Below the pieces are notes generated by a model. It had not been told where the DNA came from, ran no database searches, and saw nothing but the letters and a program-made list of their open reading frames with translations. Made by a program: the position numbers and the translations under genes. From positions 1 to 34,468 of the forward strand of contig CALMVT010000561.1 of NCBI GenBank assembly GCA_937873175.1: a stretch of 34,468 nt of DNA, written 5' to 3'. Source of the DNA: an uncultured Acetobacteraceae bacterium. GTDB taxonomy: Bacteria > Pseudomonadota > Alphaproteobacteria > Acetobacterales > Acetobacteraceae. Of this stretch, positions 1 to 34,468 are shown in pieces. Every line of letters starts with the position of its first letter. Position 1 is the first letter of the stretch.

Positions 1-553
1 GGTCCAGCCCGGCGAGCGCCGCGTTGAGCGGCGGCTTGCTTCGGCCCGGCCCCCAGTTGGCCTCGCGCCGCGCCGCGATCTCCGCCCGGACCGCCTTGGC
101 CGGCGCGAGTTCCCCGGTGCCCGACAGCAGGGCGCCGGCCAGGGTTTCCCCGCCCTTCAGGTCCGTGCCGCCTTCCCGCAAGCGGTGGGTGTCGAGGGCG
201 AAAAGCTGCTCGAACTGCCGGGACGTGCAGGCGGCGCGAAGCTCGGCGAAGCGGGCCGGGTTGGTGGTCACGCGTTGCGGCTTGCCCCGGCGCACCCAGC
301 CGAAGCCGAACGGCGTGCCATCGGCGGCGACCGCCTCCGCGTGCAGCGCCATGCCGGGGTAGTCGAAGCGGAACTTCATCGCGCTCTGCAAGGGGATGTC
401 GAACAGCAGGTCGTGGAACGCTTGGCGCAGCACCGACTTGCCCGCCCCGTTCGGCGCCACGACCAGGTTGATGCGGCCGGGTTCGGCGGCAAAGGCAAGG
501 TCCGCGCGCTCGAAGCAGCCGTAATGCTCGATCAGGAAGCGCCGAAGCCGCAT
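1..553 (-). CDS. YhaN-like AAA-family ATPase, N-terminal part (truncated by window edge)
   Basis: About 184 N-terminal residues are visible; the rest lies beyond position 1. The protein opens with MRLRRFLIEHYGCFERADL and has a P-loop APNGAGKS at residues 33-40, typical of SMC/Rad50/SbcC-like ATPases of the YhaN type. The start at 553 gives the expected family N-terminus, 13 nt downstream of the metallophosphoesterase stop, so the two genes are probably co-transcribed. By family knowledge such ATPases pair with an SbcD/YhaO-like nuclease in DNA-end processing or repair. Residues after the P-loop (FDYPGMALHAEAVAADG, then FEQLFALDTHRLREGG) match the lid region seen in YhaN-like proteins. The coiled coil and Walker B fall outside the window, so SbcC-type relatives cannot be fully excluded. 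Confidence 0.85.
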   Translation of the reverse strand, partial: MRLRRFLIEHYGCFERADLAFAAEPGRINLVVAPNGAGKSVLRQAFHDLLFDIPLQSAMKFRFDYPGMALHAEAVAADGTPFGFGWVRRGKPQRVTTNPARFAELRAACTSRQFEQLFALDTHRLREGGTDLKGGETLAGALLSGTGELAPAKAVRAEIAARREANWGPGRSKPPLNAALAGLD

Positions 554-566
554 CAGCGTTGCCGCA

Positions 567-1799
567 TCAGCGCCGGGCGAGTTCCGCCAGTAGCAGCGCC
601 CGGGCGCGCTCCACCAGGTGCTCGGGCATCCGGCCCTCCTGGATGGCGCGCGCCGGATGGTCCGCGTCCAGCGCGTCGCCGGACCGGCGCAACTGGTCGG
701 CGACGAAGGCTTGCAGGCCGGCGTCGACCGGCGCCGGCTGCCCGAGCGCCTCCATCAGCGCGCCCAGCGCGCCGGGCTGCGCGCGCATGGCGGCGAGGTC
801 GAGGGCGGGCCGGGTGGCGACCCGCACGTCCTCGATCCACAGCTCGTCCGGCCCGGCGACCTCGGCGGCGACGGCGCGCACTTCCTGCAGGATCGCGTCC
901 GGGGAGCGGGCGAGGTCCGCATGCGCCGGGCAATCGCCCCGCAGGGTGACGCGGACCGCCAGCATCCGCTCCTCAGCTTGCAGAACAGCCACGTCGAGCG
1001 CCAGCCGCACCCGTTCCAGCGCCGCCTCGGCCCCCGCCGCGCCCGTCGCGTCCACGTCCAGGCGCAGCCAGCGCAGCACGTCCAGCGCCTGGTGCTCCAG
1101 CAGCACGCGGCGGCCATCAACCGTGACCAGCGTGGCGCCTTTGGAGCCTTCCTCCTTGACGTGGCGGCCCTGGATGTTGCCGGGGAACACGACCCAGGGG
1201 TCCTCCGACAGCACGCTGCGGGTATGGACGTGGCCCAGCGCCCAGTAGTCGTAGCCGCGCCGGGCCAGGTCGGCCACGCTGCACGGCGCGTAGTTGGCGT
1301 GCTCCCCGGAGCCGCAGGCGGTGTGCAGCAGGCCGATGTTGAACAGGCCATCCACCGGCTCCGGGTAGGCGAGCGCCAGATTGTCGGTGACGGCCGGGGT
1401 GGCGAAGCTTTGCCCGTGCACCGCGACCGGGGCACCGCGGAGCCGGCGGGTTTCGGGCCTGGCGGCGCGCAGCATGCCGGGGATGCTGAGCTTCTTGGTC
1501 AAGACCTGCTCGGCGTCGTGGTTGCCGCTGATGGCGACGACCTCGATCCCCGCGCGGGTCAGCCGGGCAAGCTGCTGCGCCAGGAACTGCCCGGTGCGCC
1601 AGTCCTTCCAGTCCCCGTCATACAGGTCGCCCGCCAGCAGCACGAAGGCGACCTGGCGCTCCTCCGCCAAGGTGACGAGGTTGGCCAGGGCCTGGCGGCT
1701 CGCGTCGCGGATGCGCTCGGCGGGCGCTGCGGCGTCCAGGCCACGCAGCGGGCTGTCGAGGTGCAGGTCGGCGGCGTGCAAGAAGGTGAAGTCCGGCAT
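567..1799 (-). CDS. YhaO-like metallophosphoesterase / DNA repair exonuclease
   Basis: A 410-residue protein of the calcineurin-like phosphoesterase superfamily. The metal-binding motifs appear in order near the N-terminus: HAADLHLDSP (about residues 9-18), GDLYDGDWKD, GNHDAEQ, HTACGSGEH and GHVHT. These match Mre11/SbcD/YhaO nucleases, which cut DNA ends with two Mn ions. The C-terminal half, rich in Ala, Arg and Leu, would be the capping and ATPase-contact region. It is followed 13 nt downstream by the YhaN-like ATPase, as expected for a nuclease-ATPase complex. Start ATG at 1799. Substrate and repair pathway are inferred from family only. Confidence 0.9.
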   Translation of the reverse strand: MPDFTFLHAADLHLDSPLRGLDAAAPAERIRDASRQALANLVTLAEERQVAFVLLAGDLYDGDWKDWRTGQFLAQQLARLTRAGIEVVAISGNHDAEQVLTKKLSIPGMLRAARPETRRLRGAPVAVHGQSFATPAVTDNLALAYPEPVDGLFNIGLLHTACGSGEHANYAPCSVADLARRGYDYWALGHVHTRSVLSEDPWVVFPGNIQGRHVKEEGSKGATLVTVDGRRVLLEHQALDVLRWLRLDVDATGAAGAEAALERVRLALDVAVLQAEERMLAVRVTLRGDCPAHADLARSPDAILQEVRAVAAEVAGPDELWIEDVRVATRPALDLAAMRAQPGALGALMEALGQPAPVDAGLQAFVADQLRRSGDALDADHPARAIQEGRMPEHLVERARALLLAELARR

Positions 1800-1906
1800 G
1801 GCGGGACCATACCGACTCCGCCGATTCGCTCGCGCTTGGAATTATTGGTTTTTGCGCCGACAAAGGCTTGCTGCGCGGGAAAGCGGGACGTGTATGGTGC
1901 GACGGC

Positions 1907-2530
1907 ATGGCACCCCCAGCCACTGACCAACACCTGCGGCGGGTCGTTCGGCTCGTCACCGTCCTGAACCTCGCCTATTTTGGAATCGAGTTCGCGGTTG
2001 CCCGCGTGATCGGCTCCGTTTCGCTGTTCGCGGACAGCATCGACTTTCTTGAGGATGCGTCGGTCAACCTCCTCATCCTGCTGGCGCTTGGCTGGTCGGC
2101 TCGCAAACGGGCGCGGGTCGGCATGGCGCTCGCCGGTATCCTGCTCGTGCCGGGCCTCGCCACGCTGTGGACGGCATGGGAAAAATTCAACATGCCGGAC
2201 GCGCCTGACCCGACGCTGCTGTCGCTCACCGGCTTGGGCGCCCTGGCGGTCAACCTGTCCTGCGCCCTCATGCTGACGCGCTATCGCCGCCACGGCGGCA
2301 GCCTGACCAAAGCTGCGTTCCTGTCGGCCCGCAACGACGCAGTGGCGAACATCGCCATCATCGGGGCCGGGCTGGTGACAGCCATCCTGTGGACCTCGGC
2401 ATGGCCGGATCTGATCGTCGGGCTGGGGATCGCCGCCCTGAACACCGACGCGGCGCGGGAAGTCTGGCAGGCCGCGCGGGAGGAGCGCAGAACGGCGGAA
2501 GCCTCGCCGTTCCACGACTCTCGGCTTTAG
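1907..2530 (+). CDS. Minimal CDF-like cation transporter family membrane protein
   Basis: A 207-residue, multi-spanning membrane protein related to cation diffusion facilitators. TM1 is roughly residues 15-36. TM2 begins in SVSLFADSIDFLEDASVN, whose D46 and D50 fit the (H/D)xxxD metal motif. A later helix carries SARNDAVANIAI, where D144 and N148 stand at the second half-site. WPDLIVGLGIAA is typical of the last CDF helix. There is no C-terminal cytoplasmic domain; the protein ends about 30 residues after the last helix. I chose the ATG at 1907; a TTG at 1868 is in frame but would add residues unlike the family. Divergent from yhaO and convergent with aapP (10 nt apart). The transported ion is unknown. 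Confidence 0.75.
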   Translation: MAPPATDQHLRRVVRLVTVLNLAYFGIEFAVARVIGSVSLFADSIDFLEDASVNLLILLALGWSARKRARVGMALAGILLVPGLATLWTAWEKFNMPDAPDPTLLSLTGLGALAVNLSCALMLTRYRRHGGSLTKAAFLSARNDAVANIAIIGAGLVTAILWTSAWPDLIVGLGIAALNTDAAREVWQAAREERRTAEASPFHDSRL

Positions 2531-2540
2531 CCGCCCCGGC

Positions 2541-3341
2541 TCAGTGCCCGCGCAGGATCTGGCTCAGGAATAGCTTGAGCCGTTCCGTCTGCGGGTTCTC
2601 GAACACCTCGTTCGGCGGCCCGGCCTCCACGATCTCGCCGCGGTCCATGAACACCACGCGGTCGGCGACCTGGCGGGCGAAGCCCATCTCATGCGTCACG
2701 CACACCATGGTCATGCCGTCATGGGCGAGGCCGATCATGGTGTCGAGCACCTCCTTGATCATCTCGGGGTCCAGCGCGCTGGTCGGCTCGTCGAACAGCA
2801 TGATCTTCGGCTTCATGCACAGGGCGCGGGCGATGGCGACGCGCTGCTGCTGGCCGCCGGACAACTGGCCCGGGTACTTCTTGGCCTGCTCCGGAATCTT
2901 CACCCGGCGCAGGTAGCTCATCGCCAGTTCCTCCGCCTCCGCCTTCGGCATCTTGCGCACCCAAATGGGCGCCAGGGTGCAGTTCTCCAGGATCGTCAGG
3001 TGCGGGAACAGGTTGAACGACTGGAACACCATGCCGACCTCGCGGCGGATGGTGTCGAGCGCCCGGGTGTCGTCGGTCAGCTCCGTGCCGTCCACGACGA
3101 TGCGGCCTTCCTGGTGGGATTCCAGGCGGTTGATGCAGCGGATCATGGTCGATTTGCCGGAGCCGGAGGGGCCGCAAACCACCACGCGCTCCTTTTGGCC
3201 GACGCTGATGCTCACATCGCGCAGGACGTGCATGGCGCCGTACCATTTGTTCACGCGGTCCAGCAGGATCGCCGGCTGGGTGGTCGTCTCGGTGCGGGGT
3301 TCGGAGGAGCGCAGCGGGGCGATGGAGGCGGCTTGGCTCAT
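2541..3341 (-). CDS. aapP: General L-amino-acid ABC transporter ATP-binding protein
   Basis: A 266-residue ABC ATPase of the polar-amino-acid (GlnQ/AapP/HisP) type that energises import through the AapQM channel at the inner membrane. Visible motifs are Walker [10 protein letters not shown], the Q-loop in [18 protein letters not shown], signature [15 protein letters not shown], Walker [15 protein letters not shown] and the H-loop in CVTHEMGF. An extra ~25-residue N-terminal segment precedes the core. It is the last gene of the aap operon, 58 nt after aapM, and converges on the CDF-like gene. I see no T-run terminator in the 10-nt gap. Confidence 0.93.
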
Positions 3342-3399
3342 GGGTGTTCCCTATTTCCGGCGTCGCTCCGCGGCGGCGCCCTGTTGCAGCGCAGGCGGT

Positions 3400-4599
3400 T
3401 CAGCGCCGGGCGGTCCGGCGGAATTCCTGCTCCAGCCCACGGCTGTAGCGGGACATGACGTAGCAGAACGCGAAGTAGACAACGGCCAGCACCAGGTAAA
3501 GCTCGGTGCTGTAGGCTTGCCAGACCGGGTCGGTGATCGCCACCTTGCCGGCGAGCAGCAGGTCGAAAATGCCGATGATGAGGACGAGCGAGGTGTCCTT
3601 AAAGAAGCCGATAAAGGTGTTGACCAAGGGCGGGATCACCAAGCGCAGCGCCTGCGGCAGGATGATGAGGCCGGTCTTCTTCCAGTAGGACAGGCCCAGC
3701 GCGTCGGCGGCCTCGTACTGGCCCTTGGGCAGCGCCTGCAGCCCGCCGCGCACCACCTCGGCCAGGTAGGCGCCGGCGAACAGGATGATCGCGACCTGGG
3801 CGCGCAGCAGCTTGTCCGGGTTGAAGCCCTCCGGCATGAACAGCGGGAACATGACGCTGGCCATGAACAGCAAGGTGATCAGCGGCACGCCGCGGATCAG
3901 CTCGACATACAGCACGCACAGCATCCTGACCGCCGGAAGCTCCGTGGAGCGGCGGCCGAGCGCCACCACCACCGCGAGCGGAAAGGCGAAGGCCAGGCCG
4001 AAGGTCGAAAGGATCAGCGTGATCGGCAGGCCGCCCCAACTGTCCTGTGGCACGAACGCAAGGCCCCCCACGCCGCCCCACATCAGCACGCCGATGGCGG
4101 TCAGCGCCACGATCCAGATCAGCAGCAGCTCCTTGCGCCAGAACCGGCGCATGGCGGAGATGGCATACAGGCCGATGAACAGCGCGATGACGATGGCCGG
4201 GCGCCACTGCTCCTCGTAGGCGTAGCGGCCGAACAGGATGAAGCGGTACTTGTCGCCGATCATCGCCCAGCAGGCGCCGACCCCCTTGGCGTCCCGGCAG
4301 GCCGAGGGGTCCGGCCCAGCGTCCGTCTGCGGCACCGACCAGACCGCGTGCAGCACGGCCCAGTCGAAGAAGCCGATGGCCCAGCGCGCGATGAAGTAGA
4401 TCAGCGCCAAGGTAACAGCGGTGGACAGCCAGCCGTTGAACAGGTTGGCCCGCGCCCAGGCCACCGGGGCGAAGGGGCCGGCGGCCGGGCGGGCGCGTTC
4501 GGCGGCGATCGGGGCGGCGGGGATGCCGGCGATGGCGGGAACCGGGTCATGAGCGGCTTCCCCGAGCGCCGCCGTGGTGCGGGTGGTGCTGTGCGACAT
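3400..4599 (-). CDS. aapM: General L-amino-acid ABC transporter permease
   Basis: A 399-residue inner-membrane permease of the HisMQ family and the long AapM type. It has an N-terminal cytoplasmic extension rich in Ala/Pro, then about eight hydrophobic segments. The EAA loop that docks on the ATPase is YEAADALGLSYWKKTG followed by LPQALRLVIPP. With AapQ it should form the heteromeric channel for a broad range of amino acids. It starts 3 nt after the aapQ stop, so expression is tightly coupled. The periplasmic loop after TM1 contains three Cys residues (about residues 75-95). Length and order match known aapJQMP operons. Confidence 0.92.
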   Translation of the reverse strand: MSHSTTRTTAALGEAAHDPVPAIAGIPAAPIAAERARPAAGPFAPVAWARANLFNGWLSTAVTLALIYFIARWAIGFFDWAVLHAVWSVPQTDAGPDPSACRDAKGVGACWAMIGDKYRFILFGRYAYEEQWRPAIVIALFIGLYAISAMRRFWRKELLLIWIVALTAIGVLMWGGVGGLAFVPQDSWGGLPITLILSTFGLAFAFPLAVVVALGRRSTELPAVRMLCVLYVELIRGVPLITLLFMASVMFPLFMPEGFNPDKLLRAQVAIILFAGAYLAEVVRGGLQALPKGQYEAADALGLSYWKKTGLIILPQALRLVIPPLVNTFIGFFKDTSLVLIIGIFDLLLAGKVAITDPVWQAYSTELYLVLAVVYFAFCYVMSRYSRGLEQEFRRTARR

Positions 4600-4602
4600 G
4601 GC

Positions 4603-5814
4603 TTAACGCTCCACCAAGGCGATTCTGGCGTTGTACCAATTCATCAGGAAGCTGATAGACAGGCTGATGGCGAGGTAGACGACCATGATCGCAGCGATGC
4701 CCTCGATGGCCTGGCCGGTCTGGTTCAGCGTCGTGCTGGCGATGGACACGACATCCTGGTAGCCGATGGCCACCGCGAGCGAACTGTTCTTGGTCAGGTT
4801 CAGGTACTGGCTGGTCATCGGCGGAATAATGACGCGCAGCGCCTGCGGCAGCACGATCTTGCGCAATACGGTGCTGGAGCGCAGCCCGATGGCGCCGCCC
4901 GCTTCCCATTGGCCGGTCGGCACGGCGAGGATGCCGGAGCGGACGATCTCGGCGATGTAGGACGCGGTGTAAACCACGAGGCCCAGGGTCAACGCGGCGT
5001 ATTCCGGGCTGACCGTCGCGCCGCCGGTGAAGTTGAAGCCGCGCAGCGCCGGCATCTCCACCGCGAACGGCGCGCCGAGCGCCCCCCAGACCAGGAGGGG
5101 AAAGCCGACCAGCAAGCCCAGCGCGACCGGCCAGACCTTGGGCCGCACGCCGGTTGCTTCCTGCTGACGGGCGGCGGTGCGCGACCAAGCCATCGTGCCG
5201 AGGATGCCCAATGCAAGGGCGCCCAGCGCCCACCAGAAAGGGCCTTCCCACTCGACCACGGGAAACTTGATGCCGCGGTTGGACAGGAACACGCCTGGCA
5301 GCGGGTGAAAGGAGTTGCGCGGCGCCGGCAAGCCTTGCAGCACCAAGTACCAGAACAGCAACTGCAGCAGCAGCGGCACGTCGCGGATGACCTCGACATA
5401 CACCGCGGCGAGGCGTGAGATCAGCCAGTTCTTCGACAAGCGGGCGACGCCCAGCACCGTGCCCCAGATCGTCGCCAGCACGACGCCGACCACCGCGACC
5501 TTCAGCGTGTTGAGCAGGCCGATCAGCAGGGCGCGGCCGTAGGTGTTGATCGCCGGGTCGTAGTCGATCAGCGACTCCCCGATCGGGATGCCGGCGGTGC
5601 GACCAAGGAAAGCGAAGCCGGTGGCGATGCGCCGGGCGGCGAGGTTGCGGCTGGTGTTCTGCACGAGGTACCAGACGATGGCCGTGATCGTGCCGAGGAT
5701 CAGCACCTGCCAAACGATGTTGCGGAAGCGCGGGTCGGACCAGCTCAGGCTCAGCCCTTTCTTGGGCGCGGCCCGCGCGGGCGAAAGGCGGGGATCGACG
5801 ACGGCGCCAGACAT
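4603..5814 (-). CDS. aapQ: General L-amino-acid ABC transporter permease
   Basis: A 403-residue HisMQ-family permease and partner of AapM. I chose the ATG at 5814 (MSGAVVDPRLSPARAAPKKG); the frame stays open upstream, but that sequence has no family resemblance and lies in the aapJ-aapQ intergenic region. Hydrophobic segments begin at FRNIVWQVLILGTITAIVWY, a long loop follows, and the EAA motif is WEAGGAIGLRSSTVLRK then LPQALRVIIPP. The 239-nt gap from aapJ holds the hairpin pair described separately, which could lower permease output relative to binding protein. Confidence 0.92.
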   Translation of the reverse strand: MSGAVVDPRLSPARAAPKKGLSLSWSDPRFRNIVWQVLILGTITAIVWYLVQNTSRNLAARRIATGFAFLGRTAGIPIGESLIDYDPAINTYGRALLIGLLNTLKVAVVGVVLATIWGTVLGVARLSKNWLISRLAAVYVEVIRDVPLLLQLLFWYLVLQGLPAPRNSFHPLPGVFLSNRGIKFPVVEWEGPFWWALGALALGILGTMAWSRTAARQQEATGVRPKVWPVALGLLVGFPLLVWGALGAPFAVEMPALRGFNFTGGATVSPEYAALTLGLVVYTASYIAEIVRSGILAVPTGQWEAGGAIGLRSSTVLRKIVLPQALRVIIPPMTSQYLNLTKNSSLAVAIGYQDVVSIASTTLNQTGQAIEGIAAIMVVYLAISLSISFLMNWYNARIALVER

Positions 5815-6053
5815 GAGCGGTTCCCTAGAAATCAAGCCACAACAGAAAACAAGCCATGGCGGCGCGGCCAAGGCTGGCGGTGCGGATGCCATGCAACCGG
5901 TGCCATGGAGGCATGTCGCGACGGCATGCTTGCAATCTGCGCCGACAACCCCTGGGGGGCAACGGGCCTTGCGAACCAATTTCGCGAAAACGGGCCACCC
6001 TTGAACCGAGGTGGCCCAATTATTGGGCAGCTCAGGCGTGTTTCCTAGGCGGT
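5815..6053 (-). other. aapJ-aapQ intergenic region with hairpins
   Basis: This 239-nt spacer lies inside an otherwise tightly packed operon. Its aapJ-proximal end contains two overlapping inverted repeats (5992..6017 and 6014..6028). A TTCGCGAA palindrome also lies in the spacer. I see no convincing small gene. Transcript-processing and partial termination after the binding-protein gene is a common design in periplasmic-binding-protein transporters; that function is inferred here. Confidence 0.5.
5992..6028 (-). terminator. Competing hairpins / partial terminator between aapJ and aapQ
   Basis: Read on the minus strand after the aapJ stop, GCCCAAT and ATTGGGC (6022..6028 and 6014..6020) form one hairpin. 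Then GGGCCACC and GGTGGCCC (6010..6017 and 5992..5999, 10-nt loop) form a second hairpin, followed by GTTTT. Both need the same GGGC at 6014..6017, so they exclude each other. The second looks like a weak Rho-independent terminator or mRNA-stabilising stem. No regulator or ligand is evident. Confidence 0.55.
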
Positions 6054-7082
6054 TCAGCGGATCGGCGGCGGGTAATGCAGGCCGCCCTTGTTCCACAAGT
6101 TGTTGATCCCGCGCGGGATGCCCAAGGGTGCCACGGTGCGGTCCCACATCTCGCCGTAGTTGCCGATGCCCTTGATGACGTTCACCGCCCAGCGGTTATC
6201 GACACCCAGCGCCTTGCCGAGATCGCCTTCCGTGCCGACAAGGCGGCGGACGTCGGGGTTGGTGGACTTCAGCATCTCGTCGATGTTCTTGCTGGAAACG
6301 CCGCTTTCCTCGGCTTGGATCATCGCGAACAGGGTCCAGCGCACCAGGTCGAAGAACTTGTCATCGCCCTTGCGGACCATCATGCCGAGCGGCTCCTTGC
6401 TGATGATCTCGGGCAGCAGCACGTGCTCCCCCGCCTTGGGTCCCTGCTGGAAGCGGAAGGCGGCGAGGCCGGACGCGTCGGTCGAGTAGCTGTCGCAGCG
6501 GCCGGCCAAATAGGTGTTCTGGATCTCGGCCAGGTCCTGGATCAGCACGGGGGTGAACTTCAGCTTGTTGAGGCGGAAGTAGTCGGCGATGGCAAGCTCG
6601 GTGCTGGTGCCGGGCTGTACGCAGATGGTGGCGCCGTCCAGGTCCTTCACGGACTTCACCCCGGCCGCGGACTTCACCAGGAAGCCGGTGCCGTCGTAGA
6701 AGTTCACGCCGGCGAACAGCAGGCCGAGGTTGCCCTCGCGGCCCAGGGTCCAGGTGGTGGAGCGGACCAGCAGGTCAAGCTCGCCCGACTGCAGCGCGGT
6801 GAAGCGGTTGGTGGTGGTGGTCGGCACGAAGCGCACCTTGTTCGCGTCGCCCAGGATGGCGGCGGCGACGGCGCGGCAGGTGTCGGCGTCGATGCCCTGG
6901 GTCACGCCCTTGCTGTCCGCGAGCGAGAACCCGGCGACGCCCGTGGACACGCCGCACACCAACTGGCCGCGGGATTTGATGGTGTTGATCGTCGCCGACC
7001 CGCTGTCCTGCGCCGCGGCCGGCGGCGAGAAGGCCAGCCCGGCGCCGAGCAGCAAGGCGCCCAAGGAGGTGATGCGCTTCAT
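6054..7082 (-). CDS. aapJ: General L-amino-acid ABC transporter periplasmic binding protein
   Basis: A 342-residue family 3 solute-binding protein that captures amino acids in the periplasm for AapQMP. The N-terminus MKRITSLGALLLGAGLAFS ending in PPAAAQD is a Sec signal peptide with cleavage near residue 25. The mature part begins with NTIKSRGQLVCGVSTGVAGFS and contains LDLLVRSTTWTLGRE and DGTGFLVKSAAGVKSVKDL, all typical of AapJ/BztA. The protein ends in NNLWNKGGLHYPPPIR, also family-typical. It is first in the operon, with a 187-nt upstream region carrying a 13-bp direct repeat. Confidence 0.94.
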   Translation of the reverse strand: MKRITSLGALLLGAGLAFSPPAAAQDSGSATINTIKSRGQLVCGVSTGVAGFSLADSKGVTQGIDADTCRAVAAAILGDANKVRFVPTTTTNRFTALQSGELDLLVRSTTWTLGREGNLGLLFAGVNFYDGTGFLVKSAAGVKSVKDLDGATICVQPGTSTELAIADYFRLNKLKFTPVLIQDLAEIQNTYLAGRCDSYSTDASGLAAFRFQQGPKAGEHVLLPEIISKEPLGMMVRKGDDKFFDLVRWTLFAMIQAEESGVSSKNIDEMLKSTNPDVRRLVGTEGDLGKALGVDNRWAVNVIKGIGNYGEMWDRTVAPLGIPRGINNLWNKGGLHYPPPIR

Positions 7083-7176
7083 TCAATGGAACTCCAACGT
7101 GTTCACGGGAACGTGCCCCCATGCGGGGCAGGGTCGTGCATGGCGAACAATCAATGGGCGGTGACTTGATGCGTGG

Positions 7177-7204
7177 TCAACACAAACCGCTTCAACACAA
7201 ACCG
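7177..7204 (-). repeat. Tandem 13-bp direct repeat upstream of aapJ
   Basis: TCAACACAAACCG occurs at 7177..7189 and again, identical, at 7192..7204, so the period is 15 bp (on the minus strand CGGTTTGTGTTGA twice). It lies about 95-122 nt upstream of the aapJ start. Exact direct repeats near promoters often bind response regulators or other tandem dimers, but no specific regulator can be named. Confidence 0.6.
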
Positions 7205-7229
7205 TCGAGGCCGCATTCCATGCCGGACA

Positions 7230-7258
7230 CGCGGGCGGACCGGGCCAGTCTGCCCGCG
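7230..7258 (-). terminator. Candidate terminator after the repeat-protein gene
   Basis: CGCGGGC (7230..7236) and GCCCGCG (7252..7258) are perfect complements separated by 15 nt, starting 11 nt downstream of the minus-strand stop at 7270. There is no T-run, so it would need Rho or act as an mRNA 3' stabiliser. Confidence 0.35.
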
Positions 7259-7269
7259 CGGTGGCTCTG

Positions 7270-7857
7270 CTACTTGGCGGCCAACTGGCCGGAACTGCTC
7301 ACGCTGACGTTCTTCGTGCTGCCGCCCTTGGTGCACTGGCCGTACCAAGCACCGTCCCCGCCCATGGACAGCGCAGACAGGTTGTTGCAGCCATAGTCGA
7401 TCAGCATGGAGCGGGCGGCAGGCTCGGTGATGTGCTTGACCTTCGTGGCGCTCGCGACGCCCTTCTCATCCACCATGACCTGCACCGGCGCCCCGCCCTT
7501 GGTGCATTGGGCATGCCAGATACCGCCGGGACCGTTATCCAACGAGGAAATGTTGGAGCAGCCGAACTCCGTCATCGCATAACGGGCGCGGCCTTCGGTC
7601 ACATGCTGGACGCCTGTGGTTTGGGAGACCTTGCCATCCTTGTCCATCTTGACGTTGACCGTGCTGCCGCCCTTGGTGCACGTCCCGTGGTATGCACCGT
7701 CCGGCGCGATGGCGACCGAGTGCACGGCGCTGCAGCCGAAGTCCGTCATGGCGGCGCGCGCGTGGCTTGCGGTCAACGACGGAGCGGTGCCTGTTTGGGC
7801 AAAGGCAAGGCTTGGGACGGCGGCCCCGAGCAGCAGCGCGGCAACGAAAATTCTCAT
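7270..7857 (-). CDS. Secreted protein with three PepSY-like cysteine-pair repeats
   Basis: A 195-residue exported protein of unknown function. The ATG at 7857 starts a Sec signal peptide, MRIFVAALLLGAAVPSLAFAQ (cleavage near residue 20). The mature chain is three repeats of about 57 residues, each with the pattern ALxxxGC, then GxWxxxCTKGG, then a V-rich strand and a charged turn. Cysteines fall at 42/60, 100/118 and 157/175, exactly 18 apart in each repeat, which suggests one disulfide per repeat in the periplasm. The helix-then-strands pattern resembles small PepSY or BON-size modules, but I do not assign a family with certainty. It stands alone, 216 nt downstream of the sulfurtransferase. 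An ORF extending to 8049 is open but lacks a signal sequence at its start. Confidence 0.8.
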   Translation of the reverse strand: MRIFVAALLLGAAVPSLAFAQTGTAPSLTASHARAAMTDFGCSAVHSVAIAPDGAYHGTCTKGGSTVNVKMDKDGKVSQTTGVQHVTEGRARYAMTEFGCSNISSLDNGPGGIWHAQCTKGGAPVQVMVDEKGVASATKVKHITEPAARSMLIDYGCNNLSALSMGGDGAWYGQCTKGGSTKNVSVSSSGQLAAK

Positions 7858-7903
7858 GTTTGCTCTCCCTTCACAGCCCAGCGGTTCCGCCGGGGACGCG
7901 GGA

Positions 7904-7931
7904 ACAATGCAGGGGGAGCGTTGCAAGTCAA
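7904..7931 (-). promoter_or_regulatory. Possible sigma-70-like promoter for the repeat-protein gene
   Basis: On the minus strand TTGACT (7931..7926) is followed after 16 nt by CATTGT (7909..7904), about 46 nt upstream of the ATG at 7857. The -35 is good and the -10 is poor, so this is tentative. Confidence 0.3.
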
Positions 7932-8058
7932 GCAATGCTGAGATGCTTCCCGTAAGGTTAGAAACCAATCGAAAAAGCGAAACCTTGGCGGCTTGCGCGA
8001 ACCGCCCGTTGCGCGGCGGGAGCGCCGCTCGAACCGTGCAAGCCTCCAATCCGGCATC

Positions 8059-8074
8059 GGCCGGAGAAGCGGCC
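8059..8074 (-). terminator. Candidate terminator at the end of the sulfurtransferase gene
   Basis: GGCCG (8059..8063) and CGGCC (8070..8074) pair around GAGAAG, beginning at the last base of the sulfurtransferase stop codon on the minus strand. The stem is short and no T-run follows, so this is weak evidence. Confidence 0.3.
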
Positions 8075-8940
8075 TACTCGGCGGCTTGGGCGAACGGCAT
8101 GCCGGTCTCGATCGGCAGGCTCTCGTCACGGCTCCATTCGTTCCATGACCCGAAGTACATCCGCACGTCGCGCACCCCGGCCTCGCGCAGCGCGACCAGG
8201 GTGTTGGACGCGCGGGCGCCCTTGAAGCAATAAAGGTAAACTGGGGTGGACGGCGTGATGCCGACGGTGTGCGCTTCCGCCTTGATCTCGTCCGGGGCCT
8301 TGAACATCGGGCCGGCGCCGGTCGGCTTCATCAGGCGATACCATTCCAGCCAGCGCGCGCCGGGGATGCGGCCCTTGCGCGGGCAGAAGTCCGGGCCGTA
8401 GGGTGAGGAGCTGGCGCCGATCCACTCGTCCACGTCGCGCACGTCGAGCTTCACGATGGCGTCATTGCTCACCGCGGCCAGCATGGCGTTGCGGTCGATC
8501 ATCATGTCGCTGCCGGTCTCGCTCAATGGGAAGGTTTTTGCTGCCGGCGCTGCCGGGTCGGTGCTGACGGGCAGGCCGGCCGCTTTCCAAGCCTGCATGC
8601 CGCCGTGCAGGACGCGCGCCTTTTCGTAGCCGAGCCAGCTCAACAGGAAGTAACCGCGGCAGGACTGGCCGAAGCCGGAGTTCATGCTTTCCTCGTAGCA
8701 CACCGCGGTTTCCGCACCGGACAGCCCGGCGGCGCCAAAGGCGTCGGCGAACTTTTGGCGCAGCGCCGCCATGCCCTCGGGCGTCGAGGTCGCGAGGTAG
8801 GTGAAGATCTCATGCACGTTGACCGCGCCCGGGATGTGCCCGGCGGCAAAAGCGTCCGGCGAGCGCGTGTCGATCACCACGACACCCGCACCCATCATCC
8901 CCTGCAGCTCGGCCGGGGTCAGCAACACGTTCTCGGTCAT
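8074..8940 (-). CDS. Two-domain rhodanese / sulfurtransferase
   Basis: A 288-residue tandem rhodanese protein, as in thiosulfate or 3-mercaptopyruvate sulfurtransferases, which move a persulfide sulfur to thiol or cyanide acceptors. The N-terminal domain has VVIDTRSPDAFAAGHIPGAV and a non-catalytic loop AVCYEESMNSG. The C-terminal domain has KLDVRDVDEWIGASSS and the active-site loop YCFKGARASNT with the catalytic Cys. The loop is neither the classic CRKGVT of thiosulfate enzymes nor CGSGVT of mercaptopyruvate enzymes, so the donor is uncertain. It is the last gene of the osmC-ACAD-sulfurtransferase operon, 26 nt after the ACAD-like gene. Confidence 0.88.
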   Translation of the reverse strand: MTENVLLTPAELQGMMGAGVVVIDTRSPDAFAAGHIPGAVNVHEIFTYLATSTPEGMAALRQKFADAFGAAGLSGAETAVCYEESMNSGFGQSCRGYFLLSWLGYEKARVLHGGMQAWKAAGLPVSTDPAAPAAKTFPLSETGSDMMIDRNAMLAAVSNDAIVKLDVRDVDEWIGASSSPYGPDFCPRKGRIPGARWLEWYRLMKPTGAGPMFKAPDEIKAEAHTVGITPSTPVYLYCFKGARASNTLVALREAGVRDVRMYFGSWNEWSRDESLPIETGMPFAQAAE

Positions 8941-8966
8941 GCTCGAAACTCCTGTGGCGAAGGTGG

Positions 8967-10109
8967 TCAGTGCAGGCGTCCGGGCGCCACGCGAAGCTCG
9001 GGGCGGCTCAGCTCCCCGCGGAGGTGGCGGATGGACGGGGTGATGATCGCGACGAAATGGCCCTCGCGGATGCGGCGGTTCACCGGCGATCCCAAAAGGT
9101 AGCCGCGGGCGCCGGCATGCATCAGCGCGGCCTGCCCGGCTTCCAGCGTCAGCTCGCTGATGCGCAGGCGGGCGGCCAGCACGGCGCGGAGGTATTCCGG
9201 CGCCTGTTCCAGCGGCGTCGCGGCGAGGCGCGCGATCTCCCCGCGCACGGCCAGGAGGTCGGCGGCGAAGTCGCCGGCGCGGCGGGGCAGATGCTGGTTG
9301 GTGTGGCCGTGCGTCACGTCGGCTTCCCGCATCAGGGCGATGCAGGCTTCCGTCACGCCGAGGCCCATGCCGGTCTGCAGCAGGATGAAGCCGGCCTTGA
9401 TGCGGCGAATCATGTCGCCCAGCGGGTCGGCCAGCAGCATCTCGTCGGCGATGAAGGCGCGGCGGAACAGCACGCTGTAGGTGCCGGTGCCTTCCAGAGC
9501 CACGAAATGGACGTTCTGCTTGAGATCGACGCCGGGCTGGCCGCAGCGGATCATCGCCATGACCCGGTGGTCCGGGTGGTCGGCATCCACGAACACCGTG
9601 CCGAACAGGTGTCCCGGGCCGAGGTTGCTGACCCAGGGCAGCACGCCGGACACCTCGTAGCCGCCGGGCACGCGGCGGCCGCGCAGCTTAAACGTCTCAA
9701 TGCCGGACAAGGACTTCATCGGGTTGGACAGGCCGGTGCCGCCCATGGCGGCGCCTCCTGCCAGGCCGGGCTGCAGTTCGTCGCGCAGCGCCATGTTGTC
9801 CGACTGCTCCAAGTACCAGCCGGCGGCGTCCTGGCACCAGGTGCAGAAGGCGGTGGACATGCAGGTTTCGCCCACGGTTGCCATGGCGTCGATCGCGGCG
9901 GCGATGCTGGGACGCGGGGCGTGGGCGGCGAGGTGATGGGCGAACAGCCCGGCGCCGCCCAGGGCGCGCATCGCCTCTGCGGGATACAGGCCGTCATGGT
10001 CGATCTGCTTCACCAAGGGCGCCAGCTCCGCGGCGATGGCGGCGCGGAGCGCGGCGTCGTCGGATGGGAGCGCTGCCTGGGCGCCGCCATGGATCGCGGT
10101 CTCGCTCAT
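8967..10109 (-). CDS. Acyl-CoA dehydrogenase-fold flavoprotein
   Basis: A 380-residue protein of the acyl-CoA dehydrogenase superfamily. N-terminal helices are followed by a mid domain with GGAAMGGTGLSNPMKSL and VSGVLPWVSNLGPGHLFGT, the flavin-facing strand region, then a C-terminal helical bundle. The C-terminus has NRRIREGHFVAIITPSIRHL rather than the usual ACAD ending, and I cannot place the canonical catalytic Glu. It may therefore be closer to DszC/SfnC-like flavin monooxygenases that use this fold for sulfur compounds. It lies 16 nt after the osmC-like gene and 26 nt before a sulfurtransferase, which fits a sulfur or redox role. Exact substrate unknown. Confidence 0.8.
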   Translation of the reverse strand: MSETAIHGGAQAALPSDDAALRAAIAAELAPLVKQIDHDGLYPAEAMRALGGAGLFAHHLAAHAPRPSIAAAIDAMATVGETCMSTAFCTWCQDAAGWYLEQSDNMALRDELQPGLAGGAAMGGTGLSNPMKSLSGIETFKLRGRRVPGGYEVSGVLPWVSNLGPGHLFGTVFVDADHPDHRVMAMIRCGQPGVDLKQNVHFVALEGTGTYSVLFRRAFIADEMLLADPLGDMIRRIKAGFILLQTGMGLGVTEACIALMREADVTHGHTNQHLPRRAGDFAADLLAVRGEIARLAATPLEQAPEYLRAVLAARLRISELTLEAGQAALMHAGARGYLLGSPVNRRIREGHFVAIITPSIRHLRGELSRPELRVAPGRLH

Positions 10110-10125
10110 GGCAACGCTCCCCCTA

Positions 10126-10719
10126 TCAAACGGACTTGACGTCGAGGCCGACCGGCTTGGTGAAAGTGTTGGCGACTGGGGACCACTTGGTGGCGTGGGC
10201 GATCAATCCGTCGAGGTCCTCCCGCGGCGCGTCGGCTTCCAGGTGCACCACCGCGCGCACCGCATCGAAGCCGACCGGCTTCGGCGAGGTGTCGCCGGTG
10301 CCCCACACGGCGGTGATGTTGATGTCGGCCTCAAGCTCGATTTCCAGCGTGCGCACGGTGATGCCGCGGGCCACCGCGTTGGCGTGGATGCCAACCGCGA
10401 GGCAGGAGCCGAGCGCGGCCAGCGACGCTTCCGACGGGTTCGGCGCGGTGTCGTCGCCGAGCAGGCCCGGCGGCTCGTCCACGATGTAGGGCGGCAGGTC
10501 ACGGATCATATTGAGGTGGCGGAACCGACCCTCGGCGATTGTGCGGCACTTGAGGGTTTTGACGGCCTTGGGATCCGCGCGGCCCTTGGCGATCAGGGTG
10601 TCGAGGCCGTCCTTATCGATCGGGGCGAGGCAGCCCGTCATGGCTGTGGCTGGGGCCGCGGCTGGGGCGGTGACTGGCGTGGTGGCGGGCATGGCCGCGG
10701 CTTTGGCAGTAGCACTCAT
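10126..10719 (-). CDS. OsmC family protein
   Basis: A 197-residue OsmC/Ohr-superfamily protein. An Ala/Thr/Pro-rich N-terminal stretch of about 28 residues precedes the fold, which contains NPSEASLAALGSCLAVGIHANAV with the likely peroxidatic Cys. At the position of the second, resolving Cys the sequence is KWSPVANTFTKPVGL, with Ser instead of Cys, as in several OsmC subgroups. Other Cys residues (in TGCLAP and LKCRT) could substitute. It would reduce hydroperoxides or bind a thiol or sulfur species; this is inferred. First gene of the operon opposite the TetR regulator. Confidence 0.85.
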   Translation of the reverse strand: MSATAKAAAMPATTPVTAPAAAPATAMTGCLAPIDKDGLDTLIAKGRADPKAVKTLKCRTIAEGRFRHLNMIRDLPPYIVDEPPGLLGDDTAPNPSEASLAALGSCLAVGIHANAVARGITVRTLEIELEADINITAVWGTGDTSPKPVGFDAVRAVVHLEADAPREDLDGLIAHATKWSPVANTFTKPVGLDVKSV

Positions 10720-10941
10720 CCCTGAAAACTCCTCATCGTATCCCGGAACAGACCGGTCAGTCTCGACGACGCTTGTGCAGGTTGCGTGCCAAACACGGGC
10801 GGGATGCGCGCCAAGCCTGGTTTGACCGGCACACGCTTTGCGCTGACACTCCGGACCGCTTTGACCGTGCCGAAACCAAAACGCAATGGTCGGTATTCAG
10901 GCAGCGATTGCTTCATAAACAGCCATTTTGAAAGGTTTGAG
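10720..10941. promoter_or_regulatory. Divergent control region between osmC-like gene and tetR
   Basis: This 222-nt intergenic region must hold both divergent promoters. The osmC side has a GAGGAG ribosome-binding site just before its ATG and the palindrome-like AGACCGGTCAGTCT (10750..10763). The tetR side has AT-richer sequence around 10900-10935 that could hold its promoter. No open reading frame here looks real. Confidence 0.6.
10750..10763. promoter_or_regulatory. Candidate TetR operator
   Basis: AGACCGGTCAGTCT contains the perfect palindrome GACCGGTC (10751..10758), and its ends AGAC/GTCT also form an inverted repeat. It sits 31-44 nt upstream of the osmC-like start, where a repressor would block transcription. 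Binding by the adjacent TetR protein is inferred. Confidence 0.4.
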
Positions 10942-11565
10942 ATGGGAGACGGGTCAACTGCCCAGGACGGAGGCACTGCCTTGGCGCCAAGTCCGCGCCG
11001 GGCGCCCCCGCACGAGCGGATCATCGAGGTGGCACGCGACCTGTTCTGCCGGGACGGCATTCACGCAACGGGGATCGACCGCATCCTGGCCGAGGCGGGC
11101 GCGTCGAAGATGACGCTTTACGGGCGATTCGGCTCCAAAGAGGCGTTGGTCCGGGAAGTGTTGGCGCGGGAAGGCGCGGAGTGGCGCGCAACGTTTTTCG
11201 CGCTGGTCGAGGCGGCCGGCCCGGACCCGACTAGCCAGTTGCGGGCGACGATCCCCGCGCTGCGCAGTTGGTTCGAGGGGGCACGGTTCTACGGCTGCCC
11301 CTTCATGAACGCCGCGGCGGAGCACAGCAAAGGCCGCAGCGGCGGCGAGCCTTGGCTGCGGGAGATGACGGCGCAGCACCACGCCGCGGTGATCGCGTTC
11401 CTCGCCGGGCTGGCGCAGGCAGCCGGGTATGCCGAGCCGCGGATGCTGGCCCGGCAGATCCTACTGCTGCTGGATGGCGCGATTGCCGCGCTGATGGTAA
11501 GCGGCGACGAGGGCGTGCTGGACGTGGCGGCGCGCAACCTGCAGGCGGTGCTGCGGACGGGCTGA
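10942..11565 (+). CDS. TetR family transcriptional regulator
   Basis: A 207-residue TetR/AcrR-type repressor. The N-terminal helix-turn-helix domain (about residues 23-70) reads PHERIIEVARDLFCRDGIHA, then IDRILAEAGASKMTLYGRF and SKEALVREVLA. The C-terminal ligand domain includes LRSWFEGARFYGCPFMNAAAE and ends with ILLLLDGAIAALMVSGDE. I chose the ATG at 10942; the frame is open to 10786, but that would add about 50 unconserved residues in the promoter region. Divergent to osmC-ACAD-sulfurtransferase, its probable target. The single Cys in YGCPF could sense oxidants, though this is speculation. Ends 6 nt before the convergent metW stop. Confidence 0.88.
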   Translation: MGDGSTAQDGGTALAPSPRRAPPHERIIEVARDLFCRDGIHATGIDRILAEAGASKMTLYGRFGSKEALVREVLAREGAEWRATFFALVEAAGPDPTSQLRATIPALRSWFEGARFYGCPFMNAAAEHSKGRSGGEPWLREMTAQHHAAVIAFLAGLAQAAGYAEPRMLARQILLLLDGAIAALMVSGDEGVLDVAARNLQAVLRTG

Positions 11566-11583
11566 CGCCGATCAGGCTCGGCG
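11566..11583. terminator. Candidate bidirectional terminator between tetR and metW
   Basis: CGCCGA (11566..11571) and TCGGCG (11578..11583) pair around TCAGGC exactly at the junction of the two convergent genes, overlapping the metW stop. The stem is GC-rich with no T-run on either side. Confidence 0.35.
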
Positions 11584-12216
11584 CAGCAGAAACAGCGCCT
11601 GCTCGCCGAACAGGTTGGCGAGGCTGGGAAAGCGGCGCCAGGGCGCTTGCTGGCCCTCGTTGTCCACCGCGAGCCAGCGCTCCACGGCATAGCCCTCCTG
11701 CGCGCACAGCACGAAGAAGTCGCGGATCGTGCAGGGATGGATGTTCGGCGTCTCGTACCAGGGCCGGTCCCAGGTCGGCGTCATCGGCATGCGTCCGGAC
11801 CGCACGAGCTGCCAGCGCACCCGCCAATGGCCGAAGTTCGGGAAGCTGACCAGCCCGCGGGTGCCGATGCGCAGCATCTGGCGCAACACTTCCTGGGGAC
11901 GCTCCACCGCCTGCAGCGTGCGGGACAGCACCACGTAATCGAACAGGCCGTCCGGGTAGTGAGCGAGGTCGGTGTCGGCATCCCCGTGCATCACCGGCAG
12001 GCCGTGCGCCACGGCGCGGGTGACTTCGGCCATGTCGATCTCGATACCGCGGGCGTCGCAGCCGCGGGTGCGGAACAGGTATTCGATCAACGTCCCGTCG
12101 CCGCTGCCGATGTCGAGCACGCGGGACGCCGGGGCGATCATCTCCGACATCAGGCGCAGGTCGAACCGCACCTTGGTGCGGCCGGGCCGCTCGATGGGGG
12201 GCGGGTGCGGGCTCAC
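11572..12216 (-). CDS. metW: Methionine biosynthesis protein MetW
   Basis: A 214-residue class I SAM-dependent methyltransferase-fold protein. The SAM-binding motif [15 protein letters not shown] is near residues 33-47, with IEIDM following and [20 protein letters not shown] later. The conserved region [14 protein letters not shown] is diagnostic of MetW. By family knowledge MetW partners with MetX in homoserine acetylation and methionine synthesis in proteobacteria. The GTG start at 12216 overlaps the metX stop by four bases (GTGA), which indicates translational coupling. Confidence 0.95.
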
Positions 12217-13361
12217 AGCCCGGCGTGCTCGGCGCAGCCGGACAGGAAGCCGGACAGGGCGCGGTGGAAGTCCGGCTCGTCCAGCAGGAAAGCGTCATGG
12301 CCCTTGTCGCTGGCGATCTCGACGAAGCTGACGTTGGCGCCGGCCCGGTTCAGCGCGCGGGCGATGGCGCGGGACTGCGCGGTGGGGAACAGCCAGTCGC
12401 TGTCGAAGCTGACGATGCAGAACCGGGTGGCAGTGCCGCGGAACGCCTGGGCCAAGTCGCCACCGTGGTCGGCCGCGAGGTCGAAGTAGTCCATGGCGCG
12501 GGTGATGGTCAGGTAGCTGTTGGCGTCGAAGCGGTTGACAAAGGTGCTGCCCTGGTGGCGCAGGTAGCTTTCCACCTCGAACATGTCGCCGAACAGGGAG
12601 GTCGTGCCCGTGGCGGGGATCTGCAGGCGGCGGCCGAACTTGCGGGTCAGCGCCTGCTCGCTGAGGTATGTGATGTGCGCGGCCATGCGCGCCACCGCCA
12701 GGCCGCGGGCGGGGATCGTGCCGTGCCGCCAGTACTCGCCGCCGGCCCAATCGGGATCGGCGAACACGGCCTGGCGCCCGACTTCATGGAAGGCGATATT
12801 CTGCGCCGAGTGGAAGGCGGCGGTGGCGACCGGGATGGCGGCGAACACCTGGTGGGGGTAGGTCGCGGCCCATTCGAGCACCTGCATCCCGCCCATGGAG
12901 CCGCCCACGGCCGCGAACAGGCAGGAGATGCTCAGGCGGTCGATCAGCAGCCGCTGGGCGCGGACCATGTCGCGGATGGTGATGGGCGGGAAGTCCGTGC
13001 CCCATGGCGGCGCGTCCGGCGTGTCGTCGCGCGGGCTGCGCGGCCCGGTGCTGCCCATGCAGCCGCCCAGCACGTTGGCGCAGATGACGAAGAACCGATC
13101 GGTGTCGATCGGACGGCCCGGCCCCACGACTTGGCTCCACCAGCCGGGCTTGCCGGTCCCGGGATGCGGCTCCGCCACATACTGGTCGCCGGTCAGCGCG
13201 TGGCAGGCGAGGATAGCGTTCGACCGGGCGGCGTTCAGCGTGCCATAGGTTTGGTAAGCAACGGTGACGGCGGGCAGCGCCACGCCGCAGTCAAGCATGA
13301 AGCGGCCGTCGAAGGTCGCGGATTGATGGGTGTCGCGGGACGGGATGTCCAGATGATCCAT
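12213..13361 (-). CDS. metX: Homoserine O-acetyltransferase
   Basis: An alpha/beta hydrolase that transfers acetyl (or succinyl) from CoA to homoserine, the first committed step of methionine synthesis. Visible motifs are [24 protein letters not shown], the nucleophile elbow [13 protein letters not shown], and the catalytic Asp and His in [10 protein letters not shown] and [10 protein letters not shown] place the start at ATG 13361 ([13 protein letters not shown], 382 residues), the usual MetX length. An in-frame ATG at 13436 would add 25 residues and is possible. Starts further up would run into the divergent chorismate mutase gene. Acyl donor specificity is not decided here. Confidence 0.93.
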
Positions 13362-13504
13362 GATAGGGGCTGCATAGGCCGCATGAACTTTGCGGGCAAC
13401 CTCGGCCTGCGTGTTTGTGACGCGCGGCCTTGCCATGGATGGCTTACAAGATGTAACGCTTCCGCCATTTGTTTTCCTCATCCCGGAAAGTCTCAGCGAC
13501 TGTG
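13362..13504. promoter_or_regulatory. Divergent metX / chorismate mutase control region
   Basis: About 143 nt separate the chosen starts. An AT-rich pocket around 13440-13485 holds the palindrome TTACAAGATGTAA (13444..13456) and is the likely site of divergent promoters. I looked for the SAM-II riboswitch common upstream of alphaproteobacterial metX genes and did not recognise its conserved core. Confidence 0.45.
13444..13456. promoter_or_regulatory. TTACA-N3-TGTAA palindrome
   Basis: TTACA (13444..13448) and TGTAA (13452..13456) are perfect inverted repeats around AGA in the metX/chorismate mutase intergenic region. It could be a repressor operator. It is short enough to be chance. Confidence 0.3.
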
Positions 13505-14383
13505 ATGTCCAGTCCGTCCCAAACACAGCCGGCCGCGCCGGCCAAGATGCCCGACCTTGTTTCGCTGCGGGCTGAGCTGGACCGGTTGGACGACACGCTC
13601 CACAACACGCTGATGCGCCGGGCGGAGGTGGTGAAGCAGGTGGCGGCGCTGCGGGTAAAAGGCCCCGTGCCGCTGCGGCCGGGACGGGAAGCCGCCATTA
13701 TCCGGCGCTTGCTGGCCCGGCATGACGGCGGGTTGCCGGCGTTCGGCATCGTGCGCATTTGGCGCGAACTGCTCGGCACCACGACGGCGCAGCAGCATCC
13801 CCTGGTGGTCAGCGTGTGCGAAGCCGGGGGCGACCCGGCGTTCCTGGCCCTGGCGCGGGAGCACTTCGGGGCGCTGACCCCGATGCGCCCGCATCGCAGC
13901 CCGGCCGAGGCACTTGCAGACATACGCGCCGGGCGGGCGACCGTGGCCGTGCTGCCGATGCCGGCGCAAGGCGAGGCAGCGTCCGATGCGTGGTGGACCG
14001 CGCTGCTGCACCCCGGCGATCCACGGGTGCACATCGTCGCCCGCCTGCCGTTCTGGGCACCGCGTCCAGAGGGAACGCCCGCCATGCAAGGGTTGGTGGT
14101 CAGCGCCGCGGCGCCGGACCCGAGCGGCCAGGATCGCTCGCTGCTGAGCTTGAAGCTGGCGGATGCTGACCGTGCGCGGCTGGACGCCGCTTTGGCTGCG
14201 GCCGGGTTTCATGTCGGGCCGGTGATCGTGCGGCACGGCGCTGACGGTTCGGCCGCCCGCGCGCTGGCGGAGGTCGAGGGGTTCGTCGGCGATGGCGACC
14301 CGCGGCTGCCGGCGCTGCGCGGGACGGAGTGCCTGCCCATGGTGCTGGGCGCCTACGCGGTGCCGGTTGGGGGAGAAATCTGA
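13505..14383 (+). CDS. Chorismate mutase with degenerate prephenate dehydratase- and ACT-like regions
   Basis: A 292-residue protein. Residues 16-92 are an AroQ-type chorismate mutase domain: [23 protein letters not shown], with R22, R39 and the R61-E62 pair matching active-site positions of the E. coli P-protein mutase. This domain converts chorismate to prephenate. Residues 98-200 resemble the two-lobed prephenate dehydratase fold ([21 protein letters not shown], then ATVAVLPMP), but no TRF motif is present. Residues 212-285 ([10 protein letters not shown] to [16 protein letters not shown]) look ACT-like. So this is probably a P-protein relative that kept the mutase and lost the dehydratase. 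The ATG at 13505 is chosen because the mutase alignment begins shortly after. Its stop overlaps the hisC ATG by one base (TGATG). Confidence 0.85.
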
Positions 14384-15480
14384 TGGGTCCGCAGCCGCGG
14401 GAGGGCATCCTCGGCATCGCGCCGTATGTGGGTGGCGAAAGCAAGGTGGCCGGACAGAACCGGACGATCATCCTTTCCTACAATGAGGGCGCGTTCGGCG
14501 TGCCGCCCGGCGCGCGTGCGGCCTATGCTGCAGCGGCGGGGGAGCTGCACCGTTATCCCGATGGCGGCGCGGAGGACCTGCGCTGGGCCATCGGCGCGCG
14601 GTTTGGGCTTGATCCCGCGCAGATCGTTTGCGGCGCCGGGTCCGACGACCTGATCTATCAACTGTGCCTGGCGTATGGCGGACCGGGCACCGAGCTGATC
14701 ATGAGCCGCCACGGGTTCAGCGTTTACGAGATCGCCGGTTCCTATGCCGGCTGCCGGGTCATCAAGACCCCGGAACGGCAGTTGACGGCCGACGTGGACG
14801 CGATGCTGGCGGCAGTGTCTGCGGCCACGCGGCTGGTGTTCCTGGCCAATCCGAACAACCCGACGGGCAGCCTGCTGCCGCAAGGGGAGGTCGAGCGGCT
14901 GCGGGCCGGGCTGCCGACCGATGTGCTGCTGGTATTGGATGCCGCTTATGCCGAGTACGTGGACCGTCCCGATTTCGACGCGGGCGCGCGTTTGGTGGAT
15001 GCGGGCGACAACACGGTGATGACCCGCACCTTCAGTAAGATCTTCGGCCTGGGCGGCCTGCGGCTGGGCTGGTGCTATGCGCCACCCGGGATCGTCGATG
15101 TGCTGAACCGAGTGCGCAGCCCGTTCAACGTGAGTCTCGCGGCGCAGGCGGCGGGAATTGCGGCGCTCGCCGAACCCGGCTGGGTCGAGGCGAGCCGCGC
15201 CCACAACACCCGCACCCGCGGCTGGCTTGCGGCGGAACTGGAGCGGAGCGGGGTCCGGGTTTGGCCGAGCGAGGGCAATTTCCTTCTGGCGGACTTCGGC
15301 AAGCCCGAGAAGGCCGGCGCCGCCCACGCCGCGTTGAAGGCGCGCGGGGTGATCGTACGGATGGTGGCGGGCTACGGCCTGCCGCAGTGCCTTCGCATCA
15401 CCATTGGCACGGCCGAGGAGTGCGCCACCGTGGCCGACATCGTGTCGGGGTTCATGGCGGCGCAGACGGCGCATGCCTGA
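14383..15480 (+). CDS. hisC: Histidinol-phosphate / aromatic aminotransferase (HisC type)
   Basis: A 365-residue fold-type I PLP aminotransferase of the HisC family. Visible features are [12 protein letters not shown] near the N-terminus, [15 protein letters not shown], the PLP-contact motif [19 protein letters not shown], the Schiff-base Lys in [15 protein letters not shown] and the substrate-carboxylate Arg near LRITIGT. Such enzymes transaminate imidazole-acetol phosphate and often phenylpyruvate, 4-hydroxyphenylpyruvate or prephenate. Its position between chorismate mutase and tyrA favours an aromatic role, which is inferred. Starts on the last base of the preceding stop and overlaps tyrA by 8 bases. 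Confidence 0.9.
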
Positions 15481-16399
15481 GCATGGATCAGGGCGGCAAA
15501 GGCCGGTGTTCCAGCGCCTGACGCTGATCGGCGCCGGGCTGATTGGCAGTTCCATCGCGCGGGTGGCGCGGGAACGGCGGGATTTGGCGGCGGAGGTGGT
15601 CGTGACCGACCGCAGCGCCGCGGTACTGGACCGGGTTGCGGCGCTGGGCTTTGCCGACCGGATCGAGCCTGACACGGCGCGCGCTGCCGTCGGGGCGGAC
15701 TGCGTGATGCTGTGCGCGCCGGTCGGCACCTATGCCGCGATTGCCGCGGCCGTTGCGCCGCACTTAGCGCCATGCGCCATCGTCACGGACGTGGGGAGCA
15801 CCAAGGTGTCGGTTATCCGCGACGTGGGGCCGCTGCTGCCGCCGGATGTGCATTTCGTGCCGGCGCATCCTTTGGCAGGCACTGAGTACTCCGGCCCGGA
15901 TGCAGGGTTCAGCACGCTGTTCGAGGGCCGCTGGTGCCTGCTCACGCCGCCTGATGGCACCAGCCCGGCGGCGACCGAGCGGGTGGCCGAATTTTGGCGC
16001 CGGGCCGGCAGCATGGTTGAGTTGATGGAAGCGGTGCACCATGATCGCGTGGTGGCTGTCGTGAGCCATTTGCCGCACCTGATTGCATTCACCATCTGCA
16101 GCACCGCCGACGACCTGGCGACCGAAGGGGAAAGCGCTGCGGCCAGCCGGTCAGAGGTATTGAAGTTTGCTGCGTCCGGGTTCCGCGATTTCACCCGCAT
16201 CGCGTCGAGCGATCCCGTGATGTGGCGCGACGTGTTCCTGAACAACCGGGAAGCGTTGCTGGAAATGCTGGCGCGTTTCACCGAAGATACGCAGGCGATG
16301 GCCCGGGCTGTCCGCTGGGGTGATGCGGCCTACATCGAGGACCGTATCGGCCGCGGCCGCCAGATCCGGCGGGGGCTTATTGAGGCGAAGCAGGCGTGA
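15473..16399 (+). CDS. tyrA: Prephenate / cyclohexadienyl (arogenate) dehydrogenase
   Basis: A 308-residue TyrA-family enzyme that oxidatively decarboxylates prephenate or arogenate towards tyrosine. The Rossmann motif [17 protein letters not shown] lies near residues 15-31. [19 protein letters not shown] and [14 protein letters not shown] carry conserved catalytic and substrate residues, and [19 protein letters not shown] is a TyrA hallmark. ATG at 15473 gives an 8-base overlap with hisC; a GTG at 15506 is an alternative that trims 11 residues before the Rossmann fold. The stop overlaps the next gene (GTGA). No ACT domain is present, so feedback control must be elsewhere. Confidence 0.92.
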
Positions 16400-17007
16400 C
16401 GTCAGAGCTTGAAGCGCTTTGGGATTGGCGCCGTCGGGTTGCCCAGCTTTATGCGTCCATCCGGGCTGAGCCTGACCCACAGCGTGGCTGGATGCGCTGG
16501 CGAGCCGTGCGCGACGGGTTGTTCCGGGATCACCCGCAAAGCCCAATCGAGCCAGGGGTGAGGTTCGAGGGCCTAAGCGTGTTTCCGTATGATCCCGCGT
16601 TGGTGTTTCACGTGAAACACTCGGCCATCACAGACGCACCTGTCGAGACGTTCCAAGCTGGCGCTGACGGGCAAGTCAGCATGCAGCCGTTCGCACGCAC
16701 CCAGGGCCTGCAATCCATGCTGGGCAGCGAACTCACCCTGTATTGGCTGCTGGGCTACGGCGGCGGCGTGTTCCTGCCCTTCGCAGATGCTACCAGCGGC
16801 CGGGAAACCTACGGTGCCGGGCGTTACCTGCTCGACACCATCAAGGGAGCCGATCTCGGCAGCACGCCCGACGGACGGACGGTTCTGGACTTCAACTTCG
16901 CCTACAACCCATCCTGCGCCTACTCGCCGCGCTACTTGTGCCCACTCGCACCTCAAGGAAACCACCTGCCGCTGCCCGTCAGGGCTGGAGAACGTGCTCC
17001 GGCATAA
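16396..17007 (+). CDS. DUF1684 family protein
   Basis: A 203-residue protein with the DUF1684 signature near its C-terminus, FNFAYNPSCAYSPRYLCPLA then NHLPLPVRAGE, and the earlier block LYWLLGYGGGVFLPFADATS. Function is not established for the family. The GTG start at 16396 overlaps the tyrA stop (GTGA), so it ends the aromatic operon. Residues 70-75 (VFHVKH) are encoded by a perfect parS sequence, described separately. Its last 29 bases overlap the end of the convergent MATE gene. Confidence 0.85.
   Translation: MTSELEALWDWRRRVAQLYASIRAEPDPQRGWMRWRAVRDGLFRDHPQSPIEPGVRFEGLSVFPYDPALVFHVKHSAITDAPVETFQAGADGQVSMQPFARTQGLQSMLGSELTLYWLLGYGGGVFLPFADATSGRETYGAGRYLLDTIKGADLGSTPDGRTVLDFNFAYNPSCAYSPRYLCPLAPQGNHLPLPVRAGERAPA
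16604..16619. other. parS: parS centromere-like ParB-binding site
   Basis: TGTTTCACGTGAAACA is a perfect 16-bp palindrome identical to the consensus parS of chromosomal ParABS systems. It lies wholly inside the DUF1684 gene, codons 70-75. By established knowledge parS sites cluster near the replication origin and nucleate ParB spreading for chromosome segregation. A random perfect match is very unlikely in a window of this size. Confidence 0.88.
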
Positions 17008-18370
17008 GGCGCGTGCGCCGCAGGAAACGCCAAGTCAGCAGTATCGCCACGCCGATCAGGCCCGCGGCCAAGCCCCACCACGCCCCTTCTATGCCCCAGC
17101 CGGCGCGCAACGTCAGAAACCAGGCTGCCGGAAAGCCGACGCCCCAATAAGCCATAGCCGCGAGAACAAACGGCATATGCGTGTCCCCCAGCCCACGCAA
17201 CGCACCGCCGGCTACGCACTGCACACCGTCCGCCACCTGGAACACGACCACGACGCTCAGCAACCCGGTCGCAAGGGCAAAAGCCTCCGCGCTGCCCGGT
17301 GACGCCGGGTCGAGGTAAAGGCCGACCACGGCGCCCGGCGCCCCAAGCAGCAGCAACGCCGCCATGACCTCGAACGCCGCGCCCAGGCCGATGGCGACCA
17401 GCCCCGCCCGGCGCGCGCCGGGCTTGTCGCCCGCGCCGACGCAATGGCCGACCCGGACGTTCGCCGCCTGCGCAATCGCGAGAGGCACCATGAACGCGAC
17501 GGACAGGATGTTCAAAGCGACCTGCTGCGCCGCCAAAGGCACCGGGCCCAACCGTCCGATCAGCAGCGCTACGGCGAGGAACAGCCCGGTCTCCACGGCG
17601 AAGGTCGCGCTGACCGGAATACCGAGCCGCAGCATGGCGCCAAGCAGGTGAAGATGGAGGCCACGCCACGCGACGAAACGCCGCAACCCCGGGCGGCCAT
17701 GCAGCGACACCAGCAGGACAATAGCCCCCACAGTCAGCGACACCACCGTGGCCAGCGCCGGCCCGCGCAGCCCAAGCGCGGGCAAGCCCCAAGCTCCATG
17801 GACAAAGCCGTAGCAAAGCGCGCCGTTGACCACGGCGGAGGCAAGGGAAACCCATAGCACCATCCCGCCGCGGTCGATGGCCGGCAGAAAGGCACGCATC
17901 AGGCCCATTCCCAGCAACGCGCCGGGCGTTGCCCAGCGCAGCGTCCCTACGAAAACACCGGCGTCGTGCGCCAATACCTTCGGCTCGCCCACTGCCAGCA
18001 ACAGCGGCTCAGCCACGCTGAACAACACGAAGCCGGGCACGACAAGCAGCAGCGCCAGCAGCACGCCGGTCCAGTACAGGCCAGGTACCTGCGCATCGCG
18101 CCCGGCCCCGCGCGCCTGGGAAACCAGCACGGCCAGCGCCGTCATCACGCCTTGCAGCACCACGCAGACCGTGATGAACAAAGTCTCGCCCAGGCCGCCC
18201 GCGGCCAGCGCGTCGCCCCCCAAGCTGCCCAGCATCACCGCGTCGGTGATGCCCATCGCCATCTGCGCCAGTTGCGCAATGGCCAGCGGGCTGGCCAGGC
18301 GCATCGTGTCAGCCGCATGATAGATGAAAGTGGCGGCGCGTCCGCGCGGCAAAAGGCCGGTGCCGTCCAA
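16979..18370 (-). CDS. MATE family efflux transporter
   Basis: A 463-residue, about 12-helix exporter of the MATE (NorM/DinF) family, which extrudes cationic drugs or metabolites using Na+ or H+. The first helices read LASPLAIAQLAQMAMGITDAV then MLGSLGGDALAAGGLG, and the second half begins GIPVSATFAVETGLFLAVAL, giving the expected internal duplication. The C-terminus is Arg-rich. The start is TTG at 18370, supported by AAAGGAAA (18384..18377) six bases upstream. The 3' end overlaps the convergent DUF1684 gene by 29 bases. Substrate unknown. Confidence 0.92.
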   Translation of the reverse strand: MDGTGLLPRGRAATFIYHAADTMRLASPLAIAQLAQMAMGITDAVMLGSLGGDALAAGGLGETLFITVCVVLQGVMTALAVLVSQARGAGRDAQVPGLYWTGVLLALLLVVPGFVLFSVAEPLLLAVGEPKVLAHDAGVFVGTLRWATPGALLGMGLMRAFLPAIDRGGMVLWVSLASAVVNGALCYGFVHGAWGLPALGLRGPALATVVSLTVGAIVLLVSLHGRPGLRRFVAWRGLHLHLLGAMLRLGIPVSATFAVETGLFLAVALLIGRLGPVPLAAQQVALNILSVAFMVPLAIAQAANVRVGHCVGAGDKPGARRAGLVAIGLGAAFEVMAALLLLGAPGAVVGLYLDPASPGSAEAFALATGLLSVVVVFQVADGVQCVAGGALRGLGDTHMPFVLAAMAYWGVGFPAAWFLTLRAGWGIEGAWWGLAAGLIGVAILLTWRFLRRTRLMPEHVLQP

Positions 18371-18392
18371 AACAGGTTTCCTTTAAGGATCG

Positions 18393-18416
18393 GCCCTGCA
18401 CAGAAAAAGGCAGGGC
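18393..18416 (-). terminator. Hairpin between the DUF427 gene and the MATE gene
   Basis: GCCCTGC (18393..18399) and GCAGGGC (18410..18416) pair perfectly around a 10-nt loop. On the minus strand it lies 22 nt after the DUF427 stop and just before the MATE ribosome-binding site, so it may terminate or attenuate transcription between the two. On the plus strand it is followed by TTGT only. Confidence 0.45.
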
Positions 18417-18438
18417 TTGTCGTGAATGTCGCCTGGTC

Positions 18439-18948
18439 TTACCAGAACAGCGTGCCCGGCCCACCTTTGAACGGCCCAACCAACTCCGACGTGATCCAGC
18501 CGCCGTAGAATCCGCCCTCCTGCGGGGTCACGCGCTCATCATCGACAAAGCATGCGTCCATGGCGCCGGCATAAACGGCCACGTGGCCGCGGATCGGCAT
18601 GAAGCCCGGCGAAGGGTCCGGGTAGCCCCAGGCGGCATCCGTGGCGACACGTCCGCCGGCATTGATGGTGTAATAGCACGCCGAACCCTTCCATTCGCAA
18701 AAGCTGGTCCGCGCGGTTTTCGTCAGCACGCCCGGGGTGAACGCGGTGACCGGCAAATAGAACCCTGGAGGATGATATGTTTCCAGCACGCGCCACGCCG
18801 CGGCTGTGTCGAGTATGGCCTGGCCGGCGAACACGATCCGCACCCGGCAGCGCGCAGGCTCCAGCCGCGGGGGGCGTGGGTATTCGGCGACGATCTCCCG
18901 GGCGTGCTGCAACGGCTGCCTCTCATGGTTGAGCACGGGATATCGCAT
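18439..18948 (-). CDS. DUF427 domain-containing protein
   Basis: A 169-residue protein with the DUF427 pattern: FAGQAILDTAAAWRVLETYH, then FCEWKGSACYYTI and AAWGYPDPSPGF, and HVAVYAGAMDACFVDDERV. The CEWKG and AW.YP motifs are characteristic of the family, whose biochemical role is not established. About 45 residues precede the conserved core. The ending GGWITSELVGPFKGGPGTLFW is also usual for longer members. ATG at 18948. It may be expressed with the MATE gene downstream, though a hairpin lies between. Confidence 0.88.
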   Translation of the reverse strand: MRYPVLNHERQPLQHAREIVAEYPRPPRLEPARCRVRIVFAGQAILDTAAAWRVLETYHPPGFYLPVTAFTPGVLTKTARTSFCEWKGSACYYTINAGGRVATDAAWGYPDPSPGFMPIRGHVAVYAGAMDACFVDDERVTPQEGGFYGGWITSELVGPFKGGPGTLFW

Positions 18949-19015
18949 GGATGCCGGCGATTGCTAAGGGCGGCGGGGCCGATTCAAGCAGGGCGATCAG
19001 CGACGCAGGCGCCTA

Positions 19016-19186
19016 TCAGGAAGGCGGCATGCCTTCCAGCATCCGATCGCGCAGCATCGCGGCGAACTCAAGGAACTCCGCGCCGCGCGGATCGGTGCGT
19101 CGCCAGGCCGGGGTCACTGGCTGCCCGGCTTCCGGGTCAACCAACGGCTGGAGCGCGACCTGTTTGAGGCGATCGAGCGCAAGCAT
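19016..19186 (-). CDS. Possible small hypothetical protein
   Basis: This would encode 56 residues from ATG at 19186, or 65 from TTG at 19213. It begins MLALDRLKQVALQPLVDPEA and ends FLEFAAMLRDRMLEGMPPS. The composition is soluble, with a predicted helix at the end. I recognise no family, and no good ribosome-binding site precedes it. The opposite strand is also open here, with similar third-position GC, so coding direction is undecided. It could be expressed with the DUF427 gene 67 nt downstream. Confidence 0.25.
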   Translation of the reverse strand: MLALDRLKQVALQPLVDPEAGQPVTPAWRRTDPRGAEFLEFAAMLRDRMLEGMPPS

Positions 19187-19351
19187 GGACTTCAGTGGGA
19201 ATTCTGCGTCCAAGTGCCCGGTTGGCCCGGCCTACGCCGAGGGCGTTGCTCTAGCCGTGGCCCGCACGCAGCCGCCGCCCCCCAACCCGGTGCCGGCGCA
19301 TCAGACGAGCGGACCCCCGCCCTGGCGCAAGCCGCGGAATAACGATAATCA

Positions 19352-19376
19352 GGGGCCGGGTCACACCGGCCCCTTT
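19352..19376 (+). terminator. Rho-independent terminator-like hairpin, plus strand
   Basis: GGGGCCGG (19352..19359) and CCGGCCCC (19366..19373) form a perfect 8-bp GC stem around GTCACA, followed by TTTACTT. The T-rich tail is on the plus strand, yet no recognised plus-strand gene lies just upstream and ohr begins 57 nt downstream. Confidence 0.65.
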
Positions 19377-19432
19377 ACTTGGCTTTGGCTCCAACGGATC
19401 GTGCAACCAGGCGGAGCTGGGAAGGATAAGCA

Positions 19433-19858
19433 ATGTCAGTGAATGTTCTCTACACAACCTCCGCCACGGCGACGGGCGGGCGTGACGGACGCGCCGCGAC
19501 GGCGGACGGCTCGCTCGACGTGAAGCTGGCTACCCCCAAGGAGTTGGGCGGCGGCGGCGGGGAGGGCAACAACCCGGAGCAGTTGTTCGCGGCCGGCTAC
19601 AGCGCGTGCTTCCTGGGCGCGATGAAGTTCGTCTCGTCCCAGGGCGGCCCGAAGGTGCCCCCCGACACGACCGTGAACGCCACGGTCGGCATCGGCCCGC
19701 GCTCGGAGGGCGGTTTCGGCATTGATGTCGAGCTGGACATCTCGTTGCCGGGCCTGGATCGGGCGGAGGCGGAGGCGCTGGTGGACAAGGCCCATCAGGT
19801 TTGCCCGTATTCCAACGCCACCCGCAACAACGTTCCGGTGCGCCTCAAGGTCGTTTAA
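19433..19858 (+). CDS. ohr: Organic hydroperoxide resistance protein
   Basis: A 141-residue Ohr-type thiol peroxidase that reduces organic and fatty-acid hydroperoxides, normally recycled by lipoylated proteins. The peroxidatic Cys is in [16 protein letters not shown] and the resolving Cys in [17 protein letters not shown]. The N-terminal [16 protein letters not shown] is diagnostic. The substrate-facing Arg is probably the one in GRDGRAA. GGAAGGA at 19420..19426 is a good ribosome-binding site. No ohrR-like MarR gene is present in the window, so its usual regulator is missing locally. Confidence 0.95.
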
Positions 19859-19867
19859 GCATCGAGC

Positions 19868-19891
19868 GGGCGCCCTGGATAAAGGGCGTCC
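19868..19891. terminator. Bidirectional terminator hairpin between ohr and sod
   Basis: GGGCGCCC (19868..19875) pairs with GGGCGTCC (19884..19891) with one G-U, around TGGATAAA, in the 55-nt gap between two convergent stops. No long T-run follows on either strand. Confidence 0.5.
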
Positions 19892-19913
19892 GCAGCTTGT
19901 GCATCGCGGATAA

Positions 19914-20636
19914 TCAGATCGTAAGCGTGCCGGCGCGCGCCCGGTCATACCGGGCCGCAACGGCGTCCCAGTTCACGACATTCCACCACGCCGCCAGGTA
20001 GTCCGCCCGGCGGTTCCGGTATTTCAGGTAATAAGCGTGCTCCCACACGTCGTTGCCCAGCAGCACCTGGCTCCCGTCCATCAACGGGGTGTCCTGATTG
20101 GCGCGCGCGGCCAGGCCCAGCTTGCCCGAAGGTTCCACCGTCACGAACACCCATCCCGAGCCGAACTGGCTCAAACCCATGCGGTTGAACGCCGTCCGCA
20201 TCGCCTCCATGCCGCCCAGGTCGCGGATCACCGCCGCCAGCAAGGCCCCGGAGGGCTGGCCGCCACGCCCGCCCATCAACTGCCAGAACATGGCATGGTT
20301 GGCGTGGCCGCCGCCGTTGTTGCGCACCGTCGCGCGCACGGCCTCCGGCAGCTCGCCCAACCGCGCCAGCGTTTCATGCAGCGGCCTGTTGCCCAAAGCA
20401 GGGTTGTCCTTTGCCGCGCCGTTCAGCGCCGCCACGTAGGCAGCATGGTGCTTGTCGTGGTGCAGCAGCATGGTTTCCGCGTCAATATGCGGCTCGTTGG
20501 CCTCCGGTGCGTAGGGCAGCGGCAGCAGCGTGAACGCACCCGGCGCCGCACCGGATGCGGCCTGGCCCAAGGCGCGCGGGGCCGCCATCGTCGCGAGGCC
20601 GGCGGCGCCAAGAACGGCGCGGCGTGTTGTCGTCAT
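19914..20636 (-). CDS. Exported Mn-type superoxide dismutase
   Basis: A 240-residue Fe/Mn SOD family enzyme converting superoxide to peroxide and O2. Metal ligands are H59 (LLHHDKHH), H114 (GGHANHAMFW), D196 and H200 (GNDVWEHAYYLKY). The Gly-Gly-His context and the gate Gln181 in ANQDTPL are Mn-type. Unusually it begins MTTTRRAVLGAAGLATMAAP, a twin-arginine-like signal peptide with AxA-type cleavage near ALGQA, so it is probably a periplasmic enzyme. Its ATG overlaps the yejF stop (ATGA), placing it at the end of the yej operon. Metal use is inferred from sequence. Confidence 0.92.
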   Translation of the reverse strand: MTTTRRAVLGAAGLATMAAPRALGQAASGAAPGAFTLLPLPYAPEANEPHIDAETMLLHHDKHHAAYVAALNGAAKDNPALGNRPLHETLARLGELPEAVRATVRNNGGGHANHAMFWQLMGGRGGQPSGALLAAVIRDLGGMEAMRTAFNRMGLSQFGSGWVFVTVEPSGKLGLAARANQDTPLMDGSQVLLGNDVWEHAYYLKYRNRRADYLAAWWNVVNWDAVAARYDRARAGTLTI

Positions 20637-22228
20637 CGGGCCTCCTCCGTTTCTGAGATTTCGTGGGACGGCGCGGGGAATGCCGCCGCCATCAGGGCCA
20701 TAGTATAAGGGTCGCGCGGGCTGGCAAACAGTGCATCCGCCGGGCCTTCCTCCACCACGCGCCCGGCGCGTAGCACGGCGACGCGATGCGCCAGCGCGCG
20801 AACCACGGCCAGGTCATGGCTGATGAACAGGTAGGCCAGGCCGTGCCGGGCCTGCAGCGTCCGCAGCAGGTCCACGATCTGCGCCTGCACGGAACGGTCC
20901 AGCGCGCTGGTCGGCTCGTCCAGCACGAGGAGGCGCGGGGTCAGCACGACGGCCCGGGCAATGGCGACGCGCTGGCGCTGGCCGCCGCTGAACTCGTGCG
21001 GGTAGCGCCCCGCCGCGTCGGCGGGCAGCCCCACCTCCTGCAGCGCCGCCGCGACCCGCGCCTCACGCTCGCGCCGCCCCAGCCGAGGCTCGTGCACGCG
21101 CAGGCCCTCGGCCACGATCTCCCCCATGCTCATGCGCGGCGACAGGCTGCCGTAGGGGTCCTGGAACACGATCTGCATGGCCCGGCGCAGCGGGCGCAGT
21201 CGGGACTGCGGCAGCGCCGAGATGTCCTGCCCAGCGAACGCCACCCGGCCCGTCGCCGCCTGCATCCGCAGCAGCGCCAGCCCGATCGTGCTCTTGCCGG
21301 ACCCGCTTTCCCCCACCAGGCCCAGCGTTTCCCCTTCCCGGATGTGCAGGCTCACCCCGTCCACCGCGCGCACCTCGCCCACCACCCGGCGCAGCAGGCC
21401 GCGGCGGACCGGGAACACGACGCGCAGCCCCTCGGCCTCCGCAAGCACGGGCGCCCCGGCCGACACCGGGGCGGGCTGCCCGCTCGGCTCCGCGTCGATC
21501 AGCATGCGGGTATAGGGATGCCGCGGCGCGCGGAACACTTGGGCCACCTGCCCGGTCTCGACGATGCGCCCGTCCTTCATCACGCAAACCCGGTCGGCGA
21601 CGCGCCGCACCACGTTCAGGTCATGGCTGATCAGCAGCAACGCCAGCCCGCGCGCCGCCTTTTCCCGCGCCAAAAGGTCCAGGATGCCGGCCTGGATCGT
21701 GACATCCAGCGCCGTCGTCGGCTCGTCGGCAATCAGCAGCTTCGGGTTGTTCGCCAGCGCCATGGCGATCATCACCCGCTGCCGCTGCCCACCGCTGAGC
21801 TGGTGCGGAAAAGCTTGCAGCCGGGCCTCCGCATCGGGGAAGCCCACGCGCCGCAGCAGCCCGGCGACGGCGCCGTGGGCGGGCTTGCGGCCATGCAACG
21901 CCATCGCCTCCGCCACCTGGCGGCCGACGCTGTGCAGCGGGTTCAGGCTGGTCATCGGCTCCTGGAACACGATCCCGGCCGTGTCGCCGCGCACGGCCTG
22001 CAACGCCGCGGGCGGGGCGTCCAGCATGGATTGCCCATCCAGCGCAACGGCACCCGTGCAGCCCGCCCCCGGCGGCAGAAGCTGCAGGATCGACAGCGCG
22101 GTCAGCGACTTGCCGGACCCGCTTTCCCCGACCAGCGCCAAGGTCTCGCCTTGGCTGAGGGTGAAGCTCACCCCGTCCACCACCCGCCGCGGGCCGAACG
22201 CCACCGACAGGTCCCGCACGTTCAGCAT
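20633..22228 (-). CDS. yejF: Peptide ABC transporter, fused dual ATP-binding protein
   Basis: A 531-residue protein with two oligopeptide-type ABC ATPase domains. Domain 1 has Walker A GESGSGKSLTALS, signature LSGGQRQRVMIAMAL and LLIADEPTTALD. Domain 2 (from about residue 275) has [28 protein letters not shown] and [12 protein letters not shown]. Both sites look catalytically intact. It powers YejBE peptide import. Start ATG at 22228 overlaps the yejE stop by one base, and the stop overlaps the sod start by four. Confidence 0.95.
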   Translation of the reverse strand: MLNVRDLSVAFGPRRVVDGVSFTLSQGETLALVGESGSGKSLTALSILQLLPPGAGCTGAVALDGQSMLDAPPAALQAVRGDTAGIVFQEPMTSLNPLHSVGRQVAEAMALHGRKPAHGAVAGLLRRVGFPDAEARLQAFPHQLSGGQRQRVMIAMALANNPKLLIADEPTTALDVTIQAGILDLLAREKAARGLALLLISHDLNVVRRVADRVCVMKDGRIVETGQVAQVFRAPRHPYTRMLIDAEPSGQPAPVSAGAPVLAEAEGLRVVFPVRRGLLRRVVGEVRAVDGVSLHIREGETLGLVGESGSGKSTIGLALLRMQAATGRVAFAGQDISALPQSRLRPLRRAMQIVFQDPYGSLSPRMSMGEIVAEGLRVHEPRLGRREREARVAAALQEVGLPADAAGRYPHEFSGGQRQRVAIARAVVLTPRLLVLDEPTSALDRSVQAQIVDLLRTLQARHGLAYLFISHDLAVVRALAHRVAVLRAGRVVEEGPADALFASPRDPYTMALMAAAFPAPSHEISETEEAR

Positions 22229-23262
22229 TACGGCTGCTTGCGCGGGTCAAAGGCGTCGCGCACCGCCTCGCCGATGAAGATCAAGAGCGTCAGCACCCCG
22301 CCGAGCACGACGAACGCCGTCATGCCGAGCCAGGGCGCCTGCAGGTTGTTCTTGCCCTGTGCCACCAGCTCGCCCAGCGACGGCGAGCCGGGCGGCAGGC
22401 CGAAGCCGAGGAAATCCAGGCTCGCCAGCACCGTGACCGAGCCGGACAAGGTGAACGGCAGGAAGCTCAGCGTCGCCACCAGCGCATTCGGCAGGATGTG
22501 CCGCGCCATGATGGCCCCGTTCGACACCCCCAGCGCCTGCGCCGCCCGCACGTAGTCGAGGTTGCGCCCGCGCAGGAACTCCGCCCGCACCACGCCCGTC
22601 AGCGCCATCCAAGAAAACAGCAGCAGGAACACCAGCAAGGTCCAGAAGGTCGGCGTCACGATGCTGCCGAGGATGATCAGCAGGTAAAGCTGCGGCATCC
22701 CGGACCAGACCTCGATGAACCGCTGGAACAGCAGATCGGTCAGCCCGCCGTAGAAGCCCTGCACCGCCCCAGCCGCGATGCCGACCACGGAGGACACGGC
22801 CGTCAGCGTGAAGCCGAACAGCACCGACAGCCGGAACCCGTAAATCACCCGGGCCAGCACGTCCCGCGCCTGGTCGTCGGTGCCCAGCAGGTTGCGGAGG
22901 GACGGGGGCGCCGGGGCGGGGACGGGCAGGTTCTTGATCACCGTGTCATAGCGGAACGGGATGGCGGGCCAGAGCATCCAGCCATGCGCGTTGATCGCGG
23001 CGGCAAGCTGCGGGTCGGTGTAGTCGGCCTCCGTCGGCAGGAAGTCGTCGCCGAACGTGTCCTCGCTGTAGTCGCGCAGCACCGGCGCGTAGAACTGGTC
23101 GTTGAAGCGGATCAGCAGCGGGCGGTCGTTGGCCAGGAACTCGGCAGACAGGCACAGCACGAACAGCGCGGTGAAGATCGCCAGCGACCACGCGCCACGG
23201 CGGTGCGCGCGGAAGATCGCGAGCCGCCGCCGGGTGATGGGCGCCATGGTCATGGTCGTCAC
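22228..23262 (-). CDS. yejE: Peptide ABC transporter permease
   Basis: A 344-residue DppC/YejE-type permease. An N-terminal TM ([20 protein letters not shown]) is followed by a ~100-residue periplasmic loop characteristic of YejE, including [20 protein letters not shown]. The five-helix core follows, with the EAA-like loop [20 protein letters not shown]. The GTG start at 23262 overlaps the yejB stop (GTGA); ATGs at 23253 and 23247 are alternatives just inside. Partner of YejB. Confidence 0.94.
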
Positions 23263-24320
23263 CGCCGAGCCTCAAAGTCGATGCGGGGATCGACGGCGGT
23301 GTAAAGCAGGTCGCCCACGATCTGCAGCACCAGGCCGAACAGCGTGAAGATATACAGCGTGCCGAACATCACGGGGTAATCGCGGCGGATCGCGCTCTCG
23401 AACCCCAAGAGGCCCAGCCCGTCCAAGGAGAACACGATCTCCACCAGCAGCGCCGAGCTGAACAGGATGCCGATGAACGCCGCGGGGAACCCGGCCACGA
23501 TCAGCAGCATGGCGTTGCGGAACACATGGCCATACAGCACCCGCTGCTCCCCCGCCCCCTTGGCCCGCGCGGTCACGACGTACTGCTTGCGGATTTCGTC
23601 GAGAAAGCAGTTCTTGGTCAGAATCGTCAGCCCGGCGAACCCGCCCGCGACCAGCGCCACCGTCGGCAGCACCATGTGCCAGGCATAATCTGCCACCCGC
23701 GCCGGCCACGACCATTCCCCCGACCCGGCGCTGGTCAACCCGCGCAACGGAAAAATCTGCAAAAAGCTGCCGCCCGCGAACAGCACGACGAGCAGGATCG
23801 CGAACAGGAAGCCCGGCACCGCGTAGCCCACCAGCACCACCGCGCTGCTCGCCACGTCGAACCGACTGCCGTCCCGCACCGCCTTCTTGATGCCGAGCGG
23901 GATGCTGACGAGGTAGATCAGCAGGGTGGACCACAGGCCCAAGGAGATGCTGACCGGCATCTTCTGCCCAATCAGCGCCACCACCGTCTGGTCCCGGAAG
24001 AAGCTGCGCCCGAAGTCGAAGCTGAGATAGCCGCCCAGCATGGACAGGAACCGCTCGCCCGCCGGCTTGTCGAAGCCGAACTGCCGCTTCAGCTCCTCGA
24101 TCTGCTTGGCGTCCAGCCCGCGCGCGCCGCGATACGCGCCGTTGTCGCTGGTCGCGCCGGTGATGCGCGCCGTCGCGTCGCCGCCGCGCCCGCGGGTTTC
24201 CGCGATGGCCTGCTCCACCGGCCCGCCCGGCGCGAACTGCACCACGGCGAAGTTGATGGCGATGATGCCCAGCAGCGTGGGCAGCAACAGCAGCAGCCGG
24301 CGCAGCAGGTAGTTCGCCAA
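23259..24320 (-). CDS. yejB: Peptide ABC transporter permease
   Basis: A 353-residue DppB/YejB-type permease. I chose the TTG at 24320 because it gives the standard N-terminus [20 protein letters not shown] and lies 2 nt after the yejA stop; an ATG upstream would run deep into yejA. The periplasmic loop has [20 protein letters not shown], and [15 protein letters not shown] is conserved. The EAA-like loop is [19 protein letters not shown]. With YejE it forms the inner-membrane channel. Confidence 0.93.
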
Positions 24321-24322
24321 TC

Positions 24323-26185
24323 TTAATTCACCGGCTTGCGCGCCGTGTCGGCCCGGGCAGACAGGTTCGGGTCGATCCACCAACTGTCCAGCACGAAGCC
24401 GTCACGGATCGGCTGAGTCGGCCGGCCGAAGCGGTTCCAGGTCGCGACGTTGAACCGCTCATTGTGCCAGTTCGGCACCATGAACCAGCCGCGCAGCAGC
24501 ACCCGGTCCAACGCCCGCCCGGCGGTGGCCAGCGTTTCGCGATCCTGCGCCGCGATGGCCTTCTCGATCAGCGCGTCCACCGCCGGGTCGCAAACGCCGG
24601 CCAGGTTGCTGCCGCCCGGCGTCTTGGCGCCGATGCAGGAGAACTCGTCCCGCAGCTCGTTCCCCGGCAGGTCGGACCCCGGGTAGATCATCGTCGTCAT
24701 GTCGAAGTCGTAGTCGTCGGTCAGCCGCTCGAACTGCGCGCTGTCCACGGTGCGGATGCCGACCTCGATGCCGAGGCGCTGCAGCCATTGCTGGTAGGGC
24801 AGTGCCACCCGTTCCAGGCTGGGATCGCTGAGCAGGATGGTGAAGGCCATCTGCTTGCCGCTGCCATCCACCAGCTTGCGGTCCTTGATGGTCCACCCGG
24901 CCTCCTTGAGCAGCGCCAAGGCCCGGCGCAGGCCCTCGCGGTTGTTGCCGGAAGCGTCGGTCTCGGGCATCCGGAACGGCTCGGCGAACAGCGCGGGCGG
25001 CAGCTTGTCGCGGAACGGCGCCAGGAGCGCCTGCTCCGCCGCGTCCGGCAGGCCCGTCGATTCCTGCGCCGTGTTGCCGAAGTAGCTGTGGGTGCGGTTG
25101 TAGGTGCCGAAGAACAGGTTCTTGTTCATCCACTCGAAATCGAACACCTGGGCCATCGCTTCCCGCACGCGCGGGTCGGCGAACATCGGGCGGCGCGTGT
25201 TCATGGAGAAACCCTGGATGCCGACCGGCAGGCGATGCGCGATCTCGTCCCGGCGCACCAGCCCGTCACGCACGGCGGGGAAGTCGTAGCCGGTCGCCCA
25301 TTCCTTCGAGATGTTCTCCTGCCGGTAGTCGATCTGCCCGGCCTTGAACGCCTGCATCGCCACAGTGGGGTCGCGGAAATACTCGATCCGCACCCGGTCG
25401 AAATTGTGGAACCCGCGGCCCGTGGGCCGGTCCCGCGCCCACCAGTTGGGATCGCGCGCATAGGTCACGCTGCGGCCCAACTCGAACTTCTCCACGCGAT
25501 ACGGCCCGCTGCCCAGGGGCGGCTCGGTCAGCGGCTTGGTGAAGTCGCGGGTGGACCACCACTTCTCCGACAGCACCGGCATGCTGCCGACCGCCAACGG
25601 CAGGTCGCGGTTCCCGTTCGATTTGAAATGGAACACCACCCGGCGCTCGCTTTCCGCCACCGCGTCCTGCACGTCGGCATAGGACACGCGGATGGAGGGG
25701 CGGCCCTTCTCCATCAGCGTGTTGAACGTCCAGGCCACGTCCCGTGCGGTCACGGGCGTGCCGTCGGCGAAGCGCGCCTCGGGCCGCAGCTCAAAGCCGA
25801 TCCACATGCGGTCGGCGGGCATCTCAACCGTTTCGGCAAGGTGGCCGTAGCCGGTCGCCACCTCGTCCGCCGAGCCGACCAGCAGGGTTTCCCACACATG
25901 GCCGCCTGCCGCCCCGGCGCCGGTGCCGCCAACGCCGGGCTGCCAGGTTGCCCCGGTGCCAATGGCGGCGTTGCCTCGCAGGATGTAGGGGTTGAAGCCG
26001 TCAAAGCTGCCGACCATCGCGAACACCGCCTCGCCCCCCTTGGGCGCGTCCGGATTCACGTAGGGGAAGTGGGGGAAATCCGGCGGCAGGGCGGGGGTAC
26101 CAAGAATGGTGATGGCGTGGCTGCGCGTCACCTGCGCCTGTGCGGGCAAGGCAAGCAGCAGCAAGAACAGCAAGCAGCGCAGCAT
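24323..26185 (-). CDS. yejA: Peptide ABC transporter periplasmic binding protein
   Basis: A 620-residue family 5 solute-binding protein. The signal peptide is [18 protein letters not shown]. The mature N-terminus [20 protein letters not shown] then PDAPKGG is a YejA hallmark, as are [12 protein letters not shown] and the C-terminal [18 protein letters not shown]. By family knowledge YejABEF imports oligopeptides, including microcin C-like and formylated peptides, and affects sensitivity to antimicrobial peptides. GGAGG lies just before the ATG. It follows hisN by 53 nt. Confidence 0.95.
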
Positions 26186-26238
26186 GGGACCTCCGAAACC
26201 GGGTCAGGCCATAGCAGGAGGGTGCGGCCCGGCCCGCG

Positions 26239-27009
26239 TCAAGCGGCCAACAGCGCCAGAGCAGGCGCGAGCAAAGCCGGGTCGCCGACCGCAAGCGCGC
26301 AGCCATCGCCGTCCGGGTGCAGGGGGCGACCCTGCCAGTCCGTCATGCGCCCGCCCGCGCCCTCGATCACAGGCACCAGGGCGGCCCAGTCCCAGACCTT
26401 GAGGCCCGGCTCGGCTATGATATCGATGGCGCCGAGCGCCAGCAGCCCGTAGGCGTAGCAATCCCCGCCCCATGACGTGCGGCGCGTGGCGGCGGCGAGA
26501 CGCTGCCACGCCGTGGTTTGCGTTGGGGTGAAAATTTCGGGGGCGGTGCAGGACAGCTCGGCCTCCCCCAGCCCGGCACAGGGCCGGCAGCCGGCCCGGC
26601 CATGGCCGCCACGGAACCGGGTTGGCTGCCCGGCCAGACCGACCCAGCGTTCCCCGGTGATCGGCTGGTCGATCACGCCCAAGATCGGAACCGGGCCGTC
26701 CAGCAGGGCAACCAGCGTGCCGAAGGTCGGCCGTCCCGTGATAAAGGCGCGGGTGCCGTCGATCGGGTCCAGCACCCAGCGCAGTCGGGCGTTCGGGCGG
26801 TCCAGGCCGAACTCCTCGCCCAAGACTCCATGTTCGGGAAAACGCTGCGACAGCACGGCGCGCATCGCGAGTTCCGCCGTGCGGTCGGCCGCCGTGACCG
26901 GGCTTGCGTCGCCCTTCAGGTCGGCGCCGACGCCCGCGCGAAAGAACGGGCGGACCGCCGCGGCGGCGACATCGGCCGCCGCCTCCGCCGCGGCGATCAG
27001 CGCCTGCAT
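26239..27009 (-). CDS. hisN: Histidinol-phosphatase (inositol monophosphatase family)
   Basis: A 256-residue Mg-dependent phosphatase of the IMPase fold. Metal-binding residues are in GEEFG (E64/E65), WVLDPIDGTRAFITGRP (D80, D83) and VWDWAALVPVIEGAGG (D206). The RAFITGRPTFGTLVAL context is typical of HisN rather than SuhB or CysQ, so it likely dephosphorylates histidinol phosphate in His synthesis. No other his biosynthesis gene except the HisC-type one is in the window. It starts 7 nt after the small secreted protein gene. Confidence 0.88.
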   Translation of the reverse strand: MQALIAAAEAAADVAAAAVRPFFRAGVGADLKGDASPVTAADRTAELAMRAVLSQRFPEHGVLGEEFGLDRPNARLRWVLDPIDGTRAFITGRPTFGTLVALLDGPVPILGVIDQPITGERWVGLAGQPTRFRGGHGRAGCRPCAGLGEAELSCTAPEIFTPTQTTAWQRLAAATRRTSWGGDCYAYGLLALGAIDIIAEPGLKVWDWAALVPVIEGAGGRMTDWQGRPLHPDGDGCALAVGDPALLAPALALLAA

Positions 27010-27016
27010 GGAACCG

Positions 27017-27268
27017 TTACTGGCTCTTGCCGCGCGTCCCCTGGCTGGTCGGGCCGCTGACGGGTCCCTGCGGCTTGGTCACGCCGTTCTCCGTGGCGAC
27101 GGGCGCGGTCGGGGCGACCTCCCGGGCGTTGGCCGGCTGCTGGCCCTGGTTCTGCACGGCCTGCGACTGGTTCTGCGAGGTGGAAGGCTGGGTCATCTGC
27201 TGGTTCTGCGCCCAGGCTGGCGTGGCGGCGAGCAGCAGGGCGGCGGTGGCGGTCAAGGCATAGCGCAT
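27017..27268 (-). CDS. Small secreted Gln/Pro/Ser-rich protein
   Basis: An 83-residue protein. MRYALTATAALLLAATPAWAQ is a clear Sec signal peptide. The mature ~62 residues are low complexity (QMTQPSTSQNQSQAVQNQGQ, later PQGPVSGPTSQGTRGKSQ), probably disordered. No cysteines and no recognised family. The ATG at 27268 is preceded by GGAGAG. It is first in a run with hisN (7-nt gap) and yejABEF. An upstream in-frame extension would remove the signal peptide from the N-terminus and is rejected. Confidence 0.7.
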   Translation of the reverse strand: MRYALTATAALLLAATPAWAQNQQMTQPSTSQNQSQAVQNQGQQPANAREVAPTAPVATENGVTKPQGPVSGPTSQGTRGKSQ

Positions 27269-27369
27269 GAGGTGCTCTCCAAAACGCCGGGCGTTGCACC
27301 GGCGGACTTGCCTACCTAATGTGCGCCGCACGCTATGCAAACCCTCCCGCATCAACCCTGCGCCATCGC
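27269..27369. promoter_or_regulatory. Divergent region between the small secreted protein gene and kdsB
   Basis: These 101 nt must hold both divergent promoters. I see a GGAGAG ribosome-binding site for the minus gene, but no convincing -35/-10 pairs or operators. Confidence 0.4.
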
Positions 27370-28104
27370 GTGAACCCAATCGTCGTGATCCCGTCCCGCA
27401 TGGCGTCCGCCCGCTTGCCAGGCAAGCCGCTGGCGTGCATCGCGGGGAAGCCCATGGTCCTGCACGTGCTCGACCGCGCTCGGGAGGCCGACATCGGCCC
27501 GGTGGCCGTCGCCTGCGCCGACCCGGAGATCGCGGACGCCGTGCGGGCGGCGGGCGGCACCGCCGTGCTGACCGACCCGGCGCTGCCGTCCGGGTCCGAC
27601 CGGGTGCACGCGGCGCTGGCGGCCTTGGATCCGCAGGGCTCGCATGACGTGGTGGTGAACCTGCAGGGCGACTTCCCCACGCTGCCGCCGGGCCAGCTCC
27701 AGGCGGCGGCCGCCCCGCTGTCCGACCCGGCGTTCGACATCGCGACCCTGGTGACCCCGATCCTGTCGCCGGAGGAAGCGGCGGCGCCGCAGGTGGTCAA
27801 GGCCGCCTGCGCCTTCGCGGACGGGCAGACGGTCGCGGCGGCGCTGTACTTTTCCCGCGCCGCCATCCCCGCCGGCGACGGGCCGATGTGGCACCATGTC
27901 GGCATATACGCGTACCGCCGCGCCGCCCTGGCCCGCTTCGTCAGCCTGCCGGAAAGCCTGCTGGAACGGCGGGAAAAGCTTGAACAGTTGCGGGCGCTGG
28001 AAGCCGGCATGCGGATTGCCTGCACGCGGGTGGAGCATGGGGCCTTCGGCGTGGACACGCCCGCCGACCTCCTGCGCGCCCGCGCCATCCTGGAGACCGC
28101 ATGA
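27370..28104 (+). CDS. kdsB: 3-deoxy-manno-octulosonate cytidylyltransferase
   Basis: A 244-residue enzyme that makes CMP-Kdo from CTP and Kdo for LPS inner core. The start is GTG at 27370 (VNPIVVIPSRMASARLPGKPL), the family's standard N-terminus; a further upstream ATG at 27319 adds unconserved residues. NLQGDFPTLPP, TLVTPI, WHHVGIYAYRRAALARFV and LEQLRALEAGMRI are KdsB signatures. Its stop overlaps the pheA start (ATGA). Confidence 0.95.
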   Translation: MNPIVVIPSRMASARLPGKPLACIAGKPMVLHVLDRAREADIGPVAVACADPEIADAVRAAGGTAVLTDPALPSGSDRVHAALAALDPQGSHDVVVNLQGDFPTLPPGQLQAAAAPLSDPAFDIATLVTPILSPEEAAAPQVVKAACAFADGQTVAAALYFSRAAIPAGDGPMWHHVGIYAYRRAALARFVSLPESLLERREKLEQLRALEAGMRIACTRVEHGAFGVDTPADLLRARAILETA

Positions 28105-28946
28105 CCCGGATCGCATTCCAAGGCCTGCCCGGCGCTTATTCCGACCTGGCCTGCCGCACTGCCTATCCCGAACTGACGCCCTTGCCGTGCCACACCTTTG
28201 AGCACGCGATGGATGCGGTGCGCGAGGGCAGGGCGGCGCTCGCGATGCTGCCGTGCGAGAACAGCCTCGCCGGCCGGGTGCCCGACATCCACGCCCTGCT
28301 GCCCGGCAGCGGCCTGTCGATCATCGGCGAGCATTTCCAGCGGGTCGAGCACTGCCTGTTGGGTGTGCCTGGCGCCACGGTGGGAGACGTACGCCGCGTC
28401 CACTCGCATTCCGTGGCGCTGGGCCAGGTCCGGGCGATCCTGCGTGAGCTGGACGCGGACACGGTGGTGGAAGCGGACACCGCCGGGTCGGCGAAGCTGG
28501 TGGCGGAGTGGGGCCGCCGCGAGGACGCGGCCATCGCGTCGAAGCTGGCGGCGGAGACCTACGGCCTTCAGGTGCTGCGCGCCAACGTGGAGGACGCGCC
28601 GCACAACACGACGCGCTTCTACGTCATGGCGCAGCAGCCGCACGCGCTGCCCCCGGACCGCACCGATTTGATGACCACCTTCGTGTTCCGCGTCCGCAAC
28701 GTGCCCGCGGCGCTCTACAAGGCGTTGGGCGGGTTCGCCACCAACGGCGTCAACATGACGCGGCTGGAAAGCTACATGCTGCACGGCGAGTTCACCGCGA
28801 CGCAGTTCCTGTCCGACGTGGACGGCCATCCCGAGCAGCCGGCCTTGGCGGAGGCGCTGGAGGAACTCAGCTTCTTCACCGCCGAAACCCACATCCTCGG
28901 CGTTTACCCGCGCTCCTCGTTCCGGATGCGGCTGGGCGGGGGCTGA
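28101..28946 (+). CDS. pheA: Prephenate dehydratase
   Basis: A 281-residue monofunctional enzyme converting prephenate to phenylpyruvate. The dehydratase fold opens with RIAFQGLPGAYSDLACRTAYP, then LPCENSLAGRV. The catalytic TRF motif is in NTTRFYVMA (residues 169-177). An ACT domain follows with VPAALYKAL (201-209) and NMTRLESYM (218-226), the phenylalanine-binding ESRP site here reading ESYM. No chorismate mutase domain is fused; that activity is at 13505..14383. ATGA overlap with kdsB implies coupled translation. Confidence 0.95.
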   Translation: MTRIAFQGLPGAYSDLACRTAYPELTPLPCHTFEHAMDAVREGRAALAMLPCENSLAGRVPDIHALLPGSGLSIIGEHFQRVEHCLLGVPGATVGDVRRVHSHSVALGQVRAILRELDADTVVEADTAGSAKLVAEWGRREDAAIASKLAAETYGLQVLRANVEDAPHNTTRFYVMAQQPHALPPDRTDLMTTFVFRVRNVPAALYKALGGFATNGVNMTRLESYMLHGEFTATQFLSDVDGHPEQPALAEALEELSFFTAETHILGVYPRSSFRMRLGGG

Positions 28947-28969
28947 GCGGGAAGCACCGCGACCGCTCC

Positions 28970-29758
28970 TCATCCCGCCTTCGGCCAAGCGCGTGCAGCC
29001 GGGCCTGGACCGGCCCGGCCCGCATCGCCGCTCCCGGCGCCGAGCAGGCGGTAAAGAGCGTGGCTGCGCTGCTGGTGCCGCGTCATCGCCTCCGCGGCCG
29101 CGTCGGGGTCGCGCGCGGCAATCGCGCGGGCGATGCCGGCATGCTCGTCGTAGCTGAGCAGGTTGGCGCCCTCGACATGGACGCAATCGACCCGGAACCG
29201 GGCGAGCCATTCCAGGATCACGCCTGCCGCCGCCTCGAAGATCGCGTTGCCCGTCATGGTGGCGATCGTCCGGTGGAACGCGATATCGGTTTGCAGGTAG
29301 CGGGCGCGGTCGGAAATGGCCCGCTGGTTCTCGGCAAGGGCGGCCATCAAGGTTTGGATGCTCTCGGGACCCGCAGTTTCCGCCGCCCGGCGTGCCATGG
29401 CGACCTCCAAGGCCAGTCGTGCTTCCTTCACGTCCTCCACGAACCGGTCGCCCCGGCTCGCCACCCGGCCGACTGCCGCCTCGATCCCGCGCGCGAAGTG
29501 CAGCGCCGTCGGGTCGGCAACCCGAGCACGCCGCCCGTGGTGGATCGCGATCAGGCCGTCCGCCTCAAGCTGCAGCAGCGCCTCGCGCACCGCGGGACGC
29601 CCCACCCCGAACGCGCCCATCAACTCCCGCTCTGACGGCAAGGCCGCACCCGGCGGATAATGGCCGTCGCGGATCGCCGCCGCGATCTGGCCGACGACCC
29701 CGTGCGACAGCCTGCGGCGCGGGACAGCTTGGAACATGGACAATGAGTCACTCATCAT
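28970..29758 (-). CDS. FadR-subfamily GntR transcriptional regulator
   Basis: A 262-residue regulator. The N-terminal winged helix includes VVGQIAAAIRDGHYPPGAAL then PSERELMGAFGVGRPAVREA. The C-terminal FCD domain carries the metal-ligand pattern D and H in DIAFHRTIA, H in DEHAGIARAI and H in AMTRHQQRSH, typical of regulators that bind small carboxylates. The start may be 29758, 29755 or 29737 (MFQAVPRRRL). A 13-bp palindrome overlaps the first two, which favours autoregulation and perhaps the shortest start. Divergent from the aldolase cluster, its likely target. The last ~20 residues are Gly/Ala/Pro-rich. Confidence 0.88.
   Translation of the reverse strand: MMSDSLSMFQAVPRRRLSHGVVGQIAAAIRDGHYPPGAALPSERELMGAFGVGRPAVREALLQLEADGLIAIHHGRRARVADPTALHFARGIEAAVGRVASRGDRFVEDVKEARLALEVAMARRAAETAGPESIQTLMAALAENQRAISDRARYLQTDIAFHRTIATMTGNAIFEAAAGVILEWLARFRVDCVHVEGANLLSYDEHAGIARAIAARDPDAAAEAMTRHQQRSHALYRLLGAGSGDAGRAGPGPAARAWPKAG
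29743..29755. promoter_or_regulatory. Perfect palindrome at the GntR gene start, candidate operator
   Basis: ATGAGTCACTCAT is a perfect palindrome with 6-bp arms around C. It overlaps the possible start codons of the GntR gene and lies about 112 nt upstream of the aldolase ATG, so it could serve autoregulation and control of the divergent operon. Confidence 0.5.
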
Positions 29759-29866
29759 ACCACTTGCGTCAAGGCGGCGATTGGTCAAACCTTGTCGATG
29801 CAATGCCTACGGCCCGCGATTCGGGGTTCGCCCCGACGCCGCGCGGCTGAAACAGGAGGAAACGGC
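29759..29866. promoter_or_regulatory. Divergent control region, gntR / aldolase operon
   Basis: These 108 nt lie between the GntR gene and the catabolic operon. They end with the strong ribosome-binding site AGGAGGA (29854..29860), six bases before the aldolase ATG. No clear -10/-35 is seen. Confidence 0.5.
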
Positions 29867-30640
29867 ATGGCTGAGGGGCTTCGCGAGCGGGCGATGCGGG
29901 GGGACACGGTCCGCGGCGCCATGGTGTTCGAGTTCTTCTCGCCCGGCATCGCCCAGATCCTGCGGCTGGCCGGCGCCGAGTTCGCCATGTTCGACATGGA
30001 GCACAGCGGGCTGGGCTTCGAGACCCTGAAAACCCTCACCGCCACCTGCCGCGGCCTCGGCATCGCCCCCATGGTCCGGGTACCCCGGGGCGAATATCAT
30101 TTCCTCGCTCGCGCCCTGGATGTCGGCGCCCAGGGCGTCATGGTGCCGATGGTCGAAAGCGCGGTCCAGGCCCGGGCGGTTGCGGAGGCCACCCGCTACC
30201 CGCCCACGGGCCGGCGCGGCGCCGCCTTCGGCTTCGCCCACGACGACTATGCCCCCGGCGACGTGGCGGCCAAGATGCGCGCCTTCGACGCCCGCAACCT
30301 TGTCATCGCCCAGATCGAGACCGAGCGCGGCCTGGACGCCGTGGAGGAGATCGCGGCGACCGAGGGCATCGATGTGCTGTGGGTCGGGCACTTCGACCTC
30401 ACCAACTTCCTCGGCATTCCCGGCGCTTTCGACAGCCCGGCCTACCATGACGCCATCAGCCGCGTGGTGGCCGCCGGGCGTCTCCACGGCAAGGGCCTCG
30501 GGTTCATGGCGACCGATGCCGATTGGGCCGCACGCTACCGCGGGCTGGGCTTCAACGTGCTGGCGGCCGGCACCGACCAGGGCGTGCTGATGAACGGCTA
30601 CCGCGCGATCCTGGCGCCGCTGGGGGAAGCCGCGCGATGA
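29867..30640 (+). CDS. HpcH/HpaI family aldolase
   Basis: A 257-residue class II pyruvate aldolase of the HpcH/HpaI family, which reversibly cleaves 4-hydroxy-2-keto acids to pyruvate and an aldehyde. Catalytic and metal residues are recognisable: H46 in FDMEHSG, R71 in MVRVPRG, E151 in AQIETERG and D177 in VGHFDLTN. VGAQGVMVPMVES and PPTGRRGAAFG are family motifs. The ATG at 29867 follows a strong Shine-Dalgarno. The ATGA overlap with the dehydrogenase and the sugar transporter downstream suggest the substrate is a 2-keto-3-deoxy sugar acid or similar; this is inferred. Confidence 0.9.
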   Translation: MAEGLRERAMRGDTVRGAMVFEFFSPGIAQILRLAGAEFAMFDMEHSGLGFETLKTLTATCRGLGIAPMVRVPRGEYHFLARALDVGAQGVMVPMVESAVQARAVAEATRYPPTGRRGAAFGFAHDDYAPGDVAAKMRAFDARNLVIAQIETERGLDAVEEIAATEGIDVLWVGHFDLTNFLGIPGAFDSPAYHDAISRVVAAGRLHGKGLGFMATDADWAARYRGLGFNVLAAGTDQGVLMNGYRAILAPLGEAAR

Positions 30641-31652
30641 CCGCGGAGCCCGGCTTCCACCTCGGCATTTCCCGCGACGTGCTGGACGCGACGGGCGAGC
30701 CGAGCTTCGGCCGGCGTGCCCTGGACGTGCTGAAGGAGCACCCGGCGCTGCGGTGGGAGTACATCCCGGAACACCTGGCCGAGGTGACGCCGGAGGTCGC
30801 GGCCCGCTACGACGGAATTTACGTCAACACGCCGAAAGTGACCCGCGCCTCCGTGGCGCGTGGCGACCGCCGGGTGCGGATCGTGGCGCGGCATGGGGTC
30901 GGCTACGACTCGGTGGACGTTCCGGCGCTGACCGAGCGCGGCATCGTCCTCACCAACACGCCGGAAGCGGTGCGCCGCCCCATGGCGGTGGCGGCGCTGA
31001 CCCTCATCTTCGCGCTCGCCGGGCGGCTGCTCGCGAAGGACCGGCTCGTGCGCGAGTACCGCTGGGCCGAGCGCACGGGCCACATGGGCGTCGGGCTGGT
31101 CGGCCGCACCCTTGGCGTCGTGGGCGCCGGGGGCATTGGGCGGGAAATCCTGCAGCTCGCCCGGCCCTTCTTCGGCCGCATGCTGGCCGCCGACCCCTTC
31201 GCCGACGAGGGAACCGTGCGCGCCTTGGGGGCCGAGCTGCTGCCCCTCGACGCCCTGCTGCCCGAAGCCGATTTCGTGGTGGTCTGCTGCCTTCTGGACC
31301 CGAGCACGTTCCACCTGATCGACGCCGCCCGGCTCCGGCGGATGCGACCGTCTGCCCATCTGGTCAACATCGCCCGCGGCCCCGTGGTGGACGAGGCCGC
31401 GCTGGCCGCGGCGTTGGACGCGGGCGTCATCGCCGGGGCGGGCCTCGATGTGTTCGAGGAGGAGCCGATCCGGCCCGGCAATCCCCTGACCCGCATGGGC
31501 AACGTGCTGCTGGCGCCCCATGCCCTCGGCTGGACGGACGAATGCTTCCACGACATCGCCGCGACCGGCTTGCGGAGCGTCGTCGATTTCGCCGGGGGCC
31601 GCCGCCCGGCCTTCGTGGTCAACCCGGACGCCTTGGCCGTGACGGGGCGGCC

Positions 31653-31656
<4 letters not shown>
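30637..31656 (+). CDS. D-isomer-specific 2-hydroxyacid dehydrogenase
   Basis: A 339-residue NAD-dependent dehydrogenase of the PGDH/formate-dehydrogenase-like family. Nucleotide motif LGVVGAGGIGREIL (residues 159-172) with D186 suggests NAD preference. The catalytic triad is R247 (VNIARGPVVDE), E276 (DVFEEEP) and H295 (APHALGW). There is no C-terminal ACT domain, so a SerA role is unlikely. It would interconvert a 2-keto acid and a 2-hydroxyacid in the same pathway as the aldolase. Start and stop are both coupled: ATGA with the aldolase and GTGA with the ATPase. Confidence 0.9.
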
Positions 31657-33172
<1,516 letters not shown>

Positions 33173-33176
<4 letters not shown>

Positions 33177-34216
33177 AGCCCAGGCCCGTGAGCAACCTCG
33201 CCCTCAAGGAAACGCCCGCCGCCGGCCCGGCGCCGGGTCCGTCCCCGGTCCGGGCCGGCGCGCTGCCGCGCCGGGTGCTGCTGCGGCTCGCGGACTCGCG
33301 CCCGCTGATGCTGTTCGTGCTGGTGGTGGTCCTGGTCGCGGCGATGTCGGCCGCTTATCCCAACAACTTCCCAACCCGGTTCAACATTCCGGCCGTGCTG
33401 CTCAATGCCGCCCAGAACGCGATCCTGGTTACGGGCATGATGCTGCTCATGGTTGCCGGCGGGTTCGACCTGTCCATCGGCTCGACGCTGGCGCTGTCGG
33501 GCGTTTGGGCCGGTGTTGTGGTGGGCCGCTGGGGGTGGCCGGCGGAGGCTGGGCTGCTGGTCGGGCTTGCGGTCGGCGCCGCTGCCGGACTGGTCAACGG
33601 CCTCATCGTGACCCGGCTCGGCATCAACGCCCTGATCGCCACGCTGGCGACGCTTACCATCTATCGCGGCCTCACCTACCTCACGGCCGGCACGGGCGTG
33701 ACCCCCATCGGCGACGCCTTCAAGGCGTATGGCCAGAGCACGTTCCTCGGCCTGCAGATGCCGTTCTGGGTCATGCTGGCGGTGGTGGCGCTGGGCGCGT
33801 GGGCGCTGGCCGAAACTCGGTTCTTCCGCCAGTACTACTTCATCGGCGGCAACGCGCGGGCGGCCAAGCTGTCGGGCATACGCGTCGAGCGGCTGACGCT
33901 GATCGGCTTCGTCATCATGGGCCTGCTCGCCGGGCTGGCCGGGGTGCTGGGCGCGTCCCGCCTCAACTCGGCCGTGGTGAGCGCCGGCATCAACGTCGAG
34001 CTGTCCGTCATCACCGCCACCGTGCTCGGCGGCGCCAGCCTGAAGGGCGGGGAGGGCACGGTGATCGGCGGCGTGCTGGGCGTGCTGTTCATCGCCCTGG
34101 TCCAGAACGCCATGATCATCAACGGCATCGGCATCTTCTGGCAGAACATCATCGTCGGCCTCGTTCTGCTGCTCGGCGTGTCGCTCGACCGCTTCAAGCA
34201 GGCGCATCGCGGGTAA
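33173..34216 (+). CDS. Sugar ABC transporter permease (RbsC type)
   Basis: A 347-residue CUT2 permease. About 45 N-terminal residues are polar and Pro/Ala-rich, then hydrophobic segments begin at LMLFVLVVVLVAAMSAAY. VAGGFDLSIGSTLALSGVWA, NGLIVTRLGINALIATLATL and GGNARAAKLSGIRVERL are RbsC-family hallmarks. The GTG start at 33173 overlaps the ATPase stop (GTGA). An internal GTG (at VSNLALKE) is an alternative. Confidence 0.93.
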
Positions 34217-34272
34217 GGCCACGGCAGGACGGAATGCAACCAGACCGGAACGGTCGAGCGGGAGGAACGCCC

Positions 34273-34468
34273 ATGAGGTTTACGACGAGGTTGGCCCTGG
34301 CGGGCGTCCTGCTGGCCGCCGCGGCGCCGGCGTTGGCCCAGGAATCGAACTTCGGCCCCCGGGACGCCAAGGAAACCTATTACTGGGTGTCCAACAAGGC
34401 CAACCTTCCGTTATTCGTGCAATACGATTACGTCGGCATGAAGCGCGTCGCCGAGGAGCTCAAGGTCC
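34273..34468 (+). CDS. Sugar ABC transporter periplasmic binding protein, N-terminal part
   Basis: 65 residues are visible before the window ends. MRFTTRLALAGVLLAAAAPA with LAQE is a Sec signal peptide. The mature start ETYYWVSNKANLPLFVQYDY and VGMKRVAEELKV is typical of family 2 (ribose/galactose-type) binding proteins. GGGAGGAA precedes the ATG. The 56-nt gap from the permease gene shows no clear terminator. Confidence 0.88.
   Translation, partial: MRFTTRLALAGVLLAAAAPALAQESNFGPRDAKETYYWVSNKANLPLFVQYDYVGMKRVAEELKV

Follow-up and report, generated by a model that had tools for sequence, protein, structure and literature searches.

ParB is known from other bacteria as a CTP-dependent clamp that spreads from parS. 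In the ParABS systems of Caulobacter, Bacillus and Pseudomonas, parS is a 16-bp palindrome, TGTTTCACGTGAAACA, which we take to be the textbook consensus. The same palindrome was present in the window analyzed here, a stretch of 34,468 nucleotides that forms the entire contig C561 of an Acetobacteraceae assembly (G000; 624 contigs, 6.39 Mb). This locus resembled those systems in having a ParB of the R173/G201 type, and it may likewise lie on the origin side; it differed from them in that the genome held one perfect copy, lying off the contig with parA and parB. According to the available part of a previous report, parS1 of Corynebacterium glutamicum lies inside trpCF and is the furthest from oriC of ten copies (PMC7083940). 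It offers a similar case of parS within an amino-acid biosynthesis gene; in that part of the report it is accompanied by nine further sites, whereas the in-gene site studied here was the best match of its genome and lay in a DUF1684 gene downstream of tyrC. Furthermore, the parS found at the start of rsmG (gidB) in the same family likewise falls within a coding frame, where it can encode the same pair of peptides, VSRET or FHVK(H/Q). Outside the genus, 20 of the 23 family genomes examined had this rsmG site (0–2 mismatches); the DUF1684 site was confined to the genus in these comparisons.

The window was scanned for parS at up to three mismatches. A single match was obtained, TGTTTCACGTGAAACA at 16604–16619, with 0 mismatches, and matches at the same threshold occurred in 3 of 100 dinucleotide shuffles of the window. 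An earlier note on this DNA had claimed a perfect parS at these coordinates, agreeing at 16 of 16 positions and lying in frame in codons 70–75 of the DUF1684 gene. Both points were confirmed. The DUF1684 gene (16396–17007, plus strand; PF07920 over cut-off, E 6e-38) starts with GTG and encodes 203 aa, and its codons 70–75 (GTG, TTT, CAC, GTG, AAA and CAC) were translated as VFHVKH; the palindromic site itself was assigned no strand. Base composition gave an expectation of 8.2e-5 perfect sites per 6.39 Mb and 4.4e-7 per window. When the parS copies of the genome were listed, as the note had proposed, the window site was the sole perfect one, and two further sites had 2 mismatches each (C43:58–73 and C345:9365–9380). 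In addition, the ParB-linked sites of family genomes agreed with TGTTTCACGTGAAACA as the parS consensus.

The partition genes were also searched for. The window contig C561 gave no ParB, RsmG or ParA match, and these genes, which the note had suggested as a check, were located instead on C345, a separate contig of the same assembly. Six ParB-like matches were found in the genome. The best of them, over the family cut-off, was on C345, and this ParB was called chromosomal because it stood beside a ParA-type protein (below NCBIfam cut-offs) and RsmG (over cut-off). It aligned with PDB 6t1f, a ParB presumably from Caulobacter, at E 3e-59, with the identical stretch GKSRSHVANTMRLL plus AGHAR. By motif spacing, its specificity positions were R173, T179, G184 and G201, which is the RXXG pattern. 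In the available part of a previous study, R173 and G201 are described as invariant among ParB proteins, the parS-specific starting point has a pattern like this RXXG, and Noc uses Q173 and R201 to read NBS, which has its own bases at two variable positions (PMC7383237). Judged by these positions, the C345 ParB has parS-type reading residues, not Noc-type ones. The site was likewise not an NBS, being parS at all 16 positions, with R and G at the specificity residues of the ParB. Moreover, the rsmG frame on C345 contained a parS with two mismatches, which reads CGTTCCACGTGAAACA on the strand of rsmG and encodes VPRET.

A site at ≤1 mismatch was present in 49 of 60 family genomes, G000 included. 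The rsmG starts of 23 family genomes from other genera were compared; 15 had been selected for having parS, and of the 8 others five had no site at ≤1 mismatch. G015 was also searched and gave no rsmG match. Among the 20 starts with a site of 0–2 mismatches, 12 were perfect, and the remaining three starts had 3 mismatches (G005, the palindromic variant CGCTTCACGTGAAGCA), 4 (G010) and 8 (G030). With putative start codons, the rsmG-frame peptide was V(S/P)RET in 15 of the 20 and (F/L)HVK(H/Q) in 5. It is thus common in this family for parS to lie within a coding frame or at its start, and in-frame placement is ordinary. What is unusual is the gene, not the coding placement, as the better copy is now in DUF1684. 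Additional sites away from parB were found in relatives, for instance in G004 and G031 at about 67–151 kb, and TGTTCCACGTGAAACA adjoined parB in G008 and G031.

Other variation was observed at the rsmG start. Paired changes keeping the inner palindrome gave TGCTTCACGTGAAGCA in G021 (L167) and the above CGCTTCACGTGAAGCA in G005 (L163), which perhaps reflects a ParB of shifted preference, and the start in G010 (L164) read CGCTTCACGTGGAGCA. In genus g103, all three loci examined (L187, L190 and L189) lacked a site at ≤3 mismatches around rsmG; rsmG and parB were on separate contigs in G105 and G177, and G145 gave no match in the ParA or the ParB search. G033 also gave no ParA or ParB match. It was not counted as a parAB loss because its 3.4 kb contig breaks off at rsmG.

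Within the genus, the DUF1684 site at the same codons had 0 mismatches in G000 and G003, 1 in G002 and 4 in G001, and the rsmG site had two in each of the first three genomes and four in G001. Both G002 and G003 possessed parA, and G003 also possessed parB; the G002 contig ends just after parA. The DUF1684 site was kept in these relatives with a Par system, which are two members of one genus. Among 78 non-genus DUF1684 loci, drawn from the best 80 of 560 homologue loci in named genomes, none had a parS at ≤2 mismatches, and parS as a general DUF1684 feature was rejected. The comparison gives good support to the DUF1684 site as a genuine, genus-specific chromosomal parS.

The fourth genome, G001, differed in its partition genes. 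Its contig C151 matched C345 on both flanks (L182:1516–3222), and holA was followed by rsmG, with ends 15 bp apart, at the spot where G000 holds parB-parA. The absence was read from a single contig of 9.2 kb in a metagenome assembly; elsewhere in this 97%-complete genome no close ParA or ParB was found, with relatives of 35% and 38% on C438. A genome scan of G001 gave no site at ≤1 mismatch and no NGTTYCACGTGRAACN. At its rsmG site, two synonymous changes (CGT to CGC and GAA to GAG) kept VPRET and broke parS. At its DUF1684 site, codon 70 was GTA (still V) and codons 74–75 encoded A and L, the L at codon 75 being the usual residue among family homologues. The decay at both sites in a genome without parAB suggests that the DUF1684 site works, as such decay would be expected if ParB had been what maintained both. 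In a tree of five concatenated proteins, G001 was the first branch in the genus (split support 73) and is probably the earliest-branching member. It is therefore possible that a full parS never existed at its DUF1684 site and that the DUF1684 parS was gained after the G001 split. The core TTTCACGTG was common to all four genomes and used the rarer codon TTT (23 TTT vs. 82 TTC in the 11 genes counted), and this shared core leans towards an older common site. A search for MipZ did not single out G001, since the family model matched ParA-type relatives in 7 of 7 genomes and 14 of 14 controls. No high-scoring MipZ match was obtained in G000–G003 or G013 (best 46 bits or less; G002 and G003 incomplete), and high-scoring ones were obtained in G020 (342 bits) and G138 (290 bits). 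The genus may be without MipZ, and in that case ParB could be less strictly required.

The constraint on the protein was compared with that on the DNA by aligning 78 outgroup DUF1684 homologues from the best 80 of 560 loci in named genomes, with the genus loci L001, L008, L009, L059 and L060 dropped. Among these best-scoring homologues, position 70 was R in 67 of 78, compared with V in the genus; position 75 was L in 42 of 78; and H72 occurred in only 3 of 78. Within the genus, H75 was found only in the two perfect-site genomes. The outgroup DNA from the same 80 best loci was at least 6 mismatches from parS, and at least 9 in 71 of 78 (gaps counted as mismatches). According to this alignment, the DUF1684 residues differ from the usual family ones at positions where parS requires a change (R70 to V and L75 to H). 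The parS-less DUF1684 proteins L061 and L066 contained RFHVG written with other codons, so FHV was available before parS and part of the match predates it. Codons 70–74 were identical in three genomes. The chance of five identical codons was 0.451^5, about 0.02 (0.019), at the per-codon rate of DUF1684 itself and 0.19 at the 11-gene rate (putative ORF starts), and an equally long run of identical codons occurred elsewhere in DUF1684, at codon 125. The identity of codons 70–74 is only suggestive of a DNA-level constraint.

These results bear on three points of the earlier note. The homologue alignment that it proposed as a check on DNA-level conservation showed V70 in the genus against the prevailing outgroup R70, and H75 in the two perfect-site genomes against the commonest outgroup L75, with codon identity that was moderate. 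The view that the gene is under dual selection remains plausible, and codon odds of about 0.02 or 0.19 lend it little weight. Furthermore, the protein does carry VFHVKH, which the note held that it must tolerate. This is less special than supposed, as the rsmG frame of G020 carries the same peptide; one of the three parS frames holds TGA, and any in-gene parS consequently reads (V/L/M)FHVK(H/Q) or xVSRET.

We consider it very likely that these 16 bp function as a chromosomal parS loaded with ParB, as a genus-level addition to the usual rsmG parS. The chromosomal ParB encoded on C345 would load at the DUF1684 parS and spread over the neighboring DNA as a CTP-dependent clamp, and the spread ParB would let ParA and SMC segregate and fold that part of the chromosome. 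It seems improbable, by comparison, that the needs of the DUF1684 protein preserve the VFHVKH codons, with the parS match playing no role. Such a coincidence would agree with the FHV of the parS-less L061 and L066 and with codon conservation just moderately above the gene's own rate, but it accounts poorly for the rarity of H72 and the prevalence of R70 among the outgroup homologues, for their large mismatch numbers against 0, 0, 1 and 4 in the genus, and for a perfect match expected at about 1e-4 per genome. A more serious alternative is that ParB binds the DUF1684 copy while segregation depends on the rsmG site next to parAB, so that the DUF1684 copy is dispensable or acts mainly in local gene control or SMC loading. 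This is possible, and we would put it clearly short of an even chance; it overlaps the preferred reading of a working parS because that reading leaves the relative strength of the two sites open. The family parS is commonly beside parAB, G004 and G031 have their extra sites at a distance from parB, and one parS of a four-site cluster suffices in Pseudomonas aeruginosa according to the available part of the report (PMC4368675). On the other hand, the DUF1684 site was the better match in G000, G003 and G002, each of which had two mismatches at rsmG. Given these mismatches, ParB probably loads at the DUF1684 copy no less well than at the rsmG copy. The two-mismatch rsmG site may still work, because G008 and G031 have TGTTCCACGTGAAACA beside parB. 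We infer the binding, spreading and relative strength of the DUF1684 parS from sequence.

It was also considered whether the window lies elsewhere than on the chromosome, with the site serving a plasmid-type ParB. Five more ParB-like matches were present on other contigs of G000, three of them over the family cut-off, which would allow this, but their loci (L034–L038, 2.3–3.5 kb each) had no site at ≤3 mismatches, and the site sequence was that of the sites beside rsmG-linked parAB. Moreover, tyrC and the chromosomal-type parB shared a single contig in ten relatives, and a secondary replicon is very unlikely. In this comparison tyrC served as the marker for origin distance. It was found in 146 of 150 family genomes and ParB in 147 of 150 (G000 and G001 included). 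Both were on one contig in 35, less than 330 kb apart in 24 and further in 11 by linear distance; some of the longer distances may shorten around the circle, and broken assemblies bias same-contig pairs to short ones. In the ten single-contig relatives (7 genera, not independent), the tyrC–parB distance was 86–562 kb, all within about one third of the half circle if circular. The eleventh single-contig genome, G031, gave no tyrC match, and in G005, outside the 150-genome sample, the two genes were about 6 kb apart on one contig. By these distances tyrC and parAB share one side of the chromosome across the family, and we infer by analogy that the window may be no more than a few hundred kb away from the origin. 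The earlier placement of the window near the origin has indirect support from the distances in the ten relatives. GC skew had mixed signs in both the window and C345 and did not place the origin.

The DUF1684 site is a real and probably functional chromosomal parS, and ordinary in kind. A bolder proposal is that, within the genus, the main ParB loading site shifted from rsmG to DUF1684, reshaping a usually conserved protein stretch (R70 to V and L75 to H), and that G001 represents a naturally occurring parAB deletion whose two centromere sites have decayed. We put this forward tentatively, as slightly less probable than its opposite. If true, G001 would be a ready-made comparison for the bases that ParB keeps under selection. 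The main value of the locus is as a case of centromere turnover, in which a parS would arise in a new gene from codons half provided by the protein. In addition, the sister genome that lacks parA-parB allows constraint on the DNA to be told apart from constraint on the protein at the two sites.

The site gene stands at the end of an amino-acid biosynthesis run, as had been noted, with DUF1684 following hisC and tyrC. All members of the run are on the plus strand: a chorismate-mutase-like protein with a putative start (u13469; 13469–14383; TIGR01807 domain, E 1e-14, below cut-off), a hisC-type aminotransferase (14329–15480; TIGR01141 over cut-off) and tyrC, a prephenate/arogenate dehydrogenase (15404–16399; NF005694 over cut-off), the 3' end of which overlaps DUF1684 by 4 nt. 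DUF1684 adjoined tyrC in 4 of 4 genus members, compared with none of the 16 tyrC loci retrieved from outside the genus, and the run from u13469 to tyrC was found in 11 of those 16. A 33%-identical tyrC relative lay near DUF1684 in 2 of 78 outgroup loci (L124 and L136), so the nearness of the two genes is not wholly genus-specific. A convergent MATE efflux gene (16979–18370, minus strand; TIGR00797 over cut-off) overlaps the DUF1684 end. The distance of about 390 nt from the site to a convergent gene end, as given previously, corresponds to the stop of DUF1684 itself (388 nt), and the MATE stop is 360 nt away. Further along the window, at 19914–26185 on the minus strand, a dipeptide/oligopeptide-type ABC transporter gene set lies beside a superoxide dismutase gene.
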